A stretch of 64,000 nt of DNA from assembly GCA_947507155.1 (NCBI GenBank), contig CANNOC010000010.1:20857-84856 (forward strand), in the 5' to 3' direction. Below are positions 1 to 64,000 of the stretch, one piece after another (the first letter of the stretch is position 1; every line of letters begins with the position of its first letter). The DNA comes from an uncultured Collinsella sp. GTDB taxonomy: Bacteria > Actinomycetota > Coriobacteriia > Coriobacteriales > Coriobacteriaceae. Both the position numbers and the translations under genes were made by a program. The notes under the pieces are model-generated. The model made no database searches. It saw nothing but the letters and a program-made list of their open reading frames with translations, and had not been told where the DNA came from.

Positions 1-732
1 TGGCGAGACGTGATCTTCGAGCACATAGCCGGCGATGCGCGGATCTTTGGTCGCGGACTCTTCGGACACCGCAACGTCGAGCATGCGATCGACGCGGTAG
101 GGCGTGAACGGCTGATGGCCCGAGCCGGCGTTGGCCCATTTATCTCTAAACCCAATCATGTAATAGAGTTCGTCGGAGTAGATAAGACGCACGGGTGTGA
201 GCTCGTAGGTCTTTCCGTCATGGTTGAAGGCCTTTTGCTTGGCGGCGTTGTAGTGGAAGTAGCGGAAGCGGATCTTGCGCTTTTCGCGCATGGCTTGCTG
301 GATAAGGTCGATATTGTGCAGAGCATCGGAGTTTTGCATCTTCACACGCGAAGGCACGTCGACGCGCTTGTGCATCAGCTCGCGTTCGTCCAGGCTGGCG
401 AGGCTCTGTAGTTTGTCGATGAGGTGGTCGGTCAGCTCATCGGTCAAAAACGGCGAACTCTGCACGGCGTCAACAAGCATGATGAGTTCTTGCAGGTCGA
501 GCGGGCGTGAGACCAACGCCCATTCCTTGCCACCGCGCTGGTCGATGTCGAGCCCGAAGTCGCGAAGGGTTTGCAGGTCGCGATAGATGGCCTTTCGTTC
601 GGCCTCGAGATCGTGATAGGCGAGCTCCTCGATGATCTGCTGCGTCGTGAGTCCGTGCGTGCTGTCGGTCTTTTCCATCAAGGTTTTAAGCAGGAACAGA
701 AGCCTGAGCTTTTGGTTTGGTCTGTTCGCCAC
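1..732 (-). CDS. WYL-domain helix-turn-helix transcriptional regulator (C-terminus truncated by window edge)
   Basis: Reverse strand reads GTG at 732: VANRPNQKLRLLFLLKTLMEKTDSTHGLTTQQIIEELAYHDLEAERKAIYRDLQTLRDFG... then KRKIRFRYFHYNAAKQ...YELTPVRLIYSDELYYMIGFRD, typical HTH+WYL layout. Open to the window edge, so absent from the ORF track. Confidence 0.8.
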   Translation of the reverse strand, partial: MANRPNQKLRLLFLLKTLMEKTDSTHGLTTQQIIEELAYHDLEAERKAIYRDLQTLRDFGLDIDQRGGKEWALVSRPLDLQELIMLVDAVQSSPFLTDELTDHLIDKLQSLASLDERELMHKRVDVPSRVKMQNSDALHNIDLIQQAMREKRKIRFRYFHYNAAKQKAFNHDGKTYELTPVRLIYSDELYYMIGFRDKWANAGSGHQPFTPYRVDRMLDVAVSEESATKDPRIAGYVLEDHVSP

Positions 733-954
733 GCTGTCTCCTTTCGCCGGCAGGGTATCAGCCGGAGATGCAAAACAAGACCCGTTATTGGGACTCATTG
801 TAGCCCGCGCGACCGTAGTATTCGCAGCAATAAGGGCCCGAATAGGGCGAAAGGTGGTTAAACGGAAATCGGCGGTTTGGCTGGTTGGTGTGACGTGCAC
901 TCTGTTGGCTTGGGGCCGGTTCCGGTTTACAAGGATCAGAACAGGAGAAATGCG

Positions 955-2052
955 ATGGCAGACATCAAAGTCTTTGCCGAGAATCTTGAGGATTCAACCA
1001 AGGAGCAGATCGAGGAGATCTCTAGCTGCCCGGCGTTTGAAGGCGCCAAGATCCGCATCATGCCCGATGCCCATAAGGGCAAGGGCTGCGTGATTGGTTT
1101 TACGGCAAACTTGGGCGACAAGGTCATTCCTAATTTGGTGGGCGTCGACATCGGATGCGGTATGTACTGCGTACCGCTTGCAGAGACTATTGCGCGCGAT
1201 GACCTCATTCAGTTCAATCGCGACGTGAAGCGCGCAGTGCCCACGGGCTTTAGCCTTCATCGCGATCCTGCCTGCGTACTTGCGGACTTTGGCATGGAGT
1301 CGCGCGATTGGCTTCAGGATAAACGCAAGGTTGAGCGCTCCATGGGCACGCTGGGCGGCGGTAACCACTTCATTGAACTCGACGAGGACGAGAATGGGTG
1401 CCAATATCTGGTCGTGCACACCGGCTCGCGCAACATGGGCAAGCAGACGGCGGAGCACCATCAGGCGCTGGCGCAGAAGACGTGCACGGCAGATATCCCT
1501 GACGAGCTTAAGTATCTCGTGGGAGATCTTTCTGCCGAGTATCTCGTCGATATGCATAACTGCCAACGCTTCTCGAATCAGAACCGCAAGGCGATTGTCG
1601 CACAGATTGTTGAGCGTACGGGAATTCGACTCGACGGAGACGGCTTTACCACCATGCACAACTACATCTCGGAAGGCGGCATGATTCGCAAGGGCGCCAT
1701 TAGCGCTCATGCAGGCGAGATGGCGCTGATTCCGTTCAACATGCGCGACGGTGCCGTTATTGCGCGCGGCAAGGGAAACGAGGACTGGAACTGCTCGGCG
1801 CCGCACGGGACGGGTCGTGCGATGAGCCGCACCAAAGCATTCCAAACGCTCGATACCAGGTCGTTCGTTAACGAGATGCGCGATGCCGGCATCTACTGTC
1901 CGAGTGCATGCGAGACGACGCTCGATGAGTCGCCCGAAGCGTATAAGCCTGCGGATGATGTATTGAGACTCATGGACCCGACGGTTGATGTTATTCACCG
2001 ACTCAAGCCGATTTGGAATTTTAAGGCTACTGGTAAGCGCGGTAGGCGTTAG
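955..2052 (+). CDS. rtcB: RtcB family RNA-splicing ligase
   Basis: Motifs IMPDAHKGKGCVIGFTA, GVDIGCGMYCVPL, MGTLGGGNHFIEL, HTGSRNMGKQ, APHGTGRAMSRTKA; start at MADIKVF with upstream aggag. Confidence 0.93.
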   Translation: MADIKVFAENLEDSTKEQIEEISSCPAFEGAKIRIMPDAHKGKGCVIGFTANLGDKVIPNLVGVDIGCGMYCVPLAETIARDDLIQFNRDVKRAVPTGFSLHRDPACVLADFGMESRDWLQDKRKVERSMGTLGGGNHFIELDEDENGCQYLVVHTGSRNMGKQTAEHHQALAQKTCTADIPDELKYLVGDLSAEYLVDMHNCQRFSNQNRKAIVAQIVERTGIRLDGDGFTTMHNYISEGGMIRKGAISAHAGEMALIPFNMRDGAVIARGKGNEDWNCSAPHGTGRAMSRTKAFQTLDTRSFVNEMRDAGIYCPSACETTLDESPEAYKPADDVLRLMDPTVDVIHRLKPIWNFKATGKRGRR

Positions 2053-2062
2053 GAGGGTTGCG

Positions 2063-2881
2063 ATGACGCTAAAGATGGACTCCAGGGACGACCGAATTGG
2101 CCGTTCTGTGAGTATGGGCGAGCTGATGAGCTTCCCGGGCGTGATGCCGCCGTCCGCGAATCGGTGCGGCGGGAATCGTGGAGAGCGTGATGACGAGGGT
2201 TTTGACCTCAGCGGTTTTCACAGTCGGCTGGTTTCTGGACTCGACCGTGGTGTGGAAACGTCACTGTTCGCAGCTCCGCGCTTGTTGAAAGCCGGCATGT
2301 CGGCCGATGACGCCCTAGGTGGCGGCGTTGGGCTGGGCAAGCTCAGCGTGATTGGCGGTGCGCATGAAGACGTTTCGAACGTGCTGGCACACGCGGTGCT
2401 GCGCCTGAGTGAGCAGTGCGCCGTGCTTTACGTGCCGATTCGGGAGCGTGAAGAGGATGCGATTGCCCGGCTTATTCGTGCCGAGATGGATGGCAAGGTG
2501 TCAGAGGATCCTGAGGAGCAACAGGTTGAGACAATCCGCGCAACGATGCGCCTCAAGCAGCGCAACCTGGGCATCTTTGTCGAAGACAACATGACCATGG
2601 ACCTTGTAACAAGTTGGTTGCTCGGCGACCAAATGTGGAACAGAGCAGTGCTAAAGGACGTCGTAGCCGTAATCGACGGACTCGAAATGCTCGACGACAA
2701 CCGCTCGGTAAACGCTGTCCTGCGTGACTTGCGCAACATGCTCAGCCCAACATCCGCCATCCTGGCAGGATGCTTTGCGGCGGAGGGCCGAGAGGACGAC
2801 GCAACATTCGCGGAGACCCACTGCAATGCAGATGTCCTGGTCCACATGAGTTCCGATGGTGAAAATCCCATCTACATGTGA
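2063..2881 (+). CDS. DnaB/RecA-fold-like protein with degenerate Walker A (uncharacterised)
   Basis: ATG 2063 preceded by aggagg overlapping the rtcB end. Segment DALGGGVGLGKLSVIGGAHEDVSNVLAHAVLRLSEQCAVLYVPI resembles the DnaB C-terminal domain, and DVVAVIDGLEML is Walker-B-like. Confidence 0.5.
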   Translation: MTLKMDSRDDRIGRSVSMGELMSFPGVMPPSANRCGGNRGERDDEGFDLSGFHSRLVSGLDRGVETSLFAAPRLLKAGMSADDALGGGVGLGKLSVIGGAHEDVSNVLAHAVLRLSEQCAVLYVPIREREEDAIARLIRAEMDGKVSEDPEEQQVETIRATMRLKQRNLGIFVEDNMTMDLVTSWLLGDQMWNRAVLKDVVAVIDGLEMLDDNRSVNAVLRDLRNMLSPTSAILAGCFAAEGREDDATFAETHCNADVLVHMSSDGENPIYM

Positions 2882-2882
2882 G

Positions 2883-2950
2883 TTTTCGGCTAGGTCCATA
2901 GCCGAAAACAATAGTCCGGCCCGTGACGCATCTGCACCACGGGCCGTTTT
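2883..2950 (+). terminator. Two consecutive hairpins, likely intrinsic terminator
   Basis: ttttcggcta..tagccgaaaa (2883-2908) and cggcccgtg..cacgggccg-tttt (2917-2950). Confidence 0.65.
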
Positions 2951-3059
2951 CAAGAGATATTTATTTCACATGCTCGCTGGCATGCCATGAGGGGCTTACT
3001 TTAACGGCGCGCAACAATAAGGCTGCTCGCCCCGCTTGGTATGATGAGCGAGCAGCCAT

Positions 3060-4115
3060 CTATTCTTCGACTAAAGCTGCGATGTCATCGAGTTGCTTGC
3101 GAATACCTAAAAACTCTGTGTCAAGATCGAGTGTCCGACAGTGGAAGCGATAGCCGGTTTCATCCCAGCTTTCGCACATTGACCTCGCGTTATCAGTGAG
3201 AGCGTAAAGAAGCATGCCCTCGACCGCCCCTGTTTTTCGCGACCATGATTCATGGGCAACGTAGGAATAGATTTGATTGCGATGGGCTGGGGATAGAATT
3301 TCGGATTCCATGTGCTGGTGAAGAATAGTCCCGTAACATTTGCAGTCAATGATGAGGGTTCGACCGGGGCCTTCAAGAGTGACGTCTGTCAGTAATGCCG
3401 GCAATATCTTTGGAGCGTTGTCCGATCCTGATGCCACTCGATGGGCAGATGCCCTAAGATCGGGATGCTCGGCGCGATAATACTCCAGTACAAAATGTTC
3501 AAAGAGAGCGGAGAGTTTCTGATTGTCCCGCCATTTGCCAAAAGCGGTATCACCTGAATAAAGTGTCGGCAGGCTATTCTCAATTACGGCATGACAGACT
3601 CCCATAAGAAGGCGATAACCGCGGTTTCCTCCGTGAAAGGAGAGCCTTCCCCAGTCGATAGAGGAAGGTCGAATATTGTCGATAGAATCGAGCTGACGAT
3701 AATAACTTCTAAGTAGGTTTTTCCGTTCGGTGCCGACTGCGCCAGAGCGAGCGAGGGTGCCCACTGCGCATTTAAGCACCCTGTTCATCTGAGTATTGAC
3801 TGTCCATTCGTCGCTGGTACACCTAATGCTTCGGCGCCCAGCGGAGCGCAGCTGTGATGTCCGAGCCATATCGATTTTCCCGCGAATACCAAGAAAGTCC
3901 TCGGAAACCTCGGCATAACCGTGCTCCAGACCACGTTTGAGTCGTGATGAGATGCCGATTGAGAGGATGGCCGCAAGTAGGTCTTCGACGTGCTCAAACT
4001 CCTCGGTCTCGATAGACGCATATTCATCGAGACCGAGGGCTTTGAAGGCATAGGCCATCATGTAGTAGATGTTTCGAACGATGACCTTTTCTTCAGCTCT
4101 GGGCATTGACGGCAC
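3060..4115 (-). CDS. mcrC: McrC family 5-methylcytosine restriction system component
   Basis: VIVRNIYYMMAYAFKAL...FLGIRGKIDMARTSQLR...FEHFVLEYYRAEHPDLRASAHRV...LLTDVTLEGPGRTLIIDCKCYGT; follows and overlaps the mcrB-like gene. Confidence 0.82.
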   Translation of the reverse strand: MPSMPRAEEKVIVRNIYYMMAYAFKALGLDEYASIETEEFEHVEDLLAAILSIGISSRLKRGLEHGYAEVSEDFLGIRGKIDMARTSQLRSAGRRSIRCTSDEWTVNTQMNRVLKCAVGTLARSGAVGTERKNLLRSYYRQLDSIDNIRPSSIDWGRLSFHGGNRGYRLLMGVCHAVIENSLPTLYSGDTAFGKWRDNQKLSALFEHFVLEYYRAEHPDLRASAHRVASGSDNAPKILPALLTDVTLEGPGRTLIIDCKCYGTILHQHMESEILSPAHRNQIYSYVAHESWSRKTGAVEGMLLYALTDNARSMCESWDETGYRFHCRTLDLDTEFLGIRKQLDDIAALVEE

Positions 4116-5670
4116 CTTCGAGGACGCTTATTGCCGCATCCGCTTTGGCTCGATCATCGAACCAATATTCACGGATGAGTGGGTTGAGTTCGTATTTAAC
4201 GATGTCGTCAACACACCCTTTGCCGGAGCGACAGAGGTAACTATGTCCAATCTCGTACCCTTCACCGAGCGCGGGGTCGGAGGCAATGTCGATGTTTACC
4301 GAGCGTACCGCATTGACGAGAGAGGGCATTCTTTTGTCGGCACATTTCGATGCATCTTTGAGGAAAGAGGTGTTATTGAGAGCTGGGGTCATGCGAAAGA
4401 AAGCGAACCTTCTGCGAAGTGCATAGTCGATAAGGGCAATGCTACGATCAGCGGTGTTCATGGTGCCGATAATGAAGACATTGTCTGGTACGAAAAAGGG
4501 CCTTCCATCGATAGCGAGACTGGTGGGATTGCCGCGATGTCCGGCTTCTATAAGGCTCAAGAGTTCTCCAAATACCTTTGAGATATTCGCTCGATTGATC
4601 TCGTCGATTAGGAAGAAGTAGTCACTGTTGGGATCGCTTGCCGCTTTTTGACAGAATGAGGTGAAGACGCCCGCTTTGATATCGAATCCGCCTGCATCAT
4701 TTGGACGGTATCCAATGACGAAGTCCTCATAGGTTGTCCCTTGGTGGAATTGAACGGTTTCTATCTTGGAGTTGTCTCGCTTGCCCATGAAGCTCCAAGC
4801 GAGTCTTTTTGCGCAAAACGTCTTCCCTGTTCCTGGAGCACCGTCGAGGATAAGATTTCGCTTTGCCTTAAGGAGTCGTTTGAGCTGTGAGAGATCATTT
4901 GCGTCAAGATAGACGTCATTTAAAAAGTCGTCGTCAGTGTATGCGCTGCCGTCTTTGCTTGGCGAGGCGTTGGAGTCCGTAGGCAATTCTGAATCTTCGG
5001 CAGGATTAGATGTAGCGTCTCGCTTCGGGGCTTTATGGTCAAACGCTTCAGCCGAAATCTCGTAAAGGGGCCTACCCAGATGGCCCACCTTGTTAAGGAG
5101 CTCTAAATAACCGGTCCCATTTTGTTTGGATGACGTTACTAATATGCCGTAAACACTTTCGAGATAATTTCTGCTTAGTTGATCAAAAGGCATGAACGTG
5201 TCGGGCCTGCACCAGAACAATGCCATGGAGAGGTTTGCAAAGCCGATATTCTTTTGGGCCAATACTCGATCGAACAAATTGATGAACTGGACGTGATCTT
5301 CGTCTTCTGGTGAGTATGCCATTGCCTCTTCGAAGAAATCCCACTTCTCCTCAATGCTTGAGTCTATTCCGTCCATGTAACGCCAGCGCCTGTTATTTGA
5401 GGTGGGTACACCGGCATAGTCAGTGGGAATTGCGCCGTGAATATCGAGGCGGGCAAAAATGCTTTCGATTACCTTGGTGCGGCTATCGTAGCTTATCGAT
5501 CTGTTGAACAGAGACATGAACGTGAATGGATCCATTCTGTTTGTGTCTCCAGTATTTGCATTGTTCTTGCAGATTTCGAGAAGGGTTTCTTCGTCGTTTC
5601 GCATAGTCAGCAATTTTCGAGCGATTGCCGTGTAGGTATCGACCCATGTGAACTTCGTTTCGGTGTCCAT
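4093..5670 (-). CDS. mcrB: McrB-type AAA+ GTPase restriction subunit
   Basis: GAPGTGKTF Walker A, FHQGTTYEDFVIGYRP, FFLIDEINRANISKVFGELLSLIE, IIGTMNTADRSIALIDYALRRRFAFF. Likely start MDTETKFTW at 5670. Confidence 0.88.
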   Translation of the reverse strand: MDTETKFTWVDTYTAIARKLLTMRNDEETLLEICKNNANTGDTNRMDPFTFMSLFNRSISYDSRTKVIESIFARLDIHGAIPTDYAGVPTSNNRRWRYMDGIDSSIEEKWDFFEEAMAYSPEDEDHVQFINLFDRVLAQKNIGFANLSMALFWCRPDTFMPFDQLSRNYLESVYGILVTSSKQNGTGYLELLNKVGHLGRPLYEISAEAFDHKAPKRDATSNPAEDSELPTDSNASPSKDGSAYTDDDFLNDVYLDANDLSQLKRLLKAKRNLILDGAPGTGKTFCAKRLAWSFMGKRDNSKIETVQFHQGTTYEDFVIGYRPNDAGGFDIKAGVFTSFCQKAASDPNSDYFFLIDEINRANISKVFGELLSLIEAGHRGNPTSLAIDGRPFFVPDNVFIIGTMNTADRSIALIDYALRRRFAFFRMTPALNNTSFLKDASKCADKRMPSLVNAVRSVNIDIASDPALGEGYEIGHSYLCRSGKGCVDDIVKYELNPLIREYWFDDRAKADAAISVLEGAVNAQS

Positions 5671-5909
5671 TTTGCTCCCGTCTTTAGCGGCCGCTTTAAC
5701 AACAAATACTAGAACGTGGGCTTTGTGAAATAGTTGAGCAACAAAGGTGTGCGGACAATCTAGGCGGATGAGCGGTGGGATGGTCAAATGTCATCGTTAA
5801 GATCGCTATTCGGAAAAGTCTGCGTTGCCGCCGCGTCGACGTTCATCTCGATTGGATCCGCCGCATCTGTTGATCGTCCCCTCGAGTACCGATATGCATC
5901 CAGCTTCCG

Positions 5910-6944
5910 TTATCGAGCACGATGCCGATATATATCCAGCCAACCGGGTTCTTCTTCTTTGTTGTCGGTGCACTCTTCTAACAAGTCATCTATCCGGTCC
6001 GGCTTGATCTCTTGCAATGCCGTGCATTCTTCTGGCAAGGGCTGTGTTACTTTCTTTGCTCTGAACACGGGCGACAACATCAAGTTCGTGTGTGCCCATC
6101 CGGCAAAGCAACTGCCGTAGGGGATAGAGCCACATCTGATCTGCCCATCGCCATCGGGATACAGGCAGTCCAATTTCGAGTTTGCTACCAGGCAATAACA
6201 AGGGCCTGGTGCCCATGGCCTGCAGTCGATCTCAAGAATGTCGCCCTTTCTGTACGGCGTGGGCAGGTCGACATATGCCCCCTTGAACCACGGGCCAAAG
6301 ATCCCACCCACAATGCAGTCGAGCACCTCGCCACATTCGCCCTCTTCTTCCCTGCAGATGTACTGGATTTCGCCGGAGACGTTTGCGTAGTAAGTGTAGT
6401 CCGGCTGCAGAAAGCCGTCGTATGGATATGAACAGCTCGGGTCGTTGGCAAGGTTGAACAGCTCGACCATCCAGTATGAGGACGATAAGTCTGTCATTTC
6501 GCTCCACTTGTCTGCGTATGCCTTCATTGCCGCAAGGGCGGCCTGCCAGGATGCCACGGGGAAGGGGCCATGCGTGATGGCGGATCCCACTTCGTTGCCG
6601 ATAAAGCTAATTTCGCTAATAAGCAGCACCTTCCTGTTCCCGTCGACGGCCTTTAGCGCGTCTAGACAGTCATCGATGTAGTCGATACAGATCTCTGGCC
6701 CGTACCAAGAAAAGGTTTCGTCTGACGAACTGCGCTCGGCAGCAACCAGCTTGCTGAGCATCTCCCGTTTGCGGTTGATTTCTATCGACGCGCCACTGAT
6801 GATTTGCGAGTAATGATCGCCACTCAGCAGCTGCGGATTATGCAGCAAATGCTCTCGCAGCTCCGGAGATTCGATCAGGTTGATTATTTCTTCGTGCACG
6901 ATAGTCTCCGAGTTGTTGGTGCGACTTCTTGTGGATTCGGACAT
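5910..6944 (-). CDS. Uncharacterised protein, N-type module of a local paralogous family
   Basis: HGPFPVASWQAALAAMKAYADKWSE...SSYWMVELFNLAND...DLPTPYRKGDILEIDCRPWAPGPCYCLV aligns to the N-terminal halves of the 8029 and 10328 gene products. Confidence 0.75.
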   Translation of the reverse strand: MSESTRSRTNNSETIVHEEIINLIESPELREHLLHNPQLLSGDHYSQIISGASIEINRKREMLSKLVAAERSSSDETFSWYGPEICIDYIDDCLDALKAVDGNRKVLLISEISFIGNEVGSAITHGPFPVASWQAALAAMKAYADKWSEMTDLSSSYWMVELFNLANDPSCSYPYDGFLQPDYTYYANVSGEIQYICREEEGECGEVLDCIVGGIFGPWFKGAYVDLPTPYRKGDILEIDCRPWAPGPCYCLVANSKLDCLYPDGDGQIRCGSIPYGSCFAGWAHTNLMLSPVFRAKKVTQPLPEECTALQEIKPDRIDDLLEECTDNKEEEPGWLDIYRHRAR

Positions 6945-6952
6945 GGTGGCCT

Positions 6953-8026
6953 TTATTCAAATAGCTGCGGGTACTTCTCCTTGAGCGGTGCCTGATCCAG
7001 ACGTAGCTCTTCCAGGTTGCGCTTTGCCTTGGACTCCATCCTTATGGTGTCGATAAACGCGATGAGTGAGTCGACATACAGATCGCCGCGCAGGTAGGCC
7101 TGGGCGGCGATTAAAATTCGCTGCTCGTCTTCGAGTGGTTTGCGATAGTACTCTAGATTCAGGTAAAGCGGGTCTGGCTCGCCGATGTAGAGGGGAAACG
7201 TCTCGTTGTAGGTAATCGAGCAGCCAGTGGCGCGCATGTTGCTGATATCCCCTGCATGGCGATAGTGCTCGAGGCGCTGCTGCGCATGATCAAGCCATTC
7301 GTCAGAACGGTCTGCCTGCCGAAGCTCTGCCTCAAGCTTTGTCCGGTCCCACGTGGGCAGATCGAACAACGTGAACGGCTCACGGGCACTGCCTTGCGGC
7401 GTCCAGACGATATCGCCGGTGTGAAACGGCGTGGGGATATCGACCCAGATGAACTCGAATGCGATCTCCCAATCGTTCTCAACGGGGCCGGCTGAAGGGC
7501 AATAAACGGAAAGGGGCTCACCTTTGCCGTTCACCATGAGCCAATCTTCCCGGTGATGTTCTTCGTCGGCATCGAGCGGGCACCGGGTGATGCGTACGCG
7601 TGTCTCTGGACGGCTCGCCAGTTCATCATCACCGCGCAACGCCTCGGCACATTTCTCATAACAGCTGAATGGCGCGCCGAAGGCCCCACAAAGTTGCCCG
7701 TCGGGCACAATCTCCTCTTCATACTGATAAACGTAGCCCGTCCCACTCGCAAACGCATCGACGCACCGCTTGTTGTAATCGATTGTCCAGCTCAAAAAAG
7801 CATGGAAATCGGGGATGGCCGGCCTTCCAAGACCGGCATGGGTTGCTTCCAACGAACAATTGGGCATGGTACGCGCGATCTCCTGCCAGGCTTCGCACTT
7901 CTGCTCGAGCGTGGCGGTCTTCGAAAACCAAACCAGATAGGCGGCCTCGATGGTGCTGGGCTGGAAGTCGATACTGCGCAGGTGCCCCCGAATGTCCTGG
8001 GAGTCCACAAAATCCAGGATGTTCAT
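6953..8026 (-). CDS. Uncharacterised protein, C-type module of a local paralogous family
   Basis: FVDSQDIRGHLRSIDFQPSTIEAAYLVWFSKTATLEQKCEAWQEIARTMPNC...WVDIPTPFHTGDIV...LYIGEPDPLYLNLEYYRKPL aligns to the C-terminal halves of the 8029 and 10328 gene products. Confidence 0.75.
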   Translation of the reverse strand: MNILDFVDSQDIRGHLRSIDFQPSTIEAAYLVWFSKTATLEQKCEAWQEIARTMPNCSLEATHAGLGRPAIPDFHAFLSWTIDYNKRCVDAFASGTGYVYQYEEEIVPDGQLCGAFGAPFSCYEKCAEALRGDDELASRPETRVRITRCPLDADEEHHREDWLMVNGKGEPLSVYCPSAGPVENDWEIAFEFIWVDIPTPFHTGDIVWTPQGSAREPFTLFDLPTWDRTKLEAELRQADRSDEWLDHAQQRLEHYRHAGDISNMRATGCSITYNETFPLYIGEPDPLYLNLEYYRKPLEDEQRILIAAQAYLRGDLYVDSLIAFIDTIRMESKAKRNLEELRLDQAPLKEKYPQLFE

Positions 8027-8028
8027 GG

Positions 8029-10161
8029 TTAGCTCCTCTTTGTTTTGAATCGTGCCGGCGGGGCTATCGTGTTATCGAACAGCTCCGGATAGCGGGACTT
8101 GAGCCCGCCGTCTTCTCCTTCAAACCGCTCGGCTTTTTTCTTGACCAGCGCCTGCAGCTCGAAAAGACTTGATAGCGCAATAAGTGAGTCAAGACCCAGA
8201 TTGCCGTCGAGATATGCCCGCACGCCGTACAGAATTCTCGCCTCCGGTTTGAGCGGGGTACGGCAGTATTCCATATCGAGAAGAAAACAACTCGGCTCTC
8301 CGATATAGATGGGGTACTCCAGGGGATATTCAATCTGACAGCCGTAGGCGTACATGTCGCTCGTATCGCCATTTTGCCGATGGTGCCTGAGCAGGTCGTC
8401 GGCCTTATTTGCGGCGCATTCCCTGTAGGTGGAAGGCGGAAGCTCATCCATGACTCGCTTCGTGGTCCATGTCTGCATATTGAGAAGCAGCATGGGGTCG
8501 CCAGGGTCGCCGTGCCGACAAATGATGTCGCCGGCGTGGAATGGCGTCGGGATGCCAAACCACATCAGCGCAAAGGCAAAAGTGGGGTCTTCGCCCTCGC
8601 GTTCCTTGTCGATGCAGCGCAGCTGGCAATCCATGACCTTGCCATTTGCGTCGAGCATGAGCTTATCGGCGGCATAGTAGTCTTCGTCCGGATCGATCGG
8701 GCGGCGTGTTACTTCAATCGAGGTAGGATTCTCCCCCTCAAGCTCATTCCAGATTGCCTCGAAACATTTTTCGTAGCTAGTGTAGGGGCCATAATTGCAC
8801 CCGCTCTCATGGGGACTTCCCGTCTTGTCCTCAAAGAAATACATGTGCTTGCCAGGTTGTTTGAACCGGGCGATTTTCTTGCGCTCCCATCTGATGACGT
8901 CGCGAAGAAAGACATGGAAGTTGGGGATATTGAACGTGCCGTATCGCCTGCTCATCGCGCAATTGGGCATGTTTTCGAGAATCTTTTGCCAGGCCTCGAT
9001 CTTCTGGTGCAGCGTCTTTTCGCTCGAACGGTCGACGATGAACGCCGCCTCGGGCGTGGTGGGTTCGTAGCCGATGCCTTCCAAATGCTCTCTGATATCG
9101 GGCGAGTCGAGAAACTCGAGAATGTCCGAACGTATGGCGTTGACGCCGGCGCCGGCCGATGTGCGGTATGGCTGCAGGCAGTCGTGTACGACCGATCCGT
9201 CCGACCATTGTTTGCCGTAGCTGGGATCATCGTGCAGCTTTTTCGAGAGCTCGAGCATAAAGGGGCAATCATCGGGCAATTCGCCGGTATAACGTTCGGC
9301 GGTATAGAGGGCAGAGGGCGTGAAGTCGTCGAGGAAGCCGTCCGTGAAATCCCTCAAGCGGAGATTGCCTTCCTCAACGCCGTAGATTTTGCTCGGATAG
9401 GCGCACCAAACCTGGCCTTTGAACGAACTATCGTAGTCGTCTTCGAGCACGATGGCAAAACGGGGACCGTGATCGAAGGGCCGACCGTCGATCTTGATGA
9501 TGTCGCCGGGGACCCAGGGAGTGTAAAAGACCTCACCATTGGCGCAGAAGTGCTTGCTATTGTTCCACGGCAAGTGATCGATGCTTTGGTGCGGAGTCCG
9601 CTGATTCCGGCGATCGCTCAAAAAGACCAAATCGCCAGCCATGGTCGCGGCGAATATCAGCGAGGCTTGAGCGCGCGGGCGGTCGTGTAAGTCTTCGGCG
9701 GTATAGAGCTTAATCTGCCAGAATGATTCGGACCAATCTTCATCGGGGTCATCATCGACGTATTGCTTCATGAGGATTTGCGCAGCTTCCCATGAGGCAA
9801 CGGGGAAGGGGCCATCAAAGGTGTCGTGCCCACGCTCCTCTTCACTGTAAAACATGCCGGAGATTAGAAGGGTGCCGTGGTCGCGGTCAACGTTGTAAAG
9901 CATATCGAGCGCGCTGTTGAGCTGGTCAAGGCCGGAGTCAATCGCCTCGGCGTAATCCGATGAGACCTCTTTGCGAAGCTGCTCGAGCATGGCTCGTTTT
10001 TCGTCGAGCGTCTTGAGGGAGCCGCCGATGATTCTACAGAGGGAGCCATCTGCCATTCCCATGTGTTTGAACATATGAACACGCAGCTCATCGTTCTTGA
10101 TGCAACTGCAAACGAGCTCCCTGCCGGCATCGGTGATCACGGTATCTGCTTTGCTGTCCAT
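8029..10161 (-). CDS. Uncharacterised two-module (N+C) paralogous family protein
   Basis: Start MDSKADTVITDAGRELV with ggaggttact RBS. N-half: DGPFPVASWEAAQILMKQ...TPWVPGDIIKIDGRPFDHGPRFAIVLEDD. C-half: FLDSPDIREHLEGIGYEPTTPEAAFIVDRSSEKTLHQKIEAWQKILENMPNCAMSRR. Confidence 0.82.
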   Translation of the reverse strand: MDSKADTVITDAGRELVCSCIKNDELRVHMFKHMGMADGSLCRIIGGSLKTLDEKRAMLEQLRKEVSSDYAEAIDSGLDQLNSALDMLYNVDRDHGTLLISGMFYSEEERGHDTFDGPFPVASWEAAQILMKQYVDDDPDEDWSESFWQIKLYTAEDLHDRPRAQASLIFAATMAGDLVFLSDRRNQRTPHQSIDHLPWNNSKHFCANGEVFYTPWVPGDIIKIDGRPFDHGPRFAIVLEDDYDSSFKGQVWCAYPSKIYGVEEGNLRLRDFTDGFLDDFTPSALYTAERYTGELPDDCPFMLELSKKLHDDPSYGKQWSDGSVVHDCLQPYRTSAGAGVNAIRSDILEFLDSPDIREHLEGIGYEPTTPEAAFIVDRSSEKTLHQKIEAWQKILENMPNCAMSRRYGTFNIPNFHVFLRDVIRWERKKIARFKQPGKHMYFFEDKTGSPHESGCNYGPYTSYEKCFEAIWNELEGENPTSIEVTRRPIDPDEDYYAADKLMLDANGKVMDCQLRCIDKEREGEDPTFAFALMWFGIPTPFHAGDIICRHGDPGDPMLLLNMQTWTTKRVMDELPPSTYRECAANKADDLLRHHRQNGDTSDMYAYGCQIEYPLEYPIYIGEPSCFLLDMEYCRTPLKPEARILYGVRAYLDGNLGLDSLIALSSLFELQALVKKKAERFEGEDGGLKSRYPELFDNTIAPPARFKTKRS

Positions 10162-10214
10162 AGTAACCTCCAATTCGGTCGTTGCCGTTAGCATCCATCA
10201 GAGGTTGTGCTTTG

Positions 10215-10236
10215 TGGTCCCATTAACGGGTCCCAT
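10215..10236 (-). promoter_or_regulatory. Leader palindrome upstream of the 10161 start
   Basis: tggtcccattaacggg(tccca); the identical 16-mer lies the same distance upstream of the paralogue at 12454. Confidence 0.5.
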
Positions 10237-10257
10237 ATGAATCTCGCGTCAAACATA

Positions 10258-10327
10258 TTTTTGGAAACGCCACTGGTGCATGGGCGGCTGCGTGTTGAAT
10301 GGACAATCGGTAGTGGCGTTTCAAAAA
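10258..10327. repeat. Inverted repeat directly after the stop codon of the 10328 gene
   Basis: tttttggaaacgccact (10258-10274) and agtggcgtttcaaaaa (10312-10327). Confidence 0.65.
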
Positions 10328-12454
10328 CTAAGCGTAACTGGCGCAACCTCCCTCTAAGAAGGGATCGGCCGTCGTATCGAACAGCTCCGGGTAGCGGTCC
10401 TTGAGCCAGCTGTCTGCATCCTCGAAGCCGCGTGCCTTTTTCTCCGCCAGCGCCTGTAGCTCGCATGCGCTGGCCATCGCGGCGAGCGAATCAACCGCCA
10501 GGTCACCTCTGACATACGCCCTGACGCCGTAGAGGATTCGCTCCTCCGACTTGAGCGGCTTACGATAATAGTCAATGTCCAAAAGAAAGCCCTCAGGCTC
10601 CCCAATGTAGAAGGGGAAATGCAAGGCGGATGAGACTTGGCACCCGTAGGCGTACATGTCGCTGGTGTCGCCGTCATATCGGTGCCAGCGCAATAGCTTG
10701 TCGGCCTTTTGAACGAGGCGCTCTTTGTAGACGGAGGAAGCAAGCTCTTTGTCGACTCGTTCGGATCCCCAAGTTTGCAGGTCAAACAGCACCATCGGCT
10801 CGTCGGGGCGTTGGAGGTTGCAGACGATGTCTCCGGCATGGAAGGGCGTTGGGATATCGAACCACATGTCCTCGAAATCGCTCGCGGTGCCCGCCTCGTC
10901 CCACTCACCCTCGAACCGGTAATCGCAAGACATTACTTCGCCGTTCGCATTGAGTAAGACCATGTCGTCGGCATAGTGGTCTTCGTCCGGGTCGATGGGG
11001 CGGCGAGTGATCTTGATCGCCTTTGGATTGTCGCCTTCGAATTCTCTCCAGATGGCATCGAAGCATTTTTGATAACTGCTGTACGGGCCGTAAAGAAGGT
11101 CGCATCGGTCGCGCCGGTCCCACGAGTAGTCCTCAAAGAAATACAGACTCTGGCCGTCCGTCCTTTTAAAGTGTGCGAGCTTTCTTTGCTCCTGCCTGAT
11201 GACATTGCGCAGAAAGGCATGAAAGTCAGGGATGTTGACCGTGTCGTTTCTGCGGCTCATGGCGCAATTGGGCATGGTGTCGATGATCTTTTGCCAGCCT
11301 TCGAGCTTTTGCTGCAGCGTCGCTTTATGCGAGCGGTCGACGATAAAAGCCGCTACGGGCGTGGTGAGCTCGTAGTTGATTCGTTGAAGGTGCTCCTTAA
11401 TGCTGCGCGAGTCCAAAAACTCAAAGATGTCCGGACGAATATCCAACTCACTTTGGCTGGTAGGCTTGCAGCGCGGCTGCAGGCAATCGTGCCCGACCGA
11501 GCCTTCGGACCACTGCTTGCCGTAGTCAGGGTTGTCGTGCAGCTTCTGCGAAAGTTCGATCATAAAGGCGCAGTCGTCCGGCAGGTCACCGGTGTAGCGC
11601 TCGGCGGTGTAGAGGGCAGATGGGATGAAGGGGTCCAAGAGACTGTCGCTGAAGGTGCCGGATGAAAGCGAACCCTCCTTAACACCATGATCTCTACTGG
11701 GCCCTGCGCACCAGATCTGTCCCCGGAGCGTGTGCTCGTAGTCGTTTTCGAGCACAATGGCAAAGCGAGGCCCGTGGTCGAAGGGGCGACCGTCGATTTT
11801 GAGGATGTCGCCCGGTACCCACGGCGTGTAGATAGGCTCGTTGTTCGTGCAGAACCGCCTGCTATCGTTTCGCCAGACGCTTTCGACATGCGATTTGCGA
11901 GTGCGGTGATTGCGCAGATCACGGAGGAATATAAGCTCGCCGTCCCTAGTTGCCGCAAACGTCAGGGAGGGCTGCGCCGTTTGGTGCTCGTGCAGGTCTT
12001 CCGCGGTGTAGAGATTGATCTTCCAGTACGATTCGGACCAGTCGTCGTCAGGATACTCTTCGATGTAGTGCTTCATGAGCGTTTTCGCGGCTTCCCAGGA
12101 TGCGGTGGGGAAGGGGCCGTCAAGGGCATCGACGTCGCGCTCCTCCTCGTTGTAGAGCATGACGTACAGTAGGAGGATTCCGCGGTCGCGCTCGACGTTG
12201 TTGAGCATGTCGAGCGCGCAGTTGAGCTGGGTGAGATGCGAATCGATATCTTCGGTCAGCTTCGGCGAAACCTCTTTGTGGAGTTGCTCAAGCATGGCGC
12301 GCTTTTCGTCAAGCGTTTTCAGCGAGCCGGCGATGATCGGCGCTGGCCAGTATAAGTATTTGCGCATGTGGTCTCGCAGCTCTTGGCTTTTGATGCAGCT
12401 GAGGACGAGGTCTTTGCCGGCATCGGTGATGCCATCGCTTGCCTGATTGTTCAT
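10328..12454 (-). CDS. Uncharacterised two-module (N+C) paralogous family protein
   Basis: Start MNNQASDGITDAGKDLV after ggaggcc; colinear similarity to the 8029 product (ITDAG, SLKTLDEKRAMLEQL, TPWVPGDILKIDGRPFDHGPRFAIVLEND, TMPNCAMSRR, IPTPFHAGDIV). Confidence 0.82.
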   Translation of the reverse strand: MNNQASDGITDAGKDLVLSCIKSQELRDHMRKYLYWPAPIIAGSLKTLDEKRAMLEQLHKEVSPKLTEDIDSHLTQLNCALDMLNNVERDRGILLLYVMLYNEEERDVDALDGPFPTASWEAAKTLMKHYIEEYPDDDWSESYWKINLYTAEDLHEHQTAQPSLTFAATRDGELIFLRDLRNHRTRKSHVESVWRNDSRRFCTNNEPIYTPWVPGDILKIDGRPFDHGPRFAIVLENDYEHTLRGQIWCAGPSRDHGVKEGSLSSGTFSDSLLDPFIPSALYTAERYTGDLPDDCAFMIELSQKLHDNPDYGKQWSEGSVGHDCLQPRCKPTSQSELDIRPDIFEFLDSRSIKEHLQRINYELTTPVAAFIVDRSHKATLQQKLEGWQKIIDTMPNCAMSRRNDTVNIPDFHAFLRNVIRQEQRKLAHFKRTDGQSLYFFEDYSWDRRDRCDLLYGPYSSYQKCFDAIWREFEGDNPKAIKITRRPIDPDEDHYADDMVLLNANGEVMSCDYRFEGEWDEAGTASDFEDMWFDIPTPFHAGDIVCNLQRPDEPMVLFDLQTWGSERVDKELASSVYKERLVQKADKLLRWHRYDGDTSDMYAYGCQVSSALHFPFYIGEPEGFLLDIDYYRKPLKSEERILYGVRAYVRGDLAVDSLAAMASACELQALAEKKARGFEDADSWLKDRYPELFDTTADPFLEGGCASYA

Positions 12455-12507
12455 GTCGGCCTCCTTATTGATCGTTACCGGCATGATGCAACGGGTGCGG
12501 CTATTGT

Positions 12508-12526
12508 TGGTCCCATTAACGGGACC
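12508..12526 (-). promoter_or_regulatory. Leader palindrome upstream of the 12454 start
   Basis: GGTCCC-attaac-GGGACC perfect inverted repeat; 16-mer shared with 10215-10230. Confidence 0.5.
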
Positions 12527-12661
12527 AAGTGGCGGCTCGATGTGACAAAGGGACTGCCCTTTCGTCACATCCCAAATATTGCCTTTACGTGTTGATGCAC
12601 ACGGTGTGCAATAATACTCGCACTGTGCAATAGCGCACAGGCTGAGTAACAGGGAGGACGC

Positions 12662-13372
12662 TTGTCCCAGCTCGAGAAATGCGATCGCCGGTCCCTTCGC
12701 TCGCAGCGTGCCCTTCGCCAGGCGCTTGCCAGCGAGCTTGCCGAAAGCGGTGACCTTTCGCGCATTAACGTCGCGTCGCTCACCGAGCGTGCCGGCCTTA
12801 CGCGCCGTACGTTCTATTCGCACTACCGCGATATCCCCGACTTTATCAATCAAATCGAGGACGGCTTGCTGGCCGAGATCCGTGAGCGCATTGAGCTCAT
12901 CACCGCAGCTCAGCTGCCCGATCTCTATCACAACATCGATGAGCTCGAGCCGGCGCCCGGTTCGGTTGAGCTGCTGCGTTATCTTGCGGCCAACCGCGAC
13001 TTAATCGGTGCGCTGCTGGGTCCGGGCGGCGATCAGGCCTTCATTAAAAGGATCATCGACACCGCTCGTGAGGCTGTGGTGCCGCGTGCGCAGACGGGCA
13101 TTTTGGGCCTGGCGCTGGGCACGTTCTTTGACTACTACGTCACCTACGTCGTGAGTGCCGAGGTCGGCATGATTCAGCGCTGGTTTGAGCGTGGGCTCAC
13201 CGAATCGCCCGAGGCCATAGCGCGCATTATGACGGTGCTCGCTTTTGTGCGCCCTGGTGACCTGTATGGCCAACCCATCGATATCAACGTGCCGGAATAC
13301 GGCATGAAGCTATTGAACTTGCAGCTCGAGGACGCGGCTGACACCGCCGCAACCGTCGAGTCCAACAACTAA
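12662..13372 (+). CDS. TetR/AcrR-type transcriptional regulator
   Basis: RRSLRSQRALRQALASELAESGDLSRINVASLTERAGLTRRTFYSHYRDIPDFINQIEDGLL; likely TTG start after aggaggacgc. Confidence 0.82.
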   Translation: MSQLEKCDRRSLRSQRALRQALASELAESGDLSRINVASLTERAGLTRRTFYSHYRDIPDFINQIEDGLLAEIRERIELITAAQLPDLYHNIDELEPAPGSVELLRYLAANRDLIGALLGPGGDQAFIKRIIDTAREAVVPRAQTGILGLALGTFFDYYVTYVVSAEVGMIQRWFERGLTESPEAIARIMTVLAFVRPGDLYGQPIDINVPEYGMKLLNLQLEDAADTAATVESNN

Positions 13373-13384
13373 GAGGAGAGACAG

Positions 13385-16300
13385 ATGAGCAAACTCGTCG
13401 AGGGCATCAAGGACCGCATGATCGCCGCCGCACGCGAGGCCGCGCCCACCGTGGTGGACGCCGCGCAGAAGGCCGCGACCGCGGCTGCCGAGAAAGTTGT
13501 CGAGGCTGTCGCCGATGCCAAGAACGCGACGGGGGAGACGTCCATCGCCAGCGAGCCCGCCACCGCCGCTGAGCCCGTAGCCGCCACCGCCGCCCACGCC
13601 CCCGAAGGTGCGATCTTCAACCCCGAGGCCGCCCACGGCAACCTGCACCTGGGCATCGACGTGGGCTCCACCACCGTTAAGCTCGCCGTGCTCAACGACG
13701 ACAACCAGATCGTCTACGCCAAGTACCAGCGCCACCACACCGACGTCCGCGCTTGCGCCCGCGACTTGTTCGAGGGTGCCGCGACTGTGCTGCCGATGGC
13801 CCAGATGACCTGTGCCATCACCGGCTCAGGCGGCCTGCTGCTGTCCCAGTGGCTCGATTTGGAGTTTGTCCAGGAGGTCATCGCCAGCAAGCGTGCCGTC
13901 GAGACCCTCATCCCGGCCACCGATGTCGCCATCGAGCTGGGCGGCGAGGACGCCAAGATCATCTACTTCGATAATGGCATTGAGCAGCGCATGAACGGCA
14001 CCTGCGCCGGCGGCACGGGCGCGTTCATCGACCAGATGGCCACTCTGCTGCACACCGATGCGAGCGGCCTTAACGAACTCGCGGCCAACGCCACCACCAT
14101 CTATCCCATTGCTAGCCGCTGCGGCGTTTTTGCCAAGACCGACGTCCAGCCGCTGCTCAACGAGGGCGCCCGCCCCGAGGACGTGGCTGCCTCCATCTTC
14201 CAGGCTGTCGTGACCCAGACCATCTCGGGTCTGGCGTGCGGCCGTCCCATCCGCGGCAACGTCGCCTTCCTGGGCGGCCCGCTGCAGTACCTCTCCGAGC
14301 TGCGCCACCGCTTCTACCTCACGCTCAACCTGGACGAGGAGCACCGTATCGTGCCCCAAAACGCCCACCTGTTTGTGGCGAGCGGCGCCGCCATGGCGCA
14401 CGAGTCCAATAAGCTCAGCACGTTCCCGCAGCTCATCGAGGCCATCGATGCCCTGGGCGACACACAGGGTGCCGAGGTCGAGCGCCTGGATCCGCTCTTT
14501 GCCACCGACGAGGACTTTGCCGAGTTCAAAACCCGCCACGACCAGGAAGTCGTCCCCAAGGGCAAGCTCGAAGGCTACACCGGCCGCGTGTTCATTGGCA
14601 TCGACGCCGGCTCCACCACCATGAAGGCCGCGCTCGTGGGCGAGGACGGCCAGCTGTTGCACACCTGGTACGGCAACAACAACGGCGACATCCTGGGCAC
14701 GGCCAAGGTCATCATGGCCGATTTCTACAACCACATCCCCGCCGGCTGCACCATCGGCCACGTGACCACCACGGGCTACGGCGAGGCGCTGCTCATCGAG
14801 GCCCTCAAAGCCGATTCCGGCGAGATCGAGACCGTCGCGCACCTGCGCGGCGCCAAGGCGTTCCTGCCCGGCGTCGAGTTTATCCTGGACATCGGCGGCC
14901 AGGACATGAAGTGCCTGCGCGTCAAGGACGGCGTTATCGAGCACATCATGCTCAACGAGGCCTGCTCGTCGGGTTGCGGTAGCTTTATCGAGAGCTTCGC
15001 CGTCTCTATGAACATGGACGTGCGCGCGTTCGCCGACGCGGCCATCCATGCCAAGGCCCCGGTCGACCTGGGCAGCCGCTGCACGGTCTTTATGAACTCG
15101 CGCGTTAAGCAGGCGCAAAAGGAAGGCGCCACGGTGGGCGACATCGCGGCCGGCCTGTCCTATTCCGTCATCAAGAATGCCCTGTTCAAGGTCATTAAGC
15201 TGCGCGACCCCAAGGAGATCGGCAGCCAGGTTATCGTTCAGGGCGGCACCTTTATGTCCGATGCCACGCTGCGCGCGTTTGAGCAGCTCACCGGCGTTCA
15301 TGCCGTGCGTCCCGACATCGCCGGCTGCATGGGCGCCTACGGTGCGGCCCTGCTCGCCCGCGATCGCGCCGGCGCCGACGGCATCTCGACCATCCTTTCC
15401 GCCGAGGACATCGCGCACCTTACCGTGACGCAAAAGCATGTCCGCTGCGGCCGTTGCTCTAACAACTGCCAGCTTACCGTCAACGACTTTGGTGGCGGCA
15501 GGCGCTTCATTACTGGCAACCGCTGCGAGAAGGGCGCCGGCCACAAAAAGCAGAAGACCGAGGCCCCCAACCTCTTCAAAAAGAAAAATGAGTTGCTCTT
15601 TAACCGCGAGGTGCTGAGCCCCGACGAGGCCCCGCGCGGCACCGTGGGTATCCCGCGCGCACTCAACATGTACGAGAACTACCCCTTCTGGCATGCGTTC
15701 TTTACGCGTCTGGGCTTTAGCGTGCAGCTGTCCGACCAGTCGAGCAAAAAGACCTATCAGGCGGGTATCGAGTCCATGCCGTCCGAGAGCGTGTGCTATC
15801 CGGCCAAGATGAGCCACGGCCACGTGATGAACCTCATCGACCGCGACGTCGACTTTATCTGGATGCCGTGCGTGCGCTGGGAGCGCAAGGAGGATCCGAC
15901 GGCTGGCAACTGCTATAACTGCCCCATCGTCATGAGTTACCCCACGGCGCTGGCGCTCAATATCGACGAGATTCGCGAGCAGAACATCGAGTTCCTGTAC
16001 CCGTTTGTGCCCTATCACGACAAGACCGAGCTCAAGCGCCGCCTGTACCAGGTGCTCGCCGTCGACCGCGTGGCCGATGCGCAAGCCGGTCGTGGTCGCG
16101 TGTGCGGTCCCAAGATCACGCGCTCCGAAGTCGATGCCGCTGTCAACGCTGCCTTTGAGGCCGACGCGCGCTTCCACGAAGACATCCAGACCATGGGCGA
16201 GGAGGCCCTTAAGTGGGTCGAGGACCACGGCGGTCACGGCATCGTGCTCGCCGGTCGTCCCTACCATAACGACCCCGAGATCAACCATGCCCTGCCCGAG

Positions 16301-18172
16301 CTTATCTCGAGCTTTGGCTTTGCGGTCTTTACCGAGGACTCGCTCGCGCATCTGGTAAAGCCCGAGCGTCCGATTCGCGTCGTTGACCAGTGGATGTACC
16401 ACAGCCGCCTGTACGCCGTCGCCCGTTTTGTGACGATGCGCAACGACCTGGACCTGATCCAGCTCAACTCTTTCGGCTGCGGCCTGGACGCTCTGACCAC
16501 CGACCAGGTGCAGGAGATCCTGGAGGCCAGCGGCAAGATCTACACCGTGCTCAAGATCGACGAGGTGTCCAACCTGGGCGCCGCGCGCATCCGCATCCGC
16601 TCGCTCATGGCAGCGCTCAAGGACCAGGAGGCCGAGCGCTTGGCCGAGGCCACGGCCGCGGGCGAGGCCTACGAGCAGGGCGATGCCGCGCCGGTGGCGC
16701 CTTCCACGGATGCCCCCGCGTTCGCGAGCCGTAAGTACACGTTCGAGGCGCAGCGCGAGAGTGCTTCGACCGCGTGGCCCAAGGTGCCCTTTACCGAGCA
16801 GATGCGCGACGAGGGCTACACCATCCTGTGCCCGCAGATGGCACCGATTCACTTTGACCTGGTCAAAGAGGTGTTCCGCGGTGCCGGCTACAACCTGGAG
16901 CTGCTGCCCTCGACCGACCACGACGCCGTCGAGGCCGGCCTGCGCTATGTGAACAACGACATTTGCTATCCGTCGATCCTGGTGACGGGCCAGATCATGG
17001 AGGCCATCGAGAGCGGTCGGTACGACCTGTCCAAGACGGCCGTGGTCATCAGCCAGACCGGCGGCGGCTGCCGTGCCACTAACTACATCGCGCTCATCCG
17101 CAAGGCGCTGCGCGAGAGCGGCCACCCCGAGATTCCGGTAATCTCGCTTTCGGCCGTGGCGCTCGGCGAGGACAACCCCGGCTTTAAGATTACGCCGGCG
17201 CTGCTTAAGCAGGCCGTGTACGCGGTGCTCTTTGGCGACGTGATGATGCAGATGCTCTATCGCTGCCGCCCGTACGAGGCCGCGCCCGGTGCCGCCAATG
17301 CGCTCTACGAGGAGTACATGGCGCGCGCCCGCAAGCTGGCGCCCAAGTTTAACCGCCACAACTACACCAAGCTGTGCCGCGAGGCCATCCGCGCGTTCGA
17401 CACCATGCCGCTCGTGGGCGAGGGCACCAAGCCGCGCGTGGGCGTAGTCGGCGAGATCCTGGTCAAGTTCCACCCTACGGCCAACAACCACGTGGTCGAC
17501 GTGATCGAGCGTGAGGGCTGCGAGGCCGTAGTACCGGGCCTGCTCGACTTCTTCCTGTACTCCATGAGCAACGCTGAGCTGCAGAAGGACGAGTTGGGAA
17601 GCTCTGCCACTACGCGCGCTGGTATGCAGGCGCTCATTAAGCTGGTGGACTGGATGCGCACGCCGGTGGAAGAGATGCTCGAAAAGTCCCGCCGCTTTGA
17701 GGCGCCCGAGCGCATCGGCACCATGGCCGACAAGGCCCGCACGGTGCTTTCGGTGTGCAACAACATGGGCGAGGGCTGGCTGCTCACGGCCGAGATGCTC
17801 GACCTAATCGACCATGGCGCGCCCAACATCATCTGCACGCAGCCCTTCGCGTGCCTGCCCAATCACGTAGTGGGCAAGGCCGTGATCAAGGAGCTGCGCC
17901 GTCAGCATCCCGAGAGCAACATCGTTGCGGTGGACTACGACCCCGGTGCATCTGAGGTCAACCAGCTCAACCGCATTAAGCTTATGATCAGCGTGGCCAA
18001 GGAAAACATGCGCGCCGGTAAGGGCTTTAAGCTCGAGAAGGTGGCGCCGCTCGCGATGGACGAGGTCACCGGCCAGATGCGTGCCCATGACGGCTGCGTG
18101 AGCTGCGGACCGGCCAGCGAGGACGCCGTGGCGTCGGTCGCCAAGCGTCTGGGGCGCGGCATTAAGAAGTAG
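13385..18172 (+). CDS. Large 2-hydroxyacyl-CoA dehydratase activase-type protein (tandem BadF/BadG/BcrA/BcrD ATPase domains, DUF2229 and HgdB-like region)
   Basis: [15 protein letters not shown] and [15 protein letters not shown] duplicated ASKHA motifs; [17 protein letters not shown] and [42 protein letters not shown]; 1595 aa. Confidence 0.88.
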   Translation: [1595 protein letters not shown]

Positions 18173-18200
18173 ACGGTCTGCTATGGGCTGGATATGAGAC

Positions 18201-18238
18201 AAACGGGTGGTGGCCGTACCGGCTATCACCCGTTTTTG
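18201..18238 (+). terminator. Intrinsic terminator after the activase gene
   Basis: aaacgggtggtggccgtaccggctatcacccgttttt. Confidence 0.8.
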
Positions 18239-18290
18239 CTGGACATATGTTGCGTAAACGCCCTAGCTATCATCCCTTGCGAACTTAGAT

Positions 18291-18419
18291 TTCGGAAGTA
18301 TGCGGCAAAATCTGAATAGGCCGAGCACACCGGATATGTCCAAGCTCTGTACCTGCGGTTTTATTGGCGAAAGACTGGGGTGCGCTCGAGAGTTCTAGAA
18401 TTTGCCGCATACTTCCGAA
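18291..18419. repeat. Intergenic inverted-repeat element (19-nt perfect arms)
   Basis: ttcggaagtatgcggcaaa (18291-18309) and tttgccgcatacttccgaa (18401-18419). Confidence 0.75.
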
Positions 18420-18588
18420 AACGACGTTTCTGCGGCACCAAAAATCGCCCTCGGAGCCTTGAAATAATGAACAGGTGTAGCCGTTCGCGGCAAAATACCG
18501 TCCGTTTATAGAACCCACCCCCATCGCGCGTCATCCTTACGGTTGAATAAATACACATCTATGGAATTACGTAAGAGAGGACCGTTCC

Positions 18589-19548
18589 ATGAGCTACAAG
18601 ACCGTTTGTGTTGCCGGTGGCGGCGTGTTGGGAAGCCAGATTGCCTTTCAGGCTGCCTACTGCGGCTTTGATGTGACGATCTGGCTGCGCAGCGAGGGCA
18701 GCATCGGTCGCACTCAGCCCAAGATCGATCATGTGCGCGAGGAGTACATCGCGGCAATCGAGGGCATGGCGGATGGCACAGGCGAGTGGTGCGCCGGTAT
18801 CGCCGATAGTGGCCAGCCCTTCGACAAGGAGGCGGCACTCGCCGCCGTCGAGTGTGCCTACTCCACGCTCAAGCTGGAGCTCGATCTTGCCAAGGCCGTA
18901 GCCGACGCCGACCTGGTCATCGAGTCTATGGCCGAGGACACCCAGGCAAAGATCGACTTCTACAAAAAGCTTGCCCCGGTTCTCCCGCAAAAGACCGTCG
19001 TCGTGACGAACTCCTCTACGCTGCTGCCGAGCACCTTTGCCAAGTACACTGGTCGCCCCGAGAAGTACCTGTCGCTGCACTTTGCCAACTCCATCTGGAA
19101 GAACAACATGACCGAGGTCATGGCGCAGGATCAAACCGACAAGCGCTACTTCGACGAGCTCGTCGACTTCGCCAACGACATTCGCATGCTTGCCCTGCCC
19201 GTCAACAAGGAAAAGAACGGCTACCTGCTCAACTCTATGCTGGTACCGTGGCTGCTCTCGGGCCTTGACCTGTATGTCTCGGGCGTGAGTGACCCCAAGA
19301 GTATCGACCTCGCATGGACGCGTGGCACCGGCGCCCCCAAGGGTCCGTTCCGCGTATTCGATACGGTTGGTATCCAGACGGCTTACAACATCGTTATGCA
19401 GTACCAGAAGGTGCCGGGCCTGGTGAGCCCGTTGCTCAAAAAGATGATGATGCCCTACAACTTTAAGGCCATGGCATCCGTCCTCAAGCAGATGCTCGAC
19501 GAAGGCAAGCTGGGCGAAAGCTCGGGCGAGGGCTTCTTCAAGTACTAA
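18589..19548 (+). CDS. 3-hydroxyacyl-CoA dehydrogenase
   Basis: VCVAGGGVLGSQIAFQAAYCGFDVTIW Rossmann motif; ADADLVIESMAEDTQAKIDFYKKLAPVLPQKTVVVTNSSTLLPS; GEGFFKY C-terminus. Confidence 0.88.
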   Translation: MSYKTVCVAGGGVLGSQIAFQAAYCGFDVTIWLRSEGSIGRTQPKIDHVREEYIAAIEGMADGTGEWCAGIADSGQPFDKEAALAAVECAYSTLKLELDLAKAVADADLVIESMAEDTQAKIDFYKKLAPVLPQKTVVVTNSSTLLPSTFAKYTGRPEKYLSLHFANSIWKNNMTEVMAQDQTDKRYFDELVDFANDIRMLALPVNKEKNGYLLNSMLVPWLLSGLDLYVSGVSDPKSIDLAWTRGTGAPKGPFRVFDTVGIQTAYNIVMQYQKVPGLVSPLLKKMMMPYNFKAMASVLKQMLDEGKLGESSGEGFFKY

Positions 19549-19735
19549 AAAATGATCCCTCGGGGACGGAGGAAAACGGATTGCCCGCGCCCCCAAAGCC
19601 GTGTTTCCACGCTGCTGCAAGCTTAAACTACTGCTAAGGGGTGTTTGTTAAGCTCTGAGCCATATTTGGGATAGAGACGGGCAAACGCCATGGTATATGA
19701 GGGAAATGACGGTGGCATTCAAAGACGGTAACGAT

Positions 19736-21448
19736 ATGGAATTGAGTGACAAGGACAACAGGCTGCTCTCGCGCCGAGTAGCTCTTGCGGGTGCGGCGGG
19801 CGCGCTGGCGCTTGCCGGGACAGGGCTCATGGGATGCTCAGTTGGCGGGGCCGGCACGGGCGCTGCATCTAGTCCGAGCAACGAGCTCACCGACGAGCAA
19901 AAGAAGCTCCACAAGCAGATCGTCGCGACCTACGACGTCGAGAAGCAGGCGGCCATCAAGGAGCGGCTCGATGCCGAGTACGCCGCCGGCGGCTACAGCG
20001 AGGCCGCTCCGTTTGTCGCGCAGGACCCCTTTGGCACCGATACCCTGAGCTGCTACGTTCGCTTTGCGACAACGGATTCCGTAACCGTCTCCTACAAGGT
20101 CGCCGGTCGCAAAAAGACCGGTGACGCGCCCAAAGTCGCTACCTTTTCCCGCACGCCCCGCGGTGGCGATACACCTGCCATGGAACATGAGTTCAAGGTC
20201 ATCGGCCTCATTCCCAACCACAAAAACAGGGTGACCCTCACCAGTACGGCACAAGACGGTACCAGTCGCACCTCGACCTTTACCGTCAAGACGCCGGCTC
20301 TCAAGGGCGAGGAAGAAGAGCGGCTCGCCGTCACGGCGGGGGAGTCCAACACGCCGCTCGCCGATGGCCTCTTTGCCATCCTGGGCAACGACTCATCCAA
20401 GCTCGACTTTATGTACCTCTACGACAACGCGGGACAGATCCGTGGCGAGGTGCCAATCATCGGCTATCGCAGCCATCGCCTGCTGTTTCCGGGCGACGGC
20501 AGCATGATCATGAGCGTCTCGACGACCAAGATGGCCCAGATCAACGCCATCGGCCAGGTGGTAAACGTCTGGAGCACGGGTGACTACGAGCTGCACCACG
20601 ACTACGCCTTCGATGACGACGGCAATCTGCTGGTGCTGGCGAGCCATGCCGGCTCCGAGGCCGACTTGGACGTCGACCGCGCGGCTGCCAAAAAAGACAA
20701 AGACGATCGCGTTAACGTCGAGGACCTCATCATCAAGATCGACGTGACCACTGGTGATGTTTCCCTTGTTGTGGACCTGGGCGACATGTTCCCCAATCTC
20801 AAGGCGAGTGCCAAGGTGGCCTCGGACGGTGACCTGGATTGGATTCACATCAACACGATCCAGTGGCTCGGCGGCGGCACCGTTCTGCTCAGCTCGCGCG
20901 AGACCTCGACGGTCATCAAGCTCACGGATATTAACGGCACGCCTACGGTCGATTGGCTTATGGGCTCGCCAGAGTTTTGGGCGGGCTCGGGCTTTGAGGA
21001 CAAGCTGCTGCAGGCCCAAGGCGATTTTTCGCTCAATGCGGGCCAGCACAGTGTGACCTATCTGCCAAACGACGAGACGACCACGACCGGTCGCTACCAG
21101 GTGCTGCTGTACGACAACAACTTTGGTGCGGCCGAGAGCTATCCCAAGTTCGACTGGGGCAAGCTGGGCGCCGCGGTGGTGACCGACTACAGCAGGGGAA
21201 CGCATTCGTTTGGGCGCATCTTTACGGTGGACGAGACCGCGCACACCTATGAGCTTGTGGACCAGATCGCAGTGCCGTTCTCAGGTTACGTAAGCAGCGC
21301 GCAACGCGTCGGCGATTCAAATAGTATGCTCGTGGCATCGGGCCAGGCCAAGACCTTCACCGAGTACGATCGCTATGGACTGCCCATCGCCACCTACGAA
21401 ATGGAAGCCGAGAAGTACATCTACCGCGTGTACAAGTACGAGCTGTAG
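19736..21448 (+). CDS. Aryl-sulfate sulfotransferase-like protein, Tat-type lipoprotein signal
   Basis: SRRVALAGAAGALALAGTGLMGCSVGG signal with lipobox; RSHRLLFPGDGSMIMSVSTTKMAQINAIGQVVNVWSTGDYELHHDYAFDDDGNLLVLAS. Confidence 0.7.
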   Translation: MELSDKDNRLLSRRVALAGAAGALALAGTGLMGCSVGGAGTGAASSPSNELTDEQKKLHKQIVATYDVEKQAAIKERLDAEYAAGGYSEAAPFVAQDPFGTDTLSCYVRFATTDSVTVSYKVAGRKKTGDAPKVATFSRTPRGGDTPAMEHEFKVIGLIPNHKNRVTLTSTAQDGTSRTSTFTVKTPALKGEEEERLAVTAGESNTPLADGLFAILGNDSSKLDFMYLYDNAGQIRGEVPIIGYRSHRLLFPGDGSMIMSVSTTKMAQINAIGQVVNVWSTGDYELHHDYAFDDDGNLLVLASHAGSEADLDVDRAAAKKDKDDRVNVEDLIIKIDVTTGDVSLVVDLGDMFPNLKASAKVASDGDLDWIHINTIQWLGGGTVLLSSRETSTVIKLTDINGTPTVDWLMGSPEFWAGSGFEDKLLQAQGDFSLNAGQHSVTYLPNDETTTTGRYQVLLYDNNFGAAESYPKFDWGKLGAAVVTDYSRGTHSFGRIFTVDETAHTYELVDQIAVPFSGYVSSAQRVGDSNSMLVASGQAKTFTEYDRYGLPIATYEMEAEKYIYRVYKYEL

Positions 21449-21515
21449 CGCTGCGCTCGGCTGTGCCTGCGCCCCGCGGCTGCGCTCTCGTGCCGGGCCC
21501 ACCTCGCGTCCCGCA

Positions 21516-22655
21516 TTACTTCACGTCAAACTCCACGCGATCGAGTTCGGGCACGTTGAGGTCGATGAGCTTGCGGGCAACGCGGCGGTCGTGCGCCCCG
21601 AGTGCCTCGCTTGTCGTCACGTGAGCGACAACCTCGCGCTCGACAAGGCCCTCCTTGTCGCCTTCGGTAGCCGAAGTCTCGACGGCGACGGTGTAATCCT
21701 TAAAGCCCGGCAGCACCGCGGCAAGTTCGCGCGTGGTTTCGGTGACGCCGTAGCCGTCCTGCACGCCGGCCTGCGCCGAGCCAATGGACCCCGCGGTCAT
21801 AACGATGCAGGGGATGGCAAAGATCACCGTACCCACGATGATGCGGCGGCGCACCTTGTGCGACAGCTCATCGACCTCGGCATTTTCCTCAGCGGTCACA
21901 ATGCCGTCGCCGTTGAGGTCGCGCTTGAGCGGTACACGTAAAAGAAGCAATACGGCTTCGGCAGCCAGTGCGATAAAGACGACATTGATGCCAAACTCGT
22001 AGAGGGCCGAGAGGAACAGCGACCCGCTCGCGATGGCAATGCCGTAACCTGCCGCGCACAGGGGCGGCATGAGCGCAGTCGCCACGGCTACGCCGGCAAT
22101 GAGCGTCGAAGGCTCCTGGTCGCGCGAGTTGCCCAGCCCGCCCGCAAAGCCGCCCGCGAGCGCGACGGCAAGGTCCCATACGGTGGGTGTCGAGTTATCG
22201 ATGATGGCGGCCGTGGTGGTGCCAAGGGGCGAGAGCTTAAAATACAGCGTGGAAGTGATCAGGCAAAGGACCATCTGCAGCGCGAGGCCGGCAATTGCCT
22301 CGAGGGTAATCTCACGGTCGAGCGTGGCGATGCCGTATGCCATGGCAAGGACCGAGCCCATGAGCGGGCAGATGAGCATGGCGCCCACAATGGCGATGTC
22401 CGAATCGATATCGAGGCCGACACTCGCGATCAGCATGGCGATAATGAGGATGCACAGGTGCGAGCCGGTTAGGCGCGCCCCGTTTACAAAGCGCTTACGA
22501 ATTACGTGATAGGGGGCGCGACCCTCGCGAATGTTGAATGCGCGCCTCAGGAAGCGGCCGGCGTTCTCCATGACCTCGCTGTAGGCAGGGCGGATGCCGT
22601 GGCGCCGGTGATGGCGCTCGCGCAGTCGCTTGAGCTGCTGGTTATCGAGTTTCAT
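21516..22655 (-). CDS. DUF389 family membrane protein
   Basis: GSHLCILIIAMLIASVGLDIDSDIAIVGAMLICPLMGSVLAMAYGIATLD; multi-pass, with GVAVATALMPPLCAAGYGIA. Confidence 0.82.
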   Translation of the reverse strand: MKLDNQQLKRLRERHHRRHGIRPAYSEVMENAGRFLRRAFNIREGRAPYHVIRKRFVNGARLTGSHLCILIIAMLIASVGLDIDSDIAIVGAMLICPLMGSVLAMAYGIATLDREITLEAIAGLALQMVLCLITSTLYFKLSPLGTTTAAIIDNSTPTVWDLAVALAGGFAGGLGNSRDQEPSTLIAGVAVATALMPPLCAAGYGIAIASGSLFLSALYEFGINVVFIALAAEAVLLLLRVPLKRDLNGDGIVTAEENAEVDELSHKVRRRIIVGTVIFAIPCIVMTAGSIGSAQAGVQDGYGVTETTRELAAVLPGFKDYTVAVETSATEGDKEGLVEREVVAHVTTSEALGAHDRRVARKLIDLNVPELDRVEFDVK

Positions 22656-22805
22656 GTTCACCTCGCTTCGCCGCGGGCTATGCATCGCGCCCGCTGCCTC
22701 TACTCTACACCGCGGCAGGCGGGGTGGTCATCTTGACGTGAAACTTAGACGAGTAGGTAAAGGGGGCGCGTCAAATGAGGTTGAAGCCGAGGGTTTCGGC
22801 AGATA

Positions 22806-22844
22806 CAAAAAAGCGCGGGGCCGGATGGTCTCCGACCCCGCGCT
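22806..22844 (-). terminator. Intrinsic terminator of the OPT transporter gene
   Basis: Reverse strand agcgcggggtcgg...ccggccccgcgcttttttg. Confidence 0.75.
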
Positions 22845-22869
22845 CTGCACGGATACGTTGTTGTTGGGT

Positions 22870-24573
22870 TTAGCCCAGCAGGCTCAATCCCACGGAGACA
22901 AACGCCAGGATAACGCCGACGATGGACTCGCCGCCCAGCAGGCCGCTGGCAACGACCAGGCCCTGCTCCTGGAAGGCGGCGTCCTTGGCAGCCTTCTCCT
23001 TGTCCGAAAGGCCTGCCTCGACGTCTCGGTGTGCGGCCCACTTGTCGTAGGCGAGCTTGACACAGGAGCCCAAGAAGGCCGTGAGCGACATGTAGAACGG
23101 TAGGTACACGCCCAGACCGATCATCATGGCCGGAATGCCGAGCCAGTACATGATGATGCCGGCGATAAAGCCACCTGCGAACCACGGCACGCTCGGGATG
23201 CCCGAGACCATGGTGGCGACCACGCTTGCCTGCGCGGCCACAAAGCTCTTGTCGGGGCCGAAGGCGTCCGGACCATAGGCGGTGACGAGCGCGACCATGA
23301 CAGCGGCAGCGACCAGGGCGCCCACGATGCCGCCAATGGCCTGGCCGACCCACTGTGCGCGCGGGTTGGTGCCCAGCACGGCTCCGGCCTTAAAGTCGTT
23401 CATGACGTCGCCCGCAAGGCCGCACGCCACGGCCACGATGCCGGCGATAAAGAACAGCTTGACCTGCGTGAGCTGCGCGAAAGCTGCCACGATGAGCATG
23501 ACGATGAGGCCAAAGATCTCCATAGGGTCGATACCCGTCTGGCCGCAGCTCTGTGCGCTCATGATGGTGGTGACAAAGGTGAACAGAGTGACGATGACGG
23601 CCGGGACGGGACCGAGGTCGAGCGCGATGGCAACGATCACGGCGATTGCTGCGGTGCCCAGGCCGATGATGCCGGCGTCGAGCTTAAGCGAGCCCGAGAT
23701 GAGCGACTGCTCGTCGGTGTCGGTGGAGCTGTCGGCGGCGAGGCCGCGGACGATACCGGCGACCTGCGGCAGGATGTCCTTAAGGACGACGGCGACGCCA
23801 AAGCCCATCATAAGGCCCATACCGAGGGACTTGACGATACCCTGCGCGGTCACAACATCGAACAGGCCGGCAGCGGTGCTGCCGACGATGATGCCAAAAT
23901 TGCCCAGCAGCGCGCCGGCAAACCAGAACGCGACGGGGGCGAAGCCCACCAAAAAGCCGATGGACAGCAACATGGGCGAGTTGTAGATGGCAAAGGTCAC
24001 GCCGGGGATGTTGAGCGTGCACAGCATGCTGGGCACCACGCCCAGGGCGTCGCGCAGCACGCTGTAGATGCCTGCGATGGCCATGGAGCCAAAGAGCTGC
24101 TTGCCGGTCTTGCCGCCGGCCTCGGTCGCGCGTAGGGTCTGAGCTGCGGCGTTGCCGGTGGGGAACTCCAGCGCGGCGTCCACGATAAAGTGACGGTGGA
24201 TGAGTGCCGTGGCCAGTAGGCCCAGGATAGTGCCGGCGAGTGCCACGATAAACATGTCGAGCCAACTGATCTGGTCGGCATAGCCCAGCATCCAGGCGCC
24301 CGGGATGGTAAACGCCAGACCGCCGGCGACCATGGCGCCTGCGGACATGATGGTGTGGGTGACGTTGGCCTCGTTGAGGCTGGCGTTGCCCATGAGCTTC
24401 AGGAAGAACAGCGAAATGACGGCAGCGAAAATGATCGGCCAGGGGAGGGCGCCCATCTTGAGGGCGGTATAGGCCGAGCTTGCCGTGATAATCACGCAGC
24501 CAAGGACGCCGATGACGACGCCGCGCAGCGTGAGTTGACCGCGCATCGAGGTGCGGTTCGAGGGATTGCTCAT
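22870..24573 (-). CDS. OPT family oligopeptide transporter
   Basis: RGVVIGVLGCVIITASSAYTALKMGALPWPIIFAAVISLFFLK; LEFPTGNAAAQTLRA; SQSCGQTGIDPMEIFGLI; NDFKAGAVLGTNPRAQWVGQAIG. Confidence 0.9.
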   Translation of the reverse strand: MSNPSNRTSMRGQLTLRGVVIGVLGCVIITASSAYTALKMGALPWPIIFAAVISLFFLKLMGNASLNEANVTHTIMSAGAMVAGGLAFTIPGAWMLGYADQISWLDMFIVALAGTILGLLATALIHRHFIVDAALEFPTGNAAAQTLRATEAGGKTGKQLFGSMAIAGIYSVLRDALGVVPSMLCTLNIPGVTFAIYNSPMLLSIGFLVGFAPVAFWFAGALLGNFGIIVGSTAAGLFDVVTAQGIVKSLGMGLMMGFGVAVVLKDILPQVAGIVRGLAADSSTDTDEQSLISGSLKLDAGIIGLGTAAIAVIVAIALDLGPVPAVIVTLFTFVTTIMSAQSCGQTGIDPMEIFGLIVMLIVAAFAQLTQVKLFFIAGIVAVACGLAGDVMNDFKAGAVLGTNPRAQWVGQAIGGIVGALVAAAVMVALVTAYGPDAFGPDKSFVAAQASVVATMVSGIPSVPWFAGGFIAGIIMYWLGIPAMMIGLGVYLPFYMSLTAFLGSCVKLAYDKWAAHRDVEAGLSDKEKAAKDAAFQEQGLVVASGLLGGESIVGVILAFVSVGLSLLG

Positions 24574-24697
24574 ATAGAACTCCTTTGCGTATATCCGCTT
24601 CCCCCGGGAGCGCCGCTACGGATACGGCGCGGGAAGTCGGGTTACCAAGGGCCGCCGCGTGAGCTCGCGCACGACCGCGCATCAGTATAGCCGCAAG

Positions 24698-24730
24698 GTA
24701 GTCAATTTGGGACGGGGCTTTTTAGCTGGT
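24698..24730 (+). repeat. Dispersed repeat R2 copy (gtagtcaatttgggacggggctttttagctg)
   Basis: Near-identical to 59451-59482; reverse-complement copy at 26273-26302; partial copy at 45519-45534. Confidence 0.7.
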
Positions 24731-24775
24731 TTGGGTAGGCGATATACTGCTGGGCAGACGAAAGGAGCGCCGACG

Positions 24776-25627
24776 ATGCTTAATGGGTGCGCATATATAT
24801 TGACGGTCGACGTGGGCAACACGTTCATTCGCTTTGGCCTGTTTGCCGAGGATTCGGCCGCGGCGCAGGAATGCCCGCTTGCGACGTGCGAGATCACGAC
24901 GCCGTCGAGCATCACGGCCGACGAGGCGCGCATGAGGCTCGTGCAGGTCATGGGCGCGCTGTCAGCCGATGCGGGCATGCCGGGTGCGCTCGTTCCCACA
25001 GCCGCAGTGCTGAGCTGCGTGGTGCCGGCGCTCGAGCGCCCGTGGAAGGCGGCGCTTTCCCGCACCTGTACGGGGCGCGTGCTCACCGTGGGGCCGGGCC
25101 TCAAGACCGGTATGCCCGTGCACTACGATGATCCAGCAGAGATCGGTCCCGACCGCATCGCCGACGCCGTGGCGGCCCGTGCCGTCTACGGCTCTCCGTG
25201 CATCGTGATCGACCTGGGCACTACGACCAATATCGAGGTCATCGATGCGCACGGAACCTTTGTCGGCGGCGTCATCGCGCCGGGCTTGGCACTTGGCGCC
25301 CGCTCGCTTTCGGCCGCTGCGGCGCGCCTGCCGCAGGTCGAGCCCTCGGCACCCACGCATGTGATCGGTCACAACACGCGCGAGGCCATGCGTTCGGGCG
25401 TGGTCTTGGGCGAGGTTGCCCGCATCGACGGCATGCTCGACATGGTGCTTGCCGAGATGCGCTCGACCAAGGCGGCGGGGGAGGGTATCGTGCCCATCGT
25501 CATTACCGGCGACGATGCCGAGGCGCTCGCTGCGTTGGTCGGCCACAGCCTGACGGTAGACGACGCACTGACGCTGCGGGGTCTCGCCGAGCTGTACCGC
25601 ATCAACCAAAAGCCTCGTCGCGCATAA
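24776..25627 (+). CDS. coaX: Type III pantothenate kinase
   Basis: LTVDVGNTFIRFGLF, GPDRIADAVAARAVYGSPCIVIDLGTTTNIEVID, FVGGVIAPGLALGARSLSAAAARLPQVE. Confidence 0.92.
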   Translation: MLNGCAYILTVDVGNTFIRFGLFAEDSAAAQECPLATCEITTPSSITADEARMRLVQVMGALSADAGMPGALVPTAAVLSCVVPALERPWKAALSRTCTGRVLTVGPGLKTGMPVHYDDPAEIGPDRIADAVAARAVYGSPCIVIDLGTTTNIEVIDAHGTFVGGVIAPGLALGARSLSAAAARLPQVEPSAPTHVIGHNTREAMRSGVVLGEVARIDGMLDMVLAEMRSTKAAGEGIVPIVITGDDAEALAALVGHSLTVDDALTLRGLAELYRINQKPRRA

Positions 25628-25714
25628 AGCCGAGGACGTCGGCGGGAGAGGAAACAACCCCACCTTTCACCTGCTACAATGGGTCAAACTATTGCGATTT
25701 CGGAGGTGTCTGCC

Positions 25715-26239
25715 ATGTCGGACGATCTTCATCAAACCACGTCGGGCAAGCGCCGCGACGTTATTAGCTGGGACGAGTTCTTTATGAGCGTAGCCATCGC
25801 CGCGCAGCGCCGCAGCAAGGATCCCAACACGCAGGTGGGCGCGTGCATCGCCAGCACCAACCACCGCATCCTTTCGGTGGGCTACAACGGTACGCCCTCG
25901 GCACTCAACGACGACTTTTTCCCGTGGGGCACGAGCGATGACCCGCTGCAGGACAAGCACAACTACGTGGTCCATGCCGAGGCCAACGCCGTGCTCAACT
26001 ACCGCGGCTCGCTCAAAGACCTTGAGGGTTCCACGGTCTACGTCACGCTGTTCCCGTGCCACGACTGCGCCAAGATTTTGGCGCAGGTGGGCGTGGGCGA
26101 GGTTGTCTACCTAGACAACAAGTACGCCGACACCGACGACGGCCGCATCAGTCGCCGCATTCTCGACTCCTGCGGCATCAGCTACCGCCAGGTCATCGTC
26201 GATGTCCACATTGGCACCGGGGAACAAACTCAGCAGTAG
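25715..26239 (+). CDS. dCMP deaminase / ComEB-like
   Basis: SWDEFFMSVAIAAQRRSKDPNTQVGACI, HAEANAVLNY, TLFPCHDCAK. Confidence 0.9.
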   Translation: MSDDLHQTTSGKRRDVISWDEFFMSVAIAAQRRSKDPNTQVGACIASTNHRILSVGYNGTPSALNDDFFPWGTSDDPLQDKHNYVVHAEANAVLNYRGSLKDLEGSTVYVTLFPCHDCAKILAQVGVGEVVYLDNKYADTDDGRISRRILDSCGISYRQVIVDVHIGTGEQTQQ

Positions 26240-26272
26240 CGGCAGCGTGCGCTAGCGCCGGGCGTCGGCAAA

Positions 26273-26302
26273 AGCAGCCAAAAAGCCCGTCCCAAATTGA
26301 CT
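26273..26302 (-). repeat. Dispersed repeat R2 copy (reverse orientation)
   Basis: agcagccaaaaagcccgtcccaaattgact is the reverse complement of the R2 core. Confidence 0.6.
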
Positions 26303-26413
26303 GCTCGTGAAAGTCGTGTCCGCGCGCATGGACGGCTCGTGAGCGGGTACACGGCTGTAGTAACATAGCTCTGTCCGCGGGCGCGCCCGCGTTATTGTGA
26401 GAAAGGAGCCCCT

Positions 26414-26692
26414 GTGGCTGTTAACGAAGAGCTGCTTAAGAAGGTTCTTGAGGAGATCCGCCCCAACCTGCAGGCCGACGGCGGCGATATGGAGTATGTG
26501 GGTGTCGACGACGAGGGCGTCGTCAAGCTGGAACTGCAGGGCGCCTGCGCCGGCTGCCCTATGAGCGCACTGACCCTGTCCATGGGTATCGAGCGTATCC
26601 TCAAGGAGCACGTACCCGGCGTTACCCGTGTCGAGCAGGTCAATGCCTCCGGCGAGACCGAGGACCTGTACGACGAGTACGCGCCGTTCTAA
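26414..26692 (+). CDS. NifU C-terminal (Nfu) domain Fe-S scaffold protein
   Basis: IRPNLQADGGDMEYVGVDDEGVVKLELQGACAGCPMSALTL with CxxC; GTG start. Confidence 0.93.
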   Translation: MAVNEELLKKVLEEIRPNLQADGGDMEYVGVDDEGVVKLELQGACAGCPMSALTLSMGIERILKEHVPGVTRVEQVNASGETEDLYDEYAPF

Positions 26693-26801
26693 GATGCGAA
26701 AGCTGCGGACGGCGTACTCCGCATAGACGTTACGCCCAAATATGCGGCTGCGAGCGAAAGGCCCGCGGCCGCATTTGTATGTAGGGAGTAGGAGGGTCGA
26801 C

Positions 26802-27623
26802 ATGCTCAACGACCTCTACCATATGCTTGATCCCGTCGCGATTTCGGCGGGGCCCATCACCATCTACTGGTACGGCTTGGCCTACGTGGTCGGCGCTCTG
26901 CTCACGGCGGTCGTCATGTATCGCACGCAGCGTCGCTGGGGTTTCGACATTACGGTCGACGACCTGACGAGCGTCGTGGTCGGTGTGGTCTTTGGCCTTA
27001 TCATTGGCGCCCGCCTGTTCTACGTCATTTTCTACGGCGACGGCTACTACTGGGCGCATCCGCTCGAGATCTTTGCCACCAACGAGGGCGGCATGAGCTT
27101 TCATGGCGGCCTGGTGGGCGGCATCATCGGTGGCGCGCTCGTGTGCCGTATGTACAAGCTCGATGCCTGGACTTTGGCAGACCTTGCGGTCATCGGTGCT
27201 CCGCTGGCCCTGTGCCTGGGGCGCTGCGCCAACTTTGTCAACGGAGAGCTGTGGGGCAAGCCGACCGATTTGCCCTGGGGCGTGATCTTTGGCGGTACCG
27301 CGGGCGATATGCCGCGTCATCCCTCCCAGCTCTACGAGGCATTCCTAGAGGGCATCGTGCTCTTCTGCATTCTGCAGGTGCTCAGCCGCAAAAAACCGCT
27401 GCTGCCCCAGGGCACGTTTATGGGCGTGTTTGTGATGGGTTACGGCATCGTCCGCTTCCTCATTGAGTTTGTGCGCGTGCCCGATGCCCAGCTGGGCTAT
27501 CTGCTGGGCGGCGTCATCACCATGGGTCAGCTGCTGAGCCTGCCGCTCGTAATCGCAGGACTGGCGCTCATCATCTTCGCCCGACACCGCAATCGCCCCC
27601 AGCGCATCTACCTCGACGCCTAG
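26802..27623 (+). CDS. lgt: Prolipoprotein diacylglyceryl transferase
   Basis: ITIYWYGLAYVVGALLTA, GGMSFHGGLVGGIIGG, LGRCANFVNGELWGKPTDLPWGVIF, PRHPSQLYEA. Confidence 0.95.
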   Translation: MLNDLYHMLDPVAISAGPITIYWYGLAYVVGALLTAVVMYRTQRRWGFDITVDDLTSVVVGVVFGLIIGARLFYVIFYGDGYYWAHPLEIFATNEGGMSFHGGLVGGIIGGALVCRMYKLDAWTLADLAVIGAPLALCLGRCANFVNGELWGKPTDLPWGVIFGGTAGDMPRHPSQLYEAFLEGIVLFCILQVLSRKKPLLPQGTFMGVFVMGYGIVRFLIEFVRVPDAQLGYLLGGVITMGQLLSLPLVIAGLALIIFARHRNRPQRIYLDA

Positions 27624-27695
27624 CCACCACATGCCACCACAAGGGGGACAGGCACCTTTGTGGTGGTTTTGCCGGGCAACGATGACAGAACCGTA

Positions 27696-27742
27696 ACGTT
27701 TCCCCAGATAAAACCTGCCAAAATAAACCTGTCCCTTTTTGG
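27696..27742 (-). repeat. Dispersed repeat R1 copy (reverse orientation)
   Basis: acgtttccccagataaaacctgccaaaataaacctgtccctttttgg; reverse complement matches 58217-58263 and 32585-32631. Confidence 0.8.
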
Positions 27743-27769
27743 CAGGTTTCTAGAAAGGCTATTCGGACT

Positions 27770-29953
27770 GTGAAGGATTCCGACCTCTCCGCAACGGCTG
27801 CGCGCGACGCCGCCCGCATCGTTTGGTTTAAGCGCTATCCCGCCAAACAGACGCTCATCGCATTTTTGCTCGCCCTGCTGGCGACCACGGCGTTTTCCAT
27901 CGATCCCGCCCCGGTGTCGAGCAACGCGGTCCTGGCGATCGACCCCAAGGCGACGGGCACGCTCTACGTGTGCTACGAGGTACTTCTCTCGTTTGCCGGC
28001 CATACCGACGCAGTGATGCTGCTCGCGCTTGCCTGCTTGCTCACGCTGCCGTTTCGCTATGTGTTCTTTGGCCGCGGTGACGCTTGGCGCCCGTCGGTCG
28101 TGCTGCCATCGCTGTTCTTTGCCGTTTGCATGGTGTTCGGCCGTAGCTACGACCTTGCCGATTCGGCAGAGATTGTGCTGGGCGACAAGGCACGCGTTAT
28201 CTGCGCCTGGATTGGCGGCGCGGGCTGGATGCTTCTGGCGATTGTGGCCTTCTATCTGGCTTTTGAGTTTTTGGATTGGTTGAGCTCCCGCCGCATTCCG
28301 TTTTCGGAGACCCACTTTGGCCGCGTGTGGCGTGTTGCCCACGCCGTGCTCTCGGTCCATCCCTTTGTCGGGCCGTTTCTTGTGCTCATGATTGCCTGGG
28401 CGCCCACGCTTATCGCCTCGCTGCCCGGCCTCTTTATGGGAGATACGGGCGCGCAGATCCGCCAATGGTTCAACTATCCCAACGGCACGAGCGACTACCT
28501 GCGTCTGCTCAATCCCAATGTGTTGCTCAACGGACATCACCCCGTGGTGCACACGGCTATCATCGGTTCGTGCGTCCAGCTGGGGCTTTCACTGTTCAAC
28601 AGCGCCAACGCAGGTCTTGCCATCTACACCTGCGCTCAGTTCGTCATTACGGCCGCCTGTATGGCCTATTCCATCTCGTCGCTGCGCAAGCTAGGCGTGA
28701 GCCTGCCGGTCCGCGGCGTGATCTTGCTGTTCTTTGTGTTTATGCCCATGTTCTCCAACTACGCGGCCCTGCTTACCAAAGATGTGCTGTTTGCCGACGC
28801 GTTTTTGGTGCTGTTGGTGCAGACCGTGAAGCTTGTGGCATGCGGCCTGCCCCGTCGCGATGCCAATGCCGAGCGTGCGGGCGAACAGAGGCCCGTGCTC
28901 TTTGTGCGCCATGACTGGCTGCTGCTCGCTATGGGCGCCATGGGTTCCACGTTTCTGCGCAACGGCGGCCTGGTGTTTCCCCTGGCGGCATGCGTAATCG
29001 CGGCGGCGTTTTGCGCATGGGACGCGCACGTGGCTCGTCGTGCAGCCAAGCAGGCTGGTGCTGCGCCTTCGGGCACCACCCCGCGTTTCCGCTGGGTGGG
29101 AGTTCTTGCGGTGCTTGCACTCTGCCTTGCCTCTAATATGTACTTCACCAAGGTCTTTATGCCGGCACATGACATCACGCCTGGTTCCAAGCGCGAAATC
29201 CTCTCGATTCCGTTCCAGCAGACGGCTCGTTTTGTCCAAAAGCACGACGGCCTCAACTCGGGCGTCAACCCCACGGTTAAGGAGGACGGCACCATCGTGG
29301 AGGCTCCTTGCGACGGCTTGGTGACCGACGAAGAGCGTGCCGTGATCGACCGTGTGCTCAAGTACGAGAATCTGGGCCGCCGTTACAACCCGGATAAGTC
29401 GGACGCCGTCAAAAATTGCTTTAACGAGTACGCCTCGCAGGAGGACATCAAGGCCTATTTTGAGGTGTGGGCCCAGATGTTCAAAAAGGATCCCGAGTGC
29501 TATATCTCGGCGCTCATCAATAACTACTACGGCTACTTTTATCCGAGTGCCCGCGATGCGTGGGTCTACAGCACGGCGCGCAGTGCCGAGATTATGGCGA
29601 AGCCCGATAACCTTAAGTACTTCGACTTCCATCCGGTCGATAGCAAGGTCGTGCGCTGGTGCGACCACCTGATTAACCTGTACCGCGTGGCGGTGCAGCG
29701 CATCCCGTTTATCTCGCTCACCATGAGCTCGGCCACCTACGTGTGGATCATGATCGTCGTGGTGGTCTACCTGTTGCGCCGCCATTCGTGGCGCGCGCTG
29801 GCCATCTGGATACCGCTGCTGGGCGTGCTCGCCGTGTGCCTGATCGGCCCATGTAACGGATCGACCTATATGCGCTACCTGTATCCGGTCATCGACTGCA
29901 TGCCTTTTGCCGTCGGTGCCACGATCACCCGCAGCGACCTCCTCTGGACCTAG
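27770..29953 (+). CDS. Large multi-pass membrane protein, DUF6020-like
   Basis: GLFMGDTGAQIRQWFNYPNGTSDYLRLLNPNVLLNGHHPVVHTAIIG...FFVFMPMFSNYAALLTKDVLFADAFLVLLVQ; many hydrophobic segments. Confidence 0.65.
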   Translation: MKDSDLSATAARDAARIVWFKRYPAKQTLIAFLLALLATTAFSIDPAPVSSNAVLAIDPKATGTLYVCYEVLLSFAGHTDAVMLLALACLLTLPFRYVFFGRGDAWRPSVVLPSLFFAVCMVFGRSYDLADSAEIVLGDKARVICAWIGGAGWMLLAIVAFYLAFEFLDWLSSRRIPFSETHFGRVWRVAHAVLSVHPFVGPFLVLMIAWAPTLIASLPGLFMGDTGAQIRQWFNYPNGTSDYLRLLNPNVLLNGHHPVVHTAIIGSCVQLGLSLFNSANAGLAIYTCAQFVITAACMAYSISSLRKLGVSLPVRGVILLFFVFMPMFSNYAALLTKDVLFADAFLVLLVQTVKLVACGLPRRDANAERAGEQRPVLFVRHDWLLLAMGAMGSTFLRNGGLVFPLAACVIAAAFCAWDAHVARRAAKQAGAAPSGTTPRFRWVGVLAVLALCLASNMYFTKVFMPAHDITPGSKREILSIPFQQTARFVQKHDGLNSGVNPTVKEDGTIVEAPCDGLVTDEERAVIDRVLKYENLGRRYNPDKSDAVKNCFNEYASQEDIKAYFEVWAQMFKKDPECYISALINNYYGYFYPSARDAWVYSTARSAEIMAKPDNLKYFDFHPVDSKVVRWCDHLINLYRVAVQRIPFISLTMSSATYVWIMIVVVVYLLRRHSWRALAIWIPLLGVLAVCLIGPCNGSTYMRYLYPVIDCMPFAVGATITRSDLLWT

Positions 29954-30125
29954 CCCAAGATTGGCGCACTGGGGGCAGGTTGCTTTGCGCTAAGGGGCTG
30001 TATCATCATGGTGGCTTCATTTTTTTGTTTATCTCACAGGCCAGTAGGTATATCATTTATAGCGTTTGTTTATATTGCCCGAGCATCCACGCTGGGCTTT
30101 AGGTCGAAACCGATAGGAGACACGT

Positions 30126-30932
30126 ATGTCCGGACACTCTAAGTGGGCCACAACCAAGCATCGTAAGGGCGCGCAGGACGCCAAGCGTTCCGCCCTCTTC
30201 TCCAAGCTCAGCCGCAACATCACCGTTGCTGCCCGTCTCGGCGGCGACCCGCTGCCCGAGAACAACGCCAGCCTCGCCGCTGCCGTTGCCAAGGCTAAGG
30301 CTCAGTCCATGCCTAAGGACAAGATCAAGTCCGCTATCGATAAGGCCTTTGGTTCGGGTGCCGACGCCGCCGTCTACGAGAACATCGTGTACGAGGGCTA
30401 CGGTCCCGCCGGTGTTGCCGTCTACGTCGACTGCCTGACCGACAACCGCAACCGCACTGCCGCCGACGTCCGTTCCGCCTTCTCCCACGCTGGTGGCAAC
30501 CTGGGCACCTCGGGCTCCGTCGCCTTCCAGTTTGAGCGCAAGGGCCAGATCGTCGTCGCCAAGGAGATCCTGGACGAGAACGCCAAGAAGGAGACCATGA
30601 TCGCCAACGGTGCTGCCGGTGACGAGGATGAGTTTATGATGGCGATCGCCGAGGCCGGTGGCGAGGACTACGAGGACGCCGGTGAGGAGTGGATCGTCTG
30701 GACCGCCGCCAACGACGTCATGGCTGTCTCCAAGGCACTCGAGGAGCAGGGCGTCCAGGTCAAGGGCTCCGAGACCACCATGGTCCCGACCACCCCGACC
30801 GAGGTCTCCGGCGCCGACGCCAAGAAGGTTCAGCGCCTCATCGACCGTCTTGAGGAGCTCGACGACGTCCAGGACGTCTACAGCACCATGGACATGACCG
30901 ACGAGGTTATCGCTGCCCTCGAGGAGGAGTAG
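30126..30932 (+). CDS. yebC: YebC/PmpR family DNA-binding regulator / translation factor
   Basis: MSGHSKWATTKHRKGAQDAKRSALFSKLSRNITVAARLGGDPLPENNASLAAAVAKAKAQSMPKD. Confidence 0.94.
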   Translation: MSGHSKWATTKHRKGAQDAKRSALFSKLSRNITVAARLGGDPLPENNASLAAAVAKAKAQSMPKDKIKSAIDKAFGSGADAAVYENIVYEGYGPAGVAVYVDCLTDNRNRTAADVRSAFSHAGGNLGTSGSVAFQFERKGQIVVAKEILDENAKKETMIANGAAGDEDEFMMAIAEAGGEDYEDAGEEWIVWTAANDVMAVSKALEEQGVQVKGSETTMVPTTPTEVSGADAKKVQRLIDRLEELDDVQDVYSTMDMTDEVIAALEEE

Positions 30933-31001
30933 CGCCCGCACGGATTGAGCCGTGCATATCTGGGCATAATGAAGCGAGCATGCAAGCCTCGTGGAATAGA
31001 T

Positions 31002-31043
31002 GAGCCGGATCCGCGTGCATGAGGCACCGGACCCGGCTCTTTT
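31002..31043 (+). terminator. Intrinsic terminator after yebC
   Basis: gagccggatccg...ccggacccggctctttt. Confidence 0.75.
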
Positions 31044-31098
31044 ATAATGATGCGAATCGTTTTGCATTCTGTGGATCGAGATTTGAAGGGAGCGCTGC

Positions 31099-31644
31099 AT
31101 GCGCGTGCTCAAACGAGCCCTGGCGATCGTGTATCTTGCCGCCGCCGTCGTGGCGCTGGGTACGTTAGTCTGCCAGTTTTGGGGGCCATATACCTATCGC
31201 TTTATGCTGCTGATGCGCGATCCGCTGCCTCGCATCGTTGTTACGGCGTGCGGCGGTGTCGTGGCACTCGGCGTGCTCGTGGGTTTCTTCCGCCTGATGT
31301 TTGCTCGTCGCGAGCCGTCCTGTGTGCATCCGGCGGGGGAGCGCAATATCGAGGTCACGCTCGCTGCCCTCTCCTCGTGTGCTCGCACCGCGGCAGAGCG
31401 CGACGACCGAGTGATGATCGAGCATGTCGAGGCGCGCGTGCAGGGCTCCGACGAATCGCACGTCCGTTTTAAGGTCGACGCCATCGCGCTCGACGACCGG
31501 GACGTGGCTTCCCTTGCAGCCGCGATGCAGCAACGTATCGAGGAGGCCTGCGACACCATGCTCGGCACGCCGGGCACGACTGCGCGCGTTCGTTTTTTGC
31601 CGTCCAAGACTACCGTCCAGACCGTGGAGGTTTCCGGTGAGTGA
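31099..31644 (+). CDS. AmaP-like alkaline-shock membrane anchor protein
   Basis: Two N-terminal TM segments; position immediately upstream of DUF2273 and Asp23 genes. Confidence 0.55.
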   Translation: MRVLKRALAIVYLAAAVVALGTLVCQFWGPYTYRFMLLMRDPLPRIVVTACGGVVALGVLVGFFRLMFARREPSCVHPAGERNIEVTLAALSSCARTAAERDDRVMIEHVEARVQGSDESHVRFKVDAIALDDRDVASLAAAMQQRIEEACDTMLGTPGTTARVRFLPSKTTVQTVEVSGE

Positions 31645-32014
31645 TACCAATCAAGACAAGACCGTCCGCACCCCGCGCCTGACTATCGATCAGAGCGCCG
31701 CGCCGGCAGGCGAGGTCGTCGATCCTAAGGTGGAGGGTACCGAGTTACATGACGCGGTCGCCGATGATTTTGATGAGGCCATGGGTCTCATCAAGGGTAC
31801 GGGGGCAGCCATCTGGAGCTATGCCGTCCGCCATCCCAACACCACGCTTGGAGCCGTCGCTGGTTTTGTGCTCGCCGTGCTGGTGCTCACGCTCGGCCTG
31901 TGGGATACGCTCGTCATCGCTTTCTTTGTGCTGATCGGCGCCGTGATTGGCCAGATCCGCGACGGCGAGAACGGGATCGTCAACTTCTTCGGCCGTCTGT
32001 TTAGCGGCCGCTAG
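31637..32014 (+). CDS. DUF2273 family small membrane protein
   Basis: GTG start overlapping the previous gene; HPNTTLGAVAGFVLAVLVLTLGLWDTLVIAFFVLIGAVIGQIRDGENGIVNFFGRLF. Confidence 0.75.
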   Translation: MSDTNQDKTVRTPRLTIDQSAAPAGEVVDPKVEGTELHDAVADDFDEAMGLIKGTGAAIWSYAVRHPNTTLGAVAGFVLAVLVLTLGLWDTLVIAFFVLIGAVIGQIRDGENGIVNFFGRLFSGR

Positions 32015-32058
32015 CATGTATTCGACCGCCGCGTGTGCGGTGGGCATAAGGAGGAACC

Positions 32059-32580
32059 ATGGCTTTTAACACGAAGGTCGATGTGGCCGATACCGAGCTC
32101 GAGGTAGACGAGACCGTCACCGCCGAGGCCGAGGACGTAACGCTCGAGGACGAGGCGCTCGTCGAGGCCGAACCCGCCGACGATGCGGATGAGGATGATG
32201 GGGAAGCGGATGAGTCCGAGGACTCGCTGACCTATTCCAACGGTGTGATCGAGAAGATCGTCGCCATGGCCACCCGCGAGGTACCGCACGTCCTGGGCAT
32301 GAAGGGCAACCTCATGCACTTTGTGCAGGAGCAGTTTGGTGCCGAGAATCTGACCAAGGGCGTGACGGTCGAGGTCACCGATGACAATCGCGTGGTCGTC
32401 AACATCTCCGTCATCATCGAGTACGGCGCCTATGCGCCCGCGATCTTCGACGATGTCAAGGCACGTGTCACCGAGCGCCTTGCCGCGATGACCGGCCTTG
32501 AGGTGGCGGGTGTCAACCTGCGTATCGAGGACGTCATCACCCCCGAGGAGTACGAGCACCGCACCAGCCAGCACGAATAA
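32059..32580 (+). CDS. Asp23/Gls24 family envelope stress response protein
   Basis: YSNGVIEKIVAMATREVPHVLGMKGN...GVTVEVTDDNRVVVNISVIIEYGAYAPAIFDDVKARVTERLAAMTGLEVAGVNLRIEDV. Confidence 0.9.
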   Translation: MAFNTKVDVADTELEVDETVTAEAEDVTLEDEALVEAEPADDADEDDGEADESEDSLTYSNGVIEKIVAMATREVPHVLGMKGNLMHFVQEQFGAENLTKGVTVEVTDDNRVVVNISVIIEYGAYAPAIFDDVKARVTERLAAMTGLEVAGVNLRIEDVITPEEYEHRTSQHE

Positions 32581-32584
32581 CCTT

Positions 32585-32631
32585 CCAAAAAGGGACAGGT
32601 TTGTTTTGGCAGATTTTATCTGCGAAAACGT
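32585..32631 (+). repeat. Dispersed repeat R1 copy
   Basis: ccaaaaagggacaggtttgttttggcagattttatctgcgaaaacgt. Confidence 0.8.
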
Positions 32632-32789
32632 TAAACGGCCGACCGCGCAAGCAAAAGCGTGGCCGGCCGTTATTTGTATGCCCCCCCGATGTAGGCATAC
32701 CGCTCGTCTAACTAGGGGTTGCAATCGTCGCGTTCCGCGTTACCCTAATGGGCGCATTGTTTCCAAATTGTTAACGAGGGGTTGCCGTA

Positions 32790-33812
32790 ATGGCCGACGA
32801 GCACGAAACAGAAAGCAAGGCATGGGCGATTGAGGCCGCCGCGGCAGAGGCGGCATCGCGAGCTGCCGAGGAGCTACATCGTCCTCCCGTGGTGCCGATG
32901 GAGCGCGTGGTCGATCGCACCGATATCGAGCGCGGCGAGCGTGCCGGTCAAAAGCGCAGCCAGGAGCCAGGCTTCCCGCGCTTTTTCGCCGAGCTCAATC
33001 TGGGTCTGATTCTTACGGCCTTTGCCATCGTTGCGTTTAAAACCCCTAATCACTTTGCTTTTGGCGGCACCTCGGGCGTGTCGGTCATTCTGTCCACGCT
33101 GTTCCCGACCCTGCCCGTCGGTGTCTTTATGTGGATTATCAACGCGGTTCTCGTCGTCTTGGGCTTTATCTTTTTGGAACGCAAGGCAATCCTGTGGAGC
33201 GTCTTCGCCTCGTTTGCGCTGTCCGCCTATGTTTCGCTTTTCGAGCTCTTTATCCCGACCAGTGTCTCGATGACGGGCGATATGTGGCTCGACCTGTGCT
33301 TTGCCGTGATTCTGCCGGCGCTCGGCAGCGCCATCGTCTTTGATATCGGCGCCTCGACGGGCGGCACGGACATCCTCGCTATGATCCTCAAACGCCGTAC
33401 CACACTCGAGATTGGTCGCGCGCTGTTGCTGGTCGATATCGGCATCGTGACCATCGCGGCCTTTTTGTATGGTCCGCGTATCGGTCTGTATTGCGTGCTC
33501 GGCCTGTTTGCCAAGACGCTTGTGGTCGACAAGGCCATCGAGAGCATTCATCTTCGTAAGGTCTGCACGATCATTTGTTCCGAGCCCCTTAAGGTCGAGG
33601 AGTTTATCGTCAAGCATCTCAACCGTACGGCGACCATCAGTCGCGGCTACGGTGCCTTCTCGGGCAAGTGCGTGACGGTGATCATGAGCGTGCTGAGCCG
33701 TCGCGAGGCCGTGCAGCTGCGCCGTTATGCGCGCGAGGTCGATCCGGGTGCCTTTATCACGATCGTCGACAGCTCCGAGATCGTCGGCAAGGGTTTCCGC
33801 GGAACGAACTAA
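32790..33812 (+). CDS. YitT family (DUF2179-containing) membrane protein
   Basis: NHFAFGGTSGVSVILSTLFP...DIGASTGGTDILAMILKRRTTLEIGRALLLVDIGIV...KVCTIICSEPLKVEEFIVKHLNRTATISRGYGAFSGK. Confidence 0.85.
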   Translation: MADEHETESKAWAIEAAAAEAASRAAEELHRPPVVPMERVVDRTDIERGERAGQKRSQEPGFPRFFAELNLGLILTAFAIVAFKTPNHFAFGGTSGVSVILSTLFPTLPVGVFMWIINAVLVVLGFIFLERKAILWSVFASFALSAYVSLFELFIPTSVSMTGDMWLDLCFAVILPALGSAIVFDIGASTGGTDILAMILKRRTTLEIGRALLLVDIGIVTIAAFLYGPRIGLYCVLGLFAKTLVVDKAIESIHLRKVCTIICSEPLKVEEFIVKHLNRTATISRGYGAFSGKCVTVIMSVLSRREAVQLRRYAREVDPGAFITIVDSSEIVGKGFRGTN

Positions 33813-33962
33813 CGCGGACGCACTCATCAAACAATCGAAAAGCGCCTCGCGCGTTGCAAATACGTCATCTAAGAGTATTTGTCCCCACATTGGGCGATAA
33901 TGATGCCAATGACATCGTTTGCGATCCAGGTGATTCGCTCTAGATACGAAGGGATGATTTCG

Positions 33963-35267
33963 ATGTTCTGTTCGCAGTGTGGCGCTCCTATGGGCGATAA
34001 CGACAAGTTCTGCGGCGTGTGCGGTGCTCCTAATGCTGGTGCTGTAGCTTCCACCCCTCAGGGTCAGCCTCAGCAATATGTCCCTCAGCCTCCCATGAGC
34101 GCGTCCAAGGGCTGTGTGGCTCAGGCGTTTGAGGATATGACCAAGACTCCGGGCGTGCTGCAGCGCGTGTGCCAGATCGCTTTTTTGCCGGCGCTTATCT
34201 GTGTCGTGTCGGTGCTCGTGCTGTTCATCCCCGTTATCGGCGGTATTGCGGCTGCCATCGGCTTTTTGGCTGCCTACGTGGCGAGCGTATGCGGTTCGGG
34301 CTTTGGCATCGAGTGGGGTCGCGATCTGTCGCTTAAGATCGATGACGGCATGGATCGTCCGTTGATGCGTTCCACGTCGTTTGGCCTCGGAGTCTTTTCG
34401 AGCGTTATCTCGGTCGTGCTCGAGGTTATCGCTGCCATTCCCGTGATCGGTGTAGTGCTTTCGCTGGTGGAGGGCGTGGTAATTGGCGCGGCGGGCTCGT
34501 ATTCGTATTACGGCTCTTATGCGCTCGAGGCTGCGCTGTTTGGCTCGCTTGGCTTGCTCGTTCTGGCTATGATTGCCACGGCGGTCCTGGGGGTCTTCTT
34601 TAAGATGTTCGCCGACATTGCCGTGATGCACTTTGCGGTGACCGGTCGCGTCGAGAGCGCGTTTTCGCTCGATAAGGTTTGGGCGGCCTTTAAGAACAAC
34701 AAGACCAAGCTGTTCTGCGCTTCGTTCCTCCCCGAGTTTTTGACGGGCTTGGTCGCCAACGTTGTCACATGGATCTTGACGGTTGTCTTTGGCGCCATTG
34801 CCTCTGTCGGTATGTATAGCTACTACTATCGTCCTACGGGTATTGAGGCGATTGTTACCGGCGGTGGCATCACGCTTGTACTGTTCCTGGTGCTGATCGC
34901 GTTCGTCACCGTATTTCTTACGGTCTTTGGCAAGATGCTCAAGCACCGTGCCGTTGGCTATTGGGTTGCACGTTATGCAAGCGAGTGGGCCGACGAGGAC
35001 AAGGACGACGTCCTGACTTTTGTATTGCCCTTCGAGAAGAAGTCCGCTCCCTCGGGTTACAGCGCTCCGGATGTCGCGCCTGAGCCCGAGCCCAAGCCTG
35101 AGTCGGCACCTGCACCCGAGACCGCGTCTGCGCCCGAGCCCGAGCCCGAGCCTGAGCCGGCGCCTGTGCCTGAGCCGGAGCCGACACCTGCACCTGAGCC
35201 GGCGCCCGCGCCCGAGCCTGAGCCTGAGCCTGAGCCAAGTTCCGACGAGGACCCTCAGGACGAGTAG
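33963..35267 (+). CDS. Zinc-ribbon membrane protein with Pro-Glu-rich C-terminal tail
   Basis: [26 protein letters not shown] zinc ribbon; multiple TM segments; [14 protein letters not shown]...[18 protein letters not shown] tail. Confidence 0.75.
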
Positions 35268-35317
35268 CCATGCCGCCTGCCATTTGGGGACGGGGTAGAA
35301 ATAGCGCTTGACAAATG

Positions 35318-35360
35318 AGCGGGGGCGGACGTTTCGACACGTCCGCCCCCGCTTTGCTTT
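35318..35360. terminator. Bidirectional intrinsic terminator between convergent genes
   Basis: 15-bp perfect stem agcgggggcggacgt/acgtccgcccccgct. Confidence 0.85.
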
Positions 35361-35389
35361 AGCCAGGTTGTTATGGATGGGTGTGACGA

Positions 35390-36853
35390 TTACTCGTCGT
35401 GCTTATCCTCGTGACGAGCGGCGGCGCGGGCTTCGTGGATGCCCTTGATTGCGGCATGGCGAGCCGTGCGGGCATCATGGATGGCGTCGCGAGCCTCGGC
35501 GGTCGTCGCCTTGGCAGAGCGTAACTTGGCGGCCAGATCGGGGTTGGTTTCGGCGACCGCGGTGATCGCGGGACCGTCGAGCTCCTCTTGCGTGGGCTCG
35601 GCCAAAAAGTCGATAGCATACTGGGCTGCCACCATGGAGCCCTTGGCCAGCACGCTCTCGTCGATCTTGTAAAAGCAGGAATGTTGGGCGTACGTGGCGC
35701 CAATCTTGGGGTTGCGCGTACCTACAAAGGCGAGCACGCCCGGTACGCGGCGCAGGTACTCCGAAAAATCCTCGCCCGAAAGCGTGCCGCGATAATGGCC
35801 TTGACCGGCGGGACCCAGACACTTAATTACAGCCTGACGGCAGCGCTCGCTCGAGCCCGCGTCGTTTTCGACCTTGTAGTTGGCGATGGTGTAGTCGGTG
35901 AGCTCTGCCTCGGCGCCCAAGGCGGCCGCGGTATGCTCCACGATGCGGCGCATAAGTTCCGGCATTTCCTCGTGGGTTGAATTTCCGTAGGTGCGCACCG
36001 TGCCGGCGAGGTAGGCCGTGCCGGCGATAACGTTGCGCGCGGTGCCGCCATGCAGCTCGCCGACGGTGATGACGGCCGGCTCGTAGGGGCTTATCTCGCG
36101 CGAGACGATGGTCTGCAGGGCGTTGACAATCTCGGCGGCAACCATAACGGCGTCGTGGCCGCGCTGGGGCATGGCGCCGTGGCACGAGGTACCGCGGACA
36201 TCGATGCGGAACCAGTCGGTATTGGCCATGCGCGGGCCGGGCTCGCAGCTTACGGTGCCGGCGTCGACCTCGCTCCAGATGTGCGCGGCGTAGGCACCAT
36301 CGACGCCGTCGAGCACGCCCGTGCCGATCATGAGTTTGGCGCCTTGGCCGTTTTCCTCACTGGGCTGGAAGACGATGCGGACCTCGCCGTGGATGTCGTC
36401 TGTCATATGGCGCAGAATCTGCAGCGTGCCGAGCATCATGGCGATGTGGCAGTCGTGGCCGCAGGCGTGCATGCAGCCCTCGTTGACGCTGGAGAAATCC
36501 TCGCCGGTCTGCTCGGTGACGGGCAGGGCGTCGATATCCGCACGCAGCAGGATGCGGCGGCGCGGCGTGCCGTCCTCGCGATAGGCGTCGGGCGCGGTGC
36601 CGCGAAGGGTCGCCACCAGGCCCGTCTTAAGGGGACGCTCGTAGGGGATATTCATGGCGTCGAGCTGGTTGGCGATGTCAGAAGTCGTGCGCTCTTCGGC
36701 GAGGCTCAGCTCCGGGTGCTTATGGAAGTGCCGACGCTGCTTAATGATGTAGGGTTCAAACTCGGCGGCGATATCTTGGATGGCTGCGGTGACGTCGTCA
36801 GCCGCGCGAGCCTCGGTCGCCGCCATAATCTGCTGTGCCTTGGTCTTCGTCAT
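35390..36853 (-). CDS. M20 family amidohydrolase/peptidase
   Basis: QRRHFHKHPELSLAEERT, LLRADIDALPVTEQTG, MHACGHDCHIAMMLG, GEDFSEYLRRVPGVLAFVGTRN. Start MTKTKAQQ. Confidence 0.9.
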   Translation of the reverse strand: MTKTKAQQIMAATEARAADDVTAAIQDIAAEFEPYIIKQRRHFHKHPELSLAEERTTSDIANQLDAMNIPYERPLKTGLVATLRGTAPDAYREDGTPRRRILLRADIDALPVTEQTGEDFSSVNEGCMHACGHDCHIAMMLGTLQILRHMTDDIHGEVRIVFQPSEENGQGAKLMIGTGVLDGVDGAYAAHIWSEVDAGTVSCEPGPRMANTDWFRIDVRGTSCHGAMPQRGHDAVMVAAEIVNALQTIVSREISPYEPAVITVGELHGGTARNVIAGTAYLAGTVRTYGNSTHEEMPELMRRIVEHTAAALGAEAELTDYTIANYKVENDAGSSERCRQAVIKCLGPAGQGHYRGTLSGEDFSEYLRRVPGVLAFVGTRNPKIGATYAQHSCFYKIDESVLAKGSMVAAQYAIDFLAEPTQEELDGPAITAVAETNPDLAAKLRSAKATTAEARDAIHDARTARHAAIKGIHEARAAARHEDKHDE

Positions 36854-37009
36854 GGTCGATTTGCTCCTTGCTGGGTTGATCGCAAAATCGTACAGGCTCT
36901 CTCCAGTATGCCACCTGCCGCTAGGGCTGGTAAAGTTGCCGTTTGCCGCTTGGGGTTTTGTTGCAAGGGCGGGGGAGTACACTCGGGGGTGTTGAATTTC
37001 CTGCCAGAG

Positions 37010-38659
37010 ATGGGGATGCCCATGCAACATATCGATCGGATTATCCGCTCCAAGAACGTCTTTACCGCGCAAGACGGCATCGATACCGCCCGCGAGCTGG
37101 CGATTGCCATCGCAGGCGACCGTATCGTCGCAGTCGGTGCGCCCGATGACGTGATCGCCGCCGCGCCTGCCGCTACGCCGGTGGTCGATTACGGCGAGCA
37201 GTTTGTCTGCCCCGGTTTCCATGACGCGCACCTGCACTTCTTCCATACCTCGGTTGGCTCCTCACCTTATATGCTCATGGATATGGGCACGTCAGAGGCG
37301 GCGCTGGTGCAGCACGCGCTCGAGTTTTCCCAGGATCTGCCTAGTGACGCTTGGGTTGTGACGCAGGGCTGGCGCGATTACCGTTGGGATCCGCCCGAGC
37401 ATCCTACCAAGGCGTCGCTCGATGCGGCATTCCCCGATCGTCCCTGCGTTATGTATTCGGGCGACGGGCACACGCTTTGGCTCAACAGCCGCGCACTCGA
37501 GGCGCTCGGCGTCACTCGCGACAGCGAGCCGCCAGCGGGCGGCAGTTACGACAAGGATGCAAACGGCGAACTCACGGGCATTGCTCACGAGGCGGCTGCC
37601 ATGCAGCTGCTACCGCGCTGCCTTGAGTGGCTGGGGGAGGATCGCATCGCAAGCGCTTACGCCGATCAAATGAGGCGTATGGCCGAGCAGGGCATCACCT
37701 CGATCTGCGATATGTCGCTCATGCCCATGCCGGGCTGCGATTTTATCCGCGACGACGTCTACGACAAACTGCAGGCAGCCGGCAAGCTGGGCATCCGAGC
37801 CCATCTGTTCCCCACGCTGCTGGATGACCAGTCGCGCTTGGAAGAGTTGCAGACCCGCTACGCGAACAACGCGCTGCTCTCGGCGCCTGGTTTTAAGCAG
37901 TTTTTCGACGGCGTGTCGAGCGAACACACGGCCTATCTCACCGAGCCCTATACCAACCTGCGCTTCCCGGGCGACCAGGGCCGTCTGACGGTTCCTGCCG
38001 AGCGTATGCGCAAGCTGGTCCTCGCTGCCGCGGAGCGCGGTCACACCGTGCGCATCCACGTCATCGGCGACGGTGCCATCCATGCCGCGCTCGATATCTT
38101 TGAGGAGGCCGCGGAACTGTACGGCCTGCCCCAGCACGGCCATAACACGCTCGAGCATCTGGAGAACCTCTTGCCCGAGGACATCGATCGTCTACGCAAG
38201 CTTAACGTCGTTGCCTCGAGCCAGCCCTGTCACATTACACTCGACCCGGGTGGACCGGAGCGCGACCTGGGCCTGGAGCGCAGCCGCATCATGTGGCCGT
38301 TCGCAACCTATAAGCAGCGCGGCATTCGACAAGCCTTCGGCACCGATAGCCCCATCACAGCTGTTACAAGCATGAACGTGCTCTACACGGCTATCACGCG
38401 CCAGGACCCCAAAAGCCACTGGCCCGAGGGCGGCTGGCTGCCGAGCGAGCGCATCGATGCAGCAACAGCCCTGCGCAACTACACCCTGGGCAGCGCGTAC
38501 GCAGCGGGCGACGAGCAAAACCTCGGCAGCTTGGAGCCCGGCAAGTATGCCGACCTGGTAGTCCTGGACCAAAACCCGCTCACCGTTGACCCCCAAGAAC
38601 TGCAAGCCACCAAGGTTCAGGCCACCTACCTGGCAGGTAACTTGATTTACGAGCGCTAA
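37010..38659 (+). CDS. YtcJ-like amidohydrolase family protein
   Basis: VDYGEQFVCPGFHDAHLHFFHT, VMYSGDGHTLWLNSRALEALGV, IHVIGDGAIHAALDIFE, TLEHLENLLPEDIDRL, GTDSPI. Start uncertain among clustered ATGs. Confidence 0.87.
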   Translation: MGMPMQHIDRIIRSKNVFTAQDGIDTARELAIAIAGDRIVAVGAPDDVIAAAPAATPVVDYGEQFVCPGFHDAHLHFFHTSVGSSPYMLMDMGTSEAALVQHALEFSQDLPSDAWVVTQGWRDYRWDPPEHPTKASLDAAFPDRPCVMYSGDGHTLWLNSRALEALGVTRDSEPPAGGSYDKDANGELTGIAHEAAAMQLLPRCLEWLGEDRIASAYADQMRRMAEQGITSICDMSLMPMPGCDFIRDDVYDKLQAAGKLGIRAHLFPTLLDDQSRLEELQTRYANNALLSAPGFKQFFDGVSSEHTAYLTEPYTNLRFPGDQGRLTVPAERMRKLVLAAAERGHTVRIHVIGDGAIHAALDIFEEAAELYGLPQHGHNTLEHLENLLPEDIDRLRKLNVVASSQPCHITLDPGGPERDLGLERSRIMWPFATYKQRGIRQAFGTDSPITAVTSMNVLYTAITRQDPKSHWPEGGWLPSERIDAATALRNYTLGSAYAAGDEQNLGSLEPGKYADLVVLDQNPLTVDPQELQATKVQATYLAGNLIYER

Positions 38660-38676
38660 CCCCACATCCACACCTC

Positions 38677-38733
38677 AGTTGCGGTGAAATAGTCCCTAAA
38701 ATCGGCCTTCAAGCCCAAAAACAGGAACTATTC
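38677..38733. repeat. Intergenic inverted-repeat element
   Basis: agttgcggtgaaatagtccct / aggaactattccaccgcaact, 21-nt arms with 2 mismatches. Confidence 0.75.
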
Positions 38734-38847
38734 CACCGCAACTTAAAAGAGCGCGTCCCAACAACGTGCCCCTATCTTGTGCATTCCATCCGCATCGCCA
38801 TTTTGCTGCACTGACTTCTCTGAATTCCGGGCCCTAGTTAGTCAACC

Positions 38848-38984
38848 TGGCTCCCGGGGCGGACCGGAGGGCATGAAGTTTGTCGCGAGTTCCGCACGCA
38901 AAGGAAAGCACTTAATGTGCTTTCCGTCTTGCGCAGGACTGTAGAGCAGCAAACTTCATGCCCTCCGGTCCGCCCCGGGAGCCA
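38848..38984. repeat. Nested long-arm palindrome A (upstream of groES)
   Basis: 35-nt perfect arms tggctcccggggcggaccggagggcatgaagtttg / caaacttcatgccctccggtccgccccgggagcca, with internal hairpin ggaaagcac-ttaat-gtgctttcc. Confidence 0.93.
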
Positions 38985-39152
38985 CTTCTAAGTTATCCCC
39001 CGGCATTCAGAAAATCTAAGTGCCAAAAAATAAGATTTTTTGACTCCGTGTTGTATAACCCGCCATTCGTGGGTACCATTCAACGCGTACGCAAACAAAA
39101 AAGGGTTAATTCGCGTGGTATAACCGCGCGGCCCAAAAAGGAGGAGACAAGC

Positions 39153-39446
39153 ATGTCGTCTTTGAAGCCGCTTGCAGATCGTGTTCTGGTCAAGCCCGAC
39201 GAGGCCGAGCAGAAGACCGCTTCTGGTCTGTATATCGCCAGCAACGCTCAGGAGAAGCCGCAGCGCGGCACCATCGTTGCCGTGGGCGCCGGCAAGGTCA
39301 ACGACAAGGGTGAGCGCATCCCCATGGACGTCAAGGTTGGCGACGTTGTCATCTACGGTAAGTTCGGTGGCAACGAGGTCAAGGTCGACGGCGAGAAGTA
39401 TCTGCTGATGCGCGCCGACGACATCTACGCTGTCGTCGAGGCCTAG
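39153..39446 (+). CDS. groES: Co-chaperonin GroES
   Basis: LKPLADRVLVKPDEAEQKTASGLYIASNAQEKPQRGTIVAVGAGK...GDVVIYGKFGGNEVKVDGEKYLLMRADDIYAVVE. Confidence 0.97.
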   Translation: MSSLKPLADRVLVKPDEAEQKTASGLYIASNAQEKPQRGTIVAVGAGKVNDKGERIPMDVKVGDVVIYGKFGGNEVKVDGEKYLLMRADDIYAVVEA

Positions 39447-39464
39447 TCTCGTCAGAATCTCTGA

Positions 39465-41180
<1,716 letters not shown>

Positions 41181-41206
41181 GGCCGACAAGGTCTAGAAAT
41201 CCCACC

Positions 41207-41351
41207 GGGGATCCGGGGGCGTGACGGGGGTTTCTCTCCGGAACGTCCTCGGACATGCAAAGAGGCTCCGCATCGCGCTTCGCGCTGCGGAGCCTCTTTG
41301 CGTCCTGCGGAATGTTCCGGAGAGAAACCCCCGTCACGCCCCCGGATCCCC
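41207..41351. repeat. Nested long-arm palindrome B (downstream of groEL)
   Basis: 38-nt perfect arms ggggatccgggggcgtgacgggggtttctctccggaac / reverse complement at 41314-41351; inner 16-bp hairpin gcaaagaggctccgca / tgcggagcctctttgc. Confidence 0.95.
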
Positions 41352-41555
41352 TGCGTTTACGGCCTTGAGGTCGGCGTGGGCGGAGATCGTGGCTGATGGG
41401 GATACATGTCCCGGTCGCTGTTTCGCGCTTTGCGCGAAAGGCGCGTTACTTTGGGATGGGTGGGGAACGTGGTTGTTGCGGCAACTGATCCCCGCCATAA
41501 ATTACCCTCGGCATACTTGCGCGAAAACCTGCCCGTGCTACACTTGCAATTGCTG

Positions 41556-41737
41556 TTTCAGGGCGGGGTGAAATTCCCCACTGGCGGTAAATCGGGCGGT
41601 GCCAAAGGGGTGCCGTGGCGCAGGCGAGGTGTCTGCGACCGTGCCGATGAGTCCGCGACCCGTGCGTGTGTTGGTTCGCACGCCGGCTGAACTGGTGAGA
41701 TCCCAGTACCAACGGTTAGAGTCCGGATGAAAGAGGC
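41556..41737 (+). ncRNA. FMN (RFN) riboswitch
   Basis: cagggcggggtgaaattccccactggcggt...gagtccgcgac...tgaactggtgagatcccagtaccaacggttagagtccggatgaaagagg matches the RFN consensus. Confidence 0.96.
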
Positions 41738-41747
41738 AGGTGATCTT

Positions 41748-42338
41748 ATGTCTGAACAGTCGCAGCATATCCATTTTGAGAACACGAATAGGTGGAGCAC
41801 CAAACAGCTCGTTACCATGGCGTTGATGTGCGCCTTGGGCGCCCTGTTTATGTACGTGCAGCTGCCCATTCTTCCTTCGGCGCCGTTTTTGACCTATGAC
41901 CCGTCGCTGGTGCCGGCGATGGTGTGCGGATTTGCGTATGGCCCCGGTGCTGGTACCGCTGTTGCCGCTATGGCGATCGTTATTCATGCGCTCACTACGG
42001 GTGACTGGGTCGGCGCGCTTATGAATCTGGTTGCCACGCTGGGCTACATTCTGCCCGCGGCTATTGTCTACCAGAAGATGCATACCTATAAGGGTGCCGT
42101 GATTGGCCTGGTGCTCGGCGTTATTGCTGCTACGGCGTTGTCTATGGTCGCAAACCTTACCATTGGCGTATGGTTCTGGTATGGCTCGGTCGATGTGATC
42201 GCCCCACTCATGATTCCTGCCGTGCTGCCGTTCAACCTTATCAAGACCGTGCTCAACTCGGTGTTGACGCTCGCGGTGTACAAGGCGGTCTCTAATCTCA
42301 TCACGCCCAAGAAGGACCAGGTCAAAGGCCGCGCATGA
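41748..42338 (+). CDS. ribU: ECF transporter S component, riboflavin type
   Basis: Downstream of the FMN riboswitch; LVTMALMCALGALFMYVQLPILPSAPFLTYDPSLVPAMVCGFAYGPGAGTAVA. Confidence 0.9.
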   Translation: MSEQSQHIHFENTNRWSTKQLVTMALMCALGALFMYVQLPILPSAPFLTYDPSLVPAMVCGFAYGPGAGTAVAAMAIVIHALTTGDWVGALMNLVATLGYILPAAIVYQKMHTYKGAVIGLVLGVIAATALSMVANLTIGVWFWYGSVDVIAPLMIPAVLPFNLIKTVLNSVLTLAVYKAVSNLITPKKDQVKGRA

Positions 42339-44239
42339 TTGAGTGTCGGGGCGTTTCCTTTAGCTATGACGGTGCCGCGCCGGCACTCGACGGCGTCGAT
42401 CTGAACATCGAGGATGGCGAGTTTTTCTGCATCCTTGGTGGCAATGGGTCGGGCAAGTCGACGTTTGCCAAGCATCTGAATGCACTGTTGCAGCCCGATG
42501 CGGGCACGGTACGCGTCAACGGCATGGATGCGTCCGACCCCGAGCTGGTCTACGACATTCGTTCGACCGCGGGCATGGTATTCCAGAATCCCGATGACCA
42601 GCTGGTGGCAACGCTTGTCGAAGATGACGTTGCGTTTGGTCCCGAAAACCTTGGCGTGCCGTCGGCGCAAATTGCGCGGCGCGTACGCGAGGCGCTGAAG
42701 GGTGTGGGCCTGGTGGGCTTTGAGCGTCACGAGACCCATGCGCTTTCGGGCGGCCAAAAGCAGCGCGTGGCGCTTGCCGGCGTGCTCGCCATGGAGCCGC
42801 GCGTGCTCATTTTGGATGAGGCTTCTTCGATGCTCGATCCACGTGGACGCAAGGGCCTCATGAAGGCTTGCCACGCGTTGCACAATCGTGGCATGACCAT
42901 CGTGATGATTACGCACTTTATGGAAGAGGCCGCCGAGGCCGATCGCGTTGCTGTCTTTCAAGCGGGTCGCGTTGCCATGCTCGGTAAGCCCGAGGAAATC
43001 TTGACGCGGGCGGACGAACTTGCGCAGCTCAACCTGGATATGCCGGTGTCGTGCTGCCTAGGTAGGGCACTTCGTGAGAAGGGCGTTTCCGTTTGCGCGC
43101 AGGTGCGCGAGGCAGATATGGTCGCCGAGATTGCACAGGCTTATGCCGAACGGAGCGGGACGGACATCGCAGGGCAGCCTTCCGCATCCGATTCTCATGT
43201 GCTTGACAATGGATCCTCTGCGGCCGACGGGATAGCCGCGTCGGAGCCCGTTATCGAGATTTCGCACCTCTCGCATAGTTACTCGCTGAGCGCCCGCGAG
43301 CGCCGTCGATGGCGCAAGCGCTCGACCACTGCGGACGCATCGAGCAAACAAGCTCTTTGGGGCAACGATCCAAACAGCCCCTGGGCGCTACGTGATGTTT
43401 CGCTGACGGTGCGTCGTGGCGAGTTTCTGGGACTGGCGGGTCATACCGGCTCGGGTAAATCGACGCTGGTTCAGCATCTCAACGGGTTGATTCGTCCACA
43501 GGAGGGAAGCGTTTGTGCACTGGGGCTCGACCTATCAAACAAGAAAGACGCCGCCGCGGTTAAGGCCAAGGTCGGCGTGGTGTTTCAGTATCCCGAGCGC
43601 CAGCTATTTGCCGAGACCGTGGCGCAGGACGTGGCGTTTGGCCCGCGCAACCTTGGTCTGCCGCAAGACGAGGTTGCGCGCCGTGTCGCGTCATCGCTTG
43701 CGCGCGTTGGCCTCGACCTTGCCGCGATAGGCGACAAGAGCCCCTTTGAGCTTTCGGGCGGCCAGCAGCGCCGCGTGGCGTTTGCCGGCGTGCTCGCTAT
43801 GGAGCCCGAGGTCCTGGTACTCGATGAGCCCATGGCAGGCCTCGATCCGGCTGCGCGCAGGGATTTCCTAGGGCTTATCGATCGACTCCATCGCGAGGGC
43901 CTGACCGTTGTCATGGTTTCGCACAGTATGGATGACCTGGCAAATTGTTGTGATCGCATTGTTGTGATGAACGAGGGCGCCGTGTTTGCCGAGGGAACGC
44001 CCGCGCAGGTTTTTGCGCATGCGGACGAGCTCAAGTCAATCGGCCTGGGCGTTCCTGCCGCCCAGCGTATGGCGCTGGCGCTCGCACAGGCCGGTGTGCC
44101 GCTCCGCTGCGACAAGCTTTATGCGGTTGAGGCGCTGGCCGACGAGCTGGCCGGCTTGCTGCTGGGCTGCGCGGACGTGCCTTTGAGGGTTCCGTGTCAG
44201 GCTGGTTCCAAGGCGCCCACGCGAGAGGAGGGCTGCTAA
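42335..44239 (+). CDS. ECF transporter energy-coupling ATPase, two ABC domains fused
   Basis: Two Walker A (GGNGSGKST, GHTGSGKST), two signatures (LSGGQKQRV, LSGGQQRRV), two Walker B motifs in a 634-aa ORF. Confidence 0.93.
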   Translation: MIECRGVSFSYDGAAPALDGVDLNIEDGEFFCILGGNGSGKSTFAKHLNALLQPDAGTVRVNGMDASDPELVYDIRSTAGMVFQNPDDQLVATLVEDDVAFGPENLGVPSAQIARRVREALKGVGLVGFERHETHALSGGQKQRVALAGVLAMEPRVLILDEASSMLDPRGRKGLMKACHALHNRGMTIVMITHFMEEAAEADRVAVFQAGRVAMLGKPEEILTRADELAQLNLDMPVSCCLGRALREKGVSVCAQVREADMVAEIAQAYAERSGTDIAGQPSASDSHVLDNGSSAADGIAASEPVIEISHLSHSYSLSARERRRWRKRSTTADASSKQALWGNDPNSPWALRDVSLTVRRGEFLGLAGHTGSGKSTLVQHLNGLIRPQEGSVCALGLDLSNKKDAAAVKAKVGVVFQYPERQLFAETVAQDVAFGPRNLGLPQDEVARRVASSLARVGLDLAAIGDKSPFELSGGQQRRVAFAGVLAMEPEVLVLDEPMAGLDPAARRDFLGLIDRLHREGLTVVMVSHSMDDLANCCDRIVVMNEGAVFAEGTPAQVFAHADELKSIGLGVPAAQRMALALAQAGVPLRCDKLYAVEALADELAGLLLGCADVPLRVPCQAGSKAPTREEGC

Positions 44240-45039
44240 TGGAGGCGTTCTCATTTGGCAGCTACTATCCCGGGGATAGCGCGGTGCATCGCCTGGATCC
44301 GCGTACTAAGTTGCTCCTAGGTTTCGCATTTCTGATCACCGTGCTCACCGTCGGAAGCTTTTGCGGGCTGGTTCCGGTCGCAATGTTTGTGGTCCTGGTC
44401 TATGTCGTGGCCCGGGTGCCGTTGCGTCGGGTCCTATCATCGATGGCACCACTGCTGGCGATTGTCGTGGTAGTCGCGGTGCTCAACTTGTTTTCCGATC
44501 AGAGCGGCCGCATTTTGTGGCAGCTTGGCTTTTTGCAGGTGAGCGAGGGCTCGCTGCGTTCTGCGGCGTTTGTGGCGTGCCGCCTGACGTTGATGATGGC
44601 CGGCATGAGCGCCATTACACTCACCACGCCGACGCTCGACCTCACCGCGGGCTTTGAACGTCTACTCGCACCATTTGCGCGCGTGGGGCTTCCGGCGCAC
44701 GAGCTCGGCATGATTATGGGTATCGCGCTGCGGTTTATGCCGCAATTTGCCACCGAGATGAAACAGACGGCCGATGCACAGGCAAGCCGCGGCGCGCGCG
44801 TGACGGGCGGTCCGCTCGGCGGTGTGCGCATGCTCGGCAGTGTGGCGATTCCGCTGTTCACCGGTGTGTTCCGTCATGCCGAGACGCTTTCGGCCGCCAT
44901 GGATGCGCGTTGTTATCACGGCGAGCAGGGACGCACGCGTCTGCATGCGCTTGCGTTTGGCCGGGGGGATGTACTGGCAGCGCTGGCGATGGCGCTGCTG
45001 GTGACATGCGTTGTCGTTATCAATCTTCAACTCTTCTAA
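44239..45039 (+). CDS. ECF transporter T component
   Basis: TAATG overlap with the ATPase; SFGSYYPGDSAVHRLDPRTKLLLGFAFLI...QTADAQASRGARVTGG. Confidence 0.9.
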   Translation: MEAFSFGSYYPGDSAVHRLDPRTKLLLGFAFLITVLTVGSFCGLVPVAMFVVLVYVVARVPLRRVLSSMAPLLAIVVVVAVLNLFSDQSGRILWQLGFLQVSEGSLRSAAFVACRLTLMMAGMSAITLTTPTLDLTAGFERLLAPFARVGLPAHELGMIMGIALRFMPQFATEMKQTADAQASRGARVTGGPLGGVRMLGSVAIPLFTGVFRHAETLSAAMDARCYHGEQGRTRLHALAFGRGDVLAALAMALLVTCVVVINLQLF

Positions 45040-45069
45040 GCTCGATTCGAGCACAAGAAAGGGGTCTCC

Positions 45070-45516
45070 ATGACCGACATCGATCGCACGGCTCAGCTCG
45101 AGCGCGCCTGCTCGTATCTCAGGCGCATTCCGGCGTGGTATCTTGCCACGACCGATGCGAGCGACGGGCATCAGCCCCGCGTGAGGCCGTTTTCGTTTGC
45201 CATGGTCGATGACGGCAAGCTGTGGTTTTGCACGTCGCGCGACAAGGACGTATGGGCGGAGTTGAGCGCGAATCCCAAGTTTGAGGTATCGGGCTGGAAG
45301 CCGGGGGAGTGCTGGATCGTGTTAACCGGTGAGGCCGCGCTCGAGGACGATGCATTCGTGAGCGACAAGGTGCGCCAAGCGGGCTTTAAGCACATGGTGG
45401 GCATTGGCGAGCAACACGATAGCGCCAACGATGGCCGCCTTGCATTCTTCTCGGTCCGCAATATCGCCGCACGGTTCTGCGATATCGACGGCAGCGAAGA
45501 GCGCCTCGAGCTCTAA
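45070..45516 (+). CDS. Pyridoxamine 5'-phosphate oxidase-family (FMN-binding) protein
   Basis: IPAWYLATTDASDGHQPRVRPFSFAMVDDGKLWFCTSRDKDVWAEL. Confidence 0.85.
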   Translation: MTDIDRTAQLERACSYLRRIPAWYLATTDASDGHQPRVRPFSFAMVDDGKLWFCTSRDKDVWAELSANPKFEVSGWKPGECWIVLTGEAALEDDAFVSDKVRQAGFKHMVGIGEQHDSANDGRLAFFSVRNIAARFCDIDGSEERLEL

Positions 45517-45518
45517 TT

Positions 45519-45534
45519 TCCCAAATTGACTACC
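45519..45534 (-). repeat. Partial dispersed repeat R2 copy
   Basis: tcccaaattgactacc, exact reverse complement of a 16-nt R2 segment. Confidence 0.45.
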
Positions 45535-45570
45535 CATTCCAAAAAGACTGGTCAGGCGACAGGAGGAAAC

Positions 45571-45981
45571 GTGGACGGATTGAATACGGTGCTGGAGTAT
45601 CTGACGTCGGTGCCGGCGTGGTATCTGGCGACGAGCGTGGGCGGGCAGCCGCATGTGCGTCCGTTCTCGTTTGCGCAGATTCAGGACGGCAAGCTGTGGT
45701 TTGTGACAGCGCGCACCAAAGATGTGTGGCAGGAGCTGCTGCAAAACCAGCGCTTTGAGGCCACGAGTTGGTGGCCGGGCCATGGCTGGCTCATCTTGCG
45801 CGGGCGTGCCGGCTTGGATGACCGGGCTTTAGACGAAATGCGCGAAGTCGGGTGGAAGCATCTAGAGCACCTGGGCGAGCACTATGAGGGGCCTAACGAC
45901 CCCGCGCTCGTCTTCTTTAGCGTCGAGGATCCCGAGGCATTTATCTGCAATCACGACGAATGGGTGCCGGTTGAGCTCTAG
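45571..45981 (+). CDS. Pyridoxamine 5'-phosphate oxidase-family protein, paralogue of the 45070 gene
   Basis: GTG start after aggagg; VPAWYLATSVGGQPHVRPFSFAQIQDGKLWFVTARTKDVWQEL. Confidence 0.85.
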   Translation: MDGLNTVLEYLTSVPAWYLATSVGGQPHVRPFSFAQIQDGKLWFVTARTKDVWQELLQNQRFEATSWWPGHGWLILRGRAGLDDRALDEMREVGWKHLEHLGEHYEGPNDPALVFFSVEDPEAFICNHDEWVPVEL

Positions 45982-46017
45982 CCAGCTGGCTCATCCTAAC
46001 AACTTAGTTTTCGCATG

Positions 46018-46078
46018 GGCGGACCCTGTGTTGCCCGGCACCGTAAGGAGTGCCGGTCAATACGGGGCCCGCTCTATT
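46018..46078 (+). terminator. Nested hairpin, probable terminator before argC
   Basis: gcggaccctgtgttgcccggcaccgtaaggagtgccggtcaatacggggcccgctctattt. Confidence 0.5.
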
Positions 46079-46116
46079 TGTCAATTCCTTCAAGCGAATG
46101 TGTCGGGAATGTTTCA

Positions 46117-46153
46117 ATGCATGAACATGCAAGCTATTTACGTATTCATGCAT
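46117..46153. promoter_or_regulatory. Candidate operator upstream of the arg cluster
   Basis: Perfect 9-nt inverted repeat atgcatgaa / ttcatgcat separated by 19 nt; ARG-box identity not established. Confidence 0.35.
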
Positions 46154-46238
46154 CTTTTGGTGCTAAAGTTTCAACCCACCTCATAATGACCGCTGCAAAA
46201 TGCGCATCGGTGCATAAATCGCAGACAAGGAGTCTGAT

Positions 46239-47309
46239 ATGTCTTTGAAGGTTGGAATCGTCGGCGCGGCTGGATATGCCGGAGCCGAGCTCATTCGCCT
46301 CGTACTCGGCCATCCCGAGTTTGAACTTGTTGCCATTACGTCCAACGCCGATGCCGGCCAGCCGCTGTCCGCGGTGTATCCGAGCTTTGCTGGCGTGAGC
46401 GATCTGGTTTTCACCACGCATGACGCCCCCGAGCTCAAAAGCTGCGATGCGGTTTTTCTTGCCGTGCCGCACACGGCTGCCATGGCGCAGGTGCCCGCGC
46501 TCCTTGCCGCGGGCGTTTCCTGCTTTGATCTTTCGGCCGATTACCGTCTGAGCGACCCGTCCGTCTTTGAGGCATGGTATGCCGCCGAGCACACGAGCCC
46601 CGAGCTGCTCAAGACCCGCGCTTTTGGCCTGCCCGAGCTGTTCTGCCAGGACTTAGAGACCGCTGCTTCCAGCCATGCCGCCGGAAAGCCCGTTTTGGTC
46701 GCTTGCGCCGGCTGCTATCCCACCGCAACGAGCCTCGCTGCCGCTCCTGCCGTGCGTGCGGGCTGGATGGCAGAGAACGGCCCCGTAATCGTCGATGCCA
46801 TTAGCGGCGTGACGGGCGCCGGTAAGTCCTGCAACGCCCGCACCCATTTTTGTAGCGCAGACGAGAACTTAGAGGCCTATGGCGTAGGCAAACATCGCCA
46901 CACACCAGAGATCGAGCAGATTCTGGGTCTGACCGATCGTGTCGTCTTTACTCCGCACTTGGCACCGCTCAAGCGCGGCCTGCTTTCCACGGTGACGATG
47001 CCGCTCGCGCCGCGGGCTCTCGACACGTTGGCCCTTGAGGACGTCGTCGACCATTACAAGAAGTTCTACGCCGGTCGCACCTTTGTGCGCGTGCTCGATG
47101 CCGGCCAGCAGCCCAAGACGGCTTCGGTCGTCGGCACCAACGCTGCCCAGATCGGCCTTGCGCTCAACAAGCGTGCGGGCGTGCTGGTGGCGACGGGTGC
47201 TATCGACAATTTGTGCAAGGGTGCTGCGGGCCAGGCGGTCCAGTGCGCCAACATCGTTTTTGGCTTTGACGAGCGACGAGGCTTGCCCACAGTGGCGTGC
47301 CCGGTGTAG
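46239..47309 (+). CDS. argC: N-acetyl-gamma-glutamyl-phosphate reductase
   Basis: VGIVGAAGYAGAELIRLVLGHPEFEL, CAGCYPTATSLAAAP, DAISGVTGAGKSCN, HRHTPEIEQ, FTPHLAPLKRGLLSTV. Confidence 0.96.
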   Translation: MSLKVGIVGAAGYAGAELIRLVLGHPEFELVAITSNADAGQPLSAVYPSFAGVSDLVFTTHDAPELKSCDAVFLAVPHTAAMAQVPALLAAGVSCFDLSADYRLSDPSVFEAWYAAEHTSPELLKTRAFGLPELFCQDLETAASSHAAGKPVLVACAGCYPTATSLAAAPAVRAGWMAENGPVIVDAISGVTGAGKSCNARTHFCSADENLEAYGVGKHRHTPEIEQILGLTDRVVFTPHLAPLKRGLLSTVTMPLAPRALDTLALEDVVDHYKKFYAGRTFVRVLDAGQQPKTASVVGTNAAQIGLALNKRAGVLVATGAIDNLCKGAAGQAVQCANIVFGFDERRGLPTVACPV

Positions 47310-47444
47310 CACATTCGATTGTTAACGATTTGGTGGTCGGGTATCGAGTTGGGCGCCGCTTTCAAGCTGGTCTAGTAGTTGCGACCGGTATGGCGTGCCA
47401 GCCGATGCCCGCTTTTTTGTCTGATATAAGGAGTCGTAGGGACG

Positions 47445-48713
47445 ATGAATACCGACCTGATTGATATCAAGATACGCGCCGTCGAGGGTGGCGTTACGGC
47501 AGCGGCCGGCTTTAAGGCCGCAGGCATCCATGCAGGATTCCGGAAGAATCCCGAGCGCTTGGACTATGCGCTCGTCGTGCCCGATAAGCCCTGTCCAGGC
47601 GCCGGCGTGTTTACGACCAACCGCTTTTGCGCGGCGCCCGTGCAGGTGAGCCGTGCCAACCTGGGCGGTGCGGACAAGGGCTATGGCATCATCGCCGGCG
47701 TTTCAATCAACTCCGGCAACGCGAATGCCGCCACGGGCGAGACCGGCCTTGCCTGCGCGCGAGAGACATGCAATATCGCGTCGCAGGTCATCGGCTGTGA
47801 ACCCCAGCAGATCCTAGTTGCATCCACAGGCGTGATTGGACAGATTCTGCCGATTGACACGTTTGAGACGGCCGTCCCGTCCGCCTACGAGGCACTCTCT
47901 GCCCATGGCGGTGCCGATGCGGCCCGTGCCATCATGACGACCGATACGCACTCCAAGGAGTATGCCGTTCGCTACCGCAGTGAGGCTGCGGGTCATGCGG
48001 GCAACGCTTATACGGTGGGCGGCATGTGCAAGGGCTCGGGCATGATCATGCCCAATATGGCCACCATGATCGCGGTCATTACTACCGATGCCCCCGTCGA
48101 GCCGTCGGCGCTCCACGCCCTGTTGCTCTCGACCGTTAAGCAGACCTTCAATAAGGTGACGGTCGATTCCGATACCTCGACCAACGACACCTGCATCATG
48201 CTTGCTTCTGGCGCTGCTGCCGCTGAAGCCGAGGCTATCGTCGAGGGCACTGATGCCTTTGACGAACTGTCCTTTGCCGTGCACGAGGTGTGCGAGAGCC
48301 TGGCGCGCAACATTGCGGCCGATGGCGAGGGCGCGTCAAAGCTCGTGACGGTTAACGTCACCGGCGCCGCCAACGACGAGGAAGCCGATATCGCCGCCCG
48401 TGCCGTCGCCAACTCGCCGCTCGTCAAGACCTGCATCGCCGGTCACGACTGCAACTGGGGCCGCGTCGCCATGGCGCTCGGCAAGTGCGGCGTGAAGTTT
48501 AACCAGGAAGACGTTTCCATCGACATGATGGGCATGCCTGTCTGCCGCGATGGCCTGACCGTTCCCTTTGACGAGGATGAGGCTCTGCGACGTTTTGAGG
48601 CGCCCGAGATCGTGATCTCGGCCGACCTGGGCGCAGGCGACGCGGCAACGACCGTGTGGACCTGTGACCTCACGCACGAGTACATCTCCATCAACGGTGA
48701 CTACCGTTCCTAG
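47445..48713 (+). CDS. argJ: Bifunctional glutamate N-acetyltransferase / amino-acid acetyltransferase
   Basis: INSGNANAATG, ASTGVIGQILP, GMCKGSGMIMPNMATMIAVITTDA, VDSDTSTNDTCIMLASG, GHDCNWGRVAMALG. Confidence 0.96.
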   Translation: MNTDLIDIKIRAVEGGVTAAAGFKAAGIHAGFRKNPERLDYALVVPDKPCPGAGVFTTNRFCAAPVQVSRANLGGADKGYGIIAGVSINSGNANAATGETGLACARETCNIASQVIGCEPQQILVASTGVIGQILPIDTFETAVPSAYEALSAHGGADAARAIMTTDTHSKEYAVRYRSEAAGHAGNAYTVGGMCKGSGMIMPNMATMIAVITTDAPVEPSALHALLLSTVKQTFNKVTVDSDTSTNDTCIMLASGAAAAEAEAIVEGTDAFDELSFAVHEVCESLARNIAADGEGASKLVTVNVTGAANDEEADIAARAVANSPLVKTCIAGHDCNWGRVAMALGKCGVKFNQEDVSIDMMGMPVCRDGLTVPFDEDEALRRFEAPEIVISADLGAGDAATTVWTCDLTHEYISINGDYRS

Positions 48714-48793
48714 ATTCCAGGCACGCTGCGCATCTTGCCGCATTGCGGACAGCGGAGCACGGCGTGATAACGATACGAAAGACGAGGCAGATT

Positions 48794-49774
48794 ATGAAAT
48801 TCGCACGCGATTGTCGTTCGAGCGAATCCAACGAAGCAACCGCGCAGCTGCTGTTCGAAGCGCTGCCGTGGATTAAAAACCTGACCGGCAAGACGGTCGT
48901 TATCAAATATGGCGGAGCAGCCATGGTTGACGAGCAGCTGCGCCGCGACGTGATGAGCGACATCGTTTTGCTCAAGATCATCGGCATGCGCCCCGTCATC
49001 GTGCATGGCGGCGGCAAGGCCATCAACGAGGCGCTGAGCCATTACGATATTCCCGTCGAGTTTAAGAACGGCCAGCGCGTGACCACGCCGGCGACTATGG
49101 ATATCGTGCGCGAGGTGCTGGGCGGCAAGGTTAACCAGGAGCTGGTCGCCGCCATCAACCACCACGGCAACCTGGCCGTAGGCGTGTCGGGCAGCGATGC
49201 CGGCACACTCATCGCCGAGCCGCTCGACCCCGAGCTCGGTCGCGTGGGCAAAGTGACGCACGTCAACACCGACTATATCGAGCGCTTGCTCGATAGCGAG
49301 TACATTCCCGTTGTCGCCACGGTCGCGGCGGGGGAGGACGGTGGCTTCTTCAACATCAACGCCGATACCGCCGCCGGCGCCGTTGCGGCGGCGCTTCATG
49401 CGCACAAAGCGATCTTCTTGACCGACGTCGACGGCCTGTACAAGGACTTTAGCGACAAGGATTCGCTTATCTCCAACCTGACGCTCGACGAGGTCAATGA
49501 GATGCTCTATGGCGGCGAGGTCGACAAGGGCATGATCCCCAAGCTGCGCGCCGCCGTCGATGCGCTTACCGCTGGCGTTTTCCGGGCCCACATCATCAAC
49601 GGCACGACGCCGCACTCGCTGCTGCTGGAGCTGCTGACCGATGCTGGCGTCGGTACCGTGATCCACTCCACCGAGACGGCCTACGAGTTCGATACGCATC
49701 CGCACCCACTTTCGACGTTTGCGGCGCGCCTGACCGAGAACCTCGACGAGGTCGAGAAGCTCCAGACGGTCTAG
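48794..49774 (+). CDS. argB: Acetylglutamate kinase
   Basis: TVVIKYGGAAMVDE, PVIVHGGGKAINE, GMIPKLRAAVDAL, HSLLLELLTDAGVGT. Confidence 0.96.
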   Translation: MKFARDCRSSESNEATAQLLFEALPWIKNLTGKTVVIKYGGAAMVDEQLRRDVMSDIVLLKIIGMRPVIVHGGGKAINEALSHYDIPVEFKNGQRVTTPATMDIVREVLGGKVNQELVAAINHHGNLAVGVSGSDAGTLIAEPLDPELGRVGKVTHVNTDYIERLLDSEYIPVVATVAAGEDGGFFNINADTAAGAVAAALHAHKAIFLTDVDGLYKDFSDKDSLISNLTLDEVNEMLYGGEVDKGMIPKLRAAVDALTAGVFRAHIINGTTPHSLLLELLTDAGVGTVIHSTETAYEFDTHPHPLSTFAARLTENLDEVEKLQTV

Positions 49775-49843
49775 CTGACCCGCGGTCGTCGCGTCCCTGC
49801 ACCCATAGCCCTGCGCCGTACGGCGCCTAACGAAAGGCATCCC

Positions 49844-51127
49844 ATGTCACTTGCTGCTCAACAATCGCTCGAATCCCACTACGTTATGCATACCTTTGGC
49901 CGCTCACCGGTTGAGTTTGTCGAAGGTCACGGCATGAAGCTCATCGGTGACGATGGTCGTGAGTATCTCGACTTTCTCGCTGGTATCGGTGTGTGCAGCC
50001 TTGGTCACGGAAATCCTGCAGTGCTTTCGGCGCTCGAGGCTCAGACCAAAAAGCTCATGCATGTCTCCAATTACTTCTACATCGAGCAGCGCGGCCAGGT
50101 CGCGGCGCTGCTGTCCAAGCTTGCCAATGACGACGTAGATGGTGCGTGCGTTCTGGCCGATGCCATTGCCGCCGGCGATGAGACCACGGCCGCTGCGCTC
50201 GGTGCCCCGGCTGCGGACGAGCAGGTGTGGGAGACGTTCTTTGCCAATTCTGGTGCCGAAGCCAACGAGGGCTCGATGAAGCTCGCACGTCTGTACGCCA
50301 AGCGTGCCGGCAACGGTGGCAACACCATCGTGTGCATGCGCGGCGGCTTTCACGGTCGTACGCTCGAGACCATTGCCGCGACCATGCAGGATTGGCTGCA
50401 GGACAGTTTCCGCCCGCTGCCGGGTGGCTTTGTGGCCTGCGCACCCAACGATGTAGATGAACTGCGTGCAATTTTTAAGCAGTTGGGCAGTGAAATTTGC
50501 GCCGTGATGCTCGAGCCGATTCAGGGCGAGAGCGGTGTGCACCCCATGACCGAGGAGTTTATGGCTACGGCGCGCGACTTGGCGCACGAGGTGGGTGCCG
50601 TGCTTATCGCCGATGAGGTCCAGTGCGGAATTTTTCGCACGGGTAAGCCGTTTGCGTTCCAGACCTATGGTGTGGAGCCCGACATCATGAGCCTTGCCAA
50701 GGGCATTGCCGACGGTGTGCCTATGGGTGCCGTGGTGGCAAAGAAGGAAATCGCCGACGTCTTTAAGCCCGGCGATCATGGTTCGACCTTCGGTGGTAGC
50801 TGCTTGGCCATCGCGGCATGTGCCGCGACGCTCTCCGCGCTTGTGCACGGCGATTATGCCGAGCATGCTGCCAAGGTTGGCGCCTATATGGAGCAGGCGC
50901 TGGCTAAGCTTCCGCATGTGGTAGAGGTGCGCGGCCGCGGCCTGATGCTCGGCTGCGATTTGGATGATGCCGCGGGTGATGCACACGACGTTGTAGCCCG
51001 TGCATTGGGGGCTGGTGCCGTGATCAACGCTACAGGCGCACATACGCTGCGCTTCCTTCCGCCGCTCGTGTGCGAAGAGGCCGACGTGGACAACCTGATC
51101 GAGATTCTGTCGGACGTTTTGGCTTAG
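49844..51127 (+). CDS. argD: Acetylornithine aminotransferase
   Basis: GRSPVEFVEGHGMKLIGDDGREYLDFLAGIGVCSLGHGNPAV, ANSGAEANEGSMKLAR, GFHGRT, LIADEVQCGIFRTGKPFAFQ, TFGGSCLAIAAC. Confidence 0.94.
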   Translation: MSLAAQQSLESHYVMHTFGRSPVEFVEGHGMKLIGDDGREYLDFLAGIGVCSLGHGNPAVLSALEAQTKKLMHVSNYFYIEQRGQVAALLSKLANDDVDGACVLADAIAAGDETTAAALGAPAADEQVWETFFANSGAEANEGSMKLARLYAKRAGNGGNTIVCMRGGFHGRTLETIAATMQDWLQDSFRPLPGGFVACAPNDVDELRAIFKQLGSEICAVMLEPIQGESGVHPMTEEFMATARDLAHEVGAVLIADEVQCGIFRTGKPFAFQTYGVEPDIMSLAKGIADGVPMGAVVAKKEIADVFKPGDHGSTFGGSCLAIAACAATLSALVHGDYAEHAAKVGAYMEQALAKLPHVVEVRGRGLMLGCDLDDAAGDAHDVVARALGAGAVINATGAHTLRFLPPLVCEEADVDNLIEILSDVLA

Positions 51128-51241
51128 CGCCATCAGACATAGCAATTTGGAGCGGGTTTCAGGCTGTCACGTGCCGTTTGGCGCACGATTGGGCGAACTG
51201 GAGCCCGTTTTGCTATCGATTTACCATGGCTGGGATAGGCC

Positions 51242-51461
51242 GTGTGCAAAAAGTGGCAAATATGAGTACGGGCACTAACTTCGTAACATATAAATTAGGC
51301 ACTTTTAGATGAGTTGGGCCACATATGTCCAGTTTTGTAGTTGGCAAATTGGCTTAACTGGACTATCGATCGTCGTTCTAATGCCGGATTTGCCTTTTAT
51401 GACTTCGAAAACGCTGCTACTAAAAAGGTAGCAGTACTCATATTTGGCATTTTTTGCACAC
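51242..51461. repeat. Intergenic element bounded by 28-nt inverted repeats
   Basis: gtgtgcaaaaagtggcaaatatgagtac (51242-51269) and gtactcatatttggcattttttgcacac (51434-51461), 26/28 complementary. Confidence 0.85.
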
Positions 51462-51595
51462 GGGTATTCGCCAAGGGTCCATTTCGCCGCCCGAGCCCCG
51501 CTTCGTCGCTTCGCTCCTCGCGTGCTGCGCTGGAAAACGCTTCGCGTTTCCTCAGCTCCGCACCCTTGCGGGTTCGAATCCCATGCACCGGGCCC

Positions 51596-51627
51596 AAAAA
51601 AGAAAGGCCTCCATCGCTGGAGGCCTA
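51596..51627 (-). terminator. Terminator of tRNA-Val
   Basis: Reverse strand aggcctccagcgatggaggcctttctttttt. Confidence 0.75.
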
Positions 51628-51639
51628 ACAATTCAATGG

Positions 51640-51712
51640 TGGGCGATGAGGGATTCGAACCCCCAGCCTTGTGCGTGTAAAGCACCTGCGCTAACCGTTG
51701 CGCCAATCGCCC
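51640..51712 (-). tRNA. tRNA-Val (anticodon TAC)
   Basis: Reverse strand GGGCGATTGGCGCAACGGTTAGCGCAGGTGCTTTACACGCACAAGGCTGGGGGTTCGAATCCCTCATCGCCCA; 7-bp acceptor stem pairs and loop TTTACAC gives TAC. Confidence 0.95.
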
Positions 51713-51769
51713 GCAGGGACTGAGTATAGCGGAAACCCCGTGCTGTTCACCGCTAATTCATAACGAAAT

Positions 51770-53638
51770 CTAAGCGGCGACTTCGGTGCCCTTGTTCTCG
51801 TCGATAAAGAAACGCTTGTACCAGATGAGGAACGTCAGCGTGGTATAGATCTTGCGCTGGTTGAGCGCGCGACCCTCAAAGTGATCGTCGAGCAGTTTCA
51901 TGAGCGCATCGGTGTCAAAGAAATCAGCAGCCCACGGTGCGGTGAAGTATTCCTTTACGTAGTCGTAGTACTTTTGCTCGCGCAGCCAGAACTTGACCGG
52001 TACGGGGAAGCCCACCTTCTTGCGCGTTGCCCACTCGTCGGGCAGCGTGCGGTTGGCAGCGTGACGCAGAACGAGCTTGCAGCCTTCTTCGTTAACACGG
52101 TAGTTGGCGGGAATGTGCTCGGCAAACTCCATGACCTTCTTGTCCAGAAACGGGACGCGAAGCTCCAGAGAATGCGCCATGCACATCTTGTCGGCCTTGA
52201 GCAGAATGTCGCCCGGTAGCCACATGTTCATATCCAGATACTGTTTCTTGGAAAGCTCGCAGCAGTTGGGAACCTGCTTGTAGTACTCGGCGCACATCTC
52301 GGCGGCGTTCTTGCCGGTGTCATAAGCGGGCTTGAGCACCTCGTCGACTTCGGAGGGATCGAACACCTTTGCCTGACCCACATACCAGCGCTCGGGAACC
52401 TCGGCGCATTTCGTCAGGAAGTTGTGACCCTTAAAGTAGGGGAGATGCTGAACGAGTGAGCCCAGGGCGCGACGTATGCCGAGCGGCACGCGCTTCTTAA
52501 AAGTGCGCATCTCGGGGGTGTCCTCGTACCACTCATAGCCGGCAAACAGCTCGTCGGCACCCTCGCCCGAAAGGACGACGGTGACCTCCTTGGAAGCCAT
52601 CTGCGCCAGATAGTACAGCGGCACGCTGGACAGGTTCGATTGTGGCTCGTCCATGTGGTACTGGATATCGGGCAGTGCATCAAAGAACTCGTCGGCGGTA
52701 ATCATCTTGCGCACGTTCTTGATGCCCAGCTTGTCGGAAAGCTCGGCGGCGTAGTTGGTCTCGTTGAAGTTCTTGTAATCGAAGCCGACAGAATACGTGG
52801 TGTCGGGCATGAGACAGGCAGCGATGTAGCTGGAATCGACACCGCCGGAGAGGAACGAACCAACCTTAACATCGGCGATTCGGTGCGCAGCGACGCTTTC
52901 GTGCACGACCTTGTCGCACTCGTCCACGTACTCCTCGAAGGTCTTGGAGTTGTCGTCGGTGAAGTCACAGCTCCAGTAACGCTTGATGTCCATGGTGTTG
53001 GTCGTCAGGTCATACGTAAAGCAATGCGCTGGGGCAAGCTTGAACACGCCCTTAAAGAAGGTCTCCTCCGTGGCGGGGAATTGCAGCGTCAGGTAGGGGC
53101 GCAGCGCGTCGTGGTTGACAGCCTTCTCAAACTTGGGATGGTCCAGGAAGCTCTTGATCTCGGAGCCAAACAGCAGTGAGCCATCGGATGCCTGGTAGTA
53201 ATAGAACGGCTTGATACCAAAGATGTCACGAGCACCAAAGAGTTTGTTCTTGTTCTGGTCGTGAATCACGAACGCGTACATGCCGCGCAGACGGTTGACC
53301 AGGTCCTCGCCCCACTCCTCGTAACCGTGTACCAGGACTTCGGTATCAGCGTTGCAGTGGAAGGCGTAGCCGGCCGCCTCCAGCTCGGCGCGAAGCTCCT
53401 GGAAGTTGTAGATCTCTCCGTTGAAGACAATCGTGACCTTGCCGTCGTCGCTCGACATGGGCTGGGCTCCAGCTTCGGAAAGATCGAGAATCGAAAGACG
53501 ACGGAAGCCAAGGGCAACGTTGTCGACGATATGCTGGCCGCCCATATCGGGACCACGGTGGATGATGCGATTCATCATGGCCGTGAGAACCAGCTCACTC
53601 TGTTCATCTGTACCGGTAAAACCGACAAAACCGCACAT
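51770..53638 (-). CDS. asnB: Asparagine synthase (glutamine-hydrolysing)
   Basis: MCGFVGFTG N-terminal Cys, GFRRLSILDLSEAGAQPM, FNGEIYNFQELR, GSFLSGGVDSSYIAA, LSGEGADELFAGYEWY. Confidence 0.96.
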   Translation of the reverse strand: MCGFVGFTGTDEQSELVLTAMMNRIIHRGPDMGGQHIVDNVALGFRRLSILDLSEAGAQPMSSDDGKVTIVFNGEIYNFQELRAELEAAGYAFHCNADTEVLVHGYEEWGEDLVNRLRGMYAFVIHDQNKNKLFGARDIFGIKPFYYYQASDGSLLFGSEIKSFLDHPKFEKAVNHDALRPYLTLQFPATEETFFKGVFKLAPAHCFTYDLTTNTMDIKRYWSCDFTDDNSKTFEEYVDECDKVVHESVAAHRIADVKVGSFLSGGVDSSYIAACLMPDTTYSVGFDYKNFNETNYAAELSDKLGIKNVRKMITADEFFDALPDIQYHMDEPQSNLSSVPLYYLAQMASKEVTVVLSGEGADELFAGYEWYEDTPEMRTFKKRVPLGIRRALGSLVQHLPYFKGHNFLTKCAEVPERWYVGQAKVFDPSEVDEVLKPAYDTGKNAAEMCAEYYKQVPNCCELSKKQYLDMNMWLPGDILLKADKMCMAHSLELRVPFLDKKVMEFAEHIPANYRVNEEGCKLVLRHAANRTLPDEWATRKKVGFPVPVKFWLREQKYYDYVKEYFTAPWAADFFDTDALMKLLDDHFEGRALNQRKIYTTLTFLIWYKRFFIDENKGTEVAA

Positions 53639-53763
53639 GCAAGATCCTTTCTGCTGACGGCTCAGGTGTACTGCCGCAAGGATTGCGGCAGCTGATGTCA
53701 AATAATCTTTACTATCATGCCAATCTTTTGTTTCGTGATAGGGCATAAGCGCCGAGCGAACCG

Positions 53764-53808
53764 AAAAAACCACGTCCCGATCTTCAGGCGAAGCGGCGGG
53801 ACGTGGTT
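53764..53808 (-). terminator. Intrinsic-terminator-like hairpin in the region upstream of asnB
   Basis: Reverse strand aaccacgtcccg-ccgcttcgcctgaagat-cgggacgtggtttttt: 12-bp stem followed by a T-run. Confidence 0.7.
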
Positions 53809-54037
53809 GCGAACGCTATGTTAAAGAACAGCACCCAGATTTCCTTGGTTTTACACGGGGTGAACACTGTTGCCATTTATTAGACCACGGCACAGTCCAT
53901 GCAATTTTTTAGAAGGCTGTGATGCGCGCAAGGTCAGGTGGCATATTAGGATGGTTGATAATACAGAATGTTTCATCGTTTCTGCCGCGGGACGTCTTCT
54001 GCCCTTTAAGGCTGAATTTAGCGAGAGAGGTCTTTGT

Positions 54038-55555
54038 ATGTCGAGTCCGACACAAGAGAAGCTAACTCTGATGCGCTATATAGAGTTGCTCGAGGAAGAT
54101 GACCTTGTTGTTTCCAGACCGAGCGCTTCGTGCGACCAGCGCATTGAGTTTGCGACTGATGACTCGCGCCAGGTGCGTCCGGGCACGTTGTTTGTCTGCA
54201 AAGGCCGTGCGTTTAAGCGCGAGTACCTGCTTTCGGCAATCGCCGATGGCGCCGTGGCCTACGTTTCCGAGGTCGATTACGATGTTGATCTTCCCGCGGT
54301 GATTGTGAGCGATATTCGTCGCACGCTCGCCGTGGTGGCAGATGCCTTTTATGGGCACCCGTCGGGTAAGGTGAAGGTCTGCGCCTTTACAGGCACCAAG
54401 GGCAAGTCGACCTGCAGCTTTTATCTGCGCGGCATCCTCGCCAACGAGGCCAAGCTTACGGGCTGTCATCGACCCGCTCTTAATACGGGCATTGAGTTCG
54501 ACGACGGCATCGAGACGGGCCCTTCCAAGCTGACGACCCCCGAATCCTTCCTGCTGCAGTCCCGCATCGCACATGCTGCGGAGGCGGGTGCCCCGTGGCT
54601 GGTTATGGAGGCATCGAGTCAGGGCCTCAAATACGAGCGTACGGGCAAGATTGACTTTGAAGTCGGCGCCTTTACCAATATCGGCGAGGATCACATTTCG
54701 CCGATTGAGCATCCGACGCTCGAGGATTACTTTGCCAGCAAGCTCAAAATCTTCTTGCAGAGCCGTTTTGCCGTGGTCAATCTCGATATGGATAAGGTCG
54801 ATCGCGTGCTCGAGGCGGCATCTCGTTGCGAACGTACGGTGACGTTCTCCCTGACCGACGAGCGTGCCGACGTGCTTGCGCTGGCGATTCGCAATGGCGA
54901 CTGCGGCGTGGTGGCAACGGTGCGCACGCCCCGTTTTACGCGTGACATTGTGATTCCCACGCCGGTTAAGTTCAATGTGTCCAACGCGCTTGCCGCTATT
55001 GCCTGCGCCGAGGCCCTGGGCATTTCCGAAGAGGGTATCGTCCATGGCTTTGAGGGCGTTTTCGTTCCCGGTCGTATGGAGCTCTATCCGTCCGTATCGG
55101 GCAAAATCCTGGGCATCGTCGATTTTGCACATAACGGCATGAGCCTCGAGACACTCCTGCGCGACTTGCGCGAGAACTATCCCGAGCGCGAGCTGGCGGT
55201 TGTATTTGGCGCTACGGGCGGTAAGGGTGTCGATCGACGCACCACGATGGGCATCGCCGCTGGCAAGTATGCCGACCGAATCGTGATTACCGAGGATGAC
55301 CCCGGCCCCGAGGATGTCGAGGACATCTGCGCCGAGATCGCGCGCAACGTTCAAGCGCAGGGAAATGATAACTGGCAAATCGTGACTGATCGCGTTGCCG
55401 CTATCGAGACTGCCGTGCGCGAAACTGTCCGTCCTGCCGTGGTCATCGTGACCGGTAAGGGCGAGGAAGAGTGTATGCTGCGCAAGAACGGACCCGAGCC
55501 TTGTGAGCGCGACGGTTCGATTCTCAAGCGCACCCTTGCGGCGTACGACGCCTAG
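54038..55555 (+). CDS. murE: Mur ligase family protein, UDP-N-acetylmuramyl-tripeptide synthetase (MurE-like)
   Basis: ATDDSRQVRPGTLFVCKG, AFTGTKGKSTCSFYLRGI, EASSQGLKYERT, NIGEDHISPIEHP, DFAHNGMSLE. Confidence 0.8.
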   Translation: MSSPTQEKLTLMRYIELLEEDDLVVSRPSASCDQRIEFATDDSRQVRPGTLFVCKGRAFKREYLLSAIADGAVAYVSEVDYDVDLPAVIVSDIRRTLAVVADAFYGHPSGKVKVCAFTGTKGKSTCSFYLRGILANEAKLTGCHRPALNTGIEFDDGIETGPSKLTTPESFLLQSRIAHAAEAGAPWLVMEASSQGLKYERTGKIDFEVGAFTNIGEDHISPIEHPTLEDYFASKLKIFLQSRFAVVNLDMDKVDRVLEAASRCERTVTFSLTDERADVLALAIRNGDCGVVATVRTPRFTRDIVIPTPVKFNVSNALAAIACAEALGISEEGIVHGFEGVFVPGRMELYPSVSGKILGIVDFAHNGMSLETLLRDLRENYPERELAVVFGATGGKGVDRRTTMGIAAGKYADRIVITEDDPGPEDVEDICAEIARNVQAQGNDNWQIVTDRVAAIETAVRETVRPAVVIVTGKGEEECMLRKNGPEPCERDGSILKRTLAAYDA

Positions 55556-55585
55556 ACCAGCCCCTTCTATGTAAACGGAGTGACC

Positions 55586-56497
55586 ATGTCCCACAACACC
55601 CTGCCGACCGTTGCCGAGCTTTCGGGCGAGATGCGCGAGCGTCTTGCCAAGGTCAAGTATGTCTTTACCGATCTGGACGCCACGATGCTCGCCCCCGGCT
55701 CGTGCGTGCTGCGCGATAACGACGGCAATCCCTCGACCAAGCTCGTCGAGGCGGTTGTCGCGCTCGCTCGTGCCGGCATCCAGGTGGTCCCCACCTCGGG
55801 TCGCAATCGCACCATGATCCATGAGGACGCCCGCGTGCTCGGCCTCAACTCCTACATCGGCGAGATGGGCGGCCTGGTCATGTACGACCTCAAGGCCAAC
55901 GACTGGGAGTACCTGACGGGCGACATGCCCTACGACCCCGCCTGCGGTCTCACGCCGCACCAGGTGATCGAGCAGACTGGCGTGTGCGAGAAGATCCTTG
56001 CCCGCTGGCCGCACAAGATCGAATACCACAACGACATGTCGACCGGCTACAAGTACCGTGAGGTCACCGTCGGCATGCGCGGCGATGTGCCCGACGATGA
56101 GGTCCAGGCCATCCTGGACGAGGCCGGCTGCGGTCTGGTCTGGGCTTGCAACGGCCATCTGACTCACCTGTCCAAGCCGACGACGCTCGAGCTTAATCGC
56201 GTCGAGGACGGCCGCGCCTTCAACATCAATCCGGCGGGTCTCAACAAAGGCGTTGCCATTGCGCGCTTCTGCGAGCACCTGGGGATCGAGCGCGAGGAGA
56301 CGCTTGCGCTCGGCGACTCCGAGTCCGACTTCTACATGGCCGACCATGTTGGCATGTTCTGCCTGGTCGAGAACGGTCTGACGAGCGCCGGTGCCCCGGA
56401 GTTCTTGGATGCCTGCGACAATGCCTATATTACGCGCGGCAAGATTGTCGACGGTTGGGTGGCAACGGCCGAGCTGTTGGTCGCGGCCCGTTCGTAG
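55586..56497 (+). CDS. HAD superfamily (Cof-type) hydrolase
   Basis: KYVFTDLDATMLAPG motif I, VPTSGRNRTM motif II, LALGDSESDFYMADHVGMFCLVENG motif IV. Confidence 0.88.
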   Translation: MSHNTLPTVAELSGEMRERLAKVKYVFTDLDATMLAPGSCVLRDNDGNPSTKLVEAVVALARAGIQVVPTSGRNRTMIHEDARVLGLNSYIGEMGGLVMYDLKANDWEYLTGDMPYDPACGLTPHQVIEQTGVCEKILARWPHKIEYHNDMSTGYKYREVTVGMRGDVPDDEVQAILDEAGCGLVWACNGHLTHLSKPTTLELNRVEDGRAFNINPAGLNKGVAIARFCEHLGIEREETLALGDSESDFYMADHVGMFCLVENGLTSAGAPEFLDACDNAYITRGKIVDGWVATAELLVAARS

Positions 56498-56548
56498 CGC
56501 GACGCATCACGCATGGTCGCATTTTTCGAGAGAGAATCTGGTGAGGTA

Positions 56549-57433
56549 ATGTCCGATATCGATAATCTGGCCGGGGACACGCGTCCGATCGGCGTGTTCG
56601 ACTCGGGCCTGGGCGGCTTAACGGTCGCGCGCGCGATTGCAACGGCGCTTCCGCACGAGTCCGTCTACTATTTCGGTGACACTAAGCGCTGCCCTTATGG
56701 CACCCGCACCGAGGACGAGGTTCGCTCGTTTGCGCTGCAGGCGGGCCGCTGGCTATCGAGGCACGACGTTAAGATCATGGTCATCGCCTGTAACACGGCG
56801 ACCGCCGCGGCCTTGCGTCTGGCTCAGCAAGTGCTTGACGTTCCCGTGATCGGCGTGATCGCTCCGGGCGCACGTGCTGCCATCAACAGCACGCGTACGC
56901 GTCGCGTCGGCGTGCTGGCCACCAACCTCACCATTCGCTCGGGTGCCTACACGCGCGCCATTCAGGACTTGGATGCTGGTGTCGATGTGTATGGCTGCCC
57001 GGCCTCGAGCTTTGTCGAGGTCGTCGAGCACGAGCTCGCCTCGGGCGCGCACCTGCAGGAGCAGTGGCTCGAGAACGAGGATATTTTTGATACGCCAGCC
57101 GTTCGCGCGCTGGTCGGCGCCACAGTCGAGCCGCTGCACGATCGCGGCATCGATACCGTGGTGCTCGGCTGTACGCACTTCCCGCTGCTGGTGGGTCCCA
57201 TCCGCCATGCGCTGGGACCCGGGGTGCGCGTGGTGAGCTCCGCCGAGGAGACCACCCGCGAGCTGACCGATATCCTCACGCGCCGTGAGCAGCTGGCGGG
57301 CGATACCGCCGAGCCACAGCATCGCTTTGCCACCACGTCTGACAACATTGCCGAGTTTGCGGTGGCGGGTAGCTTTATCTTTGGCCAGCCGCTCAAAAGC
57401 ATCGAGCACGTCGATATCGACGAACTCGGTTAG
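56549..57433 (+). CDS. murI: Glutamate racemase
   Basis: IGVFDSGLGGLTVARAI, YFGDTKRCPYGTR, MVIACNTATAAAL, VLGCTHFPLL. Confidence 0.96.
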   Translation: MSDIDNLAGDTRPIGVFDSGLGGLTVARAIATALPHESVYYFGDTKRCPYGTRTEDEVRSFALQAGRWLSRHDVKIMVIACNTATAAALRLAQQVLDVPVIGVIAPGARAAINSTRTRRVGVLATNLTIRSGAYTRAIQDLDAGVDVYGCPASSFVEVVEHELASGAHLQEQWLENEDIFDTPAVRALVGATVEPLHDRGIDTVVLGCTHFPLLVGPIRHALGPGVRVVSSAEETTRELTDILTRREQLAGDTAEPQHRFATTSDNIAEFAVAGSFIFGQPLKSIEHVDIDELG

Positions 57434-57486
57434 GCTCGCAATGTCGCCGGAGTCTTCGCCACATCTTTTGCCGAAAGGATAGTTCC

Positions 57487-58212
57487 ATGGAATACATGCA
57501 GGTCAACCGCGCCAACGGCCGCGCCGCCAACGAGCTGCGCCCCGTTAAGCTCACCCGCGGCGTCATGAAGCACGCCCACGGCTCGTGCCTGGCCGAGTTC
57601 GGCGACACGCGCGTACTGTGCGCCGCCACCATCGAGGAGGGTGTGCCGGGTTGGCGCAAGGGCGCCAAGGCCGGCTGGGTAACGGCGGAATATGCGTTGC
57701 TGCCGGCCTCGACCGGTAAACGCTGCAAGCGCGAGCATGCCAACCGCAAGGGCCGCTCCATGGAGATCGAGCGGCTTATCGGCCGCAGCCTGCGTACCGT
57801 CGTCAACATGAAGGCGCTCGGCGAGTACACCGTTACCGTCGACTGCGATGTGATCCAGGCCGATGGCGGCACGCGTACGGCGAGCATTACCGGTGCCTGG
57901 TTGGCGCTGCACGACGCCCTTGCCATGTGGGTCGAGGCGGGAAAACTCGAGCGCATCCCGCTCACGGGCCAGGTTGCCGCCATTTCCATGGGCGTCGTCG
58001 ACGGCAACACCCTGCTCGACTTGGATTATTCCGAGGACAGCCACGCCGAGGTCGACATGAACCTCGTCGCTACCGATTCCGGTGAGATGATCGAACTTCA
58101 GGGTACCGGCGAGCAGGCGCCCTTCGACCGTAAGCGTCTCAACGCCCTACTCGACCTGGGCGACAAGGGTATTGCCGAGCTCATCGAGCTTCAGCACCAA
58201 GCCCTCGCCTAA
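57487..58212 (+). CDS. rph: Ribonuclease PH
   Basis: AHGSCLAEFGDTRVLCAATIEEGVPGWRKG, GWVTAEYALLPAST, EIERLIGRSLRTVV, DCDVIQADGGTRTASITGA. Confidence 0.96.
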   Translation: MEYMQVNRANGRAANELRPVKLTRGVMKHAHGSCLAEFGDTRVLCAATIEEGVPGWRKGAKAGWVTAEYALLPASTGKRCKREHANRKGRSMEIERLIGRSLRTVVNMKALGEYTVTVDCDVIQADGGTRTASITGAWLALHDALAMWVEAGKLERIPLTGQVAAISMGVVDGNTLLDLDYSEDSHAEVDMNLVATDSGEMIELQGTGEQAPFDRKRLNALLDLGDKGIAELIELQHQALA

Positions 58213-58216
58213 CCTA

Positions 58217-58263
58217 CCAAAAAGGGACAGGTTTATTTTGGCAGGTTTTATCTGGGAAAACGT
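58217..58263 (+). repeat. Dispersed repeat R1 copy
   Basis: ccaaaaagggacaggtttattttggcaggttttatctgggaaaacgt. Confidence 0.8.
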
Positions 58264-58358
58264 CGAAGTATAAGACTGCCGTTGATTGAGACGGGAGAGA
58301 GGCCGAAGTCCTCGTCGTCCTCAACTCGGCATTGCTATAGAGACAAAGGAGACCAGCT

Positions 58359-59000
58359 ATGGCACTTGAGAAGATTGACATCGACACCCTCGACCCGGCG
58401 GCGACCATCGTCGTGGCAACCGGCAACGCCCATAAGCTCACCGAGATCGAGGCCATTTTGGGCAAGGTCATGCCCGAGGTGCGCTTTGTGGCGCTCGGCC
58501 AGCTGGGCGATTTTGAGGACCCCGAGGAAAACGGCACGACGTTTTTGGAGAACGCCATCATCAAGGCGCAGGCTGCGGTCGAGGAGACGGGCCTTATGGC
58601 CATCGCCGACGACTCCGGCTTGGTCGTCGATGCGTTGGACGGCGAGCCGGGCGTGTATAGCGCGCGCTATGCGGGCGTGCATGGCGACGATGCCGCCAAC
58701 AACGCCAAGCTTCTCGTTAACCTGGAAGGCGTGGCAGACGAGGACCGTACCGCGCGCTTTATGAGCGTCGTCGCGCTTATCGATACGGACGGCCTGGTCA
58801 CCTATGGCGAGGGCGCCTGCGAAGGCGTTATCGCGCACGAGGGCCGCGGCGAACACGGTTTTGGCTACGACCCGCTGTTCCTGCCGGTCGATACGCCGGG
58901 CAAGACCATGGCCGAGCTCACGGCGGACGAGAAGAACGCCATCAGCCATCGTTTCCATGCGCTCGAGCATCTGTCCGCCAAGCTGACGGGCGAGGAGTAG
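58359..59000 (+). CDS. rdgB: XTP/dITP diphosphatase
   Basis: IVVATGNAHKLTEIEAIL, ENAIIKAQAA, IADDSGLVVDALDGEPGVYSARYAG, GFGYDPLFLP. Confidence 0.95.
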   Translation: MALEKIDIDTLDPAATIVVATGNAHKLTEIEAILGKVMPEVRFVALGQLGDFEDPEENGTTFLENAIIKAQAAVEETGLMAIADDSGLVVDALDGEPGVYSARYAGVHGDDAANNAKLLVNLEGVADEDRTARFMSVVALIDTDGLVTYGEGACEGVIAHEGRGEHGFGYDPLFLPVDTPGKTMAELTADEKNAISHRFHALEHLSAKLTGEE

Positions 59001-59003
59001 ACC

Positions 59004-59450
59004 GTGCGTGCGGTGGTGCAGCGCGTGCTCAACGCCGGCGTGACAGTCGACGGCGAGTGCGTGGGCCGCATTGGACGCGGCTACCTGGTGTTGCTGGGCG
59101 TGGGCCACGGCGACACGCGCGCCGAGGCTGACAAGCTGTGGAGCAAGCTGCGCGGACTGCGCATCAACGAGGACGAGAACGGCAAGACCAACTTGGCGCT
59201 GGCCGATGTCGACGGCGAGGTACTCGTGGTGTCGCAGTTCACGCTGTTTGCCGATTGCCGCCACGGCCGCCGTCCGTCGTTTACGGACGCCGGCGCGCCC
59301 GATGTCGCTAACGAACTTTACGAGTACTTTTTGACACTCGTCGCTCAGGACGTTGAGCATGTGGCGCACGGTATCTTTGGCGCCGATATGAAGGTCGACC
59401 TGGTCAACGACGGTCCGTTCACCATCGTCCTGGACACAGACAATCTGTAA
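59004..59450 (+). CDS. dtd: D-aminoacyl-tRNA deacylase
   Basis: MRAVVQRVLNAGVTVDGECVGRIGRGYLVLLGV, VSQFTLFADCRHGRRPSF, NDGPFTIVLDT. Confidence 0.95.
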   Translation: MRAVVQRVLNAGVTVDGECVGRIGRGYLVLLGVGHGDTRAEADKLWSKLRGLRINEDENGKTNLALADVDGEVLVVSQFTLFADCRHGRRPSFTDAGAPDVANELYEYFLTLVAQDVEHVAHGIFGADMKVDLVNDGPFTIVLDTDNL

Positions 59451-59482
59451 GTAGTCAATTTGGGACCGGGCTTTTTTAGCTG
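59451..59482 (+). repeat. Dispersed repeat R2 copy
   Basis: gtagtcaatttgggaccgggcttttttagctg, directly after the dtd stop codon. Confidence 0.7.
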
Positions 59483-59580
59483 CTTGCGTATGGCTGCAGC
59501 AGGGTGCTATAGTATTAGAGTTTTGTCTATCTTAGGGGTATTATCCCCTTTTTGAATTGCACCCTCTGGAGGCCCTATTC

Positions 59581-59877
59581 ATGGAAGAGATGGAAGTCAA
59601 TCACGTCGACGACATCCACGAGAAGCTGACCGATATGGTGGGCGATCGCGTCAAGGTTAAGGCCAACATGGGCCGTACCCGCGTCATCGAGCGCATGGGC
59701 ACCATCAAGAGCGTCCACCCCGCTGTCTTTATCGTTGAGGTTGACGAGCGTCGCGGCCGCAAATCGCGTCAGTCCTACCAGTACATCGATGTCCTTACCG
59801 GCCAGGTCGAACTGTTCGACCCCGAGAGCGGCGAACATATCTTTACCCCGCTCGGCAACCAGCTCGAGGAGCACTAA
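59581..59877 (+). CDS. veg: Veg family protein
   Basis: DDIHEKLTDMVGDRVKVKANMGRTRVIERMGTIKSVHPAVFIVEVDERRGRKSRQSYQYIDVLTGQVEL. Confidence 0.8.
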   Translation: MEEMEVNHVDDIHEKLTDMVGDRVKVKANMGRTRVIERMGTIKSVHPAVFIVEVDERRGRKSRQSYQYIDVLTGQVELFDPESGEHIFTPLGNQLEEH

Positions 59878-59879
59878 CG

Positions 59880-60776
59880 GTGACCGATCGGTCCCTCATC
59901 CTTACCGCGCCGGCAAAGATTAACCTCTATCTGGGGGTTCATACCGAGCGCGACGCCCGCGGCTATCACAGGGTCGATTCCCTGATGGCAGCCGTCGGTC
60001 TAGCCGATACCGTGACGGTCACGCCGGCGCAGGCGTTGACCGTCCAGACGGTTCCGGCATCCGATTTTCCCATGCAAAAAAATACGGCCTATCGGGCGGC
60101 AATCGCTATGGCCGAGCGTTACGGTCGCGATGCCAACGTGTGCGTGACGATCGAAAAGCGTATCCCGCTGTGCGCCGGCCTGGGAGGCCCCTCGACGGAT
60201 GCCGCTGCGGTCATCGTTGCCTTGGCCGAGCTGTGGGGTATCGACCGCGCCGACCCCGCGCTCGATGACATCGCTCGCGGTATCGGCGCCGACGTGCCGT
60301 TCTTTTTGCACACGAGTCCCGCATTCTACGTCGGCGGGGGAGATGTGCTGGCCACTGAGTATCCTGTGCTTCCGGCGATACCTGTCGTATTGGTCAAACC
60401 GCACGAGACGAGCGTTTCAACGGTTGAAGCGTATCGACGATTTGATGAGAGCCCGGTGCCCGCGGAAAAACCCGATGCGATTGCTTCTGTCTTACGCGCC
60501 GGCGATGCCGAGGCGGCATATGCGCTCGTTCATAACAATCTGGGCGTCATATCCGCGCAGATGGAGCCGCGGATCCAGGCAGTTCTCGACTGGCTGCGCG
60601 CACAGGAGGGAACCGTTGCCGTGGACGTGTGCGGTTCGGGTGCTTGCTCGTTTGCCATTTGCGATACCGTCGCTGCAGCAGCCCATCTTGCGGGAGCTGC
60701 CCAGCAAAATGGCTGGTGGGCCTGCGCGACTGAGCTTATTCCCAACACGGTTCAAATCGACGCGCCAAAGAAATAA
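59880..60776 (+). CDS. ispE: 4-(cytidine 5'-diphospho)-2-C-methyl-D-erythritol kinase
   Basis: LTAPAKINLYLGVHTERDARGYHRVDSLM, KRIPLCAGLGGPSTDAAAV, GADVPFFL. Confidence 0.93.
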   Translation: MTDRSLILTAPAKINLYLGVHTERDARGYHRVDSLMAAVGLADTVTVTPAQALTVQTVPASDFPMQKNTAYRAAIAMAERYGRDANVCVTIEKRIPLCAGLGGPSTDAAAVIVALAELWGIDRADPALDDIARGIGADVPFFLHTSPAFYVGGGDVLATEYPVLPAIPVVLVKPHETSVSTVEAYRRFDESPVPAEKPDAIASVLRAGDAEAAYALVHNNLGVISAQMEPRIQAVLDWLRAQEGTVAVDVCGSGACSFAICDTVAAAAHLAGAAQQNGWWACATELIPNTVQIDAPKK

Positions 60777-60825
60777 AAATTTCTCTAGCACGCGACGAAA
60801 ATCTTTGTTACTATAGTCGAGCTAA

Positions 60826-60899
60826 CGGGTTGTGGCTCAGTTTGGTAGAGCACTGCGTTCGGGACGCAGGGGTCGCTGGTTCAAATCCAGTCAACCCGA
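60826..60899 (+). tRNA. tRNA-Pro (anticodon CGG), CCA encoded at 60900-60902
   Basis: cgggttgtggctcagtttggtagagcactgcgttcgggacgcaggggtcgctggttcaaatccagtcaacccga; stem ctgcg/cgcag with loop ttcggga. Confidence 0.96.
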
Positions 60900-60912
60900 C
60901 CAGAGCATGAGA

Positions 60913-60942
60913 AGGGACCGCTTCTTGCGGTCCCTTTTTTTA
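60913..60942 (+). terminator. Terminator after tRNA-Pro
   Basis: agggaccgcttcttgcggtcccttttttt. Confidence 0.9.
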
Positions 60943-61014
60943 GCTATTGTTGTGATACCGCGGCACCCGCGGTATACTCATTCGAGCTTGTCTCGCTGTA
61001 TTGTGGAGGTCTAC

Positions 61015-61290
61015 ATGTTTGGACTGAGGGCTCCTGAGCTCATCATTATTCTCGTCGTTGTCTTGATCATCTTCGGGCCTAAGAACCTGCCGAAGCTCGG
61101 CAAGTCTCTCGGCTCTACCGTCAAGAATATCCGCGAGGGTATGGAGGGCGACGATAAGGGCGAAACCAAGCAGGCCGAGGACGTTGTGGTCGAGGAGTCC
61201 AAGGAGGACAAGGAGATCGCAGAGCTCGAGGCCAAGCTCGCTGCTGCCAAGAAAAAGCAGGCAGAGGACAGCGACGCGGACGCAGAGTAG
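61015..61290 (+). CDS. tatA: Sec-independent protein translocase TatA/E
   Basis: [42 protein letters not shown]. Confidence 0.93.
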
Positions 61291-61316
61291 TCCCATCCCT
61301 TTGGGGTGAGCACCTG

Positions 61317-61348
61317 ACCGGCTTGCCCGCAGGCTAGCCGGTCTTTTT
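61317..61348 (+). terminator. Terminator after tatA
   Basis: gaccggcttgcccgcaggctagccggtcttttt. Confidence 0.85.
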
Positions 61349-61396
61349 CGTTTTGTTGACAGTTGATCGTTACATCATAGTTGGGGAGATATCCGT

Positions 61397-61867
61397 ATGG
61401 ACGCAAGCCAGATCGTACTGACCGCTGAGGGCCGCCAGAAGCTCGTCGAGGAGCTCGCTTGGCGTGAGGGCGATTACGCCAAGGAGATCGTCGAGGACAT
61501 CAAGGAAGCCCGCGCGTTCGGCGACCTTTCGGAGAACTCCGAGTACGATGCCGCCAAGGACAAGCAGGCCCAGAATGCTGCTCGCATTGCCGAGATTCAG
61601 GCCATCCTCGCCAACGCTCAGGTTGCTGCCACCACGGGCGATCTGACCGTCTCCATCGGTTCCACCGTTTCTCTGATCGATCCCAACGGTGAGGTCATGG
61701 AAGTCACGCTCGTCGGTACCACCGAGACCAACTCGCTCGAGCACAAGATCTCTAACGAGTCTCCGGTCGGTCACGCCATCATCGGTCACGGCGAGGGCGA
61801 CTCCGTTGAGGTCGTTACGCCTTCTGGCAAGACCCGCGTCTACACCATCGCCAAGATCGCACGCTAG
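61397..61867 (+). CDS. greA: Transcription elongation factor GreA
   Basis: LTAEGRQKLVEELAW, FGDLSENSEYDAAKDKQAQNAARIAEIQAIL, VGTTETNSLEHKISNESPVGHAIIGHGEGDSVEV. Confidence 0.95.
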   Translation: MDASQIVLTAEGRQKLVEELAWREGDYAKEIVEDIKEARAFGDLSENSEYDAAKDKQAQNAARIAEIQAILANAQVAATTGDLTVSIGSTVSLIDPNGEVMEVTLVGTTETNSLEHKISNESPVGHAIIGHGEGDSVEVVTPSGKTRVYTIAKIAR

Positions 61868-61946
61868 ACCACGGTCCCGCGTAAAGGTATGTTTTCGCTC
61901 CCTGGGACCGAATCCTGGGGAGCGTTTTAGTTTGAGGAGCTAACTT

Positions 61947-63911
61947 ATGGCAGAGAACCAGAACGTCGCCGATCAGGCCTCGACGCTCAACGACGAGCGC
62001 GCCACGCGTCTGGCAAAGCGCGCCGCCCTGTTCGAGGCGGGCCAGAACCCCTATCCCGAGCACTCCGAGATCGAGGACTATGTCGTCGACATTGAGGCCA
62101 AATATGCCGATCTTGCCGATGGCGAGGATACTGAGGACGTCGTGAAGATCGGCGGCCGCGTGGTCGCCAAGCGTGGCCAGGGCAAGATCATGTTTATCGT
62201 CGTGCGCGACGCTACCGCCGAGATTCAGCTGTTCTGCCGCATCAACGACATGGACGAGGCAGCTTGGAATACGCTCAAGGCTCTCGACCTTGGTGACATC
62301 CTGGGCGTGACCGGCGTGGTTGTTCGCACCAAGCGCGGCCAGCTCTCCGTTGCCCCCAAGAGCGCGACCCTGCTCTCCAAGGCCGTTCGTCCGTTGCCCG
62401 AGAAGTTCCACGGTCTTTCCGATAAGGAGACCCGTTATCGTCAACGCTATGTCGACCTGATTGCCAACGACGATGTTCGCGAGACCTTCCGCAAGCGCTC
62501 GCAGATTCTCTCCACCTTCCGCCGCTTCATGGAATCTGACGGCTACATGGAGGTCGAGACCCCCATCCTGCAGACCATTCAGGGCGGCGCTACGGCCAAG
62601 CCGTTCATTACGCACTTCAACGCGCTCGATCAGGAGTGCTACCTGCGCATTGCTACCGAGCTGCACCTCAAGCGCTGCATCGTCGGTGGCTTTGAGCGCG
62701 TCTTCGAGATCGGCCGCATCTTCCGCAACGAGGGTATGGACCTCACCCACAACCCCGAGTTCACCACGATGGAGGCCTATCGTGCCTTCTCCGATCTCGA
62801 GGGCATGAAGGCACTCGCCCAGGGCGTCATCAAGGCTGCCAACAAGGCCATCGGCAACCCCGAGGTCATTGAGTACCAGGGTCAGACCATCGATCTTTCC
62901 GGTGAGTGGGCAAGCCGTCCCATGACCGACATCGTCTCGGACGTGCTCGGCAAGCAGGTCACCATCGACACGCCGGTCGAGGAGCTTGCCGCCGCCGCAC
63001 GCGAGAAGGGTCTGGAGATTAAGCCCGAGTGGACTGCTGGCAAGATCATCGCCGAGATTTACGATGAGCTGGGCGAGGACACCATCGTCAACCCGACCTT
63101 CGTATGCGATTACCCCATCGAGGTCAGCCCGCTTGCCAAGCGTTTTGAGGACGATCCGCGCCTGACGCACCGCTTTGAGCTGGTCATCGCCGGCCACGAG
63201 TACGCCAACGCATTCTCCGAGCTCAACGACCCGGTCGACCAGGCCGAGCGCTTTGCTGCCCAGATGGCTGAGAAGGCCGGCGGCGATGACGAGGCTATGG
63301 AGTACGATGAGGACTACGTGCGCGCCCTCGAGTACGGTATGCCTCCCGCGGGCGGCATCGGCATCGGTATCGATCGCGTGGTCATGCTGCTCACCAACCA
63401 GGCTTCCATTCGCGACGTCCTGCTGTTCCCGCACATGAAGCCCGAAAAGGGTTTCCAGTCCGGTGCCGCCGCTGCCAAGGCTGCCGAGGCCGGCAACGCC
63501 GCAAGCCCGTTCGTCAAGCCGCTCAAGCCCACGCTCGATTACTCCAAGATCGCCGTTGAGCCGCTGTTCGAGGAATTCGTCGACTTTGATACCTTCTCCA
63601 AGAGCGATTTCCGCGCTGTGAAGGTCAAGGCATGCGAGGCCGTCAAGAAGTCCAAGAAGCTGCTGAACTTTACGCTCGACGACGGCACCGGCACCGACCG
63701 CACCATCCTCTCCGGCATCCATGGCTACTATGAGCCCGAGGACCTGGTCGGCAAGACCTTGCTCGCCATCACCAATCTGCCTCCGCGCAAGATGATGGGT
63801 ATCCCCAGCTGCGGTATGCTGATCAGCGCCATCCACGAGGAGGAGGGCGAGGAGCGCCTCAACCTGATCCAGCTCGACGCCTCCATCCCCGCCGGCGCAA
63901 AGATGTACTAA
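61947..63911 (+). CDS. lysS: Lysine-tRNA ligase with C-terminal EMAP/MetG-type tRNA-binding domain
   Basis: Class II LysRS motifs (RYRQRYVDLIANDDVRETF, FEIGRIFRNEGMDLTHNPEFTTMEAY, GMPPAGGIGIGIDRVVMLLTNQASIRDVLLFPHMKPE) followed by DFRAVKVKACEAVKKSKKLLNFTLDDGTGTDRTILSGIHGYYEPEDLVGKTLLAITNLPPRKMMGIPSCGMLISA. Confidence 0.94.
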   Translation: MAENQNVADQASTLNDERATRLAKRAALFEAGQNPYPEHSEIEDYVVDIEAKYADLADGEDTEDVVKIGGRVVAKRGQGKIMFIVVRDATAEIQLFCRINDMDEAAWNTLKALDLGDILGVTGVVVRTKRGQLSVAPKSATLLSKAVRPLPEKFHGLSDKETRYRQRYVDLIANDDVRETFRKRSQILSTFRRFMESDGYMEVETPILQTIQGGATAKPFITHFNALDQECYLRIATELHLKRCIVGGFERVFEIGRIFRNEGMDLTHNPEFTTMEAYRAFSDLEGMKALAQGVIKAANKAIGNPEVIEYQGQTIDLSGEWASRPMTDIVSDVLGKQVTIDTPVEELAAAAREKGLEIKPEWTAGKIIAEIYDELGEDTIVNPTFVCDYPIEVSPLAKRFEDDPRLTHRFELVIAGHEYANAFSELNDPVDQAERFAAQMAEKAGGDDEAMEYDEDYVRALEYGMPPAGGIGIGIDRVVMLLTNQASIRDVLLFPHMKPEKGFQSGAAAAKAAEAGNAASPFVKPLKPTLDYSKIAVEPLFEEFVDFDTFSKSDFRAVKVKACEAVKKSKKLLNFTLDDGTGTDRTILSGIHGYYEPEDLVGKTLLAITNLPPRKMMGIPSCGMLISAIHEEEGEERLNLIQLDASIPAGAKMY

Positions 63912-64000
63912 CTAGTTACGCGGTTTTACCAAACCGCGTAACGGTTCGACGCTGCGCGGGCCGCATTTGGACAATCTGACGTTCAACTTCAAGGGCGCGA

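Follow-up and report, generated by a model that had tools for sequence, protein, structure and literature searches.

The window, by which we mean the whole analysed stretch of 64,000 nucleotides from an uncultured human-gut Collinsella sp. whose genome is close to C. aerofaciens (contig CANNOC010000010.1), carries four related minus-strand genes at 5910-12454, whose open frames are intact. The features recorded at this locus were as follows.

1..732, minus strand: 5' part of the gene for a WYL-domain regulator, divergent from the RtcB gene and extending to the left of the window; start codon estimated
955..2052, plus strand: RtcB-family RNA ligase; the open frame runs from 877
1985..2881, plus strand: 298-aa open frame kept in all four islands described below; start uncertain, perhaps 2063
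3060..4115, minus strand: McrC, assigned by family search
4093..5670, minus strand: McrB-type AAA protein of McrBC; variable cargo that the other islands are without
5910..6944, minus strand: g4N, N module alone, 344 aa; 8 nt downstream of g3C
6953..8026, minus strand: g3C, C module alone, 357 aa; 2 nt downstream of g2NC
8029..10161, minus strand: g2NC, second N+C fusion, 710 aa; 61% identity to g1NC
10216..10233, no strand: degenerate copy of the GGTCCCATTAACGGGACC inverted repeat, 55 nt upstream of the g2NC start codon
10328..12454, minus strand: g1NC, protein with fused N and C modules, 708 aa; N at about residues 1-335, C at about 336-708
12509..12526, no strand: inverted repeat GGTCCCATTAACGGGACC (GGTCCC-ATTAAC-GGGACC), 55 nt upstream of the g1NC start codon
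12541..12569 (G000:C10:33397-33425), no strand: right island boundary, 29-bp palindrome TGTGACAAAGGGRCWGYCCCTTTGTCACA (TGTGACAAAGGG...CCCTTTGTCACA)
12662-13372: TetR gene flanking the island
G000:C10:17260-17288, outside the window, no strand: left island boundary, copy of the palindrome, located by a genome pattern search

A preliminary description of this DNA had presented the four genes as paralogues in one co-directional block. They do share a strand, but they make up one end of an island that extends further, and g1 is set apart, 166 nt upstream of g2; the closely spaced g2, g3 and g4 look like one operon. The relationship among the genes is firm. A search of the genome itself with g1NC returned exactly four loci, at 100, 61, 38 and 28% identity, and since these are the four places of the array, chance is excluded. 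The motifs quoted in the preliminary description are present in the four proteins, which are, as it also said, large and acidic (pI 4.6-4.9) and contain no long hydrophobic stretches. However, the four are not equivalent: two are N+C fusions, one is a C module only and one an N module only.

Splitting the proteins gave an N module of about 335 aa and a C module of about 370 aa. We made several observations by comparing them. First, identity among the C modules is 38-59%, and g4N shares 26-29% with the other N modules. In addition, N and C, whose single-sequence similarity is borderline, aligned in a profile comparison (hhalign) with a probability of 97.5% and an E value of 6e-12 over 265 collinear columns, with a GD motif common to both. 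On this alignment N and C are distant homologues within one N/C superfamily, which suggests that a single ancestral module was duplicated and then diverged. Finally, N and C occur together in several forms, being fused in g1 and g2, in tandem in g3/g4 and in genome G322, and convergent in three g11 genomes and on contig L008. As part of the overall explanation that we tentatively favor below, the two modules may function jointly, whether fused or as separate partners.

The preliminary description could name no family for these proteins, and our searches agree. The four proteins and their homologues had no significant match in Pfam, NCBIfam, PADLOC or PHROGs (best E value, 0.013), and the N/C family had none among the PDB sequences. 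Among the libraries searched, the N/C proteins are thus new to annotation; accessory loci with WYL, RtcB and restriction genes are known in outline. The predicted structure of the C module (g3C) was fair (pLDDT 76.7, pTM 0.75), and that of the N module (g4N) was of low confidence (pLDDT 63.8). Foldseek, which the preliminary description had proposed as a check, turned up no confident relative, either in the PDB (no E value below 0.5) or among viral models, the N half being weakly covered because of its poor model. The sole high-probability viral match was a 95-aa phage protein with an E value of 0.055, and no RNA-binding fold was recognised among the structure matches. The clearest residue conserved at the same place in both modules is the Asp of a TP(F/Y)xxGD motif. 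No shared set of catalytic residues is visible in N and C, on which ground we call the proteins probably non-enzymatic. A short member in G181 is without the middle domain; judging from its sequence and from the secondary structure of the C model, the proteins may be assembled from three parts, helical at the N terminus, beta-alpha-beta in the middle, and a third that carries the GD motif.

For the inverted repeat in the leader of g1NC, 0.01 strand-wise matches were expected in the window and four were found. Upstream of g1 it is kept in loci L006 and L007, with decayed forms upstream of g2. Folded as RNA, the sequence upstream of g1 is predicted to form a hairpin (z of -2.2 and -2.7 in two genomes), and no clear hairpin was predicted upstream of g2. 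The repeat may serve as an operator or fold as a hairpin in the leader. A search of the rest of the island, including the surroundings of the WYL and RtcB genes, did not find it again, and we therefore rejected it as a single operator for the whole island.

The island measures 16,108 bp (16.1 kb) between the two palindromes and is inserted between a HAD hydrolase gene and the TetR gene. The enclosed stretch runs exactly from UvrD to g1NC, in the order UvrD/PD-(D/E)XK helicase-nuclease, WYL regulator, RtcB, 298-aa frame, McrC, McrB and the four N/C genes. The palindrome is dispersed, with 13 copies in the genome, two of which flank the island; the reversed control pattern gave none. In every island-free Collinsella locus among the matches listed, the HAD hydrolase gene lies close to TetR. 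The island is therefore a mobile or accessory element with defined boundaries and empty sites in relatives. Directly after TetR, at 13385-18172 of the window, lies a gene of 1595 aa that by eye resembles a 2-hydroxyacyl-CoA dehydratase activase. In G101 (L077) and G149 (L079), the gap between HAD and TetR holds a different small insert with a short hydrophobic open frame (MTDLIDFVRLLTALVSFFTALVGL...), reminiscent, by eye, of holin-like type I toxins, and palindromes are nearby.

Other islands were found in G166, G234 and G302, and all of them keep the gene content except McrBC. The order of the four N/C genes is the same in all four islands, at 86-96% identity. Gene-wide dN/dS between islands was 0.12-0.29 for the four genes, which is purifying rather than diversifying selection; despite this, g2NC is frameshifted in G234 (L007 8001-10130). 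In Collinsella, the constant part of the island consists of the UvrD/PD-(D/E)XK helicase-nuclease, WYL, RtcB and the N/C family, and a variable slot holds another gene. In the window this slot is filled by McrBC, a type IV restriction pair of which both the McrB AAA domain and McrC are present. The gene that replaces it (L006 12491-13615, L007 12511-13557, L105 7155-8192) encodes 345-374 aa, the copies being 34-35% identical to that of L006, and had no match in Pfam or PADLOC. The 298-aa frame had no match in Pfam, NCBIfam or the PDB. In G302 (L105 5024-6198), RtcB is split into two frames.

Of 45 Collinsella genomes, 4 carry the array and one more has only a single C-type gene. In a class sample of 300 genomes, the N profile matched 5 and the C profile 8. 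With about 40 of the 45 Collinsella genomes and most of the class sample lacking them, the genes are accessory; the preliminary description had held that fixation in all relatives would count against its reading, and such fixation was not found. Members also occur in another family of the order, where the g11 genomes have a convergent N-C pair and a second C gene, G309 has a C gene and G322 has the tandem pair. A more distant member is found in G031 (hhalign to C, 97.5%, E value 5e-12). Scans of viral contigs and of plasmids with profiles and single sequences gave no N/C match. The single match in a phage collection was MT835647.1 (L008), a faecal contig with a remote homologue whose C copy is a fragment. 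This contig was deposited as 'Bacteriophage sp.', and its glycosyltransferase and LysM/GH25 genes (by eye) resemble a bacterial chromosome. It is probably bacterial rather than phage, and we rejected it as a phage-borne member because the contig is unverified and its genes look bacterial.

We examined which genes recur beside the N/C genes. A WYL gene lies within about 10 kb of them in G000, G166, G234, G302, G119, G034, G241, G296, G309 and G181, and RtcB is near them in the four islands, G119, G241 and G309. Thus the distant members in G119 (another Collinsella), G034, G241, G296 and G309 all have WYL close by, often with UvrD, RtcB, a phosphoribosyltransferase or a macro domain. The phosphoribosyltransferase occurs in the g11 and G119 loci; G302 has a macro-domain gene between g1NC and g2NC, and G296 has one close to its C gene. 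On the L008 contig, a WYL remnant stands beside the N gene, and in G181 a WYL gene and a phosphoesterase-like gene are near the short N/C member. Metallophosphoesterase-like genes are also near the members of G031 and G217; a family search confirms that of G217, and those of G031 and G181 were named by eye. In addition, the G217 member lies beside an AAA protein and a TIR-like protein. The preliminary description had proposed looking for enrichment near defence genes or phage-linked loci. Neighbors of conflict or defence type were found (McrBC, UvrD-nuclease, WYL and RtcB).

All five Collinsella N/C carriers also have UvrD and RtcB. RtcB is present in 6 of the 45 Collinsella genomes, and five of these six are N/C carriers (Fisher 5e-6, with kinship ignored). 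Because these genomes are related to one another and a single island is common to four of them, this value reflects a few independent events at most. In the class sample, RtcB was found in 5 of 8 N/C carriers and in 53 of the 292 others (p = 0.008), a modest association. The N/C-bearing genomes G034, G296, G217, G322 and G343 have no detectable RtcB, which counts against an RtcB-linked reading and led us to reject a strict dependence of the family on RtcB. RtcB thus accompanies the N/C genes often but not always. UvrD genes of the close group (about 63% identity and above) travel with N/C, whereas homologues of about 40% identity are widespread without N/C, and UvrD was thus discarded as a marker of the family. 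The linkage has to be read with the caveat that WYL genes are common and that the strongest cases of co-occurrence are related genomes. The only Collinsella with RtcB but without N/C is G043:C4 (L125), in which RtcB and a WYL gene 39% identical to that of the island are about 7 kb apart.

The cassette is present in some strains and missing from others, and it also holds genes for DNA restriction, RNA repair and regulation; the N/C genes therefore probably belong to a stress or anti-virus system rather than being ordinary household genes. Their genomic setting is well supported; as to their biochemical role, we infer, with some hesitation, that the N/C family supplies an accessory component with two modules, probably without enzymatic activity, to an RNA-damage or defence cassette under WYL control. 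We favor this role because WYL, RtcB, helicase-nuclease and phosphoesterase genes repeatedly accompany the family, in arrangements that vary from locus to locus. In the literature, WYL domains have been predicted to sense ligands in defence systems (PMC4012209), WYL factors have been linked to cyclic-ended RNA fragments and conflict systems (PMC9503650), and RtcB ligates cyclic-type RNA ends (PMC11090510). By analogy with this known biology, damage by a phage or toxin would produce RNA ends or nucleotide signals, the WYL regulator would sense these signals and the island would be induced, and RtcB would rejoin the cleaved RNA. As a guess, the N/C proteins would serve as an adaptor or scaffold on the damaged RNA or its ends, and McrBC and the UvrD-nuclease would attack invading DNA. 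A DNA-targeting or regulatory role for the N/C proteins is equally compatible. A more specific version, in which the N/C proteins are a class of nucleic-acid sensors/effectors acting with RtcB under WYL control, the two-module adaptor recognising cut RNA and choosing between repair and growth arrest, seems unlikely, if conceivable. For the unnamed family there is now a defined architecture and a sequence model, together with partners that recur and a clean accessory island for which empty sites are known; its function has thereby become testable. If the link to RNA damage is true, the family would be a missing component type for bacterial RNA-repair and defence cassettes in gut Actinomycetota.

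Nearly as likely as this reading, and like it only a possibility, is an independent N/C module for anti-phage or stress functions that is self-contained and has only its insertion hotspot in common with RtcB, WYL and UvrD, with no joint mechanism of RNA repair. The fused proteins could then, for example, arrest growth after binding nucleic acid or a product of the phage. The unrelated gene in the McrBC slot of other islands indicates that cargo is shuffled, N/C members without RtcB exist, and the AAA and TIR-like neighbors in G217 and the phosphoesterase-like genes near the members of G031, G217 and G181 also suit such a module. However, WYL, UvrD and RtcB accompany the N/C genes in more than one family of the order and in varying gene orders, and this is harder to account for by a hotspot alone.

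The preliminary description had taken the array for a conflict, toxin/immunity or host-interaction set. The surroundings are indeed of conflict or defence type, but a conflict-diversified toxin/immunity or host-interaction array is improbable. In its favor are the tandem paralogues, the acidic soluble proteins and the accessory distribution; yet no toxin, secretion or surface gene is adjacent, no immunity family was matched, and the purifying selection and constant gene order across the four islands speak against diversification. Beyond the array itself, there is no evidence for the toxin/immunity part of that description. It is even less probable that the N/C genes are a DNA-level partner of McrBC, such as a specificity or accessory subunit. 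McrBC does lie directly downstream in the same direction, but the four genes stay in other islands while the slot gene differs, and no McrC was found near the homologues searched elsewhere; a role as McrBC subunits was rejected because the other islands are without McrBC. That these are fixed housekeeping paralogues, to which purifying selection might point, is ruled out by their patchy distribution and the clean empty sites.

Finally, we compared the cassette of our preferred reading, the WYL-controlled one for RNA damage or defence, with known systems. Like Rtc operons (RtcR/RtcA/RtcB) and RtcB2-PrfH, the island places an RtcB-family ligase beside a transcription factor of ligand-sensing type and is accessory and strain-specific. 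The ligase is present in the window and the Collinsella islands, and some other N/C loci are without it. The island regulator is a WYL protein, whereas RtcR is of the CARF/sigma-54 type, and on reading the island genes we noticed no RtcR, rtcA or prfH. In addition, the island adds the UvrD-nuclease, the optional McrBC and the N/C family, for which we know of no counterpart in described Rtc operons.

The island contains a complete McrB-McrC pair, as in McrBC type IV restriction, including its CoCoNuT relatives (PMC11090510), but the pair belongs to the variable cargo here, and none of the McrBC components resembles the N/C proteins. RNA repair and McrBC have been linked before, through RtcR-like CARF regulators near CoCoNuTs (PMC11090510). 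The island UvrD helicase scores against the PADLOC models of GajB, the helicase-side match to Gabija (GajAB); however, it has its own PD-(D/E)XK domain, and PADLOC run on all ten island genes gave only this GajB-like match and no GajA-type nuclease. Conflict systems linked to ADP-ribose or NAD (PMC9503650) share the WYL regulator with the island, and a macro domain or phosphoribosyltransferase accompanies some N/C loci, but these enzymes are optional there and missing from the island of the window. The macro-domain genes of two distant N/C loci (L105 12847-13437 and L038 7780-8370) are 52% identical.
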